Positions 1-64,000 of a stretch of 64,000 nucleotides of DNA are shown here, in pieces. This DNA comes from Bryobacteraceae bacterium (GTDB lineage Bacteria > Acidobacteriota > Terriglobia > Bryobacterales > Bryobacteraceae): the NCBI GenBank assembly GCA_026129905.1, contig JAHCHE010000016.1, positions 124,001 to 188,000 on the forward strand. Direction: 5' to 3'. A program made the translations under genes and the position numbers. The notes under the pieces were generated by a model. The model was not told the origin of the DNA, did not search any database, and saw only the letters and a program-made list of their open reading frames with translations. Position 1 is the first letter of the stretch. Each line of letters starts with the position of its first letter.

Positions 1-513
1 CTGGTGAACAACATGCTCGAGGACGTGGTCAACCGTGGTACCGCCTACGAGGCGAGGGCGCGCGGCTTCACGGCCCCGGCGGCGGGAAAAACCGGCACCG
101 ACGACGACGGCTGGTTTGTCGGCTACACCAGCAACCTGCTGTGCGTCGTCTGGGTCGGCTTTGACGATAACACCGATCTCGGCCTCGAAGGCGCGAAGTC
201 GGCGCTGCCTATCTGGACCGATTTCATGAAGCGTGCGGTCCGGCTGCCCGCCTACAGGAATCCCGCTCCGTTCCCCATGGTGGAGGGAATCGGCACGGCC
301 CGGATCGATCCGGAAACCGGCCAACTCGCCACGCCGGACTGCCCCGAGAGCGCGAACGAGGTCTTCATCCAGGGCTCCGAACCCACGGAGAAGTGCGAGT
401 TACACCGCCATGGCTTCTTCGATTTCGTGGCCCGAATTTGGCGGCGCTCCGACAGTTCAAAACAGTCCGACGGCGGCGGCGCGGTCGACGCGAAGCCCTC
501 GGGAACTCCCTAG
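1..513 (+). CDS. Class A penicillin-binding protein (PBP1A-like), C-terminal part only
   Basis: This is the end of a peptidoglycan glycosyltransferase/transpeptidase that polymerises and cross-links murein on the outer face of the inner membrane. The reading frame is open from base 1, so the glycosyltransferase domain and the catalytic SxxK lie outside the window. What remains is the end of the transpeptidase domain: a KTGT motif (the KTG box of the penicillin-binding fold) about 30 residues in, then DGWFVGYTSN and VWVGFDDN, both typical of PBP1A-type enzymes, then the IWTDFMK helix. The last roughly 80 residues are a low-complexity tail rich in Pro, Ser and Gly with two cysteines, variable in this family. 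The assignment is firm. The exact paralogue (1A, 1C and so on) cannot be decided from this piece. Confidence 0.9.
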   Translation: MVNNMLEDVVNRGTAYEARARGFTAPAAGKTGTDDDGWFVGYTSNLLCVVWVGFDDNTDLGLEGAKSALPIWTDFMKRAVRLPAYRNPAPFPMVEGIGTARIDPETGQLATPDCPESANEVFIQGSEPTEKCELHRHGFFDFVARIWRRSDSSKQSDGGGAVDAKPSGTP

Positions 514-580
514 CCGCGGTTAGGAATAGGCCTGATTGATTGCTGGCCGACTTAAACGGACAATCGAATTGAGACGGTTT

Positions 581-602
581 GGAAGTTTTCTCCCAAACTT
601 CC
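581..602. other. Hairpin-forming inverted repeat downstream of the PBP gene
   Basis: Arms GGAAGTTT (581-588) and AAACTTCC (595-602) are perfect complements around a 6-base loop. The site lies 68 bases past the PBP stop. No T-tract follows, so it is at best an atypical terminator or a processing structure. Confidence 0.35.
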
Positions 603-749
603 CAGCCGTTCCGTAGGGCTCTGCGCTTGACTCGGTCCCACTGGAGGGGGGATCGAAAAGGGCTCGTAGCCTTGGTCTGCTTGGGCGCGCGCGGCGTGTG
701 GCGGCCCCGACGCCGCGCGCGACCGGGCAGCTTCTCCCGCCCACTTCGA

Positions 750-755
750 TATAAT
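750..755 (+). promoter_or_regulatory. Consensus -10 box just before the GH172 start
   Basis: A perfect TATAAT ends 7 bases before the ATG at 763 and no Shine-Dalgarno sequence lies between, so the transcript would start at or next to the start codon. No good -35 is visible at 16-19 bases upstream. Confidence 0.5.
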
Positions 756-762
756 CTCGGGC

Positions 763-1947
763 ATGCTCGATGCCATCCGATCCGAAAGGCGCGGCTTTCT
801 CCGGCGCTTACTGACCTTTTCCGGCGCCGCGGCCATTCCGGTCGCCGCGCAGGCGCAGCGCGCGCAGGCGGGCGCCGATCTCGAGTTTCTTCCCGCGTAC
901 GCCAGGGCCCAGAAGTACAAATCGCTGAAGCAATCCAGCTACGACCGGACCGGCGGCAACGCCGACCGCTTCCAGATCGCCCCCGGCGGAACGCAAGAGC
1001 TGTTCAACGACAACGGGCCGGGCATCATTACGCACATCTGGTTCACCATCGCGGCCCAGGGCCTGCACCACCTGAAGGAACTGGTGCTGCGGGCGTATTG
1101 GGACGGCGCCTCGCAGCCCAGCGTCGAAACGCCGGTGGGCGATTTCTTCGGGCTGAATCTCGCCGAGTACGTCATCTACGAAAGCGAGTATCTGGGCTGC
1201 TCGCCCGGCAAGTCGCTCAACTGCTATTTCGCTATGCCGTACCGGAAGTCGGCTCGGATGACGGTGACGAACGAAGGGAAGACGCCCGTCGGCGCCTACT
1301 ACTCAAACATCGACTACCTGAAGCCTCCGTCGCTGCCGGAGGAGGCTCTTTACTTTCACGCACAGTACCGGCAAATGGCGCCTTGCCCGCCCACCAGCAA
1401 CGACTGGCAGACCAACGGCGACGCCAACAAACTCCTCAATCCGGACGGCAAGCTGAACTACGTCTACGCCGAGACGCGGGGGCGCGGACAGTTGCTGGGC
1501 GTCACGCTGGGCGTGCTTCAGAACCAGGAGTTCTGGATGGGCGAGGGCGACGACATGATCTTTATCGACGACGAGTCCAAGCCGCTCATCATCGGGACGG
1601 GTTCGGAGGACTACTTCCTCGGAAGCTGGAACTTCGGGGGACGCGACGGCGCGCGCGCGTTCGCTCACCGGCAGTACGGGGCGCAGTTCATCGCGCTTCC
1701 GGAACGCACCGGCGGCCGCTATCTGTGCTACCGCTTTCACGGCGACAATCCGGTCACCTTCGAGCGCTACATGAAGCACACAATGGAGCACGGCCACGCC
1801 AACCACCGCGCCGACAACTTCTATTCCTGCTGCTACTGGTACCAGGACAAGCCGGCGGAGCGCTTCCCCCCTCTGCCGCCGCTGGCCGACCGAATCCCGC
1901 GCATCCACGCCGTCCCCGGACCCGGCGGGGCTGTCACCGGAGGGTAG
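763..1947 (+). CDS. DUF2961 / GH172-family glycan hydrolase, Tat-exported
   Basis: The 394-residue protein is a DUF2961 family member, the fold now grouped with glycoside hydrolase family 172 (D-fructofuranosidase or D-arabinofuranosidase activities are known there). An N-terminal ERRGFLRR stretch followed by a hydrophobic Ala-rich segment is a Tat signal, so it should act in the periplasm or outside. Family landmarks: GPGIITHIWFTI (about 85-96), VGDFFG (about 126), the MIFIDDE segment and GTGSEDYFLGSWNFG (about 285-300), where the acidic residues usually form the active site. It is followed after 3 bases by a GH51-like gene, so the two probably form an operon acting on furanoside-containing glycans. 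The substrate cannot be read from sequence. Confidence 0.88.
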   Translation: MLDAIRSERRGFLRRLLTFSGAAAIPVAAQAQRAQAGADLEFLPAYARAQKYKSLKQSSYDRTGGNADRFQIAPGGTQELFNDNGPGIITHIWFTIAAQGLHHLKELVLRAYWDGASQPSVETPVGDFFGLNLAEYVIYESEYLGCSPGKSLNCYFAMPYRKSARMTVTNEGKTPVGAYYSNIDYLKPPSLPEEALYFHAQYRQMAPCPPTSNDWQTNGDANKLLNPDGKLNYVYAETRGRGQLLGVTLGVLQNQEFWMGEGDDMIFIDDESKPLIIGTGSEDYFLGSWNFGGRDGARAFAHRQYGAQFIALPERTGGRYLCYRFHGDNPVTFERYMKHTMEHGHANHRADNFYSCCYWYQDKPAERFPPLPPLADRIPRIHAVPGPGGAVTGG

Positions 1948-1950
1948 CCA

Positions 1951-3465
1951 TTGGAGCGCAGAGCGTTCCTCGCCGGCGCCGGCTGGATGGCCGCGCAGGC
2001 TCGCGCCGCCGCTTCGGGCGCCGCCATTGTAATCGACCCCAAGCCCTTGTTCGACATCTCGCCCTACCTTTACATGCAGTTCATGGAGCCGCTTGGAACC
2101 ACCGATAGCTCCGTGGAAGCCGCCTGGGACTACAACATCGACGACTGGCGAGCGGACTTTGTCGACGTGGTGAAGGACCTCGCGCCCGGCATGATCCGCT
2201 GGGGCGGCCTGCTGTCGGCGTACTACAAGTGGCGCGAGGGCGTCGGCCCCGTGGAGAAGCGCCCCTGGATGCGCAACTACGTCTGGGGCGGCAAGGAAAC
2301 GAACCGGGTGGGCACGCGCGAGTTCGTCGACCTCTGCCGGCGAACCGGGGCCGAACCGCTCTACTGCGTCAATTTCCAGGGCGACGGCATTCCGGCCTTC
2401 CGCGTAACGCGCGAGGGCAGCCGTTGGGGCGACGCGCGAGAAGCCGCCGACTGGGTTTCCTACGCCAACGATCCGGACAACCGGGAACGGCGCGCCCACG
2501 GCCAGCCCGAACCGTACAACCTCAAGATCTGGCAACTTGGCAACGAGACGTCGTATCCCCGCAACGGCTTCTCCAAGGAGCAGGCGATCGCCCTCACAAC
2601 CGAGTTCGCCCGGGCCATGAAGGAGCGCGATCCGTCCCTGAGCCTGATCGGATGGGGCGACCGGCGCGACCAGGAGCTATGGGCGGGCGACCTGCTGCGC
2701 CAGGCCGGCGAGCACCTCGATTACGTGGCCATTCACCTGATGGGCCAGCGGCCGCGCCGTTCGGATACGGCGCTGCGCGGTCTGGAATATCAGCGCAATC
2801 CCGAGCAGGCCTGGGACGAGCTGCTCGAGCTTTCCGGCAACGTCGACAAGCGCGTTTCGGAACTGGAGCAGGTGATCGCCGCCGAGCGCTCGCCCGCCTC
2901 GATCGCGGTTACCGAGGGACACCTCAGCATGAGCCCTCACAACTCGAATCCCATCCTGTATGAGTGGCTGCCCGCCGTCTATCACGCCCGATCGCTGAAC
3001 ATCTACCAACGGCACGGCGAGAAGGTAAAGATCTGCACCGCTGCCGATTTCGAAGGCAATCGCTGGACGGTAAACGCCGTGATGCTGCAGGGCAAGTGTT
3101 ACCTGATGCCGGTCGGCTCGATCATGCGGCTCTTCAAGCGGCGCAACGGTTCGCAAGGCGTCGCGGCGAAGTCCACGCCGCCGGCCCTCGACGTGGCCGC
3201 GAGCCGCGCCGGCGACGCGTTTTTCCTGCACGTGGCGAACATCGGGTACCGTACGGCCGTGGAAGCCACTCTCGGGGTGGAAGGCAGGACGGTAACCGGA
3301 GGAAGAGTCTTCGAGATCGCCCCGCCGGACTTCCGCCAGTATGTCAACGCGGACCAGCCTGACGCGTTCGAGCCCCGTGAATCGGTCCTCGAGGGCGGTC
3401 CCGTATTTCGCTGGCGTTTTCCGGCCGGGTCGGTGAGCGCGGTGGAACTCCAGACGTCTGCGTGA
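1951..3465 (+). CDS. GH51-like alpha-L-arabinofuranosidase
   Basis: This 504-residue enzyme has the layout of GH51 arabinofuranosidases, which remove arabinofuranosyl side chains from pectin and xylan. Visible landmarks are MIRWGG and YYKWREGVGPVEKRP (the RwpGG..Y.W.dgiGP region), then WQLGNE, whose Glu is the general acid/base, and VTEGH, whose Glu is in the position of the nucleophile; a beta-sandwich C-terminal domain follows. The start is TTG at 1951, supported by a GGAGG 7 bases upstream that overlaps the end of the GH172 gene, and by the Tat-type ERRAFLAGAG leader that begins there. Three bases separate it from GH172, which argues for translation from the same mRNA. Confidence 0.82.
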   Translation: MERRAFLAGAGWMAAQARAAASGAAIVIDPKPLFDISPYLYMQFMEPLGTTDSSVEAAWDYNIDDWRADFVDVVKDLAPGMIRWGGLLSAYYKWREGVGPVEKRPWMRNYVWGGKETNRVGTREFVDLCRRTGAEPLYCVNFQGDGIPAFRVTREGSRWGDAREAADWVSYANDPDNRERRAHGQPEPYNLKIWQLGNETSYPRNGFSKEQAIALTTEFARAMKERDPSLSLIGWGDRRDQELWAGDLLRQAGEHLDYVAIHLMGQRPRRSDTALRGLEYQRNPEQAWDELLELSGNVDKRVSELEQVIAAERSPASIAVTEGHLSMSPHNSNPILYEWLPAVYHARSLNIYQRHGEKVKICTAADFEGNRWTVNAVMLQGKCYLMPVGSIMRLFKRRNGSQGVAAKSTPPALDVAASRAGDAFFLHVANIGYRTAVEATLGVEGRTVTGGRVFEIAPPDFRQYVNADQPDAFEPRESVLEGGPVFRWRFPAGSVSAVELQTSA

Positions 3466-3527
3466 AGGAGTCCTGAATCGAGCGCCGTGAATTCCCCGGC
3501 AGGGGGCGCGCCCGCATTGATCCGAAA

Positions 3528-3550
3528 ACACAGTTCCACATGAACTGTGT
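3528..3550. promoter_or_regulatory. Palindromic operator in front of an antitoxin remnant
   Basis: ACACAGTT (3528-3535) and AACTGTGT (3543-3550) are perfect inverted copies separated by 7 bases, ending 2 bases before the ATG of a ribbon-helix-helix antitoxin fragment. Type II toxin-antitoxin operons are autoregulated at exactly this place, so it reads as the original operator. Confidence 0.5.
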
Positions 3551-3552
3551 AC

Positions 3553-3654
3553 ATGAAGAACCTCACGCTGAGCGTGGACGACGAGGTGCTCGCCGCCGCT
3601 CGCCGGCACGCCGCCGAACATAACTCCACGGTGAACGCGCTGGTTCGCGAGTAG
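3553..3654 (+). pseudogene. Truncated ribbon-helix-helix antitoxin (VapB/DUF6364-like remnant)
   Basis: The 33 codons give MKNLTLSVDDEVLAAARRHA followed by AEHNSTVNALVRE and a TAG stop. The beta-strand LTLSVDDEVL followed by a basic helix is the start of a ribbon-helix-helix DNA-binding antitoxin, normally 70-85 residues long. The dimerisation and toxin-neutralising half is missing and no toxin ORF follows. The sequence instead runs into the remnant of an ABC permease on the other strand, so this looks like the scar of a toxin-antitoxin module. It could alternatively be expressed as a mini RHH repressor. Confidence 0.55.
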
Positions 3655-3659
3655 CCCCA

Positions 3660-4010
3660 CCACGCGCTTGGCGCCAGAGGCAAGGTCATCACTACGCACG
3701 CCAGGAGGAAGGGCGCATCTTTCGCCGCGACAATCTGCCAGCCCGGGACGGGCAGGAGACGGTACCGCGTCATTCCGCCGTCGCCATCGAGACCGAAGAG
3801 CGTCTGCGAATACGTCGAGAGCGCGAGCGTCACCATAGTTGTCATCGGGAGGAAGGCCTCGGCCGGCAGCAGTCCCGCGGCGCGGGATCCCAGGCGCTCA
3901 CGGCCGCAGCGCGCCAGAAATCGAGCGTCGAAAGCGTCTCGCGAAGATTCTTTCGGATGAGATGATTCAACGCGCCTGGAAAGCTGAGCAAACGGCGCCA
4001 CACTCCCTTG
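3660..4010 (-). pseudogene. Frameshifted remnant of an ABC-2-type permease
   Basis: Two minus-strand frames carry consecutive pieces of a membrane permease. The first (about 4010-3907) reads LNHLIRKNLRETLSTLDFW. The second (about 3875-3665) includes VTLALSTYSQTLFGLDGDG and then GMTRYRLLPVPGWQIVAAKD plus a hydrophobic stretch. This order is typical of the acidobacterial ABC exporter permeases I know (RKdfREmLSTLDF .. LFGLDG.GGMTRYrLLPLrGw). The shift lies between 3875 and 3907, and neither end has a complete protein. The gene is dead, and the 3' end abuts the antitoxin remnant. Confidence 0.6.
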
Positions 4011-4639
4011 TGGCCGGGAGGAAGAGATGGCCTATAGAAATGTAATTCGAATGAGTCAAGTTTAGGCGTCGCCGTCCCCTCCTCCGCCCCGTGCGGGTAG
4101 TACGTCCGCCGCGTCTCTTTACTCCCAACCAGCCGGTCCGGGAACTTCTCCTCCACCCGCTTGCCGGCAAGGTGCCCGACCGCCCCTAAGTCCAGTCACA
4201 ACGCTTCCGACGGCGATCGCTCGGCTGCCTGCCCCCATCTCTTCAGCAGCTTATGAGCCATGCGTCGCTGGCAGAAACGGGGATGCCCACTGCCCACAGG
4301 CTATAATAGCTGCGGCTCGGTGAGTCGTATTGCCAGGCCTTGGTCTTTGAAAACTCAAATCTCGTTTACGTTTCCACACGCGCGGTACTCCGAAGCAACG
4401 GAAATAACAATTCGAACCCATTCCCAACGTCGGTTGGCCGTCGGGATTCGACGCCTTATCGCATTGAAACGGCATTCGGTTATACTCGTCCAGAAGCTTT
4501 CCGAACCGCGGATTTCTATACACAAAAATGACAATTCGAACCCAATCCCAAAATCGGACACTGTGGTGAAATCCAACGACTACCTTCCCCCGCCGCGGAC
4601 GAGCCCGACACGGCGATCACGACGGCGGCGATCGCCGTT
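4011..4639. other. Gene-poor interval with lower GC
   Basis: About 630 bases without a convincing gene. The stretch 4330-4570 is visibly richer in A/T than its surroundings and carries a short direct repeat (4406-4426 and 4531-4550) and a TATAAT at 4302-4307 without a gene behind it. Next to the uppP stop is the palindrome CGGCGATCGCCG. No tRNA, riboswitch or transposase was recognised. It probably belongs to the same decayed strip as the antitoxin and permease remnants. Confidence 0.5.
4406..4550. repeat. Two imperfect 20-bp direct repeats 125 bp apart
   Basis: ACAATTCGAACCCATTCCCA (4407-4426) and ACAATTCGAACCCAATCCCA (4531-4550) differ at one base. They sit in the lower-GC non-coding interval. 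Function unknown; they could be a remnant of a mobile or repeated element. Confidence 0.45.
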
Positions 4640-5464
4640 CTAGCCGCCCGTCCAGTTGATGACGCCGGCGTAACCTGTTATCAGTACCATAAGACCGAAT
4701 GCGATGCGGTACCAGGCGAACGCCGTGAAATCGTGCGTGGCAATGTAGCGGAGCAGCCAGCGCACGCAAAGGAAGGCGGAAACGAACGCCGCCGCCGACC
4801 CGACGCTGAACATTCCCGCGTCGGCGAGCGACAGATTCGCGCGCTCATGGTAAAGCTGGTAGACGCCTGCGCCAATCAGGGTGGGCACTGCCAGGAAGAA
4901 TGAGAACTCGGTCGCGGCCTTCCTCGAAAGGCCGAAGAACAATCCTCCGATAATGGTGGCCGCCGAGCGCGACGTTCCCGGAAACAGCGCGAAGCATTGC
5001 GCCAAGCCCACCTTCAGCGCGTCGGTCCACTGCATCGCGTCGGCGCGCTCGATGCGGACGCGATGCCGGCGCCGCTCCGCCAAAAGGATCAGCACGCCGC
5101 CGACGATCAGCGCCACCGCCACCGGGATCGGTTTGAACAGGTGCGACTTGATGTATTTAGCGAAGGCAACGCCAAAGATCGCCGCCGGCATGAAGGCGAT
5201 CGCCAGGTTGGCCACAAAGCGGCGGGATTCCGGGTCGGAGAAAAAGCGGGCCGCCACGGTCAGGAACTTCGCGCGGTACTCCCAGATCACGGCGAGGATC
5301 GCTCCCATCTGGATGACGATCTCGAAGACCTGGCCTCTTTCGTCGTTGAAATTCAGCAGGTCGCCCACCAGGATAAGGTGGCCCGTCGAGGAAATCGGCA
5401 GGAACTCGGTCAGACCTTCGACAATCCCGAGCACGAGCGCTTTCAGAAGGAGAGTTAATTCCAC
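4640..5464 (-). CDS. uppP: Undecaprenyl-diphosphatase UppP (BacA family)
   Basis: Integral membrane phosphatase that recycles undecaprenyl pyrophosphate to the monophosphate lipid carrier for peptidoglycan and O-antigen synthesis; it also gives bacitracin tolerance. The 274-residue length is normal. Both signature motifs are present: [15 protein letters not shown] near the N-terminus (catalytic Glu and SSTGH loop) and PGTSRSAAT around residue 170, with about eight hydrophobic segments. The start is GTG at 5464; a TACAAT box ends 9 bases upstream, so the leader must be very short. Together with the cis-prenyltransferase at 50904 (the enzyme that makes the carrier) both ends of carrier metabolism occur in the window, but not as neighbours. 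Confidence 0.96.
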
Positions 5465-5473
5465 AAGACTTGG

Positions 5474-5479
5474 ATTGTA
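5474..5479 (-). promoter_or_regulatory. -10 box of uppP
   Basis: TACAAT on the minus strand, 9 bases before the GTG start of uppP, with no Shine-Dalgarno sequence in between. Near-leaderless arrangement. Confidence 0.4.
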
Positions 5480-5585
5480 CCCGACAGGGGCGATTGTGAA
5501 CGTACCGTCACAATGCGGCGGCGCGAAATCGGTTCTGAGCCGTCAAACGATCGGCTGGTTGGAACGCTTCACTTCTTTCGGGCGC

Positions 5586-5591
5586 TATCAT
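5586..5591 (+). promoter_or_regulatory. -10 box of the FG-GAP gene
   Basis: TATCAT ends 6 bases before the GTG at 5598. There is no ribosome-binding sequence in the gap, consistent with a leaderless message. Confidence 0.4.
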
Positions 5592-5597
5592 GAGCAG

Positions 5598-7832
5598 GTG
5601 CGTGCCGCTCTCCCCATTCTAGCCGCTGCCATTCTCATCGCAGGGCCCGCATCCGCCCCGGGCGTGCTGCCGGAGCCGATCCCGTTCGAACATAGGATCG
5701 TCGACGCGCAACTCGGAGGCGGCGACTGCAAGGGGCTGGCCGACATCGACGGCGACGGCAAGCTGGACGTCATCGCCGGTAGCAGGAAGGAACTCGCCTG
5801 GTATCGGTATCCGGATTGGACTAAGACGGTGATCGCGCCCGCCCGCCAGGAGTTCACCACCGATATGCAAACGGCGAACATGGACGGCGACGGCGATCCG
5901 GACATTGTCGCGCCCGACGGCGAACGCGGCGAGATCGCCTGGTTCGAGAATCCGCGGCCCGGCGGCGATCCGGTCACCGCGCCCTGGAAGAAACACCTGG
6001 TCGGCCATCAAGGCGACTGGGCGCACGACGTGGAAGTCGGCGATTTGGATGGCGACGGTCGGCTCGACATTCTCACCCGGAAGAAAGAGACGTTTCTCTG
6101 GCTTCAGCGGCCGGGCGGGCAGTTCGCGAAGGTGGAGATCCGGGAAGCGCTGCCGGACGGCGAGGGCAGCGCGCTGGCCGATCTCAATGCAGACGGCCGG
6201 CTCGATATTATCCAGAACGGCTACTGGCTGGAGAATCCTGGCAACCCCGGGGGCGAGTGGCGCAAGCGCGCGATCGCCGAGGGCTGGCCGCGACAGATCG
6301 GCGTGACGGCAGCCGATCTGAACGGCGATGGCCGTCTCGACGTGATCCTCGGACCGGCCGAGAGCCACGGCCGCCTGGTTTGGTACGAGGCGCCGGCTGA
6401 TATTCAAACGGGCGCATGGCGGGAACATGCGCTGGATGGCGACGTCGAGTACCTGCACACGTTCCAGGCCGCCGACGTGGACAACAACGGAAGCCTCGAC
6501 ATCGTCACCGCGGAAATGCACCAGTCGGCGCGCAAACGCGTCTCGGTCTACTTCCAGTTCGTTCAGAGCGGCGGCGGCGTCTGGAAGAAGCAGGTGATCG
6601 CCGGGACCGGCTCGCACAACTTGCGCCTGGGCGACATCGATGGCGACGGCGACATCGACATCCTGGGGGCCAACTGGGGCGGACCGCACGCGCCGCTCGA
6701 GGTTTGGATGAACAAGCTGATCGGCCCCTCGGCGATGGCGATCGCTCCTGGTTGGAAATACGTCCTGGTGGACAACAAGCGGGGCAAGTGGGGCGATTTC
6801 GATCCGCCGCAGTGGCTGAAGTACTTCGGACTGGCGGCGGGCAACGTCAGTAGGCGCGGCGCGCTGGATATCGCATCGGGCCGCTACTTCTACCGCAGCC
6901 CCGCTCGCGGTCTGACCGGCGCGTGGCAGAGGGTTGAGTTCCCGCTCAACGTGGACGCCATGCTGATGCTCGACGTTGACGGCGACGGCCGCGACGACGT
7001 AATCGGGGAAGCGCTGCCCAAGGTTTACTGGCTGAAGCCGCTGGACCGGAACGGCGACAAATGGGATGCGCGCGTGATCGGAGAGCTTCCGGCCACCGGC
7101 CACGTCAACGGGCAGGGCTACGCGCTCGGACAGCTTGTGCCGGGAGGCAAGCCCGAGATCGTTCTCGCCGCCGGCGGAAGCGTCTACTATTTCGAGATTC
7201 CTTCGAAACCGGCCGGCGGGAACTGGCCGAAGGTTCAGATTGCCAGGGACACCTCCGAAGAAGGAGTCGCGGCCGGGGACATCGACCGCGACGGCCATGT
7301 GGACGTCGTGGCGTCCAGCGCCGACGGCAAGCGCGTTTCCTGGTTCAAGAGCCCAGGCGACGGCTCGCCCGGCTGGAAAGCGCTCGAGATCGGCCCGGTC
7401 AACCAGTTGGCGGACCGCGTGGCCATGGCGGACTTCAATGCCGACGGGCGGCTGGACGTGGCCGTAGCCGAAGAGTCGTGGCCGGATGCGGGACCCGCGA
7501 GCGTGTTCTGGTTCGAGCAGCCGTCCGATCTCTCTCAACCATGGACGCGCCACACGGTCGTGACGCAGTACACTACCAACGCCATGGACGTCGCGGACAT
7601 GAACGGCGACGGCGCGCCCGACATCGTTACCGGCGAGCACCGGGGCACGCGCAAGGTGGCCGTTTGGGAGAACAGGAACCGGGGCGCAAGCTGGGTGGAG
7701 CGGGTCGTGGACACGGGCAAGGAAAGCCATCTTGGCGCAAGGGCGATCGACCTGGACGGCGACGGCAAACCCGAGATCCTCAGCATCTGCTGGGACACCT
7801 ACCGGAACCTGCACCTGTGGACGCGGAAGTGA
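5598..7832 (+). CDS. Secreted FG-GAP/VCBS-repeat protein
   Basis: The 744-residue product has a signal peptide (MRAALPILAAAILIAGPASA) when started at the GTG at 5598. The frame is open further upstream but that part is antisense to uppP. At least twelve D-x-D/N-x-D/N-G-x-x-D calcium-loop motifs are spread along it, for example DIDGDGKLDV, NMDGDGDPDI, DLNGDGRLDV, DIDRDGHVDV and DMNGDGAPDI, separated by roughly 50-60 residues, with W-[FY]-[EK]-[NS]-P strands between. This predicts one or two seven-bladed integrin-alpha-like propellers. No catalytic domain is visible, so it is probably a surface or secreted binding protein. The binding partner is unknown. Confidence 0.85.
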   Translation: MRAALPILAAAILIAGPASAPGVLPEPIPFEHRIVDAQLGGGDCKGLADIDGDGKLDVIAGSRKELAWYRYPDWTKTVIAPARQEFTTDMQTANMDGDGDPDIVAPDGERGEIAWFENPRPGGDPVTAPWKKHLVGHQGDWAHDVEVGDLDGDGRLDILTRKKETFLWLQRPGGQFAKVEIREALPDGEGSALADLNADGRLDIIQNGYWLENPGNPGGEWRKRAIAEGWPRQIGVTAADLNGDGRLDVILGPAESHGRLVWYEAPADIQTGAWREHALDGDVEYLHTFQAADVDNNGSLDIVTAEMHQSARKRVSVYFQFVQSGGGVWKKQVIAGTGSHNLRLGDIDGDGDIDILGANWGGPHAPLEVWMNKLIGPSAMAIAPGWKYVLVDNKRGKWGDFDPPQWLKYFGLAAGNVSRRGALDIASGRYFYRSPARGLTGAWQRVEFPLNVDAMLMLDVDGDGRDDVIGEALPKVYWLKPLDRNGDKWDARVIGELPATGHVNGQGYALGQLVPGGKPEIVLAAGGSVYYFEIPSKPAGGNWPKVQIARDTSEEGVAAGDIDRDGHVDVVASSADGKRVSWFKSPGDGSPGWKALEIGPVNQLADRVAMADFNADGRLDVAVAEESWPDAGPASVFWFEQPSDLSQPWTRHTVVTQYTTNAMDVADMNGDGAPDIVTGEHRGTRKVAVWENRNRGASWVERVVDTGKESHLGARAIDLDGDGKPEILSICWDTYRNLHLWTRK

Positions 7833-7842
7833 GCCGGGCGGG

Positions 7843-8211
7843 TCAGGAGTTCGGCGAGAGCGCGTAGGACGCCGCGGCGCCGTGCCCTTCTTCTTTTGTC
7901 TCGCGCTCGAGGAAGTAGTTCAGCGCCGTGCGCAGAGCGGCGATGGCCGCCAGTTTGCCGATGTCGTCCCAGCTCGGCGCCACGGCGGTGCGGAGAATGT
8001 CGGCCGCCAGCGCCAGTTCGAGCGATAGGGCGAGCCACCGGCCTAATCCGAGACGAACGGCGGCCTTCGCGCCGTCGCGCGCTCCCCGGCGGAGGAAGAG
8101 CGGAACGGCGCGCCCAAGCGCCTCGACCACCGCGACCGCGATCAGACCCGCCGTGGCGATTTCGATGCCCGCGGCCAGGCTTTCGATCAGGAACCTGGAA
8201 CCCTCTAGCAC
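7843..8211 (-). CDS. DUF1622 family membrane protein
   Basis: A 122-residue protein with three hydrophobic helices: one near residues 8-28, one around 55-75 beginning LGRWLALSLELALAADIL, and one around 85-100 (IGKLAAIAALRTALNYFLERE). This matches the small DUF1622 membrane family, whose function is not known. The chosen start is GTG at 8211, overlapping the stop of the DedA/ATP-grasp gene by 7 bases (GTGCTAG), so translation is probably coupled. It is the last gene of the four-gene operon that begins at 11016. The longer frame upstream is a shadow of the preceding gene. Confidence 0.75.
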   Translation of the reverse strand: MLEGSRFLIESLAAGIEIATAGLIAVAVVEALGRAVPLFLRRGARDGAKAAVRLGLGRWLALSLELALAADILRTAVAPSWDDIGKLAAIAALRTALNYFLERETKEEGHGAAASYALSPNS

Positions 8212-9770
8212 GCGAAGGTCTCCCGGGAAACGCCGCGGCCGCGCAACAGGTCCTCGAGCGGAACCGGCCGCGCGCCTCGTCCTCGGTTCATCGCTCCGAT
8301 CTCGAAAGCGATCCTCCACTGCCGGAAGAGCGTCCGGTAGGCCTCCCCGATGCCGACCGCGGGGTCGTAGATGTGGGCGGCTTCCGAGGAGACGCCGTTC
8401 AGTTCGAGGACCGTGAATTCGCCGTTGCGGAAGGCATCTTCCGACGGAGCGCGCACGTCGAACCGGCCGAAATAGAAGCCGTGGTGACTTCGCGCCACGC
8501 GATCCACGGCGTCTTCGAGTGCGGGCGTTTTCAGCCGGGCGCCGTCCAGGAAGATCGCGCCGCGGCAGTGCGAGCCGATTTCGACCAGCCGCACCGGTTC
8601 GCCTGCGGCGGGTGTCTCGCCGGGACGCCGGCTTGCCGTGCGCCGGTAGGCCGCAACCAGGCACACGGCCCGCGCGTCCCGCAGGATCAGCTCTTCCACG
8701 GTGCTCTGGCCGTCGCCGGCAAGCGTTGGGAACTGCTTCTCGGTAATCGAGAAAATCCGCCCTTTTTCCTCACCGGGGTAGCGGTAATAGAAGACGCCGA
8801 ACTCAAGGCCGTCCACGTATTGCTGCGCGATCGTGTCGCCGCGCGCGGTTTCGAAGTAACGATCGAGTTCGGGCGCCGAGCGAATCACCGCGACGCCGGT
8901 CCCGCGCTCACCCACGTCGGGCTTCAGTACAACCGGCAGGCCGAATTCGAGGGCCCTTTGTACTTTCGCCTCGGCCTTCAGAGACGCGGGCAAGAAGACG
9001 AAGGGGGGGACCCGGCCGCTGGCTTGAAGATTCTCGAGTATGCGCGACTTCGACTCCCCTTTCAGGCCGCCCAAGTAGATGCCTGGATTGGCGGCGGTAA
9101 ATACCGTGACCGAACGCCGGCGCACCGCGAGCCAGGCAAGGTACGGCACGACGGGCGCGTATGCCGCCCAGACGGGCCAGAATTCCCAGCGCAGGAGGCG
9201 CTGCATGCGGCCATAGAGCAGCCGCCGGACACGAGGCTGAAGCGCGCGGGAGAGCGCCGCGCGTCCGGCGAGCAGCCCGACGAAGAGCGCCGCCGCGATG
9301 GCAGTGGTCCATCCCGTGCGCGCGAAGGCTTCCCACATTCGTTCCCCGAGAACGACGGCCAGGCCCACCAGCAGCGGCGTCCAGGCGGCCGCCGCCAGCA
9401 GCAGCCAGCCGGAGAACCGGCGCACATCCGTCTTCAGCGCGCCGGCGGCGAAGTACACGGGCAGCCGCATGCCCGGCGTGAAGCGGCTCAACAGCGCCAC
9501 CAGCATTCCCCGCCTGCCTATCCACGCCGTCGCGCGTTCCAGGTCCGCTTCCGGGACCATCTTCCGCATGAACCGCCATCGTAGGGCGGGCCGCCCGAGA
9601 AAGCGCCCGGCCGCGAACAACAGCAGGTCGCCGGCGAAGATTCCCGCGAGGCACGCCAGCGTCGCCGGGGCGAAACCGAGCCCGCCCTGCGCCACCAGAA
9701 CACCCGCGGCGATGCAGGCCAGGTCTTCGCTGACGAGCGTGGCGAGAGCGATGAGAACCAGTTGCGTCAT
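8205..9770 (-). CDS. Fusion of a DedA/VTT membrane domain with an ATP-grasp domain
   Basis: The 521-residue protein joins two families. Residues about 1-200 are a DedA (SNARE-associated/VTT) domain: the SEDLACIAAG segment near the start, FAGDLLLFAAGRFLGR and the re-entrant SRFTPGMRLPVYFAAG, with several membrane helices; DedA proteins are linked to lipid-carrier flipping. Residues about 290-500 are ATP-grasp-like: PVVLKPDVGERGTGV (nucleotide-binding strand-loop), then IAQQYVDGLEFGVFYYR and FTVLELNGVSSEA, which holds the Glu-x-Asn metal ligands. So a cytosolic ligase-type domain is tethered to a membrane domain. The ATG at 9770 overlaps the upstream stop as ATGA, which supports this start over one 48 bases upstream. 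Substrate unknown. Confidence 0.8.
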   Translation of the reverse strand: MTQLVLIALATLVSEDLACIAAGVLVAQGGLGFAPATLACLAGIFAGDLLLFAAGRFLGRPALRWRFMRKMVPEADLERATAWIGRRGMLVALLSRFTPGMRLPVYFAAGALKTDVRRFSGWLLLAAAAWTPLLVGLAVVLGERMWEAFARTGWTTAIAAALFVGLLAGRAALSRALQPRVRRLLYGRMQRLLRWEFWPVWAAYAPVVPYLAWLAVRRRSVTVFTAANPGIYLGGLKGESKSRILENLQASGRVPPFVFLPASLKAEAKVQRALEFGLPVVLKPDVGERGTGVAVIRSAPELDRYFETARGDTIAQQYVDGLEFGVFYYRYPGEEKGRIFSITEKQFPTLAGDGQSTVEELILRDARAVCLVAAYRRTASRRPGETPAAGEPVRLVEIGSHCRGAIFLDGARLKTPALEDAVDRVARSHHGFYFGRFDVRAPSEDAFRNGEFTVLELNGVSSEAAHIYDPAVGIGEAYRTLFRQWRIAFEIGAMNRGRGARPVPLEDLLRGRGVSRETFAC

Positions 9771-10498
9771 GACTGGCGAAGCGGGAGAAACCGCCGGACC
9801 GGGCGAATCGATTTGCACGGGGCGGCGGGGGCGTAGAAGAAATCCACGCTGCCCCAGGTCACGCGCACGCGGCTGAAGCTGATGGTTTCGGCCTCCGGCC
9901 GGTGCATGCAGGTGGAATAGGCGCCCGGACCCGCGTCGTGGCTGGCGTGAAACGCCGCCAGAACGTCGCCGTCCAGCTTACCGGCCGCCTCGACGCGCCG
10001 GGCCAGTTCCTCCCGGCGCGCCTCGCGAACGCCCGTTCCGTCCAGGGACGAGGAAGAGAGCGGCATGTAGGGTTCCGCGTAGGTCAGAATGGAGCGCCGT
10101 TCGCCATTCCATTCCAGGACGGCGGCGGGCTGTTCCGGTTCCAGCGCGGCGATCGTGAACGGGGCGAAAGGTTCGAGATTGGATGCCCAGAAGCGCTCCT
10201 CGGCTTCGAGCGCCGTGACCGCGGTCAGCAGATTCCGCAGGAACAGGCCCCGGCTCAGGGCGCCGCGTTTCGCCGGCGCGGCGTCGTCCATCGCGCCATT
10301 CAGCAGGCAGAGGGTGAGCCCGTGTTCGTTGGCGCCGATCCACGTTCCGCCGTAGTCGCGGTCCACCGGCGCCAGGTACCGCACGCCGCCGCTTTCGCGC
10401 CGTTCCGGCGCGCCGGCGGGACCGCGGGTCCGTTTTTCGTCGCGATTGCAGAACAGCTCGTAGCCGCCGTCGCAGTGAAGCCAGCTTACCGTGCACAT
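9767..10498 (-). CDS. NRDE / TANGO2-like protein
   Basis: A 243-residue member of the NRDE family (PF05742), relatives of human TANGO2. The N-terminal Cys (MCTV, exposed after Met removal, as in N-terminal nucleophile hydrolases) and FCNRDEKRTR, the motif naming the family, are present, followed by GGTWIGANEHG. The family's biochemical function is unsettled; haem trafficking has been proposed for eukaryotic members. GGAGGT stands 9 bases ahead of the ATG. The start region overlaps the end of the DinB gene by 13 bases and its own end overlaps the DedA fusion by 4, so it is a middle gene of a tightly packed operon. Confidence 0.85.
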   Translation of the reverse strand: MCTVSWLHCDGGYELFCNRDEKRTRGPAGAPERRESGGVRYLAPVDRDYGGTWIGANEHGLTLCLLNGAMDDAAPAKRGALSRGLFLRNLLTAVTALEAEERFWASNLEPFAPFTIAALEPEQPAAVLEWNGERRSILTYAEPYMPLSSSSLDGTGVREARREELARRVEAAGKLDGDVLAAFHASHDAGPGAYSTCMHRPEAETISFSRVRVTWGSVDFFYAPAAPCKSIRPVRRFLPLRQS

Positions 10499-11016
10499 AG
10501 CTGGACCTCCGGGCGCCGCCGGGACGCGAGATATCGCAGGGTGGATGGCGCCATGCCGAACGTCTCGTCCAGCGGCGTCCCGAGCGTGCGCAGGTCGGGC
10601 GTCATTACGGCGAAATGATGGATCGTGTGGCTGCGGAGGAACTGTAATTCCCGGCTTACGCTGGACGCCATCCGCTCGCCGGGCAACTCGTCGCCCGCGT
10701 CCTCGATCGAGACCCAGATGACCTCGTCGCGGGCGCCGGCCAGGCCGTCCAATTGCCGCAGCAGGCTCCGGATCGCGGCCTCCGCCGCGAATTTGTCCGT
10801 CTCGATGGCGCGGTTGCGCTTCCGCGCATCGTAATCGATGGCGCCGTTCCCGAAGCCCTCGATGGCGCACTGATAGAACTCCAATATGTGGCGCAGGTGC
10901 CCGCCGACACGGTGGGACGGCGCGCGATAAGCCGCTTCGTCGATCCGGCCCAGCAACTCGAGCGCCTGCCGCAGCAGTGCGATGTTCGCCTCCACCAGGT
11001 ACTTTTGCCGTTCCAT
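10486..11016 (-). CDS. DinB-family putative metal-dependent hydrolase
   Basis: A 176-residue four-helix-bundle protein of the DinB/DinB_2 superfamily. The expected metal-binding histidines can be seen: HRVGGHLRHILEFY (about 36-49), and HTIHHFAVM (about 134-142). Members include thiol-dependent transferases and many proteins of unknown role. It is the first gene of the minus-strand operon DinB-NRDE-DedA/ATP-grasp-DUF1622, and the divergent region in front of it (11017-11111) contains an inverted repeat shared with the aquaporin operon. Confidence 0.8.
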   Translation of the reverse strand: MERQKYLVEANIALLRQALELLGRIDEAAYRAPSHRVGGHLRHILEFYQCAIEGFGNGAIDYDARKRNRAIETDKFAAEAAIRSLLRQLDGLAGARDEVIWVSIEDAGDELPGERMASSVSRELQFLRSHTIHHFAVMTPDLRTLGTPLDETFGMAPSTLRYLASRRRPEVQLCAR

Positions 11017-11046
11017 CGCCCCGGTTATCCTTCACGGCGCGCGGTT

Positions 11047-11081
11047 TATTCCCGCCGGAAGCGCGATCCGCCGCGGGAATA
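11047..11081. promoter_or_regulatory. Inverted repeat between divergent operons
   Basis: TATTCCCGC (11047-11055) and GCGGGAATA (11073-11081) are perfect inverted copies with a 17-base spacer, centred in the 95 bases separating the DinB operon and the aquaporin operon. The position suits an operator for one or both. Confidence 0.4.
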
Positions 11082-11111
11082 TTCGCGCCGCGTCCCGGTA
11101 TTTCCGGGTGA

Positions 11112-11969
11112 ATGCAAAACGGAACGGCAGCGGCGGCGACGGCTCGACAGCCGGAGCGCGCTTTTGCGAGCGAACTGGCGCAAGCATGGCGGGCGCACTG
11201 GCCGGAGTACCTGATGGAAGCCGGCGCGCTGGGCGCCTTCATGGTTTCCGCGTGCGTGTTCACGGCGCTGCTGGAGCATCCCGCGTCGCCCGCGCGGCAG
11301 GCGATCGCAAGCCCCACGGTTCGCCTCTTTCTGAACGGACTGGCTATGGGGTTGACGCTGATCGCGATCATCCACTCGCCGTGGGGCAAACGCTCCGGCG
11401 CGCAGATGAACCCCGCGCTGACGCTCGCCTTTTTCCGGCTCGGGAAGATCGGGCCCTGGGACACGCTGTTCTACGCCGTGTTTCAGTTCATCGGCGGCGT
11501 GGCGGGCGTGGCGTTTTGCGCCCTGGCGATCGGCGGGCCGATCCGGGATATTCACTATGTCGTCACGGTCCCGGGGCCGCGCGGCGCGGGCGTGGCTTTC
11601 GCCGCCGAGTTCCTGATTTCGTTCGCGCTGATGACGGCGGTGCTGGTCTCGACGAACACGCCGCGCCTGGCCAGGCGGACGCCGCTGATCTGCGGCGCGC
11701 TGCTGACGCTCTACATCACGTTCGAAGCGCCGCTTTCGGGCATGAGCATGAATCCGGCCCGCACGTTCGGCTCGGCCCTGCCCGGCGCCACGTGGACGGC
11801 AATCTGGGTCTACTTCATCGCGCCCGCCGCCGCGATGCTCGCCGCCGGGGAACTGTACCGCTTCCGGCGGGGCGCGCGCGCGGTCTTCTGCGCGAAACTT
11901 CACCACCACAACGACAAACGCTGCATTTTCCGTTGTAATTACCCGGCGATGCAGGCAGGAAGGAGCTGA
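11112..11969 (+). CDS. Aquaporin-family (MIP) channel with a Cys/His-rich C-terminal tail
   Basis: A 285-residue six-helix channel with both half-helix signatures, QMNPALT (about residue 100) and SMNPART (about 218). Position and spacing match water/glycerol channels; selectivity cannot be inferred with confidence. Odd feature: after the last helix there is a cytosolic tail with the pattern C-AKLHHH-(4)-C-IFR-C within 20 residues, which looks metal- or haem-binding and is not part of the MIP fold. It is the first gene of an operon with a GMC oxidoreductase 7 bases downstream, a double-VOC protein and a DM13-like protein. Confidence 0.85.
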   Translation: MQNGTAAAATARQPERAFASELAQAWRAHWPEYLMEAGALGAFMVSACVFTALLEHPASPARQAIASPTVRLFLNGLAMGLTLIAIIHSPWGKRSGAQMNPALTLAFFRLGKIGPWDTLFYAVFQFIGGVAGVAFCALAIGGPIRDIHYVVTVPGPRGAGVAFAAEFLISFALMTAVLVSTNTPRLARRTPLICGALLTLYITFEAPLSGMSMNPARTFGSALPGATWTAIWVYFIAPAAAMLAAGELYRFRRGARAVFCAKLHHHNDKRCIFRCNYPAMQAGRS

Positions 11970-11976
11970 AAAGCGG

Positions 11977-13524
11977 ATGTCCTCAAACCGTCATTACGAC
12001 GTGATTATCATCGGAACGGGCGCCGGCGGCGGGACGCTGGCCTACAAGCTGGCGCCTTCCGGCAAGCGCATCCTGATCCTGGAGCGGGGAGGCTACCTCC
12101 GGCGGGAGCAGGAAAACTGGAGTTCCCGGGCGGTGTTCCTCGAGGAGCGCTACAAATCGCACGAGAACTGGACGAATGCCGAGGGCAACCCCTTTCACCC
12201 GGGCATTCACTACTACGTGGGCGGCAACACGAAGGTGTACGGGGCTGCCCTGCTGCGCATGCGCAAGGAGGACTTCGGCGAACTGCGCCACTACGACGGG
12301 ATATCGCCCGCCTGGCCCATCGCCTACGAGGACCTGGCGCCCTACTACACGCAGGCGGAGCGCCTGTACCATGTGCACGGCAACCGGGGCGAAGATCCCA
12401 CCGAACCGCCCGCGGACGGCGGGTACGCCCACCCGGCGCTGCGCCACGAGCCGCGGATCCAGCAGTTGCACGACGACCTGGAACGGATCGGGCGCCGTCC
12501 GTTCCACCTCCCGGTGGGAGTGATGCTCGACGAAGACAACCTGCCCGCGAGCAAGTGCATCCGCTGCGCCAACTGCGACGGCTTCCCCTGCCCTCTCAAC
12601 GCCAAGTCCGACGCGCAAGTAGTGTGCGTCGACCCCGCGCTGAAGTACCCGAACGTCGAGATGCTGACGCACGCTTATGTGGAGCGGCTGGCGACGAACC
12701 TCTCGGGGCGCGCGGTGGAGAAGGTGATCGTGAAGCGGAACGGCGAGCGGGAGGAGTACTCGGCGGACGTGGTGGTCTCGTCGTGCGGCGCCATCAATTC
12801 GGCGGCGCTGCTGTTGCGTTCCGCCAACGACAGGCATCCGGGCGGGCTGGCCAACAGCTCCGACATGGTTGGCCGCAACTACATGTGCCATAACAATTCC
12901 GTGCTCCTGGCGATTTCGTTTACGCCGAATCCTACAAAATTCCAGAAAACAATTGCTGTAAACGATTATTATTTCGAGTCGGACGATTTCGAATTTCCGC
13001 TGGGCCACATTTCGATGGTCAATAAATCGGACGCCGACACGCTGAAGAGCGGCGCGCCCATTCCGGGCCCGGACTTCACGTTCGAGGAAATGGCCCGGCA
13101 CGCCCTCGATTTCTGGCTCACGTCCGAGGACCTTCCCGATCCCGAAAACCGGGTGGCGATCGGCGACGACGGGCGGATCCAGCTCCGATACAAGGAAAAC
13201 AATGTCGAGGGGCACCGGCGGCTGGGCGCCAAGGTCAAGGAAATGCTGTCGGAAATCGGCTGCAAGAACGTCCTGCTGCCCTGCAATTACTATCTGGGCA
13301 AGAAAATTCCGCTCGAGAAGACGGCTCACCAGTGCGGCACGGCCCGGTTCGGCTCGGACCCCAGCACGTCAGTGCTGGACCTGAACTGCAAGACGCACGA
13401 CCTCGACAACCTGTACGTCGTGGACGGCGGCTTCTTCGTCTCGAGTTCGGCCGTGAATCCCGGCCTCACGATCATGGCGAACGCGCTGCGGGTGGGCGAT
13501 CACCTGCTGGAGAGGCTGCACTGA
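11977..13524 (+). CDS. GMC-family FAD oxidoreductase with a cysteine cluster
   Basis: A 515-residue flavoprotein of the glucose-methanol-choline family. GTGAGGGTLAYKL at residues about 12-24 is the FAD dinucleotide-binding motif, YYVGGNTKVYGAAL matches the GMC signature 1 area, and the C-terminal segment DNLYVVDGGFFVSSSAVNPG with its His/Asn region is the active-site end. Unusual is the cluster CIRCANCDGFPC around residue 195: four Cys in a 12-residue span, which is seen in a subset of GMC enzymes and could bind metal or form disulfides. No Tat leader is present, so it is probably cytosolic. It ends in TGATG, overlapping the next start codon. Substrate unknown. Confidence 0.87.
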   Translation: MSSNRHYDVIIIGTGAGGGTLAYKLAPSGKRILILERGGYLRREQENWSSRAVFLEERYKSHENWTNAEGNPFHPGIHYYVGGNTKVYGAALLRMRKEDFGELRHYDGISPAWPIAYEDLAPYYTQAERLYHVHGNRGEDPTEPPADGGYAHPALRHEPRIQQLHDDLERIGRRPFHLPVGVMLDEDNLPASKCIRCANCDGFPCPLNAKSDAQVVCVDPALKYPNVEMLTHAYVERLATNLSGRAVEKVIVKRNGEREEYSADVVVSSCGAINSAALLLRSANDRHPGGLANSSDMVGRNYMCHNNSVLLAISFTPNPTKFQKTIAVNDYYFESDDFEFPLGHISMVNKSDADTLKSGAPIPGPDFTFEEMARHALDFWLTSEDLPDPENRVAIGDDGRIQLRYKENNVEGHRRLGAKVKEMLSEIGCKNVLLPCNYYLGKKIPLEKTAHQCGTARFGSDPSTSVLDLNCKTHDLDNLYVVDGGFFVSSSAVNPGLTIMANALRVGDHLLERLH

Positions 13525-14549
13525 TGCGGGGAGAACTTCGGGGGAGGGCTGCGGCCCTCCTGGTCCTTCTCGCGCTGTGTCTCGGCGCTGCTCACGCCGA
13601 GCTAACGGCGCCGCTTGCGGACGCGGTCGTTTCGGTCGGGATGACGGTTTCCGATCTGGACCGCGCAGTTGATTTTTATTCGAGCGTTCTCACATTCGAA
13701 AAGGTCGCCGAAGCGGAATTCGCGGGGGATGAATTTGAGCGTCTCCAGGGGGTCTTCGGCGCACGCGGGAGAACGGCGCGGCTGCGCCTGGGCGAAGAGC
13801 AGATCGAACTGACCGAGTACCTGGCGCCGGAGGGGAAGCCTTTCCCCACCGGCTCGCGCGGCAACGACCGGTGGTTCCAGCACGTCGCGATCATCGTCAG
13901 CGACATGGACCGAGCCTATCAGTGGCTGCGCAGGCATAGGGTCCGGCACGCCTCCTCCGGGCCGCAGCGGCTACCCGAATGGAACAGGAACGCGGCGGGC
14001 ATCCAGGCGTTCTACTTCAGGGACCCGGACGGCCATTTTCTGGAGATCCTGTCGTTCCCGCCGGACAAGGGCGACCCGAAGTGGCGGCGGCCATCGGACC
14101 GGCTGTTCCTCGGCATCGATCATACCGCTATCGTGGTGTCCGACACCGACAAGGACCTGGCTTTCTACCGCGACCTGCTGGGCATGCGCGTGGCCGGCGA
14201 GAGCGAGAATCACGGCATCGAACAGGAGCGGCTGAACAACGTATTCGGCGCGCGCCTGCGGATCACCGCGCTGCGGGCGGCGGCGGGCCCGGGCATCGAG
14301 TTGCTCGAGTACCTGGCGCCACGCGACGGCCGGCCCTACCCGGCGGACGCGCGGGCCAACGACCTGCTGCACTGGCAGACGCGAATCGCGGTACGCGACG
14401 CCGGCCGCGCGGAGCAGGCCCTGCGCAAAGCGCGGGCGCGGTTTGTCTCGCCCGGAATGGTCCAACTTCCCGAACCGCGAATCGGCGCCAAACAGTTTCT
14501 TGTGCGTGACCCCGACGGCCACGCCTTGATGATTACCGAAACCAACTGA
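13524..14549 (+). CDS. Exported protein with two VOC (glyoxalase-fold) domains
   Basis: The 341-residue product starts with a signal peptide (RAAALLVLLALCLGAAHA) followed by two vicinal-oxygen-chelate units, about residues 35-180 and 195-340. Each begins with a strand and D-LDRAVDFYSSVLTFE / DTDKDLAFYRDLLGM, and ends with a FYFRDPDGHFLEI / FLVRDPDGHALMI strand in which the Glu is a usual metal ligand (it is Met in the second unit, which may have lost metal binding). Such pairs act as glyoxalases, dioxygenases or resistance proteins; here the reaction is unknown. The ATG overlaps the GMC stop by one base, so translation is coupled. Confidence 0.82.
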   Translation: MRGELRGRAAALLVLLALCLGAAHAELTAPLADAVVSVGMTVSDLDRAVDFYSSVLTFEKVAEAEFAGDEFERLQGVFGARGRTARLRLGEEQIELTEYLAPEGKPFPTGSRGNDRWFQHVAIIVSDMDRAYQWLRRHRVRHASSGPQRLPEWNRNAAGIQAFYFRDPDGHFLEILSFPPDKGDPKWRRPSDRLFLGIDHTAIVVSDTDKDLAFYRDLLGMRVAGESENHGIEQERLNNVFGARLRITALRAAAGPGIELLEYLAPRDGRPYPADARANDLLHWQTRIAVRDAGRAEQALRKARARFVSPGMVQLPEPRIGAKQFLVRDPDGHALMITETN

Positions 14550-14566
14550 ACCAGGAGAAACCAACC

Positions 14567-14974
14567 ATGAAGATGTACACGACCAGTGTGTTCCGGCCCC
14601 TGCTCTTCGGAGTAGTCGCCGCGTTGTTGTTGTCCGGCGCCGTCTATGCGGAGCACGACGGCCACCACAGCTCGATGTTTCAAGGCCCCAAGGCGAATAG
14701 AGGAACGGTGACGCACTCGACGGACGCCTCCGGCCGGAGCATCCTGACTCTGTCGCCGGATTTCGTCGTCCCGAATACGCCCGCGCCGCACTGGCAGATT
14801 GTCGATTCCAACGGCAACGCCTACCTTCTGCAGCGGCTGAAGATCAAGGACGACAAGATCAACCGGTCGATCGTTGTGCCGGCGTACATTGCCAATGTCG
14901 CGAAGGTGCAGATCTGGTGCGCCTGGGCCGAAACCCTGCTGGGCGAGGCCTCCTTCGCGTCCCCGGTGCAGTAG
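14567..14974 (+). CDS. Small secreted DM13-like protein
   Basis: A 135-residue protein with a Sec signal peptide (FGVVAALLLSGAVYA) and a mature part that fits the DM13 domain: a short LTLSPDFVVPNTPAPHWQIV strand region, a middle YLLQRLKIKDD, and the closing VQIWCAWAETLLGEASF with the single conserved Cys. DM13 domains are proposed to be redox or electron-transfer modules related to DOMON proteins. The leader CCAGGAGAAA gives a good ribosome site 17 bases after the VOC stop. Being last in an operon with an FAD oxidoreductase, it could pass electrons outside the membrane; that is inference. Confidence 0.65.
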   Translation: MKMYTTSVFRPLLFGVVAALLLSGAVYAEHDGHHSSMFQGPKANRGTVTHSTDASGRSILTLSPDFVVPNTPAPHWQIVDSNGNAYLLQRLKIKDDKINRSIVVPAYIANVAKVQIWCAWAETLLGEASFASPVQ

Positions 14975-14985
14975 CCCCGCCGCCC

Positions 14986-15016
14986 GAGGCCGGAACCGAG
15001 CTGGGGTTCCGGCCTC
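14986..15016. terminator. Bidirectional terminator between convergent operons
   Basis: GAGGCCGGAACC (14986-14997) pairs perfectly with GGTTCCGGCCTC (15005-15016) around a 7-base loop: a 12-bp GC-rich stem. It lies between two convergent stop codons. A short TTTT run occurs just after it on the plus side. Confidence 0.75.
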
Positions 15017-15030
15017 AACGGCCTTTTGGA

Positions 15031-15594
15031 TCACTTGTCATTCGCGCTGAGTCTGTCCGAGACCAGCCTCACAAGGCCGTCACAGGAGTAGCCGGGTGGC
15101 CGGATGAGGAACGCCGGCCTATTCCCGGGCGGCCGCGTTGCCTCTGGGGCCGCCGCTCCGGCTTGGATAAGGATCAGCGCGTCGGCGCGGTCCAGTTGCC
15201 GCAGGCCGGAGGCTTTCCAGCCGGCGGGGGAACCATCGACCACCAACAGAAAGAGGTCGGGAGTGAGGTAGTCGACAATGGCGTTCGATTCAATGATCGT
15301 GTTCGCGCTCCGATAGACCAGCGCCTGGATCGCGGGGAGCGCTTCGTGGAGCCGGCCTTCATCCACCTGGAGCCAGAAAGAGCGTTCGGCGCCCGCGGCC
15401 AGGTAGCGGCCGCTGTCGGTGTCTCCGGGGGCGCGCTCTTCGGTGAGCACATAGCCGCCGCCGGGCGCGGGCGTGTGGAAGTGCGGGCTGATCTTGATGG
15501 CTGTCCAGCGGGCGGAGGGGAGGGCGCGGATCAGACCGGCGACGACGGAACTCTTGCCGATCTTGCGGCACTGCCCTCCGACGACAATCAGCAT
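15031..15594 (-). CDS. Putative P-loop NTPase next to lpxD
   Basis: The 187-residue product has an N-terminal beta-strand and a P-loop-like stretch, VVGGQCRKIGKSSV (G-x4-GK-S), that resembles the Walker A of MobB/BioD-type nucleotide-binding proteins. LFLLVVDGSP (about 115-124) could be the Walker B strand and ADALILIQAG a further core strand. I do not recognise a named family. It overlaps lpxD by one base (TGATG) and follows it, so it is expressed with lipid A synthesis. A role in the envelope is only suggested by that neighbour. Confidence 0.6.
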   Translation of the reverse strand: MLIVVGGQCRKIGKSSVVAGLIRALPSARWTAIKISPHFHTPAPGGGYVLTEERAPGDTDSGRYLAAGAERSFWLQVDEGRLHEALPAIQALVYRSANTIIESNAIVDYLTPDLFLLVVDGSPAGWKASGLRQLDRADALILIQAGAAAPEATRPPGNRPAFLIRPPGYSCDGLVRLVSDRLSANDK

Positions 15595-16616
15595 CAGCGG
15601 CGCTCGAGCGCGGCCACGCGGTCCTTCAATTCATCCAGTTCCGCGCGCACCCGCGGCAGACGTCCGAGATTCGCCAGGAGTTCCAGGTGCTCCTTGAGCG
15701 GCCGCGCAGGAGTGCCCCAAACCACCTGGCCGGAGCGGACAACCTTCGAGGTCAGTACGCCGCAGCCGGAACCGAGCACGGCCCGGGATTCGATCCGCGC
15801 CTTGTCGCCAATGCCGACCTGGCCGCCGATCACGGCGTAGTCCTCCACCACCACGCCACCGGAAAAACCCGTCTGCGCGGCGACCACGACGTGTTTTCCG
15901 ATGCGGCAGTTGTGGGCCACGTGCACCATGTTGTCGAGCTTGGTCCCGTCGCCGATCGAGGTGACGCCGAGAGCGGCGCGGTCTACGCAGGAATTGGCGC
16001 CGATTTCGACATCGTCGCCGATCTCGACGCGGCCGACCTGGGGGAACTTCTCGTAATGGTCGCCGGCCAGCACGAAGCCGAAGCCGTCGGCGCCGAGCAC
16101 CGCTCCGGCATGGATGATGGCGCGATGGCCGATGGATACCCGATCGTAGATCGTCACGTTGGCGTGGATGACGCAATGGTCGCCGATGTGCACGTCCGCG
16201 CCGATGGAGCAGCCGGGGCCGACCGAGGTTCCGCCGCCGATGCGCGTTCCGGCGCCGACAACAACGCACGGTCCGATCGAGGCGCTTTCGGAGACAACCG
16301 CGCCCGGCCCGATCACGGCCGACGGGTGAATCCCCGGCCGCGCCGTCGCGGGCGGATGGAACAGCGGCACGATGCGAGCGAAAGCCGCCCTCGGGTCGGG
16401 CGTCCGTACCACCGTTCGGTTGAAATTCGGGAAGTCGAGCGGCGCGAGCAGGCAGCCGGCGGCCGACCGGGAGGCCAGTTGGACGGCCATGCGGCCGGCG
16501 ACGAACGCGACTTCCGATGGGCCCGCGGCCTCGATGGGGGCGACGCCGGCGATTCCTCTCTCGCCGTCGCCTTCGAATGACGCCCCCAGATATTCGGCCA
16601 GCTCGCGTACGCGCAC
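15594..16616 (-). CDS. lpxD: UDP-3-O-(3-hydroxyacyl)glucosamine N-acyltransferase LpxD
   Basis: Third step of lipid A synthesis: transfer of a hydroxyacyl chain from ACP to the 2-amino group of UDP-3-O-acyl-glucosamine. The 340-residue length is standard. An N-terminal uridine-binding domain (about 1-100) precedes a left-handed beta-helix of hexapeptide repeats (IGPGAV, IGPCVV, IGGGTS, IGADVH and so on, about 105-300). The catalytic His region reads NMVHVAHNCRIG, and GADGFGF is also conserved. The start is GTG at 16616 with AAAGGAG at 6-12 bases upstream. A coiled-coil-like C-terminus (LDELKDRVAALERR) is normal. It is divergent from lpxA, with 35 bases between them. Confidence 0.95.
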   Translation of the reverse strand: MRVRELAEYLGASFEGDGERGIAGVAPIEAAGPSEVAFVAGRMAVQLASRSAAGCLLAPLDFPNFNRTVVRTPDPRAAFARIVPLFHPPATARPGIHPSAVIGPGAVVSESASIGPCVVVGAGTRIGGGTSVGPGCSIGADVHIGDHCVIHANVTIYDRVSIGHRAIIHAGAVLGADGFGFVLAGDHYEKFPQVGRVEIGDDVEIGANSCVDRAALGVTSIGDGTKLDNMVHVAHNCRIGKHVVVAAQTGFSGGVVVEDYAVIGGQVGIGDKARIESRAVLGSGCGVLTSKVVRSGQVVWGTPARPLKEHLELLANLGRLPRVRAELDELKDRVAALERR

Positions 16617-16634
16617 GGGGTCTCCTTTCGCTGC

Positions 16635-16647
16635 TTGTATGATACAA
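16635..16647. promoter_or_regulatory. Palindrome/-10 region shared by lpxD and lpxA
   Basis: TTGTAT-G-ATACAA is a perfect 6-bp inverted repeat in the 35-base gap between two divergent lipid A genes. TATGAT inside it stands 8 bases from the lpxA ATG, and the opposite strand reads TATCAT facing lpxD. It may serve as overlapping -10 elements, an operator, or both. Confidence 0.45.
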
Positions 16648-16651
16648 ACTT

Positions 16652-17452
16652 ATGGCGATCGACCCCTCCGCGCAGGTGGCGCCAACCGCGCGGGTGCATC
16701 CGGACGCGGCGATCGGTCCGCGGACGCGGATCGGCGAGTATTGCGTGATCGAATCGGATGTCGCGATCGGCGCCGATTGCCTGCTCGAGCCGTACGTCTA
16801 TGTGAAGCGCTGGACGACGATCGGCGACGGCAACGAGATTTCGGCCGGATCGGCGTTGGGCACCGACCCGTTCGACAAGGCGTTCACTGCGGCGCGCAGC
16901 TATCTCCGCATCGGCAACCGCAACCGGATCCGCGAGCACTACACGATCTCCCGCGGGACGGAGCCCGAATCGACGACGGAGGTCGGCGACGACAACTACA
17001 TCATGGGCTCCGGCCACATCGCGCACAACTGCCGCGTGGGCAACAACAACGTCATTGCGAGCTGCGCGCTGCTTGCGGGCTATGTCGACGTCGAGGACCA
17101 GGCGTTCATCTCGGGCGGCGTGGTAATCCACCAGTTCTCGAAGATCGGGCGGCTGGCGATGATCGGCGGCAACACCCGCGTGAATGCGGATGTGCCGCCG
17201 TACTTCCTGTACTCGGAATTCAACGTGGCGCCGGTGGGCCTGAACATCACGGGACTCAAGCGGGCCGGCTTCGCCGACGCGTCGATCCGGCCGCTGAAGA
17301 CCGCCTTCCGGCTGCTCTACAAGTCCGGGCTGAAGCTGGACGAGGCGGTGGCGCGCATCGAGCGGGAAATCCCCACCGAGCACACGCTCCACCTGGTCCG
17401 GTTCATCCGCTCGAGCAAGCGCGGCATCTGCCGGCCATCGCGCTCTACTTGA
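16652..17452 (+). CDS. lpxA: UDP-N-acetylglucosamine acyltransferase LpxA
   Basis: First enzyme of lipid A synthesis, 3-O-acylation of UDP-GlcNAc with a hydroxyacyl-ACP. The 266-residue protein opens with hexapeptide repeats (VHPDAAIGPRTRIGEYCVI) forming the left-handed beta-helix, then REHYTISRGT and the catalytic-histidine segment MGSGHIAHNCRVGNNN, and a helical C-terminal domain ending in FIRSSKRGICR, the usual LpxA ending. No Shine-Dalgarno sequence is present; a TATGAT box lies 8 bases before the ATG. Its last 8 bases overlap the 3' end of the convergent gene at 17445. In many diderms lpxA and lpxD lie in the same operon with fabZ; here they are divergent and fabZ is not adjacent. Confidence 0.95.
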   Translation: MAIDPSAQVAPTARVHPDAAIGPRTRIGEYCVIESDVAIGADCLLEPYVYVKRWTTIGDGNEISAGSALGTDPFDKAFTAARSYLRIGNRNRIREHYTISRGTEPESTTEVGDDNYIMGSGHIAHNCRVGNNNVIASCALLAGYVDVEDQAFISGGVVIHQFSKIGRLAMIGGNTRVNADVPPYFLYSEFNVAPVGLNITGLKRAGFADASIRPLKTAFRLLYKSGLKLDEAVARIEREIPTEHTLHLVRFIRSSKRGICRPSRST

Positions 17453-19643
17453 GACGCAGCAGCGTCACGCTGTCGCCGGCGAGGTGCAGTTCCTGCCCCA
17501 CGCTTCCCAACTGCGCGGAGTCGAGCGCCACCCACTTTCCATCTCGCAGCATCTCCGCCTGCCGGATCCCGGCCAGAGGATCGCGCAGCTTCTGGCCGCG
17601 GATCAGGCAGCGCGTCATGGCCGTTTCCGCCGAGACATTGGCGAGCAGGACGTAGGCCTCGCCTGGCTTGCTGTAGACGGCGGAGATCACGTCGCGCGAA
17701 TCCGCCCGGATCGCTTCGTTGCGGTAGTCCTCAAACTGGTACTGCTCGAGGTTTCCAAGCGGCCTCAGCATTTTGTACAGGTCGATGGCTTCGTCGCTGG
17801 CGGGCCACGGAGCGACGGAGGTCATCAGCGTCGTGATGGCGTGCAGCTTGTGCAGCCTTGGCGGGGCTTCGCGGGCGATGGTCCCGTAGCCGATAACAGC
17901 GCGGGGCCGGGCGCCGGCGAAGTTCCATTCCAGCGGCAGCTCGTTCGGCCGCGGCACGCCGGTGGAAAGCCGGCCGTAGCTGAATTCCATGCCGACAACG
18001 TAGTTGGCGAAGTTCTCGGTGGCGAACATCGGCGCCAGCGTGTTGTGCAGAATGACGACGCCGTCGGGACCGACGCGCTGCCGGGTCCATTCCACCAGGC
18101 CGAGCAGCTCGTCCATATCCCAGTGGGCGGTCTCGGAGATCGCCACCTCGCCGTTGTCGCCATGAACGCCGTTGCAGGTCTTGCCAACGTGCCGGGGGTT
18201 GTTGCAGAACATGGCGAGGTTCCAGTCGTAGTAGACGCCGTCGAACTTGTGGTTCTTCAGCACGCGGTCGATGGAGAACTTCATGAAATCGAACCAGCCG
18301 GACTTCAGGCACATGTGGGCGCCGTAGTAGAAGTTGGGCCGAAGATTCGCCTGGTCGTCCACAACGCGGCCCCATTCCTCGCCGTGCTTCTTGAACTCCT
18401 CCGTGCTTTGGTGCAGCTCGTGGTGGGAGAAGTACGGCGCGGTTTTCATGCCATATTTCTGAATTGTGGCGATAACGCCGTCCATTTTCTTCATCTCGCC
18501 GGGAGGATAAGGCGGATAGCTGCCGTCGCGCCAGAACATCCCGTCGCGATGATGGTCGCCGTCGTTGTGGAGGTGCATCGTCGCGATGCCGTCTTCGGCG
18601 TTGCGGCGGATCTGGTCTTCGGAGACCCACTGGCCGCGGTTCACGGCGTAGGACTTATTCAGCCAGGGATTGTAAGCGTGCCCTTCCAGGATGGGCACGC
18701 CGATGTAGTAATCGAAGGCATAGTTCCCTTTCAGCGGGGCGGCGCCGCCCTTGGGCAGCTCGTACCGCGACGAGAGGATCATTGGATAGATCGAAAGTTC
18801 GATACCGAGGGGGTTCGTGCTCGGCGCGGCCTCGAACTGCCCGGCGCCCGGCCGTCCCGTCATCTGGTAGTCCCACTGGTAGAGGTCGTCCGACATGAAC
18901 CACTCGATGCCTTCGATGCCCTGGTTGGCGAACACGACGTAGCGTGGAAGCTGGCGCGTCCGCAGCGGCAGATCGAAATGCGTTCCGGGGCGGATCTTGC
19001 CCCACTCGCGGATCTGCCCGTGCCGCCAACTGAACAGGTCGGAGTCCATGAGTTCCCGGATGCCGGGACGATAGCCGTAGTCCGACAGGCTTGGGTCGAG
19101 AACCGTCGATAGCGCGCGGACGTGGCGGGTCCGGATGGGCTTATCGCCGAACAGCAGTTCTTTGTGAATCCGGACGTAGCCCCAGCGATAGTCGTACGTG
19201 GTCCTGGACTTCACGCCCGACTCCTGGCCTTTTTCATCGCGCAACGAAGCTTCCACAACCACCTTGGGAAACGCTCCCGATGGCTGCGCGGTCACCGAGG
19301 GCGACGGATCGTTGAGATCGCTGAAGGTGAGCTTTCGCGGCGCTTCACGCTCATTGGCAAGCCGGCCCGGTTCGCTGGCCAGTTGCACGGTGGATTCGAT
19401 GGGGCGCACCAGCAGGTTGGACGCGCGCCCGTGCGTGAGCTGAATCCGGGCAATGGCGCCGCCCCGCTTCAGGTCGTGTTCGAAGGCGTAATAGCGGGTC
19501 GCGACGGTGAGCTTGCCGGCGGCGGCGTCGCGCTGTACCGTACATTCCTGCGGCCACCAGCCGCGGGTAGTGCCCTGCTGCGCGGTCGCCGGCGCGGTAA
19601 GGAGCGCGGCCGCAACATACAAAGAGACCTTAATAGAGCGCAT
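17445..19643 (-). CDS. Secreted glycoside-hydrolase-like protein of unknown specificity
   Basis: A 732-residue exported protein (signal peptide VSLYVAAALLTAPATA). An N-terminal beta-sandwich (about 25-320) is followed by a likely TIM barrel (about 330-640) and a small C-terminal beta domain. The segment FDGVYYDWNLAMFCNN has the D-G-x-x-x-D pattern seen in clan-D and GH31/36-type barrels, where the second Asp is the nucleophile, and VILHNTLAP with MEFSYGR follow as later strands. HLHNDGDHHRDG and YFSHHELHQ add many His residues. I cannot place it in a numbered GH family. It is likely co-transcribed after the CBM9-like gene (54 bases upstream) and acts in the periplasm or outside. Confidence 0.6.
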   Translation of the reverse strand: MRSIKVSLYVAAALLTAPATAQQGTTRGWWPQECTVQRDAAAGKLTVATRYYAFEHDLKRGGAIARIQLTHGRASNLLVRPIESTVQLASEPGRLANEREAPRKLTFSDLNDPSPSVTAQPSGAFPKVVVEASLRDEKGQESGVKSRTTYDYRWGYVRIHKELLFGDKPIRTRHVRALSTVLDPSLSDYGYRPGIRELMDSDLFSWRHGQIREWGKIRPGTHFDLPLRTRQLPRYVVFANQGIEGIEWFMSDDLYQWDYQMTGRPGAGQFEAAPSTNPLGIELSIYPMILSSRYELPKGGAAPLKGNYAFDYYIGVPILEGHAYNPWLNKSYAVNRGQWVSEDQIRRNAEDGIATMHLHNDGDHHRDGMFWRDGSYPPYPPGEMKKMDGVIATIQKYGMKTAPYFSHHELHQSTEEFKKHGEEWGRVVDDQANLRPNFYYGAHMCLKSGWFDFMKFSIDRVLKNHKFDGVYYDWNLAMFCNNPRHVGKTCNGVHGDNGEVAISETAHWDMDELLGLVEWTRQRVGPDGVVILHNTLAPMFATENFANYVVGMEFSYGRLSTGVPRPNELPLEWNFAGARPRAVIGYGTIAREAPPRLHKLHAITTLMTSVAPWPASDEAIDLYKMLRPLGNLEQYQFEDYRNEAIRADSRDVISAVYSKPGEAYVLLANVSAETAMTRCLIRGQKLRDPLAGIRQAEMLRDGKWVALDSAQLGSVGQELHLAGDSVTLLRLK

Positions 19644-19697
19644 GCCTACAAGGTAGCACTGCGCCCGCCGGCTTGCCGAGGCGCTTCGCGGACTGGG

Positions 19698-20549
19698 CTA
19701 CCGGGCCGGCGTCGTGGAGAACGTGACCTTCGGGAACGTCTCGGGGATGTGGGAATCGTAGTGTCCGTGCCGGTTCCAGGTCCAGCCGGCGGCGCGCTTC
19801 ACCCGCTCGCCGTTGGGTCCGAAATGCTGGAAGCGCGAGCAGTCGATGCGCCAGACGTCGCCGTCCTTGGGAGGGAGCGAACGGCCGTCGGCCAGCCACT
19901 TCATGCCCTTCCAGGGGAAGGCCAGTTCGGCCGTCCAGCCCTTGTCGACGTCGCCGTGCTTGTTCAGGGTGCCGTCAAGATGGACCGCGTGCCGCAGGCC
20001 GGGGAAATCCCAATCCATGAACCCCCAGCGCGCGCCGCGCGGGTGGATGTGGCCGCCGACGCCGGAAAGCGTCGAGGTCCTCTGGGTTTTGACGTCGAAC
20101 TCGGGCGGGCCGTAGTAGATGCTGCCGGGCTTGTAGACGTCCTTCCAGATCCAGAAGACTTCGTAGATGGTGTTCAGCGCGTTCATCTCGAACTCGTAGT
20201 AGGCGTCCTTACCGCCGATGAACACTTCGATGTCGTTGTCGTTGTAAATGAGGGAATCGCGTTCGGTCAGGGTGGCCCACAAGCGCGGCTCCTCGAGTTC
20301 GAAGCCGAAATACAGATACTCGTCGTCCCACAGCAGCGCGACCCGGGATTTGAACCAGGCGGGCTCGCCGGTGACGATATCGACGAAGGGAGTCGAGCGC
20401 GGCGCGTTCTTCCACGCCGGTTCGTCCAGCTTTCCGTCGATCCGGATCGGCCCGGCGGCGCGATGGCACGTGTAGCGGGCCACCTCCTGCGCGGCGACGG
20501 AAACAATCGTCATAGGCAAAATCATACTTGCCGCAAGCGCGCGTTGCAT
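19698..20549 (-). CDS. Secreted CBM9-like carbohydrate-binding protein
   Basis: A 283-residue protein with a signal peptide and a family-9-like carbohydrate-binding fold: PIRIDGKLDEPAWKNAP near residue 35 is the standard opening of this fold, followed by VALLWDDEYLYFGFEL and NDNDIEVFI, then KGWTAELAFPW near 210. Many acidobacterial proteins consist of this domain alone. The ATG at 20549 is preferred to the adjacent TTG because GGAGGT lies 9 bases before it. It precedes the GH-like gene at 17445-19643 on the same strand, which suggests a binding partner for the same glycan. Confidence 0.78.
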   Translation of the reverse strand: MQRALAASMILPMTIVSVAAQEVARYTCHRAAGPIRIDGKLDEPAWKNAPRSTPFVDIVTGEPAWFKSRVALLWDDEYLYFGFELEEPRLWATLTERDSLIYNDNDIEVFIGGKDAYYEFEMNALNTIYEVFWIWKDVYKPGSIYYGPPEFDVKTQRTSTLSGVGGHIHPRGARWGFMDWDFPGLRHAVHLDGTLNKHGDVDKGWTAELAFPWKGMKWLADGRSLPPKDGDVWRIDCSRFQHFGPNGERVKRAAGWTWNRHGHYDSHIPETFPKVTFSTTPAR

Positions 20550-20600
20550 CAAGAAACGACCTCCGTTGCCCGCGGATGGCGCGGGCGCCCGACGGGATGT

Positions 20601-22076
20601 TCAGTCGCCGGGCGTTTTCATCGTAACATCGGCGAGCGCTCCGACCTTGCTGTGACGGCGGCCCCATAGGAAGTAGATCGCCATGCCGAGCGCCAGCCAG
20701 ATGAACAGCCGCTCCCACGTCTCCAGCGGCAGGAAGAGCATCAAGGCGAAGGAGCACAGAACGCCGAGGGCCGGCACCACCGGATAGCCGGGCACCTTGA
20801 AGGGCCGCGGCAGGTCCGGTTGCCGTACGCGGAGGACGATGACGCTGGCGCAGACGATGACGAACGCCAGCAGGGTCCCGATATTGACCATGTGGCCGAG
20901 CGCCGTGATCGGGAACAGGGCGGCCGGAATCGAAACCACCGCGCCGATGACCAATTGCGGGACGAACGGCGTGCGGAAGCGCGGGTGGATGCGGGAAAAG
21001 ATCGGCGGCAGCAGGCCGTCGCGCGACATTGCGTAGAAGATGCGCGACTGGCCGAGCAGCATCACCAGCATCACCGAGGCGAGCCCCATCACCGCTCCGA
21101 GATCCACGAACGGGCCAAGCCACGGAAATGGCGTCGCCTGAATGCCGACGGAAATCGGGTGCGGAACGCCGAGTTCGGTGTACTTCACCAGTCCCGTCAG
21201 GATGGCCGAGACCGCGATGTACAGCGCCGTGCACACCACCAGCGAAGTCAGAATGCCGATCGGCAGGTCGCGCTTGGGGTTCTTGGTTTCCTGGGCCGCC
21301 GTCGAGACCGCGTCGAACCCGATATAAGCGAAGAATACCAGGGCCGCGCCGCGAAGAATTCCGCTCCAACCGTAGGCGCCGAACTCGCCCGTGTTCGGCG
21401 GGATGTAGGGAGTCCAGTTGTCCGTGTTGATATACCAGACGCCGGTGAAGATGAACAGGAGCACGATGCCGGTCTTGATGAAGACAATGACCGTGTTGGT
21501 GGTTGCGGACTCCTTGATGCCGAGGGCGAGCACGACCGACAGAACGAGGACAATGGAAACGGCCACCAGGTTGAGGCTGCCCGTGTTCACCCACTGTCCC
21601 TGCGGGTCGATGACATACATCGGCGTGGAGATCGAAGCGGGAACCGAGATGCCGAAGTTGCTGAGCAGCGAGACGAAATAGCCGGTCCATCCGGCCGAGA
21701 CGGTGGATGCGGCGAGCGCGTACTCGAGGACGAGGTCCCAACCGATGATCCAGGCAAACAGTTCCCCCAAGGTGGCGTAGCCATACGTATAGGCGCTGCC
21801 CGCAATCGGGATGAGGGAAGCGAACTCGGCGTAGCAAAGGGCGGCGAAGACGCAGGCGAGTCCGGCCGCCACGAACGACAGCGTCACCGCCGGTCCGGCG
21901 TGACGGTAAGCGGCCTCGCCGGTGAGGACGAAGATGCCGGCGCCGATAATGGCGCCGATGCCCAGCGCGGTCAACGACCACGGTCCCAGTACGCGGTGCA
22001 GCGTGTGCGCGCCTTCGGACTCACTGGCTTCCGCAAGCAGTTTGCTCATCGGCTTGCGCACGAGCAAGCGATTCAT
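20601..22076 (-). CDS. APC-family amino acid permease (cationic amino acid transporter type)
   Basis: The 491-residue transporter has about 12 membrane helices. GIGAIIGAGIFVLTGEAA in helix 1 is the substrate-binding G-[AS]-G-I-F motif of the amino acid-polyamine-organocation superfamily, and AGLACVFAALCYAEFASLIP together with the SAYTYGYATLGE segment match the CAT/YfnA-like group. ETKNPKRDLPIGI is the conserved cytosolic loop. The start at 22076 has GGGGAG 8 bases before the ATG; a start 36 bases upstream is open but lacks a ribosome site. It imports amino acids through the inner membrane; the substrate is not predictable. No obvious operon partner. Confidence 0.9.
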   Translation of the reverse strand: MNRLLVRKPMSKLLAEASESEGAHTLHRVLGPWSLTALGIGAIIGAGIFVLTGEAAYRHAGPAVTLSFVAAGLACVFAALCYAEFASLIPIAGSAYTYGYATLGELFAWIIGWDLVLEYALAASTVSAGWTGYFVSLLSNFGISVPASISTPMYVIDPQGQWVNTGSLNLVAVSIVLVLSVVLALGIKESATTNTVIVFIKTGIVLLFIFTGVWYINTDNWTPYIPPNTGEFGAYGWSGILRGAALVFFAYIGFDAVSTAAQETKNPKRDLPIGILTSLVVCTALYIAVSAILTGLVKYTELGVPHPISVGIQATPFPWLGPFVDLGAVMGLASVMLVMLLGQSRIFYAMSRDGLLPPIFSRIHPRFRTPFVPQLVIGAVVSIPAALFPITALGHMVNIGTLLAFVIVCASVIVLRVRQPDLPRPFKVPGYPVVPALGVLCSFALMLFLPLETWERLFIWLALGMAIYFLWGRRHSKVGALADVTMKTPGD

Positions 22077-22316
22077 GTGATCTCCCCTTGTAGGCGGTGG
22101 AATGAACTGCAATTCTAGCGCAACCGTCCGCGGCTCGGCGCGGAGAGGCGGTTACCGGGGCCGCCGGCGTTTCGCGCCAAGCGGTGCGCGTAATCCGTGT
22201 ATCCTGAAGACGACAGCGGCGCCAACGGTGCGGCCTTCGACGGCAAGGCGCCATGACCGGCGGGAGTAGTCGTAGCTTAAAGGGGAGTCGCCATCGACAA
22301 GGGGAGCAAATTCGAC

Positions 22317-23831
22317 GTGAGCCGAGGCCGGACGCAGAGGATCAGCCATTCCGCGGCGCCGCGCGGGCAGAGCGGCGTGGCGTCGGCGTTGCGGCGCGGC
22401 CTGACGACTACCGGCATCATGCTGTTGTCGGCCGTGCTGGCCGCGGCGGCGTCGAGCTTATCCGAGATGCCGGCGCGCATCCGCCTGGAAACGCCGCTTC
22501 GCAGCGACGCCCTGCCGCCGGATCCCCCCTTCCGCGCAACGGTCGCCGCGCCTGCTGTGTCCGGCGATCGCATCTGGATTCCGGCCGGCGCGGTGGTCCA
22601 TGGCGTGGTGCGGAAGGCCCGTCCCGTGGGCCTGGGGCTGGTGCGCGAGCGGGCGTGGATGGAACTGGATTTCCGCGAGTACGAGTTGGCCGATGGGCGG
22701 CGATTTCCGTTGAGCGCGCGCCTGCTGGACATCGACAACGCGAAGGAGGAGGTCACCGCGCAAGGGCGTATTCGCGGCGTCGTCGCCGCCGGCCACGCGC
22801 ATGCCTTAGTCCGGGGCGTCTGGTATCAGCCCAGTCTGAGCCTCCCGGCGCGTTCGGCGGCCGGGCTGACTGGCGCTAGCGGCAGCGTATTGTCACGGTT
22901 CTCGATGGGCCCGGCCGGCGCGGCGGGTCTGCTTGCCTTGCGCTTCGCGTTGGTTCGCTTGCCGGAGCCGGAGATCGATCTGCCCGCCGGGGCGGAACTG
23001 CACATCGGCGTGACGGCGCTGCCCGAAGACGCTCCGTGGTTCGAGGCCGCCGACCCCGATTGCGAAGCGGAGGCGGCCGCCGCCCGCTTGCGCGATCTCC
23101 CCTTCCGCATCGTCAAAACCAACGGCAAGCCGGTGGGCGACATGATCCACCTGGCCGTCATTGGGACGCGGGAAGAGGTCGAGAACGCGTTTCGAGCGGC
23201 TGGATGGACCACGGCCGATCCCCTGACGCCCAGTTCGTTCTGGCGGGGCTATCACGCCTATACCACGATGCGGCCGTATCCGACGCTGCCGCTGGCCACC
23301 CTGGTCTACGAAGGAGCGCCTCAGGAGCTTTCGTTCCAAAAGTCGCTCAACACGCTGGCCAAGCGCCACCACGTGCGCCTCTGGCCCGCGCCGAATGCGC
23401 CGGACGGCAATCTCTGGCTGGCCGCCGCAACGCACGACATCAGCATCATCTTCGACCGCCGCACAAGGACGATCACGCACAAAATTGACCCGGAGATCGA
23501 CCGGGAACGAGCCACGGTGATCGAAGACCTAACGCTCGCCGGTTGCGCCGCGCCGGCCGGGTTTGCCGAACGACCGGCCGCCGTTCACGCGCCGGACGGC
23601 GAGATCGTCACGGACGGGCGGCTCGCGGCGCTTCGTCTCCTGCCCTGCCCCCCGGCGCCGGATCGGGAGACGCAAGCATCTCCGCGGGCGCGGAAGAGCG
23701 TACCGGCGCGAATTGTCCGGCGTACGGCGCTGGAGACGAGACACTACGTGGTCCGCGGCAACGTCTACTATTGGGCGGCGCGCGGCGTCGCTCATGCCTT
23801 CAAGAAGAAGGAGACATCGACGTCCAGGTAA
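22317..23831 (+). CDS. LssY C-terminal-domain protein, membrane-anchored
   Basis: The 504-residue product starts at GTG 22317 (GGGGAG 10 bases upstream), has one hydrophobic segment (LTTTGIMLLSAVLAAAASSL, about residues 30-49), then a beta-rich region that resembles conjugal-transfer/TrbI-like sandwiches (IRLETPLRSDA..IPAGAVVHGVV). It is followed by an LssY_C-type domain around residues 265-410: GKPVGDMIHLAVIGTREEVE, then FRAAGW and FQKSLNTLAKRHHVRLWP. LssY_C domains occur in envelope proteins of unknown function. The C-terminal 100 residues are basic and Pro-rich. It stands alone between a permease and a convergent GH3 gene. Confidence 0.68.
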   Translation: MSRGRTQRISHSAAPRGQSGVASALRRGLTTTGIMLLSAVLAAAASSLSEMPARIRLETPLRSDALPPDPPFRATVAAPAVSGDRIWIPAGAVVHGVVRKARPVGLGLVRERAWMELDFREYELADGRRFPLSARLLDIDNAKEEVTAQGRIRGVVAAGHAHALVRGVWYQPSLSLPARSAAGLTGASGSVLSRFSMGPAGAAGLLALRFALVRLPEPEIDLPAGAELHIGVTALPEDAPWFEAADPDCEAEAAAARLRDLPFRIVKTNGKPVGDMIHLAVIGTREEVENAFRAAGWTTADPLTPSSFWRGYHAYTTMRPYPTLPLATLVYEGAPQELSFQKSLNTLAKRHHVRLWPAPNAPDGNLWLAAATHDISIIFDRRTRTITHKIDPEIDRERATVIEDLTLAGCAAPAGFAERPAAVHAPDGEIVTDGRLAALRLLPCPPAPDRETQASPRARKSVPARIVRRTALETRHYVVRGNVYYWAARGVAHAFKKKETSTSR

Positions 23832-23862
23832 GCTTCGCGGCCGTCTTGCTTGCCCCTCGCGC

Positions 23863-26076
23863 TCACTCCGTAAACGTGAATTCCCCGTGAACCCCCGACG
23901 CCGAGTCCGGCGCAATCCAGACGTCGAAATCGCCCGGCTCGGCCACCCGTTGCATCGCCTGGTTGTGGAAGGCGAGGTCCCGTTCCGACAGGGTGAACGA
24001 CACCGTCCGCTTTTCACCCGGCTTGAGATGAACCCGCTGAAATCCTTTCAGCTCGCGGACCGGTCTGGCGACGCTTGCCACGCGGTCGCGGATGTACAAT
24101 TGCGCCGCCTCGAAGCCTTCGCGCGAACCGGCGTTGGCGATCTCCGCGGATACCACGATCGATCCGCCGCGCGCGAACGCCGGGCTGGAGACGCGGAGGT
24201 TCGAGTATTCAAAGCGCGCGTAGGAAAGACCGAAGCCGAACGGGTACTCGGGAGTCAGCTCGACGTCCAGGTACTTGGAGGTGTAGCCCTGCGGATCGAC
24301 GGGATTGCCCATCGGGATGCCAAGCTCGCCGGGAGGCGCGGGGCGTCCGGTGTTCAGGTGCGCATAGTAGATGGGAATTTGTCCTACGGTGCGCGGGAAG
24401 GCGATCGGCAATTTTCCGGATGGCGAGCGCTCGCCGAACAAGATCTCCGCCAGCGCCGGGCCGCCCATTGTTCCAGGGTGCCAGGCGTACAAAACGGCCG
24501 ACGATTCCTCCGTCACGGATTGAAAGGTCAGCGGACGGCCGGCAAGGATCACCGTCACCACCGGCTTGCCCGCTTTAGCTACCTCTTCCGCCAGGTTTTC
24601 CTGCGCGCCGGGCAGGTTGAGGAACGCCCGTGAGCGGGCCTCGCCGGAAAGGATCTGCTCCTCACCCAGAAACAGCAGGACGACGTCGCTGGCCCGCGCC
24701 GCCGCAACGGCATCGCCGAAGTTCTCGCGGCTTGCGTCGCGGCTGTTTCGCAGTGCGGCGGCGTAGCGGACCCCGTCCGCGCCCATCCGCTTCCGCAGGC
24801 TTGCCAGCGGCGTTTCGACTTCCTCGGGCCTGGCATCCATCACCCACGACCCCATCTGGTCCACCGGGCTGTCGGCGAGCGGCCCGATGACGGCGATCCG
24901 GCGGACGCCGCCGCCGAGCGGAAGAACGCCGTCGTTCTTCAGCAGCACCACGCTTTCCGCGGCGGCTTCGCGGGCGAGATCGCGCGCGGCCGCCGTGATT
25001 TCCGTCTCCGTGGCGGAGCGCATCGGCGCCTCGAACAAACCGAGCCGGAACTTGAGGCGGAGGACGTTGCGCACCGCGTCGTCGATCACCGGCAGGGGCA
25101 CGCGGCCTTGCTCAACGAGCCGTTTCAGCTCGTCGAAATAGGTCGCGCTGACCATCTCCATGTCGACCCCCGCGCGGACCGCCTTCGCCGCCGCGTCCGC
25201 CGGGTCCGCCGCGTAGCCGTGCTTCACCATCTCGAGCACGGATTCGTAATCGCTCACCACAAGGCCGTCGTATTTCCATTCGACCCGCAGAATGCGGCGG
25301 GTGAGGAATTCGTTGCCGCTGGCCGGAACTCCGTTCAGCGCGTTGAACGCGGTCATGAAGGAGGCCACGCCCGCTTCCACCGCGGCGTGAAAGGGCGGCA
25401 GGTACACGTCGCGCAACTGGCCCTCGGGAATAAAAGTGGAGTTGTAGTCCCGCCCCGCTTCGGCCGCTCCGTAGCCGGCGTAGTGCTTGGCGCACGCCGC
25501 CACGGAACCGGGCGCGCCCGGCGAGGCGCCCTGAAAGCCGCGGATCATTGCCGCTCCCAGCACGCTGGTCAGATACGGATCTTCGCCCAGCGTCTCGGCC
25601 ACGCGGCCCCAGCGCGGGTCGCGCGTGATGTCGAGCATCGGCGCGAAGGTCCAGTGAATGCCCTCCGCGCTCGCCTCCCGCGCCGCCAGCGCGGCTGCCC
25701 GTTCGATGAGATCCGGATTCCAACTCGCGGCCTGTCCGAGCGGAATCGGAACGATGGTGCGGTAGCCGTGGATGACGTCGCGGCCGAAGATGAGCGGAAT
25801 GCCCAGACGGCTCTCCTTGACGGCGATCCGCTGCGCTTCGGCGCGGTCGGCTGGACTGCCCGCATTCAGAAACGATCCCCAGCGTCCCTGCCGGATTTCC
25901 CGCTTAATCTCGTCGGAAATCGGCGCGCGCATCGCGGTGGACTGCGACATTTGGCCAAGCTTTTCTTCCAGCGTCATCCGCGCAAGAAGCTCGTCCACGC
26001 GCTTTTCCACGTCGGATTGCCCAAACGCCTGCAAAGCGAATACAATCGATGCGCCCATCGCAGCCAGAGCCGGCAC
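23863..26076 (-). CDS. GH3 beta-glucosidase (BglX-like), exported
   Basis: The enzyme belongs to glycoside hydrolase family 3 and releases terminal beta-linked glucose or xylose from oligosaccharides in the periplasm. In about 737 residues it has the N-terminal barrel (RMTLEEKLGQM, GRDVIHGYRTIVPIPLG, AETLGEDPYL, CAKHYAGYG), the nucleophile in LVVSDYESV, the alpha/beta sandwich (ESVVLLKNDGVLPL, with RIAVIGPLADS) and a C-terminal fibronectin-III-like domain. The GTG at 26076 is favoured because AAAGGGGGG is 6 bases before it and a signal peptide follows directly. An ATG at 26097 is also in frame but overlaps a TACAAT box and has no ribosome site. Confidence 0.92.
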   Translation of the reverse strand: MPALAAMGASIVFALQAFGQSDVEKRVDELLARMTLEEKLGQMSQSTAMRAPISDEIKREIRQGRWGSFLNAGSPADRAEAQRIAVKESRLGIPLIFGRDVIHGYRTIVPIPLGQAASWNPDLIERAAALAAREASAEGIHWTFAPMLDITRDPRWGRVAETLGEDPYLTSVLGAAMIRGFQGASPGAPGSVAACAKHYAGYGAAEAGRDYNSTFIPEGQLRDVYLPPFHAAVEAGVASFMTAFNALNGVPASGNEFLTRRILRVEWKYDGLVVSDYESVLEMVKHGYAADPADAAAKAVRAGVDMEMVSATYFDELKRLVEQGRVPLPVIDDAVRNVLRLKFRLGLFEAPMRSATETEITAAARDLAREAAAESVVLLKNDGVLPLGGGVRRIAVIGPLADSPVDQMGSWVMDARPEEVETPLASLRKRMGADGVRYAAALRNSRDASRENFGDAVAAARASDVVLLFLGEEQILSGEARSRAFLNLPGAQENLAEEVAKAGKPVVTVILAGRPLTFQSVTEESSAVLYAWHPGTMGGPALAEILFGERSPSGKLPIAFPRTVGQIPIYYAHLNTGRPAPPGELGIPMGNPVDPQGYTSKYLDVELTPEYPFGFGLSYARFEYSNLRVSSPAFARGGSIVVSAEIANAGSREGFEAAQLYIRDRVASVARPVRELKGFQRVHLKPGEKRTVSFTLSERDLAFHNQAMQRVAEPGDFDVWIAPDSASGVHGEFTFTE

Positions 26077-26138
26077 CGGAATCCCCCCTTTCCGCATTGT
26101 AGCGACTGCGCCGCGCCGCCACGGCCGGAGGGGCAGGC

Positions 26139-26156
26139 TAGCTTTGTGACAAGCTA
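26139..26156. promoter_or_regulatory. Inverted repeat between GH3 and the YncE/phosphoesterase gene
   Basis: TAGCTT (26139-26144) and AAGCTA (26151-26156) flank TGTGAC, followed by AAAA. It is in the gap between two divergent genes, 18 bases before the ATG at 26174. Operator-like; no regulator identified. Confidence 0.3.
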
Positions 26157-26173
26157 AAAACAGCGACAGATCA

Positions 26174-28789
26174 ATGCGTTTCTATCTAATCCCGCTGGCA
26201 TGCGGCGCCATGCTGGCGGCGGAATACATGGCGCCCGCCGGCGACCGCCCGACCGTTCCGCGCCCCGGCGCCGTCACCGTGCTTCCCGGAGGCCGCATGC
26301 TACAGCCGGTCGGGAGGCAGTACCCGACCGGAGCGACGCCGCTCGGGCTGGCCGTCAACCGCCCGGGCGACCGCGTCGTGACCGTCAACAGCGGTCCGGA
26401 CGAATTCTCGATCACGATTCTTCGGCGCGATAGCGAAGGCCGCTACCTCCCGCGCAACTTCGCCGCCCCGCGGGAGGGCACGCCGGAGGGCCGGCAGGAA
26501 ACGTGGCGCGCCGTATCGACCGGTGTCGCGTTTGCTGGCGATAACGAGGTATTCGTGTCGGAGGGCGATTCGGGGCGGGTGCGCCGGGTGAATGTCAACA
26601 GCCCGCGGAAGGCCCAGCTCTATGAGCTGAACCGGGACGGCTTCAGCCGCAGCTACGCCGGGAACCTGGCGTACGATTCGAGCCGGCAGTTGCTGTACGT
26701 GGTGGATCAGGCGAACTTCCGGGTGGTGGTGTTCGACGGCCGCAGCCGGAGAGTGCTCGGCTCGGTCGCCACGGGCCGCCTGCCGTTCGGTATCGCGCTC
26801 GCGCCGGACGGCAAGCGGGTCTATGTCACGAATATCGGCATGCTGTCGTACAAGCCGCTGCCCGGCGCGGCGCTGGGTGAAGTGGCGTCCCTCCCGTTTC
26901 CCGCGTTTGGCTTCCCTTCGCCCGCGGCTATCAACGGTGCGCGCGTGGAAAACGCGGGACGCGCCGTCGAGGTTCCGGGTCTTGGCGACCCCAACGCGGA
27001 CGAGTCTAGTTCCGTCGCCGTGGTCAATGTGGAAGACCCGGCCGGGCCGCGGATAGAGGCTTTTGTGCGCACGGGCACGCCGTTGGGAGAAGGCGTGCAT
27101 GGCGGCAGCAGTCCTTCGGCCGTGCTCGCCGCCGGAGACCGCGTTTTCGTCGCCAACGCGCATAACGATTCGATTTCGGTGTTTGACGCCGCGACGCTGA
27201 AGCCGGTCGGAAAGATCGAAATCCGGATCCCGGGCTTGGAAGACTTGCGGGGCGCGCTGCCGGTCTCGCTCGCCTGGCACGAGGCTTCGAGTTGGCTCCT
27301 GGCGGCCCAGGCAGGCATCAATGCCGTCGCCGTGGTGGACGCGCGAAGCCTCCAGGCGCTCGGACACGCGCCGGTGGCCTGGCATCCGGCGGCGATTCGC
27401 GTCCAGGGCGACGACATTTTCGTGGTTAACGCCAAGGGCCACGGCACCGGCGCCACCGCCAACCGCATGGTGGGCTTCAGCGAGAGGTTTCAGGAACCGC
27501 GTTTTCAGGGTTCACTGACGGTATTCCCCGTTCCCGGCCGCGCCGAGTTGCCGCGCCTCACCCAACGCGTCATGCAACTTAACGGCTTTGCGCCGCTGCG
27601 CGGCGCATCCACGCCCGCGTATCCCTCAGAGATTCGCCACGTGGCGCTGATCGTGAAGGAAGGCCGCACCTTCGACGAAGTTTTCGGCGACGTGGATCAG
27701 GCGATCAACGGCCCGGTGGAGGCGGCCCCGATGCTGGCGCGCTTCGGGCGCTACGGCAGCGCGGGGGAGGCCGGCGGCGGTTTTCAGCCACGCTTCAGCC
27801 TGCGCGGCATCAACGTGACCCCGAACCATCACGCGCTGGCCGACCGATGGAGTTTCAGCGACAATTTCTACGCCGACGCCGAGACCAGCGCCGGCGGGCA
27901 TCGCTGGCTCGCGGGCGCGCCGCCCAACGCGTGGACCTTGAGTTCCGCCTCCGCCGGCCACGCCGGGCAGAAGCAATTCGGACTCGCTCCCTCGGGCCGG
28001 CTCTTGTTCCCCGGGCGAAGCCTCTCGCTCCACCCGGAGGAGATCCCGGAACGGGGCGCGCTGTGGCATCACCTGGAGCGTCACGGCGTCGAGTTCCGGA
28101 ATTTCGGCCTGGGATTCGACCTGCCGGGCGTGGGGCAGGACCAGCCTTACCTCCCCACCGGCGCGCGCTTTCTGACGAATATGCCCATGCCGGAGCCGCT
28201 TTTCTGGAATACTTCCCGCGATTATCCCGGCTTTAACATCAATATTCCGGACCAACACCGAGCCACGCAGTTCATCCGCGAGATCGACGAACAGTACGCC
28301 AAACCGGGCCGGCCGCTTCCGCGCTTTGTTAGCATCTACCTGCCGAACGACCACATGGCCCGCGCGCGCCCCAATGACGGCTATCCCTTCACCACGTCGT
28401 ACGTCGCCGACAACGACCTGGCCCTGGGGCGGATCGTCGAATATCTTTCGCGCAGCCCGTGGTGGAAGAACATGGCGATTTTCGTCGTGGAAAGCAGCGC
28501 CCACGGCGGCGTGGACCACGTGGATTCGCACCGGACCGTGATGCTGGCGATCGGGCCGTACATGCGCAAGAACTACGCCTCGCACCGCAACACGAGCTTC
28601 CCCGGATTGCTGAAAACAATCTTCCGGACCCTGAACCTGCCCCCCCTCAACCTGCTCGACGCCGCCGCCACGGACTTGAGCGACTGCTTCGCCTCGGAGC
28701 CCGATTTCGCCGGCTACGACGCGCTGCCGGTGAACGCCGAGCTTTTCGATCCGGCGCGTGTGATGGCGGCCTTCGAGGGGACGGAATAG
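26174..28789 (+). CDS. YncE-like beta-propeller fused to an alkaline-phosphatase-superfamily phosphoesterase
   Basis: The 871-residue protein has a short hydrophobic leader, then a seven-bladed YVTN/YncE-type propeller (about 40-480; blades such as YVTNIGML, SAVLAAGDRVFVANAHNDSI and AIRVQGDDIFVVNA). A phosphoesterase domain of the phospholipase C/arylsulfatase fold follows (about 490-870), with HVALIVKEGRTFDEVFGD, NVTPNHHALADRWSFSDNFY, YLPNDHMARARPNDGYP and FVVESSAHGGVDHVD. This domain order is common in Acidobacteria and annotated as a bifunctional YncE/alkaline phosphatase family protein. The Thr in GRTFDEVFGD is at the usual nucleophile position. Substrate unknown, probably an exported phosphodiester or phosphonate hydrolase. 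Confidence 0.85.
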   Translation: MRFYLIPLACGAMLAAEYMAPAGDRPTVPRPGAVTVLPGGRMLQPVGRQYPTGATPLGLAVNRPGDRVVTVNSGPDEFSITILRRDSEGRYLPRNFAAPREGTPEGRQETWRAVSTGVAFAGDNEVFVSEGDSGRVRRVNVNSPRKAQLYELNRDGFSRSYAGNLAYDSSRQLLYVVDQANFRVVVFDGRSRRVLGSVATGRLPFGIALAPDGKRVYVTNIGMLSYKPLPGAALGEVASLPFPAFGFPSPAAINGARVENAGRAVEVPGLGDPNADESSSVAVVNVEDPAGPRIEAFVRTGTPLGEGVHGGSSPSAVLAAGDRVFVANAHNDSISVFDAATLKPVGKIEIRIPGLEDLRGALPVSLAWHEASSWLLAAQAGINAVAVVDARSLQALGHAPVAWHPAAIRVQGDDIFVVNAKGHGTGATANRMVGFSERFQEPRFQGSLTVFPVPGRAELPRLTQRVMQLNGFAPLRGASTPAYPSEIRHVALIVKEGRTFDEVFGDVDQAINGPVEAAPMLARFGRYGSAGEAGGGFQPRFSLRGINVTPNHHALADRWSFSDNFYADAETSAGGHRWLAGAPPNAWTLSSASAGHAGQKQFGLAPSGRLLFPGRSLSLHPEEIPERGALWHHLERHGVEFRNFGLGFDLPGVGQDQPYLPTGARFLTNMPMPEPLFWNTSRDYPGFNINIPDQHRATQFIREIDEQYAKPGRPLPRFVSIYLPNDHMARARPNDGYPFTTSYVADNDLALGRIVEYLSRSPWWKNMAIFVVESSAHGGVDHVDSHRTVMLAIGPYMRKNYASHRNTSFPGLLKTIFRTLNLPPLNLLDAAATDLSDCFASEPDFAGYDALPVNAELFDPARVMAAFEGTE

Positions 28790-28874
28790 TCCTGCAAACC
28801 GGTCGACTCCGCCGCCGCGCGGCTAGCGCCGCCGGGGAGCGAGGTATAGTGGGGGATCGAGAGGGAGGCCTGGG

Positions 28875-29666
28875 ATGACGATTGCATGCCCTATCGATCT
28901 GGACACCGCGGCTGTCCGGCGCGAGATCTCCTCGGTATATGGTCGCGTCGCCGCGGCGCCGGACGGCCAGTTTCACTTCCACCGCGGACCACGCTACGCT
29001 TCCGAGTTCCTCGGGTACGACCCGGCGGAACTTGCTCTTTTGCCGCCTGAATCGACGGCGTCGTTCGCCGGGATCGCCAACCCGCACGCCATCCACCCCA
29101 TCCGGGAAGGCGAAACGGTTCTCGACATCGGCTGCGGCGCCGGGACGGACCTGCTTCTCGCCGCCCGGAAGGCCGGTCCGCGGGGGAAAGCTATCGGCGT
29201 CGACATGACCGAAGCGATGCTTCAACTCGCCCGGCGGTCGGCCGCCTCGGCCGGTCTCATGAATGTCGATCTGCGCCTGGGGGACGCGACGGATATCCCC
29301 GCCGGCGACGCGGAAATCGACGTCGTTATCTCGAATGGCGTGCTAAACCTGGTACCGGAAAAAGAGCGCGCATTCGCGGAAATCCTGCGGGTGCTCAAGC
29401 CGGCAGGACGTCTCCAATTGGGAGATATCGCGCTCGATATGGAGCTCAGCGACGACGTCCGGCGCAACATCGATCTCTGGGCCGGTTGAATCGCCGGCGC
29501 CCTGCCGGAGGCAGGGCTGGTCGCCGCGCTGGCGGAGATGGGATTCGAGGAGGTGCGCGTCACCGCCAGATTCGATTGTTTCCGGGCGACAAGCAAGGAA
29601 AGGACGGCGCGCAAGTACGGCGTACACGGGGTCAACGTCGTCGCGCGCAAACCGGGGAACGGTTAA
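28875..29666 (+). CDS. mduS: SAM-dependent methyltransferase, predicted selenoprotein (in-frame TGA = Sec205)
   Basis: The gene starts at ATG 28875 with GGGAGG 6 bases upstream and a TATAGT -10 at 28845. Residues 84-92 (DIGCGAGTD) are the SAM-binding motif I, with [21 protein letters not shown] and [10 protein letters not shown] as later class I methyltransferase landmarks, as in ArsM-type arsenite methyltransferases. At 29487-29489 a TGA follows DLWAG and the frame continues [10 protein letters not shown] through VVARKP to TAA at 29664-29666, 58 more residues that complete the fold. Cys-containing relatives read AGCIAGA at this place, so the TGA replaces a cysteine. A hairpin fitting a bacterial SECIS follows at once. 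I recall NCBI using the name MduS for such methyltransferase-domain selenoproteins; treat the symbol as tentative. Reading TGA as stop would give a 204-residue truncated protein. Confidence 0.78.
29490..29517 (+). promoter_or_regulatory. Candidate bacterial SECIS element
   Basis: GCCCTGCC (29499-29506) pairs perfectly with GGCAGGGC (29510-29517) around the loop GGA. The loop starts 17 bases after the TGA, within the range usually accepted for bacterial SECIS elements, and the loop begins with G as expected for SelB recognition. The hairpin lies inside the coding sequence. Confidence 0.65.
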
Positions 29667-29682
29667 GGGGCCTTGCCGCGCG

Positions 29683-31812
29683 TTACGGGAGCCGCGTCAG
29701 CGTGACGATCTCCGACGTGTTCCTGGCGGGCAATTCCAAGGCGAGACCGCCCGTGGCAAGTTCGCGTCCGGACGCGCGGAGTTCCCGCCCGGAATCCCGG
29801 AACTGCGCGCGATAGACCGCGGCCGGCTCGAGGCCTTTCAGCCGCACGGCGCGGCGAGCTTCTTCATGATCCGCTCGGAAGATCCAGACAATGCCTTCGC
29901 CGCGGCCGGAGTCGAGAAGCTCGAACGCGTCCCAGCCGCGCGGGTGGGGACGGCCCGCCAGACGGTACAGCCGCCCTGCGGCGAGCAGATGCCGGCGCTG
30001 CTTGAAGAAGCCGATCTCGGCGGCGAGGACGCGCCGCTGCTCCGGCGTCATCCGGCGCGGGTCGCTGAGGATCGTCCACGGGCCGCCGACGGCGCCGCTG
30101 CGAATCTGCGTCTTAAAGTCCGTTTCGCTCTTTTCGAACTGCACATAGCGGTGTTGCCGGTCCAGCGGGAACATCTGGCTGTGACCCCAGACCATCTGCC
30201 GGAGGAGAAAGGGGGCGTAGGCATCGCCGATGAGCTGCGTGTGGTGGCGCTGGACGACGCCGTAGTCCGGCGTCGCGCTGTTGTTCATCCAGTTTTCGCA
30301 GATCAGGCTCGGAAAGCGGGCCCGCACGAAGTCCATGATTTCGTAGAAGCCTTCACAGGCCGCGATGCGTCCGTCGCCGGGGGTGTGGGTGTGGCCGCGG
30401 CTCTGACAGATGGTGATGAGGTCGAAATCGTGCTTGAGCCAGTCGAGTTGAAAGTCCTCTACGACCCGCTGGAGTTGCGTCTTCACCCATTCGCGCGCCG
30501 GCTTGTGAGCCAGGCAGACGGTGCGCGTGCGCCACACGGACGCCGCGGTTCGCGTGAAGAACTTGTCCGGAATGGGCGCTCCGCCGTAGGTGGCCAGCCA
30601 ATCGGGATGCTCGCGGATCACCTTCGAGTCCTCGTCCGCGTTGCCGAATCCCACCCACAGGCCCACTTTCATCCCGCGCCGCTTGATGGCGTCCGTGACG
30701 GTTCGAGGCCCGTTCGGGAAGCGGGCCGGGTCGCACCACCAGTCGCCGACTTTGGGGAACCAGCCGTAGTCCCAGAGGAACAGGTCGCAGCCGAGTTCCG
30801 CCGCGGCGTCGACCTGCGAGAGCAGGTTTTCCTCGGTTGGGAACCATGGGTGGGCACCCCTGTGATACGGGCTGTCCTCCTCGAGCGAACAAGCCCAGGA
30901 GCAATAGCCCACCCACGGATAGTCGTTGGCGGGAAGCGGCGGCGCGAGCCACTCGCGGATGAGCCGCCGGCTCAGTTCCGCCGCGTCGTCGAGATCGCCT
31001 TCATAGAACCCGTACCAGGCGGCCGGCGCCGTAAACGTACCGCCCGGGGCGAGCGGCTCGGACATGCCATCCGGGTCCAGCCCGCCGTGAATGAGGCACG
31101 GATCGTTGTTGTCGCCGAAGGCCACCGCCATCGGTCCCGACCACTCCCAGCCGCCGGCGAGACCCTCCGCCGTTCCCGGCATGGCCAGCGAGAACCACGC
31201 GCAGTCCGGCGAGTACGGACCCGTGCGGACGTAGTGCCGGACGTTCTCGCCGATCGTTCGGCGGTGGATGGGGTTGCCGGGATTCGGCTTCATGCCGCGG
31301 CCGTAGTTGTTCATCCAGGCCAGCTCGAGCGGTTCCGTCGATGGCCCGATCCGCAGCCGGAACGTGTCCAGCCGCCGAATGGAAAGCGTCTCGCCTCCTC
31401 GATTCACGACGGTGGTCTGGCTCCGGACGACGGGCAAGGTCGAGTTCCACCAGTAACGGCGGCGGACCCGCAACGGATGGCTCGCATGATCGAGCTCGAT
31501 GGCGAACTCGTTCTCCCCGGCCTCGTGGCGCGCCAGTTTCCACGGTCCCTGTCCTGTTAACGTCTCCGGTTTGGCGTCCGCGCCGGCGAATTCGAACAGG
31601 AACTCGTCGGAGCCGATTGCCGGGTGGAGCCACTCGCGCTTCGTCCCGCGGTTCAACAGCGAACGGCAGAAGTACCGGCCCTGCTCCAGCGCCACTTCCT
31701 GCCGGATAACGCCGTTGCCAAACTCCCATCGCGTGGGCTGCGCCGCGGCGCCGCCGGACATCGCGAAAATCCCCGCGGCGAGACGGCCTAGGTCTCTGCG
31801 CGTGGGCTTCAT
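29683..31812 (-). CDS. GH36-like alpha-galactosidase, Tat-exported
   Basis: The 709-residue enzyme carries a Tat leader (TRRDLGRLAAGIFAMSGGAAA). It has an N-terminal supersandwich (about 30-300), a TIM barrel in which WLKHDFD (about residue 455) gives the K-x-D nucleophile motif of GH36/clan-D and LFLWDYGWFPKVGDW is the substrate-loop strand, and a C-terminal beta domain. CENWMNN is in the position of the later barrel strands that hold the acid/base. It should cleave terminal alpha-galactosides or a related sugar in the periplasm. Its ATG overlaps the stop of the PL26-like gene (ATGA), making it the last gene of the TonB receptor-PL26-GH36 operon under the LacI-type operator at 37667. Confidence 0.8.
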   Translation of the reverse strand: MKPTRRDLGRLAAGIFAMSGGAAAQPTRWEFGNGVIRQEVALEQGRYFCRSLLNRGTKREWLHPAIGSDEFLFEFAGADAKPETLTGQGPWKLARHEAGENEFAIELDHASHPLRVRRRYWWNSTLPVVRSQTTVVNRGGETLSIRRLDTFRLRIGPSTEPLELAWMNNYGRGMKPNPGNPIHRRTIGENVRHYVRTGPYSPDCAWFSLAMPGTAEGLAGGWEWSGPMAVAFGDNNDPCLIHGGLDPDGMSEPLAPGGTFTAPAAWYGFYEGDLDDAAELSRRLIREWLAPPLPANDYPWVGYCSWACSLEEDSPYHRGAHPWFPTEENLLSQVDAAAELGCDLFLWDYGWFPKVGDWWCDPARFPNGPRTVTDAIKRRGMKVGLWVGFGNADEDSKVIREHPDWLATYGGAPIPDKFFTRTAASVWRTRTVCLAHKPAREWVKTQLQRVVEDFQLDWLKHDFDLITICQSRGHTHTPGDGRIAACEGFYEIMDFVRARFPSLICENWMNNSATPDYGVVQRHHTQLIGDAYAPFLLRQMVWGHSQMFPLDRQHRYVQFEKSETDFKTQIRSGAVGGPWTILSDPRRMTPEQRRVLAAEIGFFKQRRHLLAAGRLYRLAGRPHPRGWDAFELLDSGRGEGIVWIFRADHEEARRAVRLKGLEPAAVYRAQFRDSGRELRASGRELATGGLALELPARNTSEIVTLTRLP

Positions 31813-34229
31813 CGCTCGACCCGCTCGATCGACGCCAGCGACCGCTGACCGTAAGCGAGCAGCGCGCTCACCGCCAGCGGCCTCACCTGGTTCAGCAGTT
31901 GCGGCGGCCGGCCCGTCCCGCGCGCGGCCTCGGGATTGTTGACGCCCCACTGCGCCCAGGCAATGTCACCGCGAGCCAGGGGATTCGACGTTCGATTTTG
32001 CCTCTCGCGAAAATGCCCGAGGATCTGGCGGGCCAGGTCCGCGTAGCGGCGCTCGCCGGTGGTCTCTCCGAGAACCGCCAGCGCGTGGAGAACGAGCGGG
32101 TGCTCCAGTTCACCGGGCTCCGAACGCATCCATTCGATCGCCCGGTCCACGGCCGCGCGGACCGCCGACTCGCCGGTGATGGCGAAATAGTCCGCCAGCG
32201 CCAGCGCCGCGTGGTCGACGAATCCGGGCGCCCTCGATCGTTCCATGTTAGCCATGTAGGCGGGCCAGCTTCCGTCCTCGTTCTGGTGCGCCAGGAACGC
32301 TCGCGCGGGCGCCGAGGCCGCTTCCAGGAACCTCTTCTCGCCGGTGTAGCCGTAGAACTGGCACATCATGTGAAGGTGAACCGCCACCGTTCGCGCGTCG
32401 GAGCGGGTGAAATCCCGGCGGAAGCGGGTGAGTTCCTCGCCGCAGCGCAGCGCCCAGTCCCAGGCCAGCGGATCGGCGGCAGCGCCCGCCCACACCAGCA
32501 GCCCGAGCAGCCATGAGTGGTCCGGTTCGCCCGCCGGCGCGGTCTCGACGTAGCAGTGGCCGTAGCTGTGCGTGTACATGCCCCAGTGAGGATGGTGGCG
32601 GATATCCACGTCCAGCAGGTGCCGGGCGAGCGCCCGGCTGCGCTCCCACGCCGCCGGTTCCGCCGTCCGCAGGTAGTACAGGAGCAGGCCCAGCAGCGTG
32701 TCGCACTCGTTGTTGTGCCAGTAGCCTTCGCGCGGCATTTCGCCCATTGCGCCCCACTTCGTGCCCGGGTGGCACATGTAGTCGGTGGCCGCGGTGAAAT
32801 AGCGGAAATCGCCGTAGTCGAACTTGCCGATGCATTTCAGCTCGACGGCTTGGGCGGTAAGGCAATGGAAGGCCTCGTCAAACAGCGCATCGAAATCGCC
32901 GCCAGCCGCCTTGCCGCGCGCGACCAGCGGACCCGTGGCGGCGGACGCTCCAACGGCGGCGGGATCGACGTGCCCGCGCACCGGAGCCAGCGAACCGCGC
33001 CACCACTTCTTCTCGAACAGAGCAGGCGCGCCGCCCCCGGCCGTGGGGCAAACGACGATCTCCTGCGTCTTCGCCATGCCCTGCCGCGCGTCAAGCGATT
33101 TCTTCTCCGAATCGAGGAAGGCTACATAAGGGTGCGGCAACACGGGCCAGTACTTTGTCTTCACGTAGGGCCGCTCGCCGTCGGGGTTCGCCGGCAGCAG
33201 CGGCCTCGTCATAAGATGCGGCGCGGCGCGCTCCGGCCAGAGTCCGGCGCTCAGTTCGCCCGCCTCGAGGGCGATTTCGCTGGGGTACTCTTCGTGGAAC
33301 CGCGGGACCCAGATTCCCAGGCGGCGTTCTTTCCCGTCCAGGTACAGCCATCCGGGACAGCGCTCTCCGTCGCACCCTCCGCTCGAGACGCGCTGGAGGC
33401 GACCGTCCGGGTTGCGATGCCTAGCCCAATACCGGTTGTGGTCTTCTTGAAGGATGTGAAGCGGCCAGTCCTCCAGGTACGGCCCGTCGTAGACGCCGCG
33501 CTCGCAGCCGAACACCAACCGTGACGGCGTGAAGCGGAAAGGAAACGCCGCCCGGATGTCCCGAACCTGCTCGGAAAGGTTGCCGGTAGCGTTGATCCAG
33601 GCGATCGACAGGAGGGCTTCGGGCCGGCCCCGGTAGGCGGTCAGCCGGACGATGACATCGAACAGAGCCTTGGCGTCCAGGCGGATCGTGGCTTTCAGCG
33701 GCCCGCGTTCCTCGACGGTAGCGCTTGGACTACCCTCGGACGCCCGGAACCGGACGCCGTCCCACCGCGTCACCGTCAGCTCAAAGCCCGCGGCGCCGCC
33801 CAGACTCTCCAGCCAGCCCCTGGAAAACCGGAAAACGCTCTCTCCGGTGTCGAGCGTCAGCGTGCCGCCCGTCTCGGACACCAGGTCCTCGGCTTGCGGG
33901 GCGCTCCCGGCGCGCAACTGGTATTCACCCGGACCAGCCTCGGGCTCGAAGGTCACCCCCAGCCAGCGGATGCTGCCGTCCGGCCAGCGCATGGCCACGC
34001 GCGTCTCGGTGAGCACCGGCTTGCCGGCAGCGGTGAACACCGCCAGTGCAGAGGCGTCCCGGCGTTCGCCGCGAGCGAAAGGGACGCTGGTCTCCACCGG
34101 CGCCCCCGCCGGCGCCGGACCCGCTCCTTCACCGGCTTTGATGCTTATGGCCTCCGGGCCCGCCGCGGAAAAGGCTCTCGCCGGCATCGCGATGCCCGGC
34201 GAGGCCAGGAAGTTCCGTCGCGAAAGCAC
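31809..34229 (-). CDS. PcRGLX/YetA-like exo-rhamnogalacturonan lyase (PL26-type)
   Basis: An 806-residue Tat-exported protein (SRRNFLASPG). The N-terminal RIFT-barrel-like part has MRWPDGSIRWLGVTFEPE (about 82-99), diagnostic of the PcRGLX/YetA family. A central beta-sandwich follows, then an alpha/alpha-toroid from about 460 with TDYMCHPGTKWGAMG, GYWHNNECDTLLGL and GMYTHSYGHCYVE, which provide the His and Tyr residues of the likely active site. The characterised fungal member cleaves rhamnogalacturonan-I from the end and leaves unsaturated galacturonosyl-rhamnose. It follows the TonB receptor by 15 bases and overlaps the GH36 gene, so the three are one transcription unit. Confidence 0.75.
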   Translation of the reverse strand: MLSRRNFLASPGIAMPARAFSAAGPEAISIKAGEGAGPAPAGAPVETSVPFARGERRDASALAVFTAAGKPVLTETRVAMRWPDGSIRWLGVTFEPEAGPGEYQLRAGSAPQAEDLVSETGGTLTLDTGESVFRFSRGWLESLGGAAGFELTVTRWDGVRFRASEGSPSATVEERGPLKATIRLDAKALFDVIVRLTAYRGRPEALLSIAWINATGNLSEQVRDIRAAFPFRFTPSRLVFGCERGVYDGPYLEDWPLHILQEDHNRYWARHRNPDGRLQRVSSGGCDGERCPGWLYLDGKERRLGIWVPRFHEEYPSEIALEAGELSAGLWPERAAPHLMTRPLLPANPDGERPYVKTKYWPVLPHPYVAFLDSEKKSLDARQGMAKTQEIVVCPTAGGGAPALFEKKWWRGSLAPVRGHVDPAAVGASAATGPLVARGKAAGGDFDALFDEAFHCLTAQAVELKCIGKFDYGDFRYFTAATDYMCHPGTKWGAMGEMPREGYWHNNECDTLLGLLLYYLRTAEPAAWERSRALARHLLDVDIRHHPHWGMYTHSYGHCYVETAPAGEPDHSWLLGLLVWAGAAADPLAWDWALRCGEELTRFRRDFTRSDARTVAVHLHMMCQFYGYTGEKRFLEAASAPARAFLAHQNEDGSWPAYMANMERSRAPGFVDHAALALADYFAITGESAVRAAVDRAIEWMRSEPGELEHPLVLHALAVLGETTGERRYADLARQILGHFRERQNRTSNPLARGDIAWAQWGVNNPEAARGTGRPPQLLNQVRPLAVSALLAYGQRSLASIERVER

Positions 34230-34244
34230 GGGTCTATTGTGTCA

Positions 34245-37200
34245 CTACCATGCGAAGCGTCCTACCAGCGAAATCACGCGGCTGCCGTTCACCCAGCCCT
34301 GGAACTGCCCGAAGGTGGCCGGGTTGTTCACGTCCATCTGGTAGGTCAGCGAGCGGTGCCAGTAGTAGCCGTGATTGAAGGCGTTCTGCATCCGGCAGGC
34401 CAACTCGAAGCGCATTTGTTCGCGGATCGGAATCGTCTTGTGGAAGCCCATGTCGACCACCCACCAGGTCGGTTCCTGGAGAAAGGTCAGGCCGGAGTTG
34501 CCGAAACGGCCGATATTGTCCGCGGGCAGGACGAACGCGGCCGGGTTGATGAACATGTCATACGGCTTGAGGTTCGTATTGCGGAAATTGAGCTGGCCGA
34601 CGATATCCGGCGCGCCCTGGTAGTAATTGGTTCCCGACGGATCGGTTCCGCCCCAGTAGTAAGGCGAGAACCACCAGCCGGTCTCGATGTTCAGGTTGCC
34701 GCTCAGCGCCCAGCCGCCGATCACGGCATCGAGGACGCGGGGCATCGTACGGCCGAGCAGGCGTCCCCGCCCGATGGGCAATTCCCCCCACGCCAGCGTC
34801 GTGAACCGGAGCTTCGGCGTCTCCGGCTGGTTGCCGCGCATGCCGCGCCGGTTCCAGACGGTATTGCCGAGGCCGAAGTCGTAGCGCAGGTCGGCAATAT
34901 CGGTTCCCCCGTCGTAGGTGTCCGTCATGTTGCGGGCCCAGGTGAACTGCGAATTGAAGGTGACGCCGTTCGACAGGCGGCGCTCCACGCCGACGTTGAG
35001 CGCGTGGTAGATGGCGTCGCCGCCGTTCTCCAGGTAGTTGATCGTGCCGTACTCCGGATAAGGACGGCGGCTAGGGTCGAACGGAGTGGTGCTCGGCGGC
35101 GGCGTGTTGTAGTCGCCCCCGGTCCCGTACGGGCCCGGGCCGCGCAGCCACAGCAGGTGGGTCGATTTGGTGCCCACGTACTGCAATCGGACCAGCATGG
35201 CCTCGATCTGGCGCTCGATGGTGAAGTTCCACTGCTGGGTGTACGGATTCTTGAGATCTGGCGTGAATCCGCCCGCCGAGTACGTTCCGCCGAACGACGA
35301 ATCGCCGACTACGTTGGTCGGGAAGGCCGCCGGCCATGACCATTGCGGACGGCTGTCCTGAAACGCGTTGGTGAAGGTTTCCGAGCCGCCCCACGGGCTG
35401 CTGTAGGTGAGCGAAAGCAGGTAGGCGAGGCTCAGTTCGTTGGTGTAGATGCCGTACGCCGTCCGGATCACCGTCTTCTCGTCCCACGGCCGCCAGGCTA
35501 GCCCTATCCGCGGCGCGAAGTACCTCCAGCGGGTGGAGCGCAGGCGTTCCGGGAAACCGGCGGCTTGGACGGTAGTGATCGGTATCGTTTTCGGGAAAAC
35601 CGGCACGATACTGTCGATCGCTTGCTGCGACGGGAGCACCAGCGCGCCGCTCTGCGGGTCGAAGTTGTAGTAGGTGTCGCCCGCGGCGGTGGCGGGGAAG
35701 TTCACATCCCAACGCAAGCCGAGGTTCACTGTCAGCCGCGGCGAAACTTTGAAGTCGTCCTGGAGCCACCAGCCCATGTACCAGGCCGATTTCCTGTCGT
35801 TGCCGAGCAGGGCCCGGGGATACGGGCGCGTCGCCGTGTGCGGCAACCCGAGGAGGAAATCCGAAACCCCGTAGCCGCTGAACGTCCCGTCGAACGTCCA
35901 CGCGCCCGGGACTCCGAAGAACTGCTCCTCCGTGACGTCCTTCCGGAAGTTCGTCCCGAACTTCAGCGTGTGGCGGTTGTGGATCAGGGTGGCGTTGTCG
36001 AAGAACTCCCACAGCCGGTTCCCGCCCTTGCCGTCCTGTGTCCAGGGATAGATGTATTCCATTCCCGTCACCCACAGGTCCGGGATCGAGCGGCGATCCT
36101 CAGTCAGGAACAGCGACGGTATGCCTTGGATGCCCAACAGATCGATGTACCGGCGCGCGGGGTTCTCGATGAATTGCTTCACCTTCACCCGGGAAACGCC
36201 GGCGCGGAATTCGTTCAAAAGGTTAGGCCGGAAAATGTGCGAATCGGTGACCGCCACGGAATCAATCGTGAACTGCGAGGCGCTGAACCCGACGCCGAAC
36301 TCCCGGTAGCCGGAATCGCTCGGTTCGAACCGCGTGTTGTAGCGGACGAAGAAGTTGTTCTTGGGCGTCACCACCTGGTCCACCCGGAGGTCCAGCCGCG
36401 CGCTGCGGATGTTGCCGTACCACAGTTCCCCCATGTACTTGTTCCGTTCGTAGCCGGGCTGGTCGGGCAGCGGGTAGATCGCGTCCAGATAGTTCTTAGC
36501 CCCGGCGAACAGGCGGCTTGCCGGAATGCGGTTGCCCGGAAACTGCTCGCCCGTGGTCGGGTCGACGATCGGGATCAGCTCGCCGGACGGATCGCGGAAA
36601 TCGGAGAAGTCGCCGGATCGCATCGCGGCGCTGGGCGTGGTGAGGTAGCCCGACGGTCCGCCCGGCGTCTGGTTCAACGCCAGGGAACTCATGAAGAACG
36701 TCCGGTTCCGCCCGTCGTAAATTTTCGGGATGTAGACCGGGCCGGAGATGGTGTAGCCCTCGTAGTTGGTCCGGTAGAACGACTTGTCCGCGCCCTCGGG
36801 CACGTTATGGTCGTTGGCGTTGAAGATGGAATGCACGGTGTCGAGAAAGACGTTTCCGTGAAACGCGTTCGTGCCGCTGCGGGAGACCAGCGATACCTGC
36901 GCCGACGCTCTCGACTCGGCGCCCGCGTTCACCAGCGTCATCTTCACTCCGGCCAGCGAGTCGACGTTGTAGGAAGCCTCCTGCTGCATGTTGCCCGCCC
37001 ACGGGCTGCGGTTGGCCAAGCCGTCGTTGTCGAAGGCGACCTGGGCCGAGCGCGCGCCGTTGATGAGCATGCGGCCGCTGAAGCCGTAGTTGGCGCCCGG
37101 CAGGTAGGAGAGAATCGTTCGCATGTCCGAGCGCGCGTTGACATCGAGCGGCGCCTGCATTACCAGCGACCCTTCGAAGGTCTGCGTGGTCTGGGACCGT

Positions 37201-37607
37201 TCCGCTTCCAGCAGCGGCGGCGCGCCGGTCACTTCCACCGTCTGGGTGACTTCGCCCAACTCCATCTGCACGTCGAGCGTGACGTTCCGGTTGCTCTCGA
37301 TCCGGATCGGCTCGCGGACGTACTTTTTGAAGCCGGTGAATTCCACCTCGAGCTTGTACATGTCGGGCGTCAGGTCCAGCGCGCGATAGATGCCTTCGTC
37401 GTTGGTCCGGGCCGACGTTGCGGTGTTCTTGTTCAAGTTGGTAAGCGTCACCGTGACGCCGCGAAGCACAGAGCCGGTCGGATCCGTTACGGTACCCGTG
37501 AGCGCCCCGTAGTACTGCTGCGGCCACGCCGCCGGGACCAGCAGCAGGGCAAAAGCCAGGATCGCCGCCATCCCGAGGGCAGCGGGCGATGAGAAACGAT
37601 TCAGCAT
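34245..37607 (-). CDS. Oar-like TonB-dependent outer-membrane receptor
   Basis: The 1120-residue protein has a signal peptide, then a carboxypeptidase-regulatory-like Ig domain (GTVTDPTGSVLRGVTVTLTN, about 40-120), a plug domain with SLAGVKMTLVNAGAESR, and a large 22-strand barrel ending in the aromatic RVISLVGRFAW. This is the Oar/SusC-like receptor type that is strongly expanded in Solibacter relatives; it should bring oligosaccharides over the outer membrane with energy from TonB. GGAGGTG lies 5 bases before the ATG at 37607; an upstream in-frame ATG lacks one. The promoter TTGACA-N17-TACGCT with a LacI-type palindrome directly downstream (37667-37680) controls it. As first gene of the operon it likely imports rhamnogalacturonan fragments. 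Confidence 0.9.
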   Translation of the reverse strand: MLNRFSSPAALGMAAILAFALLLVPAAWPQQYYGALTGTVTDPTGSVLRGVTVTLTNLNKNTATSARTNDEGIYRALDLTPDMYKLEVEFTGFKKYVREPIRIESNRNVTLDVQMELGEVTQTVEVTGAPPLLEAERSQTTQTFEGSLVMQAPLDVNARSDMRTILSYLPGANYGFSGRMLINGARSAQVAFDNDGLANRSPWAGNMQQEASYNVDSLAGVKMTLVNAGAESRASAQVSLVSRSGTNAFHGNVFLDTVHSIFNANDHNVPEGADKSFYRTNYEGYTISGPVYIPKIYDGRNRTFFMSSLALNQTPGGPSGYLTTPSAAMRSGDFSDFRDPSGELIPIVDPTTGEQFPGNRIPASRLFAGAKNYLDAIYPLPDQPGYERNKYMGELWYGNIRSARLDLRVDQVVTPKNNFFVRYNTRFEPSDSGYREFGVGFSASQFTIDSVAVTDSHIFRPNLLNEFRAGVSRVKVKQFIENPARRYIDLLGIQGIPSLFLTEDRRSIPDLWVTGMEYIYPWTQDGKGGNRLWEFFDNATLIHNRHTLKFGTNFRKDVTEEQFFGVPGAWTFDGTFSGYGVSDFLLGLPHTATRPYPRALLGNDRKSAWYMGWWLQDDFKVSPRLTVNLGLRWDVNFPATAAGDTYYNFDPQSGALVLPSQQAIDSIVPVFPKTIPITTVQAAGFPERLRSTRWRYFAPRIGLAWRPWDEKTVIRTAYGIYTNELSLAYLLSLTYSSPWGGSETFTNAFQDSRPQWSWPAAFPTNVVGDSSFGGTYSAGGFTPDLKNPYTQQWNFTIERQIEAMLVRLQYVGTKSTHLLWLRGPGPYGTGGDYNTPPPSTTPFDPSRRPYPEYGTINYLENGGDAIYHALNVGVERRLSNGVTFNSQFTWARNMTDTYDGGTDIADLRYDFGLGNTVWNRRGMRGNQPETPKLRFTTLAWGELPIGRGRLLGRTMPRVLDAVIGGWALSGNLNIETGWWFSPYYWGGTDPSGTNYYQGAPDIVGQLNFRNTNLKPYDMFINPAAFVLPADNIGRFGNSGLTFLQEPTWWVVDMGFHKTIPIREQMRFELACRMQNAFNHGYYWHRSLTYQMDVNNPATFGQFQGWVNGSRVISLVGRFAW

Positions 37608-37666
37608 AGGTGCACCTCCAGAAGCAACTCCCACGCGCGGGGTCCGCGGGCGCGGAGCCCGTTTAC

Positions 37667-37717
37667 ATGAAATGTTTCATCGCCTGCTAGCGTAGCCCCT
37701 TCCCGCCGCCCTGTCAA
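37667..37717 (-). promoter_or_regulatory. Promoter and LacI-type operator of the TonB receptor-PL26-GH36 operon
   Basis: Minus strand: -35 TTGACA (37717-37712), 17-base spacer, -10 TACGCT (37694-37689), then the palindrome ATGAAAC-ATTTCAT (37680-37667) beginning about where transcription should start. The 12-bp core TGAAACATTTCA matches the operators before 43300 and 43581. Confidence 0.75.
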
Positions 37718-37756
37718 GCCCCTTTTTTCGTTTTCACACGCTCCCGCCTGGCCGCG

Positions 37757-37792
37757 TTGACTTCGTCCGCGATTCCCGGTCATCCTGAAACG
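37757..37792 (+). promoter_or_regulatory. Promoter with operator half-site before the epimerase-like gene
   Basis: TTGACT (37757-37762), 17-base spacer, TCATCC (37780-37785), followed at once by TGAAACG (37786-37792), the left half of the LacI-type operator. Only the half-site is conserved. It diverges from the TonB receptor promoter. Confidence 0.45.
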
Positions 37793-37798
37793 CAAGCT

Positions 37799-38872
37799 AT
37801 GAACCGCTTCGCCTGCCGCGTCCACGAGCGCCCGATCGAACGGGGATACCATGCCGTCGTCCTGGAAAACGAGTGGCTCTCCGCCACGATCCTGCCCGCC
37901 AAGGGCGCCGAGATCTACCGCCTGGAGTACAAGCCGAAGGCCATGGACGTACTATGGAAATCGCCCTGGGGCCTGAAACCGCTCGGCGCAGGAATCCCGA
38001 CAGCGGCGACTTCCGAGGAGGCCTGGCTGGAGCACTACGCCGGCGGCTGGCAGGAGATGTTTCCCAACGGCGGCGACAGTTGCGTGTACAAGGGCTGCCG
38101 CCTCAACTTCCACGGCGAGGTCTCGACGCTTCCATGGGAATTTACGCACGCCGAGGGCGGCGATTACGCCGAGGCGGAGTTCACCGTGGCCACCTTCCGG
38201 AGCCCCTTCCGCCTGCGCCGCCGAATGAGAGTGGAGTCGGGCCGCCCGGTCCTGCGAATCTTCGAGACGCTCACCAACGCCGGGGAAGAGCCGATGCGGT
38301 TCATGTGGGGCCACCATCCCGCTTTCGGCGCCCCGTTTTTGAGCGGCGACTGCCGGATCCAACTTCCCGAATGCCGGTTCGAAGCGCACGACGCAGAGAT
38401 TGCTCCGACCTGCCGCCTCCCCGCCGGGGCGGCGGGATGGTGGCCCAGGATCCCGGGAAAAGAAGGCATGGTGGACCTGAGCGTCGTTCCGCCGATCACG
38501 GAGCGCCGGTGCGAGTACGGCTACATCCGCGACCTTGCCGAGGGCTGGTATGCCGTCACCAGCCGCGAGCACGATTTCAGCTTCGGACTCGCCTGGCCTG
38601 TCGCCGTCTTTCCATACCTGTGGTTCTGGCAGGAATTGCGCGGCTCGTTTGGGTTTCCCTGGTACGGCGCCTGCTACGTCATGGCGATCGAGCCGTTCAC
38701 CAGTATCCCGGGCGCCGGGCTCGAGAACGCCATCAAGGCCGGCACGGCGCCGGAGATTCAGGCGGGCGGAACGATCGAGGTCGAGCTCGCGGCAGTATAC
38801 ATCCCGGGACAGGAGACGGTGCGGTCGATCCGGAACGACGGAACGGTCCGCGTCGAGCGCGCGGGCGGTTGA
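37799..38872 (+). CDS. Aldose-1-epimerase-like (DUF4432-type) protein
   Basis: The 357-residue product belongs to the galactose-mutarotase fold, DUF4432-like branch: NEWLSATILPAKGAEIYRLE near the start, HYAGGWQEMFPNGGD, RFMWGHHPAFG (catalytic-type His pair, about 178-188) and FPYLWFWQELRGSFGFPWYG. It probably interconverts sugar anomers or binds a sugar in the cytosol; there is no signal peptide. The ATG at 37799 is chosen over a TTG 42 bases upstream because that TTG is itself the -35 of the promoter. It is transcribed away from the TonB receptor operon and fits the LacI regulon by position and half-operator. Confidence 0.72.
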   Translation: MNRFACRVHERPIERGYHAVVLENEWLSATILPAKGAEIYRLEYKPKAMDVLWKSPWGLKPLGAGIPTAATSEEAWLEHYAGGWQEMFPNGGDSCVYKGCRLNFHGEVSTLPWEFTHAEGGDYAEAEFTVATFRSPFRLRRRMRVESGRPVLRIFETLTNAGEEPMRFMWGHHPAFGAPFLSGDCRIQLPECRFEAHDAEIAPTCRLPAGAAGWWPRIPGKEGMVDLSVVPPITERRCEYGYIRDLAEGWYAVTSREHDFSFGLAWPVAVFPYLWFWQELRGSFGFPWYGACYVMAIEPFTSIPGAGLENAIKAGTAPEIQAGGTIEVELAAVYIPGQETVRSIRNDGTVRVERAGG

Positions 38873-38897
38873 CGCGCCTGGTTGGGGCGGGGGCGGG

Positions 38898-38935
38898 TTG
38901 ACAAGGGATGGTGGCGCGGCCCATGCTGTGTTTCA
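38898..38935 (+). promoter_or_regulatory. Promoter and operator-like site of the lipoprotein gene
   Basis: TTGACA (38898-38903), 17-18 bases, then CCATGC/CATGCT, followed by TGCTGTGTTTCA (38924-38935), which matches 9 of 12 bases of the LacI-type operator and ends in the A of the start codon, the same placement as in the genes at 43300 and 43581. Confidence 0.5.
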
Positions 38936-40089
38936 TGAAGCAATTCATCGGTTTGAGCCTCGCCGCCGCCGTGGCGTTGCTGGCCGCCTGCCGCCAGAGC
39001 GGCCCGCCATCCGCTCCCGGATCTCCTTCCGTAACCGTCCGCGAAGCGCCTCTCATCCGGTTTCCCGGCGTATCGCGCCTCGACAAGAAGAACGCGATCG
39101 ACTGCAACAGCCCGGCGCATTGGGATGGAGACACGTTCTACCTGTTCAACTCCTACGGCCAGCCGTGGCGAATCGAAACCACCGATCTGCTCCACCTCAC
39201 CCCGACCGTACCGACGCGGATGCCCGGCGATATCGGCGGTCTCAAACTGGAGGACCTCTACATCTGGCTGGAGAGCACCTGGAAAGACGACGACGGAACG
39301 CTGTACGGCTGGTACCACTACGAGCCCGACGACGTCTGCGCTCCGAAGAGCCATCTCCCCACCTCGCCCAAGATCGGCGCGCTTCGGTCCAAGGACAACG
39401 GCGCTAGCTGGGAACATCTCGGCGTCGTCTTCGAGGCGCCGCCGGACTCGGACGACTGCGCGACCAAGAGCCGCTGGGACGCCGGCGGCCATGGCGACTT
39501 CTCGGTGATCGCCGACCGGAACAAGGAGTACCTTTACTTCCTGTTTTCCAGCTACGTAAAGGATTTCGCCGAGCAGGGCGTCGGCATCGCCCGAATGCCC
39601 TACGCCGATCGCGACAACCCGGTGGGCAAGGCGAGGAAATGGCATAGCGGCGGCTGGAACGAACCCGGCCTGGGCGGACGCCTGACGCCGATCCTTCCCG
39701 CCAAAGTCGACTGGCACGGCGGAAACGCCGACCTGTTCTGGGGACCCTCCATCCACTGGAACACCTACCTCGAGACCTACGTCGTCCTGCTCAACCGCGC
39801 GGTGGATTCGGTAATGAAAGGCGATGGGACCTACATCGCATTCAACAGCGATCTCGCCGATCCGGACGGCTGGAGCGCGCCCCTTCAGATTCTCACGCCC
39901 GCCGACGTAGCATCCGCCACGGAAGGCGGCGACCCGACCAACGCGAAGAACTACGGCTGGTATCCGCAAGTGATCGGCGTCGGCAAAGGCGAGACGGACA
40001 AACTTGCCGGGCAGGTGGCCCGGCTGTTCATTGCGGGGCTGTCCCGCCGCGAACTCGTCTTTTACAAGCCAGGCGAGGCAACGGACTGA
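38935..40089 (+). CDS. Lipoprotein with a GH43-like beta-propeller
   Basis: The ATG at 38935 gives MKQFIGLSLAAAVALLAACR, a lipoprotein signal with the lipobox LAAC, so the mature protein (about 366 residues) is lipid-anchored in the periplasm or on the surface. The rest resembles a five-bladed propeller of the GH43/GH62/GH117 type: DCNSPAHWDGDTFYLFNSYG could carry the catalytic base Asp, with LYGWYHYEPDD and WDAGGHGDFSVIADRNKEYL as further blades. These enzymes cut arabinosides, xylosides or galactosides. A family number cannot be set from inspection. An earlier in-frame ATG is ruled out because it lies inside the promoter. Confidence 0.6.
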   Translation: MKQFIGLSLAAAVALLAACRQSGPPSAPGSPSVTVREAPLIRFPGVSRLDKKNAIDCNSPAHWDGDTFYLFNSYGQPWRIETTDLLHLTPTVPTRMPGDIGGLKLEDLYIWLESTWKDDDGTLYGWYHYEPDDVCAPKSHLPTSPKIGALRSKDNGASWEHLGVVFEAPPDSDDCATKSRWDAGGHGDFSVIADRNKEYLYFLFSSYVKDFAEQGVGIARMPYADRDNPVGKARKWHSGGWNEPGLGGRLTPILPAKVDWHGGNADLFWGPSIHWNTYLETYVVLLNRAVDSVMKGDGTYIAFNSDLADPDGWSAPLQILTPADVASATEGGDPTNAKNYGWYPQVIGVGKGETDKLAGQVARLFIAGLSRRELVFYKPGEATD

Positions 40090-40096
40090 TGGGGCC

Positions 40097-41275
40097 CTAC
40101 AACGCGACCGCAACCGGCGGCGCGGCCAGGCTTCGCGCCACTACCTCTTCGTCCATTTCAATGCCGAGGCCGGGGCGGTCCGGCAGCGGCCAGCGGCCGG
40201 CGGCCAACGGCGGTTCCGCCGCGACCAGGTTCGATCGGAGGTAGGAAGGAAAGAGGCGGCGGTCGAAGAACTCGGTGTAGGGGCAGGCCGGAGCGGCGGC
40301 CCCGAAATGCCAGGTTGCCGCCACAGTGAGGCCAGTCTTCCAGGCGTGCGGAATCGCGTAGACGCCGCGCTCGGCCGCCATGCTCGCGCAGCGCATCGCC
40401 TCGGTGAGCCCTCCCACGCGCCCGACGTCCGGCTGGATCACGTCGCAGCGGCCGCGGTCCATCAGTTCCCGGAACTCGTGCCGCGTCTGGAGGAACTCGC
40501 CCGCGGCCACGGGAGTCGTGGTCGCGTCGGCGAGCCGCGCCAGTCCGTCCAGGTCGTCGGTGTGCAGAGGCGTCTCGACAAAGAACAGCCTGGCGTCCTC
40601 CACGCGTTTGAGGACCCACAGCGCGTCGTTGGCGTTCTTCCAGCGATACCCGACGTCGATCATCAGCTCGTGGCCGTCGCCGACGATGAGCCGGCATTCG
40701 TGAATGAAGCGGACCAGCTCGCGGTCGTCCACCAAGTCGTAGAACAGCATCTCCACTTTCATCGCGCGGAACCCGGCTTCGAGCGCCTGGTTCATCAGCG
40801 CGATCGAGCACTCGCGCATTTCCTTCCACGTCCGGCCCTGCGGCATGCTCGGGAACAGGGTCGCGTACGGCGTCACCGAATCCCGGGCCGCGCCGCCGAG
40901 CAACTGGTACGCCGGAACGCCCAGCAGCTTGCCGCGCAGGTCGTGCAGCGCGTTGTCGATCGCCGACAACAGCATGATGCCCAGGCCGCGGCGGCCGTGA
41001 TAGATGGTACCCTCGTAGACCTTCTCCCACAGCCGTTCCACCTCGAGGGGATTTTCGCCGAGCAGCAGATCGCGGATGCTCATGCTCCAGATGTGCGCGC
41101 TGGGCGTTTCCAGCAGCGCGGCGATGGCGTTCGGAGGCGCGTCCGTCTCACCGACGCCGAACTCCCCGTTATCGGCGGTGACGCGTATCACCGCCGTATC
41201 CACCGCGCCGTCGCAATCGGCCGCGTTGGCCTGCGGCGCCCGCAGCGGAAGGCATTCAATTCTGGCGATCTTCAT
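40097..41275 (-). CDS. Mandelate racemase/muconate lactonizing-type sugar-acid dehydratase
   Basis: A 392-residue enolase-superfamily enzyme. The N-terminal capping domain (1-125) precedes a barrel with all the metal and base positions: AMKVEML (Lys region), LMIDVGYRW (Asp ligand), FFVETPL and AAGEFLQ (Glu ligands), IQPDVGRVGG and AIPHAWKTG (His of the His-Asp dyad). Such enzymes dehydrate sugar acids such as rhamnonate, fuconate, galactonate or galactarate. With a lactonase (SMP-30) and GH105 upstream, an aldonate from rhamnose or galacturonate is a reasonable guess. The ATG at 41275 overlaps the GH105 end by 20 bases; GGGAG lies 7 bases before it. Confidence 0.85.
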   Translation of the reverse strand: MKIARIECLPLRAPQANAADCDGAVDTAVIRVTADNGEFGVGETDAPPNAIAALLETPSAHIWSMSIRDLLLGENPLEVERLWEKVYEGTIYHGRRGLGIMLLSAIDNALHDLRGKLLGVPAYQLLGGAARDSVTPYATLFPSMPQGRTWKEMRECSIALMNQALEAGFRAMKVEMLFYDLVDDRELVRFIHECRLIVGDGHELMIDVGYRWKNANDALWVLKRVEDARLFFVETPLHTDDLDGLARLADATTTPVAAGEFLQTRHEFRELMDRGRCDVIQPDVGRVGGLTEAMRCASMAAERGVYAIPHAWKTGLTVAATWHFGAAAPACPYTEFFDRRLFPSYLRSNLVAAEPPLAAGRWPLPDRPGLGIEMDEEVVARSLAAPPVAVAL

Positions 41276-42398
41276 GAGCCACTCCCAAAGAGGCGACGGG
41301 GTCCAGCGGCAGGTCGGAGTAGGATCGCAGCGCAGTAAGCAGCGGCCCCTGGCCCCACGGAACCATGGCGCCGCGCGGCATGCGGCGGTAGTGCTCGACC
41401 CGGGTGCTGGGAAAGGTTTCGTAGGAAACGTCGCGCAGCGCGCCATCGGCGCCGACATGCTCGATCAGAAACCGAAGCGCGCGGTCCAGAACCGGCTCGT
41501 GCGCCTCGTACCGCGCGGCGCCAAGCCGGACGGCGCGGCAGATCGCATCGATGAAGAACGCGGCCGTCGACGATTCAATATAGGCATCGGCGTCGTTAAG
41601 CACGGTCCGCCAGGCGCCGCACTCGTCCTGGAGGCCGGCGAGCCGGTCCAGCGTCGCGCCGAGCAGTTCGCCGAGGGTTCCGGCGGCGGGATCGTCGGTT
41701 CCGAGGTATTCCATGGTCTGCGCCACGCCCAACACGGCCCAACCGTTGCCGCGTCCCCACAGGACGCCGTTCCGCCGCGCCGTCCGCTCAATCCAGAAAT
41801 GGTGAAACAGCCGTTCGTTGCGATCATACAGCAGTTCGATCTGCGGAAGGATGTTGGCCAGCGCCAGGTCGCGGTAGCGCGACTCTCCGGTCACCTGGTA
41901 CAGCTTGGCAAAGAAGGGGCCGTCGAAATGGACGCTGTCCACGAACACGCACGGTCCGCCGTCGCTCACCTTCGAGTGGTTGCGCCGGGCGGCCTCGGCG
42001 TCCGGGTGTCCGGCCGGCAGGACGGGCGGCAGCTCGATGGCGGCGTTTTCGTAACGCACGAACGCCCCGGCGGCTGTCCGGCGGAATCCGGACATGTACG
42101 AGGCGTGACGGCGCGCGGCCTCGATCATCGATTCGTCGCCGGTCAACTCGAACACGCGCAGCAGCGCCACGCCGGGCGCCGTGTAGTCGAACGCGGAGCG
42201 GCTCGCCTCGCGCGCCGTCCAGCCCTTCAGCAGCCCGTAGACATAGCCTTGATACTCACGGCTGCCGGTCAGCGCCGAAGCGTCCAGCAGACCTTCCAGG
42301 CCGATCGAGTCGCCCCAGAACCACACCTTCCATGGATAGGCGAGCAGGCGATCCGCCGCCCGCGCGGCGATGTCGATGACTTGTTCACGAGGCAACAT
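41256..42398 (-). CDS. GH105/GH88-like unsaturated uronyl hydrolase
   Basis: A 380-residue cytosolic enzyme (no signal peptide) with the (alpha/alpha)6-barrel pattern of YteR/GH105: WKVWFWGDSIGLEGLLDAS near the start, VDSVHFDGPFFAKLY (about 180, the D-x-x-x catalytic strand), LWGRGNGWAVLG and ESSTAAFFIDAI. GH105 releases the unsaturated galacturonic acid from the disaccharides made by rhamnogalacturonan lyases, which fits the PL26-like gene of the same locus. It starts 5 bases after the SMP-30 stop and overlaps the dehydratase, so the three form one operon. GH88 (unsaturated glucuronyl) is the alternative. Confidence 0.8.
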   Translation of the reverse strand: MLPREQVIDIAARAADRLLAYPWKVWFWGDSIGLEGLLDASALTGSREYQGYVYGLLKGWTAREASRSAFDYTAPGVALLRVFELTGDESMIEAARRHASYMSGFRRTAAGAFVRYENAAIELPPVLPAGHPDAEAARRNHSKVSDGGPCVFVDSVHFDGPFFAKLYQVTGESRYRDLALANILPQIELLYDRNERLFHHFWIERTARRNGVLWGRGNGWAVLGVAQTMEYLGTDDPAAGTLGELLGATLDRLAGLQDECGAWRTVLNDADAYIESSTAAFFIDAICRAVRLGAARYEAHEPVLDRALRFLIEHVGADGALRDVSYETFPSTRVEHYRRMPRGAMVPWGQGPLLTALRSYSDLPLDPVASLGVAHEDRQN

Positions 42399-42403
42399 GA
42401 CGA

Positions 42404-43300
42404 TTATCGGGATAGACGGATATCGCACATCCACTGGATCTGCCCCCGCACGCCCGGCCGCAGCCGGTAGAGCGGACCGCCGAAGAAACCCGCATCGGGG
42501 TCGTAGCCCGGAGGCATGATGGGCATGGGCTCGGACTTGGCGGCCGAGGTGACGTACAGTACATCCAGGTCCGGGCCGCCGAAGGCTACCGCGGAAATCT
42601 GTTTCGCGGGGAGGCTCACGCGGCGCTCGACCTTGCCGTCCGGGTCGTATCGCACCACGCAGCCTCCATACCACTGCGCCGACCAGACGAAGCCGTCGCT
42701 GTCCACCGCGAGGCCGTCGGGGATTCCTTCGGTTCCCGAAACTTTTGTGAAGACCCTTCTGTTGCGCGCCGAACCGCTCTCCGGGTGGTAATCGTAGGCG
42801 TAGATGAGCCTCGCGACCGTGTCCGTCGCATAGAGCGTCCGCTCGTCCGGCGAGAACCCAAGGCCGTTCACCAAGTGGTAGCCGCCGTCGAGAATGGCGG
42901 CTTTACCGTCGTTGTCGATCCGTATCAGGCTGCCGAGTTCGTACGCGGCGCCGGGGTCGTAGAAGAAGGAGCCGGTGAGCAGCCGCCCGCGGGAATCGGC
43001 GGCGCAATCGTTCACCTGGAGCCGCTGCCCTTCGGCCTCGGAGGCGACCTGTTCCAGATGGCTTCCGCCATCCCACAGCCAGACGCCAGAGGTGTTTGTA
43101 ATCGCGAATCCGCCGGAACGGTTGCGGCGGAAGCCGAAGATCTCAATATCCTCGTTGAGAACCTCTGCCTCGCCGCCGGGCCCGAGACGGAAGACCTTGC
43201 GTCCGGTGCAGTCGGTCCAGTAGACGGTTTGGGAGAGGGGGTCCCAGACGGGGCACTCGCCGCAAAGGGCGTTGGAGTCGGAGGCGATCTCGATACTCAT
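42404..43300 (-). CDS. SMP-30/gluconolactonase-family protein
   Basis: A 298-residue six-bladed propeller that hydrolyses sugar lactones with a divalent metal. GECPVWDPLSQTVYWTD at the start holds the Glu ligand, QVNDCAADSRGRLLTGSF the Asn region, and VNGLGFSPDERTLYATDT and IPDGLAVDSDGFVWSA the remaining Asn/Asp ligands. The ATG at 43300 is chosen because an upstream ATG (43345) lies inside the promoter between -35 and -10. First gene of the SMP-30-GH105-MR/MLE operon. The operator palindrome overlaps its start codon, so repression would block both transcription and access to the start. Confidence 0.88.
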   Translation of the reverse strand: MSIEIASDSNALCGECPVWDPLSQTVYWTDCTGRKVFRLGPGGEAEVLNEDIEIFGFRRNRSGGFAITNTSGVWLWDGGSHLEQVASEAEGQRLQVNDCAADSRGRLLTGSFFYDPGAAYELGSLIRIDNDGKAAILDGGYHLVNGLGFSPDERTLYATDTVARLIYAYDYHPESGSARNRRVFTKVSGTEGIPDGLAVDSDGFVWSAQWYGGCVVRYDPDGKVERRVSLPAKQISAVAFGGPDLDVLYVTSAAKSEPMPIMPPGYDPDAGFFGGPLYRLRPGVRGQIQWMCDIRLSR

Positions 43301-43353
43301 GAAACGTTTCAAGGCCTCAACGGAAACATAGCAGGCTTTGCTCATCCTGTCAA
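43300..43353 (-). promoter_or_regulatory. Sigma70-type promoter and LacI operator of the SMP-30 operon
   Basis: Minus strand: TTGACA (43353-43348), 17-base spacer, TATGTT (43330-43325), then a perfect palindrome TGAAACGTTTCA (43311-43300) whose last base is the A of the ATG. Predicted start of transcription is near 43318. Confidence 0.8.
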
Positions 43354-43401
43354 TGAATTCCGCAGGGCGTTTGCCCGCGAGGCGCCCCGCCGGCTAGCCG
43401 C

Positions 43402-43418
43402 CTGCCAGAAAATGGCAG
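43402..43418. repeat. Inverted repeat in the divergent SMP-30/lacI region
   Basis: CTGCCA-GAAAA-TGGCAG, perfect 6-bp arms. It lies between the two divergent promoters, so it is probably not transcribed and may be a protein-binding site. Confidence 0.35.
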
Positions 43419-43450
43419 TTCCCAAACCGCTGTTGTGGGGGCAGGTCGAG

Positions 43451-43494
43451 GGCAACCTGCGAGGCCGATCGGCGATCGGCCGGCGGCGGTTGCC
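43451..43494. repeat. Nested inverted repeats upstream of lacI
   Basis: Outer arms GGCAACC (43451-43457) and GGTTGCC (43488-43494); inner arms GGCCGATC (43463-43470) and GATCGGCC (43474-43481) with a 3-base centre. All arms are perfect. The structure is upstream of the -35 of the regulator gene and of the opposite promoter. Confidence 0.45.
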
Positions 43495-43534
43495 AACCGC
43501 GGAGCAGGATAAGAATCGTCGCACACATGGGGTG

Positions 43535-43581
43535 TTGACATTTGCGACGGGATTGGCCTAAAGTGCCTATGTAATGTTTCA
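43535..43581 (+). promoter_or_regulatory. Promoter and autoregulatory operator of the LacI gene
   Basis: TTGACA (43535-43540), 18-base spacer, TAAAGT (43559-43564), then TGTAATGTTTCA (43570-43581), one base different from the TonB-receptor operator as read on the plus strand. As at 43300, the site ends on the A of the start codon, so the leader is about 10 bases and the regulator probably represses itself. Confidence 0.65.
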
Positions 43582-44651
43582 TGAGCACCGTGGCTAAGAG
43601 CGCAACCTCGACCATCAAGGATGTCGCCCGGCGGGCCGGCGTCTCCATCGGCACGGTCTCCCGCGTCATCAACCGCCGTCCCGACGTGGATCCAGACCTC
43701 CGCAAGCGGGTGGAAGAGGCGATCGGCGAACTCAACTACCGTCCCAACGCGAGGGCCCGAGTCTTCGTTCAGAACTCGACGCCGGTGATCTCGTTCATCC
43801 TCAGCAACCGCAGCCTTGTCAATCCGTTTCACTCCGGGATTCTGCAAGGCGTCGAAGAGTACTGCGCCAACGCCGGCTACTTCGTGATGTTCACCAAGTA
43901 CGATTACTCGGGCGACACCAGGCCTGCGGACCTGCGGCTCCCGGGCGTCCTGCTCAGCCACGGGATCGCCGACTGCCTGATGCTCGCCGGCACGAATTAC
44001 GACAATTTCGTCCAGGCGGTGGAGGCGCTCGGGGTCCCGTACGTGGTGCTTTCCAATCATCACGTCTCGGAGACGAATCCGCCGCCGTTCGATCGCGCCG
44101 GTTGGGACGATTTCCAGGGTCCTTACGAGGCCACGCGGTATCTGACTACGCTCGGGCACCGCCACATCTGGTACATCGGCGACACCGCCCTGCCGTGGTA
44201 CCGGCAGCGATACGAGGCGTACGTGAAGGCGATGACGGAAAGCGGGCTCGAGCCGCTCGGGCAAACGATCGGCCTGTCCGACAACTACTATGCCAACGGA
44301 TACGCCTGCGCCGAACTGCTGGTGGAGAAGCGCTATCCGCTGACCGCCATTTTCGCCGCCTACGACGAGATCGCCTTCGGCGCGTGGGACGCCCTGCGCA
44401 AGCATGGGGTGGAAGTCCCGCGGGACGTCAGCATCATCGGTTACGGGGACAACGAGGAGGCGGTGTTCAAAGTCCCGCCGCTGACGACGATCCGCGTCGA
44501 CAAGAGCGAAGTGGGCCGCCAGCTCGCGCGCATGGCCATCGAGAAGCTGCGCAATCCGGGCGAACGCATTCCCGAGATCACCGTGCCCGTCACTCTGGTG
44601 AAGCGGGGCACCACCCGCCCCTGCCTGCCGGCGGCCCGGACGGTTCCGTAG
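43581..44651 (+). CDS. LacI-family transcriptional regulator of the pectin locus
   Basis: The 356-residue protein begins with an HTH domain, STIKDVARRAGVSIGTVSRV then INRRPDVDPDLRKRV (residues about 10-45), and a hinge helix (YRPNARARVF). A periplasmic-binding-protein-like sensor domain follows (about 65-350; LTAIFAAYDEIAFGAWDALR and GVEVPRDVSIIGYGDNE are the usual C-terminal lobe). Such regulators bind palindromes of about 12-14 bp and leave on binding a sugar. Matching sites are seen before this gene, the SMP-30 operon and the TonB receptor operon, and weaker ones before 37799 and 38935. The inducer is probably a breakdown product of rhamnogalacturonan; this is inference. Confidence 0.9.
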   Translation: MSTVAKSATSTIKDVARRAGVSIGTVSRVINRRPDVDPDLRKRVEEAIGELNYRPNARARVFVQNSTPVISFILSNRSLVNPFHSGILQGVEEYCANAGYFVMFTKYDYSGDTRPADLRLPGVLLSHGIADCLMLAGTNYDNFVQAVEALGVPYVVLSNHHVSETNPPPFDRAGWDDFQGPYEATRYLTTLGHRHIWYIGDTALPWYRQRYEAYVKAMTESGLEPLGQTIGLSDNYYANGYACAELLVEKRYPLTAIFAAYDEIAFGAWDALRKHGVEVPRDVSIIGYGDNEEAVFKVPPLTTIRVDKSEVGRQLARMAIEKLRNPGERIPEITVPVTLVKRGTTRPCLPAARTVP

Positions 44652-44714
44652 CCCGAAGCCAGAACGCGGCCGCGGGCTCAAAGCGCCGCGAGACCCCGGC
44701 GACCTCGCCGCAGC

Positions 44715-45980
44715 TTAAGGCTTCACGGCTTCGCCCGTCGCCTTGCCGTGGAGCTTTACCTCCACTTTCTCCTCCAGCGAATCGTAGTACTCCTTGAGCA
44801 CAGCGATCACTTCCGGCCGGGAGAATTCCGAGGGCACCGGCTTGCCTTCGCTCATCAGCTTGCGTAGCAGCGTGCCGGAGAGCAGCAGGCGGGCGCCGCC
44901 CTTGTAGGCGCCGTTCTCGTCGATGACGGCTTTGTTCTCGTGCGGGCAGGTCTTCATCGACGCCATCGAGCCGCACTCGTAACAGTAGAAGGTCCAGTCC
45001 ATCGCCAGGGGACGGAGCACGAGCGCATCCGGTGGAATCTCGTTGAAGATCTTCTGGGCGTCGAACGGCCCGTAGTAGTCGCCCACGCCCGCGTGATCGC
45101 GGCCGACGATCAGGTGCGAGCAGCCGTAGTTCTGGCGGAACACCGCGTGCAGCAGCGCCTCGCGCGGGCCGGCGTAGCGCATTTCCATCGGATAGCCGCC
45201 TTGCACCACGCGTTCCTTCCGGAAGTACTTATTGACCAGGGCGTCAATGGCTTTCACACGGACCTCGGCCGGGATGTCGCCCGGCTTCAGCTTGCCGACA
45301 AGCTGGTGCACGTACACGCCGTCGCACACCTCGATGGCGATCCACGCCAGGTAGGCGTGGGAATTGTGCATCGGGTTGCGAAGCTGCAATGCGGCCACCG
45401 TGCTCCAGCCGCGCTCCTCGAAGACCCGACGCGCTTCGGCCGGCCGCTGGTAGATGCTGGCGAACATTTCCGGGTAGTACGATTCCGAAAGCGCCTTCAC
45501 CGGCCCGGCCAGGTTTACGGGCCCCTGCGCCATCACCTTCTGCACGCCCGGGTGCGCCGGGTCCGTGGTGCGGAAGATCTCCTTGCACTCGTGTTCCTTG
45601 TCGATCGAGTACTTCTCGGCCACTTTCATGGTCCCGACGATGGTCTCGGTCTCGGTGTCCCACAACGCCACCTCGTCGCCGGGCGCGATCGAATCGGCGA
45701 GCGCGCGGTCCGCCGATAACGTGATCGGAATCGGCCAGAACACGCTTTGGCTCGCCAGCCGGTAATCGTCGCAACAACGGCGCCAGTCGTCGTGGCTCAT
45801 GAAGCCGTCGAGCGGCGTGAATGCGCCGATGCCCATCATGATCAGGTCGCTGGTTTCACGGCTCGTCAGCGGGACTTTCGGAAGAATCGCCGCTTTGGTT
45901 AACTCCCCGTCTCTCTCCTCCCCCTGCAATAGAAGCGGCTGCAGTCCTTTGCCTCCATGCGGCGGGACAAGTTTGCTCAC
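44715..45980 (-). CDS. sat: Sulfate adenylyltransferase (ATP sulfurylase)
   Basis: Makes adenosine-5'-phosphosulfate from ATP and sulfate. The 421-residue protein is of the single-chain Sat type. [10 protein letters not shown] (about 200, cf. QxRNPxHxxH) and [12 protein letters not shown] (about 292) are the nucleotide-binding motifs, and the C-terminal [15 protein letters not shown] cluster binds zinc. [13 protein letters not shown] is the N-terminal signature. The GTG start at 45980 has AGGAGG 7 bases upstream. APS kinase (cysC) is found 15 kb away at 60616 rather than next to it, so the pathway is not clustered here. Whether the role is assimilation or dissimilation cannot be told; no apr or dsr genes are seen. 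Confidence 0.95.
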
Positions 45981-46111
45981 TCAAACACCTCCTGATATCG
46001 CGGGCGCAGACCCGCATCCCCCGATGATACCCTGACGGCCGGGAAGGGCGTTGCAAATCGCAACACTGCGGCGTGGAAGAACTCCACAGGAACGGGAGGC
46101 GGCCCGACCGC

Positions 46112-48712
46112 TCAATCGGCGCGGGCAGACGTTTTCGTCTCCAGGCTTTCCGCGGCCGGCCGCCGCTCGAACTTATAGTTACCCTCCAGAAACTGCCGCA
46201 CGTGCCACCTCATCACTTCCGGGCTGGTCATGAACATGTCAAGCTGGCTCGTGCAGGCCAGCAGCCGGCCCAGGATATCGAGCAGGTCGTACGTTCGCGT
46301 GGCCGGCGCGCGCTTCAGCCACGCGTTCACCAGGTCGCCGCGGCGATGCACCATGAACCCATGGCGCTTCAGGCACTCCTCGACAAAACAGGCCCGCAGG
46401 TTACGGCGGACGCGCGTGGCGCCTCCGCCCGCGAAGCGAAACGCGATGTAATTCTTGCTCGGCGTGTCGGTGAGGCTGGCGTCAACCAAGGTGAAATGAA
46501 AGGCCAACCGCGCATTGAGGTTCATATATTCGTCCGCGGCTAGCAGGTAGCTCTGCCGGCCCAGCGGACGCGAGACGTACTCCTGCGGCGTCAGCGAAGT
46601 GGCCATCACGGAAGCGAGATCGCTGAGGCTGGCCGGCATCTCGCGCCGCCAGGACACCCCCGGATGGCTGATGCCGCGCCACAGCGCCTGGAACGGGAGC
46701 GAAGCGATCTGAAACGGCTCCACCTCGGCGGCGCTGTCGTCCGTCAGGCGGAGCCCTCCTCCCAGGTCGAGGATGTGGAGATGAAGCGGCAAAGCGGTCT
46801 TCAGGCGCCTGGCCGAACGGCCGTCGCGCTCATGCACGATGTCGTTGACCGTAAACATCGCCTCGATGGCCTTCTCGTGGCAGTAGCGCATCACGTCGTG
46901 GGTGGACCGGCACCCGGCCGGCCGGAAGTCCTGATCGGACGGATCCACCAGGTTCAGGCGGAGAAGGTTGCGGCTGATCGGATCGCTGGGCTCGAGGTTC
47001 CGCCCGGCCCCGTCCGGCGCATCCACCCGCCGCGCTGCCCACAGCGTCCCCGCGTAGACGGCCGAGGCGACGGCGTCGAGGCTCACCGGGTCGCCAGGGC
47101 GAATCCGCTCGAACGATCCTTCCATGAGAAACACGGAAGGAATCTTGAACTCCCGCAACAGGGCCGCCGCGTGGCCGGCTACATTTCCCCATTCGGCGAC
47201 GAGGCCCGATACCTTGGAAAAAACCCGCACAATCTCCGGCGACGCCCGGCGCAGAAAGAGGATGGAACCAGGGGCGACGTCGGCGAGGTCTTCGGCGCGC
47301 TCGGCCAGAGAGGCGGCGCCGGAGACGCGCCCCGGGTAGATTGTTCGTCCGCCGGAAAGGATCGGGGTCGTTTTCACTCTGCCCTTCGCCGCCTGCCTGG
47401 TACGGTCCACCAGCGCCAGCGGCCGTGTCTGAAGAATCCAGATCCGATCGTTTTCGTCGAGCGCCCACTCGACGTCCTGCGGCGTCTTGAAGTATTCCTC
47501 CATCCGGACGCCGAACTCCGCCAGTTTCCCCGCCGTTTCCGGTTCCAGGCTGGGCGTGAGCGAGAGCGAGGCATTGAGGGGGCGCCGATCGAGGCCGCCT
47601 TCCGGCCGCAGCGCGATCGTTTCCCGCTTGGGCGCCACCGTGCACTCTACAATCCTGTGCCCCCGCTTGCGCGACACCAGGAAAAGGTCGGCCGGAGTCT
47701 TGCCACTGGCGATGTCCAGCCCCAGTCCGTAGGTCGCGGTGATCCAGAGATTCTGGCTCCTGGAATCGGCCGGGTCCCGGGTGTACATGATTCCCGACGC
47801 CTTGGCGCGAATCGCCGGCAGGAACAGCACGGCCATGGGGCTCTCCACCTCGATGACGCCGGTGGACAGCCGGTAGGAAATCGCACGTTCGCTAAAGCGC
47901 CCCCCGACGACCTCTTTGTAAGCATTGGCAACGTCCGCCCGCGGCACGTTGATCCGGCTGAGAAACTGTCCGGCGTACGTGCGCGGCCCGCCTTCCGGCC
48001 CTTCGCCGACCGCGCTCGAACGCACGGCGAGTTGGGAGCCGTGGTCCTCGAGGACACGCGCGCGCTCCGTGATCGCCACCTCGACCGCGCGGGGCAGCCG
48101 CGTCGACATCACCAGTTCCTGCAGCCGGCGGGCCGTTTCGCCGACCGTAGGAAAATCGGTAGCGGCCAGGTCTTTCAGGGAGTCCCGGATCACTTGCCAG
48201 TGCGGTATTCCACAGAACTGAAGGTAGGCCTCGGTGGTGAGCGCGTAGCCGTTGGGCACCGGCAGGCCGAGCTTGTTCTTCACTTCCCCGAGCGCCGCCG
48301 CTTTCCCGCCCACCTCCCCGGCGTCGGCCAGCCCCACTTCGTGCAGCCAAACGGCAAGCCGCGGGCTGACGAGTTCCTGTTGCGCCGCCAGGTACCGCTC
48401 CACCTCGTTGCGCTGGGCATCGAGGCGCTCAAACAGAACCGGCTGGCGGAACCCGGTCAGCCGCTCCAACGCGGCGACGATGCCGCGGGCCTTCTCGTAA
48501 ATAGCTCCCACGCGGTCCTCGACGAGGCGTCGCCTGGGGGGCGTGTACTGGAGGTCTTCCTGCAACTCGACGATCACCTCCAGGCACTCTGTGTTGAGCG
48601 CCAGAAGCTCGCGAAAGCTTGAGTATTTCTCGCGGATGCGTTCTTCGGAGGCGGGCCCGGAGACCGGAGGCCGTCCGGAGGCTCGCGCTTTGCTGCGCAA
48701 CCAATCGAACAT
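46112..48712 (-). CDS. PEP synthase/PPDK-like protein with variant phosphohistidine domain
   Basis: The 866-residue protein has an N-terminal helical part (1-120), then a pyruvate-phosphate-dikinase-type ATP-binding domain (about 130-430: ADAGEVGGKAAALGEVKNKL, QLAVRSSAVGEG, ASGIMYTRDP, and DVEWALDENDRIWILQTRPL) and a swivelling phosphohistidine domain (about 475-560) in which GNVAGHAAALLREFKIPSVF keeps the His of the TGG-x-x-SHAA motif but changes the residues before it. The C-terminal 300 residues do not look like the usual PEP-binding barrel. So it likely phosphorylates an acceptor other than pyruvate, as in rifampicin phosphotransferases or glucan water dikinases. The start is uncertain; an upstream ATG at 48778 exists. 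Confidence 0.75.
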   Translation of the reverse strand: MFDWLRSKARASGRPPVSGPASEERIREKYSSFRELLALNTECLEVIVELQEDLQYTPPRRRLVEDRVGAIYEKARGIVAALERLTGFRQPVLFERLDAQRNEVERYLAAQQELVSPRLAVWLHEVGLADAGEVGGKAAALGEVKNKLGLPVPNGYALTTEAYLQFCGIPHWQVIRDSLKDLAATDFPTVGETARRLQELVMSTRLPRAVEVAITERARVLEDHGSQLAVRSSAVGEGPEGGPRTYAGQFLSRINVPRADVANAYKEVVGGRFSERAISYRLSTGVIEVESPMAVLFLPAIRAKASGIMYTRDPADSRSQNLWITATYGLGLDIASGKTPADLFLVSRKRGHRIVECTVAPKRETIALRPEGGLDRRPLNASLSLTPSLEPETAGKLAEFGVRMEEYFKTPQDVEWALDENDRIWILQTRPLALVDRTRQAAKGRVKTTPILSGGRTIYPGRVSGAASLAERAEDLADVAPGSILFLRRASPEIVRVFSKVSGLVAEWGNVAGHAAALLREFKIPSVFLMEGSFERIRPGDPVSLDAVASAVYAGTLWAARRVDAPDGAGRNLEPSDPISRNLLRLNLVDPSDQDFRPAGCRSTHDVMRYCHEKAIEAMFTVNDIVHERDGRSARRLKTALPLHLHILDLGGGLRLTDDSAAEVEPFQIASLPFQALWRGISHPGVSWRREMPASLSDLASVMATSLTPQEYVSRPLGRQSYLLAADEYMNLNARLAFHFTLVDASLTDTPSKNYIAFRFAGGGATRVRRNLRACFVEECLKRHGFMVHRRGDLVNAWLKRAPATRTYDLLDILGRLLACTSQLDMFMTSPEVMRWHVRQFLEGNYKFERRPAAESLETKTSARAD

Positions 48713-48744
48713 GGACGCCTGCTTCAGAGTAACACCGGAAGGTT

Positions 48745-48771
48745 GGGCAACTTGGCGCAACCGGGCGCAAC
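48745..48771. repeat. Three GCAAC half-sites phased at 10 bp between divergent genes
   Basis: GGGCAAC (48745-48751), GCGCAAC (48755-48761) and GCGCAAC (48765-48771) stand exactly one helical turn apart, in the gap between the PEP-synthase-like gene and the SPL-like gene. The phasing suggests cooperative binding on one face of DNA. Confidence 0.4.
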
Positions 48772-48817
48772 CTGCCACCCACTTGACGCATGGCGAATAA
48801 AAAGCGAAACTGTACTA

Positions 48818-49834
48818 GTGGACACGCTGTTTCCGCTTCCGGAGCAGACCCGGCTTGTCGGCATCGCGCGCGCCGCCGCCGGCAGCCCCGTGCTGGAAGC
48901 CAAGCGCCGCGTCGACTACCTCGAACTCCCTACCCGGCGCTACATCACCAAATGCGACAGCGAGCGCGTTCCGTTTCAGTGGACCATCAATCCGTATCGC
49001 GGCTGCGAGTTTGGATGCAAGTACTGCTATGCCCGGTACACGCACGAGTTCATGGAACTCCGCGACGGGTTGTCGTTCGAGACGCGGATCTTCGCCAAGC
49101 AATGGGACCCGCGCGCGTTCGCTCAGGAGTTGCGGCGCATCCCGCGCAACCACTGGATCGCAATCGGGACCGCTACCGACCCGTACCAACCGGCCGAGCG
49201 CCGCTTCGGCGTCACGCGGCGGATGCTCGAGGCGCTCGCCCGGGAGCGCGGCCGGCGGCTTTCCATCACCACCAAATCGGACCTGATGACGCGGGACGCC
49301 GATTTGCTAAGAACGATCTCCGCCTCCAATGTCCTCCACGCCGCGCTTACAATCACCACGCTCGACGAGGAACTGGCGCGGCTGATTGAGCCGTACGCCA
49401 CCCGGCCGGCGCTTCGCATCAAGGCGGTGGAGACCTTGACGAAAGCCGGGATCCGGGCGGGGGTAGTGGCCTCCCCGATCCTCCCGCTGCTGAACGACGG
49501 CGAGTCGGGCCTCGACGAGCTTGCGCGGGCCGCCGCCGGAGCGGGCGCCCTCTACTTCGGGGGGCATGTCGTGTTCTTGAAGCCCTGTGCCCGGCAGGTG
49601 TTCTTTCCATTTCTCGAACGGCATTACCCGCGTCTGGCGGGCCGGTACCGGGAGCGGTTCGCCCGGAGTTCCTATCTGAGGGGCGCGTATCCGGAGACGG
49701 TGGAGCGGCGGATCGAGGCGGTCCGGCGCCGTTACGGACTTGGAAGGCGCATCCCGGACTACAGGCCGGAAGCCTGGGAAGGGGAGGAGCAGCGGGAACT
49801 GGCGTTTGGCGAGCCGGGACGGGCAGACCCATAG
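48818..49834 (+). CDS. SPL-like (spore photoproduct lyase family) radical SAM protein
   Basis: A 338-residue radical SAM enzyme with the [4Fe-4S] motif CEFGCKYC (about residues 67-74) in the context INPYRGCEFGCKYCYARYTH, typical of the SplB-related Rv2578c group rather than true spore photoproduct lyase. WIAIGTATDPYQPAERRF, RRLSITTKSDL and FLKPCARQVFFPFL are further family motifs. The reaction of this group is not known; DNA repair has been suggested. The start is GTG at 48818, chosen by the beginning of similarity (DTLFPLPEQ); there is no clear ribosome site and the leader should be short. Confidence 0.82.
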   Translation: MDTLFPLPEQTRLVGIARAAAGSPVLEAKRRVDYLELPTRRYITKCDSERVPFQWTINPYRGCEFGCKYCYARYTHEFMELRDGLSFETRIFAKQWDPRAFAQELRRIPRNHWIAIGTATDPYQPAERRFGVTRRMLEALARERGRRLSITTKSDLMTRDADLLRTISASNVLHAALTITTLDEELARLIEPYATRPALRIKAVETLTKAGIRAGVVASPILPLLNDGESGLDELARAAAGAGALYFGGHVVFLKPCARQVFFPFLERHYPRLAGRYRERFARSSYLRGAYPETVERRIEAVRRRYGLGRRIPDYRPEAWEGEEQRELAFGEPGRADP

Positions 49835-49852
49835 CTTTTTGTCGCAAAGTAC

Positions 49853-49881
49853 TTGCCGTCCGACGCGCGCGGTCGTATAAT
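49853..49881 (+). promoter_or_regulatory. Strong promoter of a leaderless gene
   Basis: TTGCCG (49853-49858), 17-base spacer, TATAAT (49876-49881). The ATG at 49888 follows after 6 bases, where transcription would begin, so the mRNA would start with AUG. Confidence 0.65.
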
Positions 49882-49887
49882 CGCAAC

Positions 49888-50502
49888 ATGGCTGTCGTGC
49901 ACAAGCTCGAACCCCGGCCCATGAACCATGTCGGCATCCACAGCCACGCGCTGGAGCACCTCCGGTACATCCGCGAAACGATGGAACGGGCCGGTTCCTT
50001 CACGGCGGTTCCCGGCTGGGGCGGGGTCGCCATGGGCGTCGCCGCCGTCGTTGCCGGCTTGCTGGCGGCGAGCCGGGACACGCTCGGCGAGGTTCTCGCC
50101 ATCTGGACCGCCACGGGCCTGGTGGCGCTCGGCATCGGTCTGTTCGCCATGAGGCGCAAGGCCGGGCGCGCCGACGTCCCGCTGCTGTCGACCCCGGCGC
50201 GGAAGTTCGTGTTCAGTTTTTCTCCTCCGCTGCTGGCCGGGGCGCTATTGACGGGAGCTCTTCTGTGGACGGGAGAGTGGAACCCGATTCCCGGCACCTG
50301 GCTGCTGCTGTACGGAACCGGCGTGGTGGCGGGCGGGGCGTTTTCCGTCAAGCCGGTGCCGGTGATGGGCGTTTGCTTCATGGCGGCCGGAACGCTGGCG
50401 CTGTTCTGCCCGCCGTCCTGGGGCAACTGGTTTCTCATGGCCGGTTTCGGCGGGCTGCACATGATTTTCGGAATTCTCATTGCCAGGAGGTACGGTGGCT
50501 AG
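49888..50502 (+). CDS. Membrane protein of unknown function paired with a winged-helix regulator
   Basis: A 204-residue protein with a soluble N-terminal helix (HALEHLRYIRETMERAGSFTAVPGWGG) and about five membrane helices from residue 45 onward. The start motif RETMERA-x-FTAVPG recurs in acidobacterial proteins of this type that I have seen annotated only as hypothetical. No catalytic motif is visible. Its end overlaps the regulator gene by 8 bases, so the two are co-expressed, and the regulator may sense or control this protein. An in-frame ATG at 49921 could be the start of translation if the message is not leaderless. Confidence 0.7.
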   Translation: MAVVHKLEPRPMNHVGIHSHALEHLRYIRETMERAGSFTAVPGWGGVAMGVAAVVAGLLAASRDTLGEVLAIWTATGLVALGIGLFAMRRKAGRADVPLLSTPARKFVFSFSPPLLAGALLTGALLWTGEWNPIPGTWLLLYGTGVVAGGAFSVKPVPVMGVCFMAAGTLALFCPPSWGNWFLMAGFGGLHMIFGILIARRYGG

Positions 50503-50872
50503 GCAAGTCGCTCTGTTGGATGACGAGGCGCCGCGCAACCGGGGCAGCCGCCCAAGGAGCGCGTGGACCGGCAAGGATCTGCCGAAGCTGGACCGGCTGA
50601 TCCACGAGCGCATGCGCCTTGGGATCGTAAGCGCCCTCGTGGGCAACGAGACGCTGACGTTCAACGACCTGAAGAAGCTTCTCGGCACGACGGACGGAAA
50701 CGTGAGCGTCCACACGCGGAAGCTCGAGGAAGCGCAATATATCACCTGTAAGAAATCGTTCGACGGCCGCGTCCCGAAAACCGAGTACCGGCTCACCGCG
50801 ACCGGACGCCGCGCCTTCGAGCGGTACCTGGATCACATGGAAGCGTTAGTCAACGCCATGCGGGAGCGGTAG
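50495..50872 (+). CDS. Winged-helix transcriptional regulator (HTH_34 type)
   Basis: The 125-residue protein has a MarR/ArsR-like winged helix of the PF13601 type: [38 protein letters not shown] (recognition helix region), [15 protein letters not shown] and [20 protein letters not shown] at 50495 is the start, with AGGAGG only 4 bases before it and lying in the end of the preceding gene. Such regulators generally act on their own operon. The Cys in ITCKK is a possible redox or metal contact, but that is speculation. Confidence 0.85.
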
Positions 50873-50903
50873 CCCGCGTGTTTTTTTGAAATCGAGCTTT
50901 GCA

Positions 50904-51629
50904 ATGAAAAGCACTTTCTCCAATCCGAAACCGCTCCACGCCGCGATCATCATGGATGGAAACGGGCGTTGGGCGGCGGCGCGCGGCTGGCCCCGCACCG
51001 CCGGCCACCGGGCGGGCGCCGACGCGCTGCGGCGCACGGTGGAGGCGGCGCCCTCCCTCGGAGTTAGCATGTTGACGCTCTACGCCTTCTCCTCGGACAA
51101 CTGGAAGCGGCCCTCCGCCGAGGTCGGCGCGCTGATGAACCTCCTGCAGACCTATCTGCACAAAGAAACCTCCCGTTGCGTGGAAAACGGCGTTCGGATC
51201 GGTTTCCTCGGGCGGCGCGACCGACTCTCGCTGTCGATCTGCGCCGCCATCGAAAGCGCCGAAAACGCCACCGCCGGCGGAGACCGCCTGCACGTCAGGA
51301 TCGCGGTGGATTACTCGGCTCGCGATGCGATCCTCGACGCAGCCACGCGGCTGCGCGCCGCCGGCGAGATCAACCGTGAGAACTTCGCCCGGGCGCTTGC
51401 CGGCGGCCGCGACGGCCCGCGGGCGGCGGAAGTCGACCTGCTGATCCGCACCGGAGGCGAGCAGCGGCTCAGCGACTTCCTCCTGTGGGAATGCGCTTAC
51501 GCCGAACTGTACTTCACGCCCGTCATGTGGCCGGAGTTCGGCGCGGCGGACTTGGAAGCCGCTGTGTCGGAGTACTACCGGCGCGAACGGCGCTTCGGCG
51601 GACTCGCGCTGGAACCCGCCGCCAGTTGA
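50904..51629 (+). CDS. uppS: Isoprenyl (di-trans,poly-cis undecaprenyl-type) transferase
   Basis: Cis-prenyltransferase that builds the polyprenyl diphosphate lipid carrier from IPP and FPP at the inner membrane. In 241 residues it has [17 protein letters not shown] (catalytic Asp and P-loop, 13-29), [24 protein letters not shown] and [17 protein letters not shown] (IPP site), with a C-terminal FTPVMWPEF. Compared with most UppS proteins, the segment VDYSARDAI replaces the usual VNYGGR, so it is a somewhat divergent member that may make a different chain length. The ATG at 50904 is chosen; a TTG 18 bases upstream is also possible. uppP is far away at 4640. Confidence 0.92.
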
Positions 51630-51679
51630 GCCCGGCCCAACACCCGGCCGCCGGCTGTTGTAAAGTGAAGTTTCTCGCT

Positions 51680-52456
51680 ATGTACCGCCGAAATTTCCTT
51701 GCCGCCGCGGCAGCCGGCGCAGCCGTCCCGCTGTCCGCCCAGGCGCCGAAGAAATCGATCGTCGCGCTCTCCTGGATTCGCTTTCGGAACAGTCCGGACC
51801 AGCAGATGCAGCGCACGCGCGAATTCGTGACGCAGTCCTTCCTGCCGGCGTATAAGCGCGCCGGTTCGGGCCCCATCGGCGTGTTCTCCAACGCCATCGG
51901 CCCGGACTCTCCGTCGATGCTCGTCGTTTCGTCCTATCCGGACCTCGCCTCGATCGACGCGCTCGAGCAGAAGCTGATGGCGGACAGAGAGTTCCGAAAA
52001 GCGGCGGAAGCCTACAACAGCATGCCCGGCCTCGGTTACCAGCGCGCCGAGAGAAGCCTGTTGCGCGGGTTCGATTCGATGCCAAACATCGAAGTCCCTC
52101 CCACCGAGGGCCGGACCGCCAATCGCATCTTCGAGCTGCGGACGTACGAAAGCAATAACGCGTTCACGCTCCGCCGCAAGATGAAGATGTTCGACGACGG
52201 AGAGATCGGCATATTTCGGCGCCTGAACATGCTTCCGGTGTTCTTTGGCGAGACCATTGTCGGCACGAACATGCCGAATCTGACCTACATGCTGGCGTTC
52301 GACAGCCTGGCGGCGCGGGAGAAAGCGTGGCAGGCGTTCGGGCAGGACCCGGAATGGCAGAAGATGCGCGTGCTGCCGGGCCTCAGCGACTCCGAGGTGG
52401 TCTCCAACATCAGCAACTGGATCGTTTCGCCCCTGCCGGGGTCCGATATCCGCTGA
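51680..52456 (+). CDS. NIPSNAP-family protein with Tat-like leader
   Basis: A 258-residue protein, MYRRNFLAAAAAGAAVPLSA being a Tat-like signal peptide, followed by two ferredoxin-like alpha+beta units. The second, IFELRTYESNNAFTLRRKMKM with FFGETIVGTNMPNLTYMLAF and FGQDPEWQKMRVLP, is a clear NIPSNAP domain; the first is weaker. Function of the family is unsettled, and in Acidobacteria such proteins are often exported. TAAAGT lies 13 bases before the ATG with no ribosome site. The LACTB-like gene follows after one base, so they form an operon. Confidence 0.83.
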   Translation: MYRRNFLAAAAAGAAVPLSAQAPKKSIVALSWIRFRNSPDQQMQRTREFVTQSFLPAYKRAGSGPIGVFSNAIGPDSPSMLVVSSYPDLASIDALEQKLMADREFRKAAEAYNSMPGLGYQRAERSLLRGFDSMPNIEVPPTEGRTANRIFELRTYESNNAFTLRRKMKMFDDGEIGIFRRLNMLPVFFGETIVGTNMPNLTYMLAFDSLAAREKAWQAFGQDPEWQKMRVLPGLSDSEVVSNISNWIVSPLPGSDIR

Positions 52457-52457
52457 C

Positions 52458-53540
52458 ATGCCGATCCCGCGGCGCACGGTTCTTCTCTTCCTGGCGGTCG
52501 CCTCGATCGCTCTGCCGGCGCCAAAGAAGCCCGCCGCGGTTTCGAGGGCGGCGGAGATCGACGCGGCGATCGCCGAGTTCATGGCGGCAGGCAAGGTCCC
52601 GGGACTAACGGTTTCCGTCGCCGTGGACGGTCAACTCCGGTGGTCAAAGGGCTACGGACTTGCGGACATCGAGAATGGCGTACCGTCGAAGGCCTCCACC
52701 GTCTACCGCCTCGCCTCGATCTCCAAGCCGATCACAGCCGTCGCCGCGCTGCAACTGGCCGAGCAGGGCACGCTCGATCTCGACGCTCCCATTCAGACGT
52801 ACCTTCCGGCTTTTCCGGCCAAGCCGTGGCCGATCAGCGAGCGCGCTCTGCTGTGTCACCTGGGGGGCATCCGGCACTACGCGCATCCCGCGGAGATCGA
52901 CAGCACGCGGCATTACACCGATCTGATCGAGCCGCTTTCGATCTTCCAGGCGGACCCGCTCGTCGCCGAGCCCTGGACGGCGTACAACTATTCCACGTAC
53001 GGCTACCTCCTGGCCGGGGCGGTCGTCGAAGCCGCCGCGGGCCGACCGTTTCTCGAACTCCTGCGGGCGCGCGTATTCGAACCGGCGGGTATGGATCGCA
53101 TCCAACCTGACGACGTCTTCGCCATCATTCCGAACCGTGCCCGCGGTTACCGGCTGGCGCCCGGCGGCAGAACCGAAAACTGCGCGCCGGCCGATACGAG
53201 CAATAAGATCCCCGGAGGCGGCCTCGTTGGGACGGCGGAAGACCTGGTGAAGTTCGGCCTCGCCGTGAAAACCGGCAAGCTGCTAAAACCGGAAACGGTG
53301 GAATTGATGCTGGCGCCGCAGCGGCTGCGCAACGGCAGCGAGACGCGTTACGGGCTGGGGTGGTCTCTATACGGCGACGGCAAAGGCCGGTTGATCGGCC
53401 ATTCCGGCGGCCAGCAGGGCGTCTCGACGATGCTGCTCATGGATGTGGACCGGGGTGACGTCGTCGCGGTGATGGCCAACCTCGAGCGCGCGGGGGTGGA
53501 CGAACTGTCCGCCCGAATCCTGCAACTCCTATCGCGCTGA
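52458..53540 (+). CDS. LACTB-like serine hydrolase (beta-lactamase family, class C fold)
   Basis: A 360-residue exported enzyme of the PF00144 family. The nucleophile is in ASISKPI (S-x-x-K), NYSTYGY is the Tyr motif with Thr in place of the usual Asn, as in human LACTB (YSTFGY), and HSGGQQG is the third motif. LLCHLGGIRHY is also similar to LACTB. So it is more likely a peptidase or esterase than an antibiotic-destroying beta-lactamase. A signal peptide (VLLFLAVASIALPAP) sends it to the periplasm. It overlaps nothing but is one base behind the NIPSNAP gene. Confidence 0.88.
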   Translation: MPIPRRTVLLFLAVASIALPAPKKPAAVSRAAEIDAAIAEFMAAGKVPGLTVSVAVDGQLRWSKGYGLADIENGVPSKASTVYRLASISKPITAVAALQLAEQGTLDLDAPIQTYLPAFPAKPWPISERALLCHLGGIRHYAHPAEIDSTRHYTDLIEPLSIFQADPLVAEPWTAYNYSTYGYLLAGAVVEAAAGRPFLELLRARVFEPAGMDRIQPDDVFAIIPNRARGYRLAPGGRTENCAPADTSNKIPGGGLVGTAEDLVKFGLAVKTGKLLKPETVELMLAPQRLRNGSETRYGLGWSLYGDGKGRLIGHSGGQQGVSTMLLMDVDRGDVVAVMANLERAGVDELSARILQLLSR

Positions 53541-53731
53541 CGCGGCGCCAGGCGTGGCGCGCTGTCGCAGAGCGCATCGGGCCGCCTCACGTTTGTCACT
53601 TGGCGACTCGTCCGCCTCCACAACCCCCGACGCCTCAAAAACTTCCCCGCTTGACCAATATTTGGGTGAATCTCCCCGCTTGCGTCGCCACGCCTGCCAT
53701 GGTTCCGCCGCCGCGCTACACTACGGTTCGC

Positions 53732-54598
53732 ATGGAGTGGCACGACATCCGCGAGCCGAACGACCCGGAGTTGGACCGGCTCGCCGCGAAGTACAACATC
53801 CATCCCCTTCACGTCGAGGATTGCCGGCATCGCAACCAGTCCGCCAAGGTGGAGGAGAATCCCGGTTACCTGTTCGTCGTGCTGAAGCCGGTGGAAGTGC
53901 TGGCGGACGGGTCCATCGACGCCTCGGACCTGGATCTTCTGCTCGGCCCGGACTTTCTTATCACCGTTCAGGAGGGTGGCGACGCCAAGGTGCGGGCCAT
54001 GCTGGAGCAGATCCGCGCGTCTTACGGAACGCTCCGCGCCGACCAGCTTCTCTACCGCATCGCCGACTCCGTTGTGGATTCCTACCTGCCCACCATCGAT
54101 CACTTCAACGAGGTCCTGGACGAGTTGGAAGACGAGGTCCTGGAGAAACCGACCCCGCAGGCGCTGGCGCGCATCTTCGCCGCCAAGCGGGCCTTGATCG
54201 AGCTGCGGCGGGTTTTGGCGAACACGCGCGACGTCGCCAATCACCTGTTGCGAATCGAGAACACCTTCATCCGGCGCGACATCTGGCCATTTTTCCGCGA
54301 CGTGTACGACCACACGGCGCGCTCCCTCGACATGGTCGAGATGCAGCGCGACCTGCTCACCGGCACGCTGGACATCTATCTGTCGAGCGTCGCCAACCGC
54401 ACCAACAACGTCATGAAGGCGCTAACGATGCTCGGCACCATCACGCTCCCGGTTCTGCTGGTGTCGAGTTTCTACGGAATGAACCTGGACAATCTCCCAT
54501 GGGCGCAGACGTCCCATGGGATTATCTTCGTTGCCGCCGTGATGGCCGCGCTCACCGTCGCGCTGGCGCTCGTCCTGCGGCTGTTCCGCTGGCTCTGA
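53732..54598 (+). CDS. corA: CorA-family divalent-cation channel
   Basis: The 288-residue protein has a cytosolic alpha/beta domain (HPLHVEDCRHRNQSAKVEEN is the conserved early part), a long helix (about 125-225), and two C-terminal membrane helices with the signature YGMN at about residue 251 (YGMNLDNLPW), the selectivity loop of Mg2+ or Co2+ channels. The ATG at 53732 is preferred because TACACT ends 9 bases before it and the upstream 44 codons look non-coding. No operon partner. Short for a CorA (usually 310-350), which fits the compact subgroup. Confidence 0.9.
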   Translation: MEWHDIREPNDPELDRLAAKYNIHPLHVEDCRHRNQSAKVEENPGYLFVVLKPVEVLADGSIDASDLDLLLGPDFLITVQEGGDAKVRAMLEQIRASYGTLRADQLLYRIADSVVDSYLPTIDHFNEVLDELEDEVLEKPTPQALARIFAAKRALIELRRVLANTRDVANHLLRIENTFIRRDIWPFFRDVYDHTARSLDMVEMQRDLLTGTLDIYLSSVANRTNNVMKALTMLGTITLPVLLVSSFYGMNLDNLPWAQTSHGIIFVAAVMAALTVALALVLRLFRWL

Positions 54599-54625
54599 GG
54601 GTAGGCTCTGAGGGGGGGCCGCCGG

Positions 54626-55648
54626 CTACTTGGGCCAGTCGATCTGTACCAGCCCGTCGGGCGAAGCATCGGGCCGGAGCGTCTGCGGCGCGCGCCACCC
54701 GTCGATGTAGGAAATCTGGTGGACGCAGGAGACCGTGCAGTTCGGGGCGCAGGTTTTCTCGGTCAGGAACTCGCGCCGGATGTCTTCTATCGTGTACTCT
54801 TCCAGCCGCACGCCCGGGTAGCCTCTCTGCTGCGAGCAGTAATGCACCAGCCCGTCCTCGCACACATAGAGATAGCGCGCGCCCGACCGGCAACGCCAAT
54901 CGTTCTGGCGGCCCTCGGCGATCGCGTCCTGGAAATGATTGATCTGCGAATAGCTGGACTTCTGCATCGCGCGCATCGCGCGGTAGACGCTCCGCTCGCG
55001 CTCTCCCAACGGCCGAAGCTGTCCGTCGCCGTCGTGGATGATGCCCACCGTGGAGGTGAATCCCAACGCGACGGCCCGCTTGCCTACGGTAAGCGCATCC
55101 TCCGGGTTCGGAATGCCGCCTCCAACCACCGAATTGATGTTCACGTGGAAATCCGCGTGCTTCGCCAGCAGTTGCAGCCGGTAGTCCAGCGTCTTCAGGC
55201 TTTTTTTGGACACCTCGTCCGGCTCGACGTTGTCGATGGAGATCTGCATGTGGTCGAGCCCCGCTTCGTTCAGCCGGCGGACGCGGCCGGTGTTCAGCAG
55301 ATAGCCGTTGGTGATCAACCCGGCGATCATGCCCCGGCTACGAATCTGCGCGATGATTGCATCGAGTTCCGGATGCAGCAGCGGCTCTCCCCCGCTGATC
55401 GTGATTACCGACGTGCCAAGGTCCGCCAGCCGGTTCACCCGACGCAGCATAGTGGTGATCGGCACGGGCTTGGAAGCGTGGTCGTACTCGTTGCAGTACT
55501 TGCACGCCAAGTTGCAGCGCCGGATCGGAATCAGGTGCGCGAGGATCGGGTGATCCTTGTTGGCCAGCCCTCGGGCGATCATCCACAGTTCGCGCGCGCG
55601 ACGGTGGGCGGCAAGAGCTCCGCGGCGGATTGTGACGACGCCCAGCAT
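54626..55648 (-). CDS. Radical SAM protein with SPASM-like C-terminal cysteines
   Basis: The 340-residue protein carries CNLACKYC (about residues 45-52) for the SAM-binding cluster, [14 protein letters not shown] (the SAM-contacting GGEP) and HMQISIDNV. The C-terminal region has five Cys in the order [23 protein letters not shown] that look like a SPASM or twitch-type auxiliary cluster region. Such proteins modify peptides or small molecules; HpnH-type and heme-related relatives exist, but no precursor-peptide gene is visible nearby. The N-terminal 30 residues are basic and helical. It is transcribed divergently from the P1 peptidase. Confidence 0.82.
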
Positions 55649-55774
55649 CCAGAATCTCTATCATTTCAACATGTTTCGGCCGTACTGACGAGTGGTTCTC
55701 TGCCGGATGCCGTTTTTGGCCCCTGAGCGGTCGAAAACCGGGATGCGGTAGCGTGGACCTGCCCGGGTCAAGGC

Positions 55775-55780
55775 TATACT
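55775..55780 (+). promoter_or_regulatory. -10 box of the P1 peptidase gene
   Basis: TATACT ends 7 bases before the GTG start at 55788, with no ribosome-binding sequence; a leaderless GTG message is predicted. Confidence 0.45.
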
Positions 55781-55787
55781 GGCTGTC

Positions 55788-56846
55788 GTGTTGCCGATCG
55801 TTCTGCTGGTAATCGCCATGGCTGCCAATGCGCAACAGACCAGGCCGCGCGTCCGCGACGCCGGCGTCATTGTTGGAGAACTGCCTCCCGGGCCCCTGAA
55901 CGCCATCACCGACGTTCCGGGCGTCCTGGTCGGCCACGCCACCCTAATCCGAGGCGACAACATCCGGACCGGAGTCACTGCCATTCTGCCGCACGCCGGG
56001 AACCTCTTCCGCGAGAAAACGCCGGGCGCCGTCTTCATCGGCAACGCCTTCGGCAAGCTCGCCGGTTCAACACAGGTCAACGAGTTGGGCGAGATCGAGA
56101 CGCCCATCCTGCTGACTTCGACGCTCAGCGTGTTCCGCGTGGCCGACGCGCTCATCGACTACATGCTCGCCCTCCCCGGCAACGAGGACGTCCAGTCCAT
56201 CAACCCGCTCGTGGGCGAAACCAACGACGGCTACCTGAACGACATCCGCGGCCGCCACGTTGGACGCGACGAGGTCTACGCCGCGATTCGCGCCGCCCGC
56301 GGAGGTCCCGTCGAGGAAGGCTCCGTCGGCGCGGGAACCGGCACGATTGCGTTCGGCTACAAGGGAGGCATCGGCACGTCGTCGCGCCGCTTAGCGGACC
56401 GTTACACCGTCGGCGTGCTCGTGCAATCGAACTTCGGCGGCGACTTGCGCATCGACGGCGCTCCGGTCGGACGCGCGTTGCGAGCCTCGCGCGCCGGCGC
56501 CGACGGCAGCATCATGATGGTCGTGGGAACCGACGCTCCTTTGGATCACCGGAACCTTCAGCGCTTGGCGGCCCGCACGATGCTGGGGTTGGGCCGGACC
56601 GGCTCGACCGGCTCGAACGGCAGCGGCGATTACGCCATTGCCTTCTCCACCGCGCGCCAGGGCTCGCCGCTCGGCAACGACGCCATGGCGCCTCTGTTCC
56701 GGGCAGTCGTGGAAGCCACCGAGGAGGCCGTCTACAACTCGCTGTTCCGCGCCACTACCATGACGGGCAACGGCCGTACCGTGGAGGCGCTACCTCTCGA
56801 GGAGACCCTCCGCATCCTGCGGCGTCACGGCGCGATCCGGGATTGA
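55788..56846 (+). CDS. P1-family (DmpA/BapA-type) aminopeptidase
   Basis: A 352-residue N-terminal-nucleophile hydrolase exported by a Sec leader (LPIVLLVIAMAANAQ). DmpA-type enzymes cut themselves before a Ser and act on L- or beta-amino-acid peptides. Landmarks: NAITDVPGVLVGHATLI at the start, NPLVGETNDGYLND, EEGSVGAGTGTIAFGYKGGIGTSS (split across two loops) and ADGSIMMVVGTDAPL, in which the Ser after Gly is the nucleophile. The start is GTG at 55788. It ends 2 bases from the convergent MDR gene. Confidence 0.9.
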   Translation: MLPIVLLVIAMAANAQQTRPRVRDAGVIVGELPPGPLNAITDVPGVLVGHATLIRGDNIRTGVTAILPHAGNLFREKTPGAVFIGNAFGKLAGSTQVNELGEIETPILLTSTLSVFRVADALIDYMLALPGNEDVQSINPLVGETNDGYLNDIRGRHVGRDEVYAAIRAARGGPVEEGSVGAGTGTIAFGYKGGIGTSSRRLADRYTVGVLVQSNFGGDLRIDGAPVGRALRASRAGADGSIMMVVGTDAPLDHRNLQRLAARTMLGLGRTGSTGSNGSGDYAIAFSTARQGSPLGNDAMAPLFRAVVEATEEAVYNSLFRATTMTGNGRTVEALPLEETLRILRRHGAIRD

Positions 56847-56848
56847 CG

Positions 56849-57853
56849 CTACAGCCGGATGCAAACCTTCCCGAAGTGCGCGCCGCTCTCCAGGTAACGG
56901 TACGCTTCGCGAGCCTCTTCGAACGGAAACACGCGGTCCACCACCGGCCGCAGGTTTGCCTGAACGATCGCGCGGTTCATCGCCTCGAACATCGCCCGCG
57001 AGCCGACGTAGATCCCCTGCACCCGGACGCTCTTGGCGAAGATGAGGTTCGGGTTGAAATTGCCGCCGCCGGCGACCACGCCGATGAAGCTGATCGTCCC
57101 GCCCGGCCGCACCGCCCGCAGCGACTGTTCGAGCGTCCCCGCCCCGCCCACCTCGACCACGTGATCCACGCCGCCGCCGCTCAACTCCCGCACCGGCCTC
57201 GACCAATCGGGCGTCGCCTTGTAGTTGATCACCGCCATGGCGCCCATCGCCCGGAGCCGGTCCGCCTTCGCATCGCTGCCGGTGGTGGCGATCACGCGCG
57301 CTCCCGCCAGCCGCGCGAACTGGAGCGCGAACAGCGACACGCCGCCGGAACCGAGCGTCAAAACGGTATCGCCCGGACGGAGGCGGCCCGACTCCATCAG
57401 CGCATTCCAGGCCGTCACCGCGGCGCAGGGCAGACACGCCGCCTCCTCCCACGACAGCCGTTCCGGCACGACCACCAGCCCGTCCTCGTGAAGGACCACC
57501 TGCTCCGCCAGCATGCCATCGATGGCGCCGCCGAGAGCCGACTTCCCCGCCGCCTCCGTGACCTCCCCGTTCAGCCACGTCTGCATGAAGATGCCGGCCA
57601 CGGGATCGCCGGGCTTCGCCCGCGTGACGCCTTCGCCAACCGCAACGACCTCGCCGGCGCCGTCGGACAAAGGAATCAGCGGCAACCGCACGCCGCGCCC
57701 GTAGCCGCCCTTGACAACCACCAGGTCGCGGTAGTTCAGCGAAACGGCGCGGATGCGGACGGCTACCTGATGAGGACCGGGCTCAGGCTCGGGCCGTTCC
57801 GCGAGAACTAGCGAGTCGATGCCGTCGGTCCGGGGTATTTCGTACAGGCGCAC
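56849..57853 (-). CDS. Zinc-independent MDR oxidoreductase (quinone-oxidoreductase-like)
   Basis: A 334-residue medium-chain dehydrogenase/reductase. VSLNYRDLVVVKGGY and LIPLSDGAGEVVAVGEGV are the GroES-like domain, and LTLGSGGVSLFALQFARLAGARVIATTGS is the Rossmann NADPH-binding site. The catalytic-zinc ligands of alcohol dehydrogenases are not in their usual arrangement. It probably reduces quinones or enoyl compounds. The start is GTG at 57853, with an AGGGGG run in the 8-base gap to the preceding DUF4019 gene; the ATG 39 bases upstream falls inside that gene. Confidence 0.87.
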   Translation of the reverse strand: MRLYEIPRTDGIDSLVLAERPEPEPGPHQVAVRIRAVSLNYRDLVVVKGGYGRGVRLPLIPLSDGAGEVVAVGEGVTRAKPGDPVAGIFMQTWLNGEVTEAAGKSALGGAIDGMLAEQVVLHEDGLVVVPERLSWEEAACLPCAAVTAWNALMESGRLRPGDTVLTLGSGGVSLFALQFARLAGARVIATTGSDAKADRLRAMGAMAVINYKATPDWSRPVRELSGGGVDHVVEVGGAGTLEQSLRAVRPGGTISFIGVVAGGGNFNPNLIFAKSVRVQGIYVGSRAMFEAMNRAIVQANLRPVVDRVFPFEEAREAYRYLESGAHFGKVCIRL

Positions 57854-57861
57854 CGTACCCC

Positions 57862-58290
57862 CTACTTGATGAAGTACCCGGCGGCGCGCCATTTGCCGTC
57901 CGGCTCCAGCGCCATGACCACGGTCTCCACAGCCGACTTCTTCTTCTCAAACGAGGTTTGAAATTGCAGAAAGACGTACTCCCCGTCCGGGACGCCGGGC
58001 GCATCGGTGGAGTATTCGCCATGGGCGAGCTTTCGGGAGATGACCTTTCCCAATGGCTCGCGTACAGGTTTCGCCATTGCGGCCCATTTATCGCGGGCGA
58101 CGCCTTTCTTGAACAGCGAGGAGGCCGCATCCCAGCTTTCGCCGTACTTCGCGTCATCCACCAGCTTCACCCACGGCTCGGCCGCCTGCTGGGCCGCCTG
58201 GACTTTCGCATCGTCCGCAAGCGCGGACGTTGCCGCCAACAGGATCGCCGCGGCCAGAAGCGCCGAGGCCGGTTTTCTTGCCATCGCCAT
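57862..58290 (-). CDS. Exported DUF4019 protein
   Basis: The 142-residue product has a signal peptide (ASALLAAAILLAATSALA) and a small alpha+beta domain with AEPWVKLVDDAKYGESWDAA at the start, WAAMAKPVREPLG in the middle and DGKWRAAGYFIK at the end, as in DUF4019. Function unknown. GGAGGAGG stands ahead of the ATG. The MDR gene follows after 8 bases, so the two are probably one transcript. Confidence 0.85.
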   Translation of the reverse strand: MAMARKPASALLAAAILLAATSALADDAKVQAAQQAAEPWVKLVDDAKYGESWDAASSLFKKGVARDKWAAMAKPVREPLGKVISRKLAHGEYSTDAPGVPDGEYVFLQFQTSFEKKKSAVETVVMALEPDGKWRAAGYFIK

Positions 58291-58375
58291 GGAACGAATC
58301 CTCCTCCTTGTTCCCGCCCTCCCGAACCTTTCCGCATCCGTCCGCCGCGGCGAACATCCAAAATCGGAGGGCGCA

Positions 58376-58660
58376 ATGTCAGTTTACGACGATCACGGCG
58401 AAGAACTGGAACGGCACGAGTTCATGATGGGACCCGAGCGCGGCAAACTGGCGGTGGCTCTCGACCTGCTCACCGACGCGCTGGTGCTGGTGGGCCAGCA
58501 CGGCGTCTATTGCCAGAGCGCCCGTCAGCCGGGCCGTCCGGCCATGGACATCCAGATCATCGCCAAGGGCATGACCGACGCCAAGCACCTCATCGCCGAC
58601 GTGATGCAGGAGTTGAAGCGGAAACGCGACGAACTCAAAGGCCTCGAAGGAAGTAATTGA
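58376..58660 (+). CDS. Small soluble protein of unknown function
   Basis: A 94-residue acidic protein with a good ribosome site (CGGAGG 5 bases before ATG). It has no signal peptide and no membrane helix; a likely amphipathic helix ends the protein (HLIADVMQELKRKRDELKG). One Cys (GVYCQSA). I do not recognise a family. Its last 26 bases overlap the 3' end of the MBL hydrolase gene on the other strand, and it is divergent from the DUF4019 gene. The strong ribosome site and codon use argue that it is real. Confidence 0.6.
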   Translation: MSVYDDHGEELERHEFMMGPERGKLAVALDLLTDALVLVGQHGVYCQSARQPGRPAMDIQIIAKGMTDAKHLIADVMQELKRKRDELKGLEGSN

Positions 58661-59267
58661 ACTCTTTCTCGCGGCCGATCGTGGTCGATGGGCCATGCCC
58701 CGGAATCACCACGGCATCCTCGGGCAGCGGCAGCAGCCGCTCGCGGATCGAGCGGAGGATCTGCCGCCCGTTGCCTCCCGGCAGATCGGTTCGGCCGATG
58801 CTGTCGCGGAAAAGGGTGTCGCCGGCGACGACTTTGTTCTCCGCCGGGATCCAGAGCGAGACGCTCCCTTGCGTGTGACCGGGCGTGTGCAGCACGTTCA
58901 GCTCCGTTGCGCCGACGGTAAGCCGGTCGCCGTCGCGCAGGTCCGAATCCACCTCGGTCCGCTCCGGCAGGTCCATCCCGAGCCAACTCGCCTGCACGTC
59001 GAGATGGTCGAGCAGCGCCTTGTCGTTGGCGTTCATGTACACCGGCGCGCCGGTGAGCGCTTTCAGTCGGGCCGCGCCGCCGATGTGATCGATATGCGCG
59101 TGCGTGATCACGATGGCCTTCACGCGGAGCGAATGCCGGGCCAGCATTTCGCGAATGTCGTCGATGTTGTCGCCCGGGTCGATCACGATCGCTTCGCGCG
59201 TCTGTTCGTCCCCAAAGATCGAGCAGTTGCATTCGAGCATGCCGACGCGCAGAATCTCGTGGATCAT
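58635..59267 (-). CDS. MBL-fold hydrolase (glyoxalase II-like)
   Basis: A 210-residue metallo-beta-lactamase-fold enzyme: VIDPGDN, THAHIDHIGG (H-x-H-x-D-H zinc motif), HTPGHTQGSVS, AGDTLFRDSIGRTD and VIPGHGPSTTIGRE supply the two-metal site. The length and the GRTDLPGG segment fit hydroxyacylglutathione-hydrolase-like proteins (YcbL type). The start at 59267 is the ATG 6 bases after a TACAAT box; the longer frame would run through the promoter. It is divergent from the membrane protein gene at 59290, only 22 bases away. Confidence 0.92.
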   Translation of the reverse strand: MIHEILRVGMLECNCSIFGDEQTREAIVIDPGDNIDDIREMLARHSLRVKAIVITHAHIDHIGGAARLKALTGAPVYMNANDKALLDHLDVQASWLGMDLPERTEVDSDLRDGDRLTVGATELNVLHTPGHTQGSVSLWIPAENKVVAGDTLFRDSIGRTDLPGGNGRQILRSIRERLLPLPEDAVVIPGHGPSTTIGREKEFNYFLRGL

Positions 59268-59273
59268 AGCCCG

Positions 59274-59283
59274 ATTGTAGAAT
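59274..59283. promoter_or_regulatory. Overlapping divergent -10 boxes, both 6 bases from a start codon
   Basis: Plus strand TAGAAT (59278-59283) ends 6 bases before the ATG at 59290; minus strand TACAAT (59279-59274) ends 6 bases before the ATG at 59267. They share two base pairs. No ribosome site fits in either gap, so both messages would be leaderless and the promoters mutually exclusive. Confidence 0.5.
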
Positions 59284-59289
59284 ACGACT

Positions 59290-59676
59290 ATGGAACCGAC
59301 GGGAAACATGTTCTTGGGGTTGCTGATGCGCTGGATTCACGTCACTTCCGTCGTCGTGCTGATCGGAGGCATACTCTACGCACGGTATCTGTGCAGCTAC
59401 TCGCCGCGGTTTCGCAACTGGATTTACGTCTGCGTGATCGCGCTGCTCGGCTCCGGGCTCTACAACTTCTTCACCAAGGCGGCGTATCCGCGCGGCTATC
59501 ACATGTGGTTCGGGATCAAGATGCTGCTGGTGTTGCACGTTTTCGCCACGGCCGTGCTGATTACGCTGCCCACCAATAACGAGGCCAAGCGGGCGAGGAG
59601 GATGAGCGGGCTCGTCTACTCGTCGCTTGCCATATTCCTGATCTCCGCGTACCTGCGATGGATCTCGCTGGCTTGA
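59290..59676 (+). CDS. Small four-helix membrane protein (CopD-like)
   Basis: A 128-residue integral membrane protein with four hydrophobic helices and a pattern MRWIHVTSVVVLIGGILYARY that resembles CopD/DUF-type membrane proteins, with His in helix 1 and in YHMWFGIKMLL of helix 3 (possible haem or copper ligands). No catalytic motif. Its end overlaps the ygfZ gene by 19 bases, so they are co-expressed. The function is unknown. Confidence 0.7.
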   Translation: MEPTGNMFLGLLMRWIHVTSVVVLIGGILYARYLCSYSPRFRNWIYVCVIALLGSGLYNFFTKAAYPRGYHMWFGIKMLLVLHVFATAVLITLPTNNEAKRARRMSGLVYSSLAIFLISAYLRWISLA

Positions 59677-60614
59677 CCGAAGGCTATCGGGCACTGCGGG
59701 AGACCGCTGCCGTGCTCGACTTGAGCGGCCGCGGACGGATTCGCGTCACGGGCGAGGACCGCGTTCGCCTGCTCCATGCGATGACGACGAATCACGTCCA
59801 GCAGCTCGCTCCGGGACAGGGCTGCTACGCTCTGTTCCTGACCGCTCAGGGCCGCGTCCTGGCGGACGTCAACCTGCTCGCGCAGCCTGAGTTCATCCTG
59901 CTGGACACGGAGCCGGAAACGCGCGAGAAGGTGTACGCCCACCTGGACAAGTACATCATCGCCGACGACGTCGCGCTCGAAGACCTCGCCGGGAGCATGG
60001 GGTGCGTGGGGCTGGAAGGCCCGAAATCGCGCGAGCTGCTTGGCGCTCTTGGCGCGCCGGCGCCGGAAGCCTCCCACCAGACCTCCGGCTGGGGGGACCG
60101 GCTGGTGAGCCGCATCAGCGCAATCGGCGCCGACGGTTATCGCATCTTCCTGCCCGCCGCGGACGCGCCGGCTCTGATGGAGCAGCTACGGCGGCATGGC
60201 GCCGCGCCGGCCGCGGATGCCGACATCCGGACCGTACGGCTGGAGAACGGGCGGCCCCGCTACGGGGAGGACATCGGCGAGCGGTTCATCCCCAACGAGA
60301 CGCAGCTATTCCACGCTCTTCACTTCAGCAAAGGCTGCTACCTGGGACAGGAGATCGTCGAGCGGGTCCGCTCGCGCGGCCAGGTTCACCGGCTCCTGAT
60401 GCCTCTGCGGATCGAAACGCGCGTGCCGCCCGCGCCGGGCGCCGAACTGCAAGTCCAGGGCGTCAAGGCAGGTGAGATCGCCTCGGCGGCGTTCTCACCC
60501 GCGCTGGACATGGTAGTCGCGCTGGGCTACGTTCGCGATGCGCATGCGCGCCCGGGCGCGTCGCTCGAATGCAACGGCGCTCCCGTTACCGTAGCCGCCG
60601 CTCGTCCGGTTTGA
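59658..60614 (+). CDS. ygfZ: YgfZ/GcvT-like folate-binding Fe-S assembly factor
   Basis: The 318-residue protein is a folate-dependent helper for assembly or repair of iron-sulfur enzymes (YgfZ/IBA57). The diagnostic motif KGCYLGQEIVER at about residue 230 is intact, including the Cys. The N-terminal GRGRIRVTGEDRVRLLHAMTT and FLTAQGRVLADVNLL are the GcvT-fold strands. It starts within the preceding membrane-protein gene (19-base overlap). It ends one base from the convergent cysC. Confidence 0.9.
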   Translation: MDLAGLTEGYRALRETAAVLDLSGRGRIRVTGEDRVRLLHAMTTNHVQQLAPGQGCYALFLTAQGRVLADVNLLAQPEFILLDTEPETREKVYAHLDKYIIADDVALEDLAGSMGCVGLEGPKSRELLGALGAPAPEASHQTSGWGDRLVSRISAIGADGYRIFLPAADAPALMEQLRRHGAAPAADADIRTVRLENGRPRYGEDIGERFIPNETQLFHALHFSKGCYLGQEIVERVRSRGQVHRLLMPLRIETRVPPAPGAELQVQGVKAGEIASAAFSPALDMVVALGYVRDAHARPGASLECNGAPVTVAAARPV

Positions 60615-60615
60615 A

Positions 60616-61185
60616 TCAGTCGAACTCGATGAGGCGCAGTTCCTTCAGCTTGGCCCAGATTTTTTCGGCGCTTTCCTCCGCGGTTTCGCGGTCGGTGTGG
60701 CAGATCACTTCCGGATTCACGGGTGGCTCGTAGGGATCGGAAACGCCGGTGAACTGTTTGATCTCGCCGGCGAGCGCCTTCTTGTAAAGGCCCTTGACGT
60801 CGCGCTCCGCCAGTACCGGAATCGGGCACTCGACGTAGACCTCGACGAAGTTCGTCACTTTGGCGCGAATCTCGTCGCGGATCTCGCGGTAAGGCGAGAT
60901 GGCGGCGCCAATGGCGATGACGCCGTTGCGGGACAGCAGGTCGCAGACGAAGCCGATCCGGCGGATGTTGATGTCCCGGTCCTCCTTGCTGAAGCCCAGG
61001 CCTTTGGAAAGGTTGGTTCGCACGACGTCGCCGTCGAGCAGTTCGACGCGCGCGCCGGCGTTCTTGAGCCGTTTGAGGAGCATTTCGGAAAGCGTGCTCT
61101 TCCCCGCCCCGGAAAGTCCGGTAAACCAGATGGTGAATCCGCGATGAAAGCCGTTGCGGTGCTGATCAAGGAATTGTTCTTGCAT
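60616..61185 (-). CDS. cysC: Adenylylsulfate (APS) kinase
   Basis: Phosphorylates APS to PAPS. A 189-residue P-loop kinase with [11 protein letters not shown] (Walker A), [20 protein letters not shown] (APS-binding DGD motif), [11 protein letters not shown] and [35 protein letters not shown] is the later conserved segment. No ribosome site is visible before the ATG at 61185. It works after Sat (44715), but the genes are 15 kb apart and in different operons. Confidence 0.95.
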
Positions 61186-61273
61186 TGCCGAGTTAGAAAA
61201 CCTTCTTCCAATGAGAATGGAGCTGTCTGACGATTTTACCATTCGAGGCTGCGCGCGTACGCGTGGCCGGCGC

Positions 61274-62506
61274 CTACGGCGGCGTCCCTCCGGCGAGCAC
61301 GTCCAAGCCGATCGCGTCGTGATCCGACAGCGGCCGGTCGAGGCCTTCGCGCAGGTCGTGCACCACAACCGGGTTGGCGAAGCCCACGCCGCGGGCGGCG
61401 AACCAGTCAATCTTCAGCGGACAGCGGCCGTTATGGTTGCGCAGGGCCCACCGGATGAAAGGGAAACACCATAGGGGGACCCACTCGGCCAGCGCTTTGA
61501 AGGTGCGCTCGTTATCGAACTCGTAGTAGATGGTGTGCTCGCCGAGGCGGTTGGCGTTGCGGTAGTCGAAGCCGCGGCGCTCCAGCATCTCGAACAGCCC
61601 CCGCTCGAACTTCCGGTACGGATGCAGGTAATGGTTGCGGATGACGTTGTCCGGGCCCATGAGGACGCGGAGCGCATAACCCATGATGGCGTGAAACGCG
61701 GTGGAGGAGTTGTAGGTGGTGGTATTCCAGTCGCCGCCGATCACCGCCGGTCCGGTTGCGGGCAGCGCATCGACGACCATCTCCAACTGGCCCCGGCGGT
61801 GGTCCTGCGTCGAGTTCGCGTCCAGGTGCACGCACGCGGCGGCGAGGGTGAGATTCGGAAACACGACCTCGGCCACGGCGGCCGCCTGCCGTCCGACGCG
61901 CTTCTCCCGGCCCGACATCTTGTCCCTGCCGTTCTCCAGGCCGATGGCGCGAATGTTGCGAATCGGATAGCGGCTCAATAAAGCGTTGCCGTGGAGGCCC
62001 AACTCGTTTTCGCCGTCCACCTCGTGCTCGGCGCCGGAACCCTTGGCGAGGTTGATGTAGCACGGCGCGAAGGCGTAGTGAAAGCCAAGCTCGCGAGCAA
62101 GCTCCCGCGGGACGTCCATGTTTCCGGACCGCGCCATTCCGATGTCGCACTCCGTCAGCAGCAGGACGTCGCAGGTCTTCAGATAAGGGTGATTCCGGAA
62201 GGCGTCGATCTGGCGGCGGAGTTCGATGCCCCGCTCGATATTCCAGGCCAGGACGCGATAAGAATCGCGCTCCGGCGGATTCGATGGCCCGAAGTGACCG
62301 ACCTCGGTGCTCCCGAGGACCTTGTGGATCAGCGGTTCGAGCGTAGCGTGCAGCGGATGCTCGTGCAGCTCCCGCATCGAGCGGCACTGGGCGAGTTCCG
62401 GAAAACGCGGCGCCAGCTCTTCGCGGACAATCCGCCGGATCTGGCCGGCAGTCAGCTCGTGAACGCCCCCGGGTTGTTCCCTCGATGTCGCCGTCCCAGC
62501 CTGCAA
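61274..62506 (-). CDS. Endonuclease/exonuclease/phosphatase-family hydrolase
   Basis: The 410-residue protein has a helical N-terminal extension (1-75) and an EEP fold: VLAWNIERG (N-I-E, metal site), DVLLLTECD (Glu), [31 protein letters not shown] (D-x-N) and PLSDHDAI (S-D-H-D, catalytic His). The substrate could be DNA, a phospholipid or a phosphoinositide; no evidence decides. It follows the oxidoreductase by 5 bases. The start is given as TTG at 62506, the first codon with continuous similarity to the frame; a start further downstream is possible since no ribosome site is evident. Confidence 0.8.
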
Positions 62507-62511
62507 GGAAA

Positions 62512-63636
62512 TTAGCCTGCCACCTCTTCCCAGGTTACGATGCGCTTTTCGTAGATGGAGCGGGTACCCATGATCGGCGCGAGCGTGGAGCGCATCGCCG
62601 ACTCCACGTCGTTGATGGGCGGCCGGCGCTGCAACCGGACGTTCTCGATGAATGCGGCCAGAGACATGTAGGTGGAGTCCTTGTCCGCGTCGGGGACTTC
62701 AAGCCGAATGGCCGGCGGCTTCTTCTCGCGCGGCTGCCACGACGCCTGGTAGAGATCGATGGCGCCCTCGCTTCCGAACACCCTTACCTGATGCCCACTG
62801 AAGCCGGGAGGATCCAGGTAATGATGGCTCAGGTTGGCCCGGGCCTCCGCATACTCGAAGATCACAAAGTAGTTGTCCATGACGGTCCGGCCCGGCGGAT
62901 CGTCGATGAAGAGGTTCGTGCCGCCGGAGCCGTACGCGCGGAGAGGGTGCGTTCCGATGGCCCAGGTGAATAGGTCGAGGATATGGATGCCCTGATCGAC
63001 GATGATGTCGCCGCACTTGGTTCGATCGAAATACCAGGGGATGTTGCGGGGCAGGTCGCCGCCGTGCCGCGTGCCGTGGCACAGCAGGACCTTGCCGATG
63101 CCGCCCGAGTGGATGAACTTCTCCGAAGCGTTGATCTTCGGATCGAACCGCAGTTGAAAGCCCACCTGCATGATGCCCTTGGCCGCTTTCGCGGCGTTCA
63201 CCACCATGCGGCAGTCTTCCGGGGTCAGGGCAAGGGGCTTCTCCGCGTACAGGTGGCGGCCGACCTCGAGGATGGCGATGTCGAGGTCCTTGTGGGTGGA
63301 GTCGGGCGTGGCCAAGACGACGGCGTCGATGTCCTTCCGCCCGTCGAGCATCTTGCGGAAATCAGCGAACGTGGCCGCCTTGCCGCCAGCCTTCGATACC
63401 GCGTCGGCAGCAGCCTGCGCCCGTTCGCCGACGATGTCGCACACCGCCACGACGTCGACGCCCGGGACTTTGAGCATGTGGTCCAGAAGGTAGGCGCCGC
63501 GATTGCCGACGCCGACGAACGCTACGCGGACCCTGTCGTTCGGCGACTGCGAGCGCAGGAGCGCGGGCGCTCCGGCCATGGCCGCGGCGGCAGCCGGCGT
63601 CTTGAGGAAATCGCGCCGAGTAACCGGGAGCTTCAT
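62512..63636 (-). CDS. Gfo/Idh/MocA-family oxidoreductase, Tat-exported
   Basis: A 374-residue NAD(P)-dependent sugar-type dehydrogenase. The leader TRRDFLKTPAAAAAMAGAPAL is a Tat signal, so the cofactor-loaded enzyme is exported. VRVAFVGVGNRGAYLLDHML is the Rossmann motif, AEKPLALTPEDCRMVV holds the E-K-P motif, and DIIVDQGIHILDLFTWAIG the catalytic D-x-x-x-H segment. Many exported Gfo/Idh/MocA proteins occur in Acidobacteria and Planctomycetes. GGAGGT lies 5 bases ahead of the ATG. The EEP hydrolase is the second gene in the operon. Confidence 0.9.
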   Translation of the reverse strand: MKLPVTRRDFLKTPAAAAAMAGAPALLRSQSPNDRVRVAFVGVGNRGAYLLDHMLKVPGVDVVAVCDIVGERAQAAADAVSKAGGKAATFADFRKMLDGRKDIDAVVLATPDSTHKDLDIAILEVGRHLYAEKPLALTPEDCRMVVNAAKAAKGIMQVGFQLRFDPKINASEKFIHSGGIGKVLLCHGTRHGGDLPRNIPWYFDRTKCGDIIVDQGIHILDLFTWAIGTHPLRAYGSGGTNLFIDDPPGRTVMDNYFVIFEYAEARANLSHHYLDPPGFSGHQVRVFGSEGAIDLYQASWQPREKKPPAIRLEVPDADKDSTYMSLAAFIENVRLQRRPPINDVESAMRSTLAPIMGTRSIYEKRIVTWEEVAG

Positions 63637-63719
63637 GGAGACCTCCAAAAGGAAACGATAGCAAAATGGGCTGGGGGCGATGTTTGGGCGGTACTCCTTG
63701 CCTCGACCGCGCTGTCGGC

Positions 63720-64000
63720 ATGCGCCAGGCAAACGCGGTGATTCGTCTGAAGGAGGATGAAGTAAAGACCGTTACCGAGTGGAGCCGCCGCGGTAAGAGC
63801 GAGCATCGGTTAGTGGAGTGCGCCGGAATGATTCTGCTCGCCGACGAGGGAAAGACCAATCAGCAGATCGCCAGTCAGCTCCATACCCGCACGGCCCGCG
63901 TTTCCAAATGGCGGCAACGGTTCGGCAAGCACCGGATGGCGTGATTGGGTGATGCCGCGCCGCCCGGCAAGCCCGCCAAGTACGATCAGACCACCGAACA
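63720..64000 (+). pseudogene. IS630-like transposase, N-terminal part, interrupted and cut by the window edge
   Basis: From ATG 63720 the frame reads a helix-turn-helix transposase N-terminus: VIRLKEDEVKTVTEWSRRGK, ECAGMILLADEGKTNQQIAS, TARVSKWRQRF. This matches the HTH part of IS630/Tc1-type transposases. A TGA at 63942-63944 stops it after HRMA, but the frame goes on with LGDAAPPGKPAKYDQTTE, the linker before the DDE domain. Relatives usually have Gly here (GGA to TGA), so it is a nonsense mutation. The DDE catalytic domain would lie beyond the right end. No terminal repeat is seen in the window. Confidence 0.7.

Follow-up and report, generated by a model that had tools for sequence, protein, structure and literature searches.

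The gene analysed here almost certainly encodes a single selenoprotein of 263 residues, with selenocysteine (Sec) inserted at codon 205, and its product is very probably an S-adenosylmethionine (SAM)-dependent methyltransferase. It lies in the window, i.e. the whole 64,000-nucleotide stretch of Bryobacteraceae bacterium DNA that was analysed (G000:C8:124001-188000), which comes from a genome of 8.57 Mb in 71 contigs. Taken as a whole, the explanation towards which we lean, if modestly, is that of a Sec protein with the fold of the arsenite methyltransferase ArsM, which would act as a selenolate methyltransferase on a soft substrate other than arsenite.

Sequence and translation bear out the reading frame described in an earlier note on this DNA, namely a methyltransferase interrupted by TGA at codon 205 and continuing in the same frame for 58 further codons to TAA (Table 1). 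This is the only TGA in the gene; the Sec motif reads UIAG, which is of the UxxG type, and the methyltransferase domain is closely followed by the C-terminus, at residue 263.

Table 1. Features of the gene, in positions of the window
Feature	Position	Strand	Remarks and basis
Sec-containing class I SAM methyltransferase gene (predicted)	28875..29666	+	ATG at 28875, TAA at 29664-29666; 263 codons plus TAA; sequence, translation, family searches
GGGAGG, ribosome-binding-like stretch	28863..28868	+	6 bases 5' of the ATG; by eye in the sequence
Codon 5, Cys	28887..28889	+	Row counts in the alignment
Codons 34-36, HFH	28974..28982	+	Approximate place of Cys44 in CmArsM, judged solely by the range ends of structure alignments
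Codon 155, Gly	29337..29339	+	Canonical ArsM has an As-binding Cys here (CmArsM Cys174); alignment
TGA codon 205, read as Sec	29487..29489	+	Aligns with CmArsM Cys224
SECIS hairpin	29499..29517	+	8-bp stem; folding and covariation

The TGA is retained in the closest relatives of the gene. A search of 299 genomes of the window's class recovered at least six TGA-bearing loci in five genomes, the window's included, and among the matches listed all six with E-values better than 1e-80, which are the best six, carry the codon. In a search of 396 genomes of the phylum with alignment A1 (E <= 1e-65), matches came from 23 genomes, of which 15 have one TGA-bearing locus each (again including the window's), and 14 of 14 matches better than 1e-85 carry TGA. 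A collection of named genomes gave eight loci, with TGA in the best five; of the others, L073 was retained as a canonical Cys form, whereas L074 and L075, being partial matches to other methyltransferases, were dropped. Codon 205 is the site of the TGA in each of the 25 distinct TGA-bearing loci, the window's among them; these rows were collected for carrying TGA, so that it is the counts among the best matches that constitute the test, and the conservation seen there excludes chance. The searches were mainly made inside the window's own phylum, and apart from L072, which comes from an Acidimicrobiia MAG, the loci belong to named Acidobacteria or to genomes of that phylum; the nearest named relative is Solibacteraceae bacterium SbA4 (L068), at 72% identity. 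Viral contigs searched with A1 returned one weak partial match, which was disregarded.

A tree of 50 rows separates 33 rows of an SNG type (25 Sec, 8 Cys) from 17 of an SNC type with support of 100/97, the two groups being defined by residue 155 and not by residue 67. Site 205 is Cys in 8/8 of the Cys rows of the SNG group and in 17/17 SNC rows; thus, the Cys that the earlier note had expected at this position is found in the more distant homologues, and the close ones have TGA. On the tree Sec needs two changes, L091 and L073 being long branches, and it may have had a single origin.

On comparison of the sequences, the stretch 3' of the TGA is coding and is constrained like the stretch 5' of it. 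Between the window and ten close relatives chosen out of 24, the 50 codons downstream show dN of 0.24-0.35 and dS of 0.66-2.6, much like the values upstream (dN 0.22-0.36, dS 1.2-2.9). The same stretch contains a hairpin, which begins 9 bases 3' of the UGA, spans columns 13-31 of the alignment (column 1 being the T of TGA) and is present in 25/25 TGA loci. In the window it has a GGA apical loop at 29507-29509, a TGA-to-loop spacing of 17 bases and a folding energy of -15.5 kcal/mol. Across the 25 loci 97% of cells are paired, and four of the eight pairs show changes on both sides; with hairpin columns that were chosen after inspection and not preset, none of 500 shuffles equalled the observed value of any of five measures, and sliding the columns gave lower values for all five in every case. 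The mean number of pairs in these loci is 7.76 of 8, whereas 1000 sets recoded with synonymous codons average 5.23 (sd 0.19, maximum 5.76); hence ordinary codon choice does not explain the hairpin. When the window's hairpin is taken by itself, all 8 pairs form in 1.6% of recodings. Thirty-six Cys homologues average 3.17 pairs with a maximum of 5, none coming near the TGA set; 37 Cys loci had been given, of which L099 was missed by a motif that required Cys, and L090 is the only SNG-type locus among those counted, L123-L128 lying outside the set. Folded alone, the 19-base hairpin falls within the published bSECIS constraints, counted as four, in 25 of 25 loci (3-9 nt loop, 4-16 bp stem, 16-37 nt spacing, G in the first two loop positions and MFE <= -7.5, as given in an extract of PMC13188914).

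The genome also possesses the machinery for Sec insertion that the earlier note had named as a check on its reading, with every component over its curated cut-off: tRNA-Sec (78.7 bits; typed by ARAGORN as tRNA-SeC with anticodon tca), selB (348 bits), selA (482 bits) and selD (374 bits; L025, G000:C10). Only matches over cut-off are counted, because weaker ones also appear in control genomes: matches of any strength to tRNA-Sec, selB and selD occur in 14/14 controls and to selA in 4, the corresponding numbers over cut-off being 5, 2, 2 and 1. A second tRNA match above the Rfam cut-off, L002, is a tRNA-Ser, and no sign of a changed genetic code was seen, the tRNA-Trp in L003 having anticodon cca. 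SelA is over cut-off in 19/19 TGA genomes versus 29/41 others, which were hand-picked from the class and phylum searches (29/40 without G580; one-sided Fisher p 0.006, with kinship of the genomes ignored), and G580, which has an SNG form with Cys at 205, gave no SelA match. As SelA is widespread in the phylum, its co-occurrence with the TGA counts as weak evidence. The selD of the window's genome has one in-frame TGA of its own, in AAG*ASKLSP, and in-frame TGA codons are found in many bacterial selD genes. The selA match at G007:C56:5613-6755 likewise includes one in-frame TGA and begins only at model position 72. On the whole, the machinery, the conserved TGA, the covarying SECIS hairpin and the Cys of distant homologues strongly support the Sec reading first claimed in the earlier note.

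Pfam searches matched the protein to class I methyltransferase families. An AlphaFold model, computed from a 10-row alignment with Cys in place of Sec, has a mean pLDDT of 85.5 and a pTM of 0.87, with local pLDDT of about 72 at residues 31-40, 63 at residues 201-210 and under 50 at residues 1-7. Its best solved counterpart is ArsM (Foldseek E 2.2e-18; Z 24.6, rmsd 2.7 over 218 residues), and other class I methyltransferases fit the model well too (Z 18-22, e.g. SpnF with Z 21.7). The predicted structure is thus that of an ArsM-type class I SAM methyltransferase. The description of the protein as arsenite-methyltransferase-like in the earlier note therefore stands for the fold; at the arsenic site, the equivalents of Cys72 and Cys174 are gone.

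CmArsM C72, C174 and C224 align with I67, G155 and U205 of the window protein. Residue 67 is Cys in 0/33 SNG rows versus 17/17 SNC rows, and the same counts hold, by definition of the groups, for residue 155, which in L041 is Ser instead of Gly. Extracts of PMC5552862 define ArsM by at least three of four Cys at CmArsM positions 44, 72, 174 and 224; even with Sec and the N-terminal Cys counted, the window protein has at most two of the four. According to portions of PMC3877260, the number of Cys needed for binding is three for arsenite, two for methylarsenite and one for dimethylarsenite. Near the expected place of Cys44, the first pair in the alignments to 6cx6, 4kw7 and 4rsr consists of model residue 34 and CmArsM residue 42 or 44. 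H34 and F35 are present in 33/33 SNG rows; at residue 36, all Sec rows but one have His (24/25; L091 has Phe), and the eight Cys rows of the group all have Glu or Pro. This link between residues 36 and 205 partly tracks the tree and hence is a hint, not proof, of contact.

Given the above observations, a mechanism may be proposed. The ribosome would read UGA codon 205 as Sec, steered by SelB bound to the hairpin, and the ArsM-like fold would place Sec205 where ArsM has its As-binding Cys224. The selenolate could then bind a soft substrate with a single open valence, such as a dimethylarsenous, organomercury, selenium or tellurium species (with no preference among these), and set it in line with the methyl group of SAM, after which the methylated product would leave. 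The HFH segment may border the same pocket, as residue 36 changes together with the Sec/Cys site. A group in which Sec is the only shared chalcogen ligand would be ill suited to arsenite and could plausibly act on soft species with one open valence. The earlier note had suggested As, Se or another soft element as substrate; this suggestion needs amending, since arsenite itself is unlikely, the two other As-binding cysteines being gone. That the site is a selenolate one, for a soft substrate that is not arsenite, is accordingly a serious possibility that we put forward tentatively, our confidence being lowered by the conservation of Cys5 in the window's subgroup. This residue is Cys in 14/14 rows there and in 0/11 other Sec rows, six of which have gaps at the position, and it may provide a second thiol at the site in that subgroup; Cys87 and Cys235 of the window protein each occur in 9/14 of the subgroup's rows.

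The surroundings of the gene were compared by clustering the neighbourhoods of 26 loci, with ORFs of at least 90 codons only and several contigs ending near the gene. No conserved neighbourhood was found, as no cluster beyond the methyltransferase's own occurs in more than 6 of the 26 loci, and the members of the cluster reaching that number (C1, six loci) overlap the methyltransferase on the opposite strand and are probably shadow ORFs. Ten neighbouring proteins that were scanned, nine in the relatives' loci and the product of the window's upstream gene, showed nothing indicative of a pathway. Several contexts are of separate note. One genome has, next to selB and selA, an additional and more distant Sec form (L122, G006:C197; 4841-5617, 6154-8996). 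A truncated-globin gene, present in 3/32 sequences searched, lies just 3' of the methyltransferase in L110 (7653-8129) and L113 (8318-8818) and about 2 kb 3' of it in L116 (4415-4915); it was recognized by Pfam Bac_globin in L113 and L116, whose proteins have N-terminal stretches that by eye resemble signal peptides, and by a tblastn match in L110. L113 (G303) also contains two forms on opposite strands (5361-6131 and 7258-8031), one with Sec and one with Cys, separated by about 1.1 kb. Cys forms on haloarchaeal plasmids (L124-L128) lie directly 3' of a gene of the OsmC family, on the same strand, in 5/5 archaeal records, six of 66 matching plasmid records having been opened.

An alternative is that Sec has a redox function, the methyltransferase serving as a scaffold for peroxide or disulfide chemistry. 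Selenoproteins of known function are mostly oxidoreductases, according to the consulted extracts of PMC2398784, the OsmC gene next to the haloarchaeal Cys forms would agree with such a role, and in the window's subgroup the resolving thiol could be Cys5. Against this, no Cys besides the Sec site is common to all 25 Sec rows, and four Sec rows have no other Cys at all in the aligned stretch, which may be cut at its N-terminus. Further, A1 shows no variation in the glycine-rich SAM motif (D84-I85-G86-G88-G90). The lack of a shared resolving thiol makes a redox function less likely, with Cys5 keeping the option for the window's subgroup, and we regard this alternative as rather unlikely overall.

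The protein might instead still convert trivalent arsenic (arsenite or methylarsenite) to methylated arsenicals, Sec having taken the place of one Cys and Cys5, retained in the window's subgroup, perhaps serving as second ligand. ArsM is indeed its best match in both fold and sequence, and NCBIfam applies the name 'arsenite methyltransferase' to related selenoproteins. However, the Cys72 and Cys174 sites are not Cys in any of the 33 SNG rows; the C174A form of CmArsM is inactive on arsenite and methylarsenite (PMC3877260, in part); and the score with NF008823, 216.6 bits, is under the curated cut-off of 263. A separate canonical ArsM with Cys at these sites (L032) is encoded elsewhere in the window's genome, and its presence alongside the Sec form fits a division of labour between the two. 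Hence, this alternative too appears improbable. That the TGA is a true stop, marking a pseudogene, a 204-residue protein or a sequencing error, is very improbable: TGA does terminate under table 11 and the 204-residue product would retain the SAM-binding domain, but the codon stands at one position in 25 distinct loci and is followed by constrained coding sequence with a covarying SECIS hairpin.

Returning to the preferred reading of a selenolate methyltransferase, the gene adds to the known selenoproteins a well-supported member whose SECIS covaries across many lineages of one phylum. It also raises the question of which soft-element species a selenolate methyltransferase acts upon, and argues for reopening the assignment of substrates: the absence of two arsenite-binding cysteines suggests that the name 'arsenite methyltransferase' is doubtful for such selenoproteins. 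Our search of the literature, which was limited and does not imply absence from print, found no prior description of the SNG group, and the portion of PMC12013277 consulted makes no mention of a methyltransferase.

Sec-containing ArsM-like proteins as such are already catalogued, and the gene of the window is a stand-alone, single-Sec case among them. A Sec-containing arsenite S-adenosylmethyltransferase appears with an entry of 8 in a table of the 2008 ocean survey (PMC2398784, as excerpted), and the same type reappears with the motif UxxG in a table of a 2026 review, citing Fomenko 2007 (PMC13188914, as excerpted). The window protein resembles these PRK11873/NF008823 Sec forms in its ArsM-like sequence and single Sec in UxxG, and differs from the type in its score below the NF008823 cut-off and in its absence of Cys at 67 and 155, the latter being a property known for the window's side of the comparison. 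With CmArsM, CrArsM and human AS3MT (4fr0, 6cx6, 5evj, 8xt7) it shares the fold, at 25-31% identity and Z of 24.6-19.4; relative to CmArsM, isoleucine, glycine and Sec replace Cys72, Cys174 and Cys224, and the HFH segment lies near Cys44.

Three further families, described by Haft and Tolstoy 2025 as cited in the excerpted review (PMC13188914), combine an ArsM-like or other methyltransferase part with more than one Sec: NF041537 (ArsM/AhpD, three Sec), NF041536 (ArsM/DUF2284, two) and NF047649 (MTase/UXPK-star, two). The window protein matches the methyltransferase part of each, with 211, 207 and 194 bits respectively, far below the cut-offs of 510, 575 and 460. Their models extend over 345, 459 and 283 positions and are named for an extra domain or tail, whereas the window protein is a single domain with one Sec and no additional Sec-bearing domain or tail. 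At a limit of E 1e-70, of which the window protein's own match to NF047649 (E 2.3e-57) falls short, that model found 0/396 genomes and no control match. Placing Cys at 155 or 67 of the window protein lowers its score with all three multi-Sec models by 0.9-3.4 bits and raises that with canonical NF008823 by 6.6 and 6.3 bits. By this indirect scoring probe, the multi-Sec families seem Cys-poor at both positions, and probably share the loss of Cys there with the window protein. More speculatively, and with considerable doubt on our part, the SNG group and the catalogued ArsM-like multi-Sec proteins might form a separate class distinct from arsenite methyltransferases, in which the dithiol or trithiol site for arsenite was lost and one selenolate, tuned by His36, would keep a monovalent soft species, such as a dimethylarsenous, methylmercury, selenide or telluride one, in place for final methylation to a volatile product.
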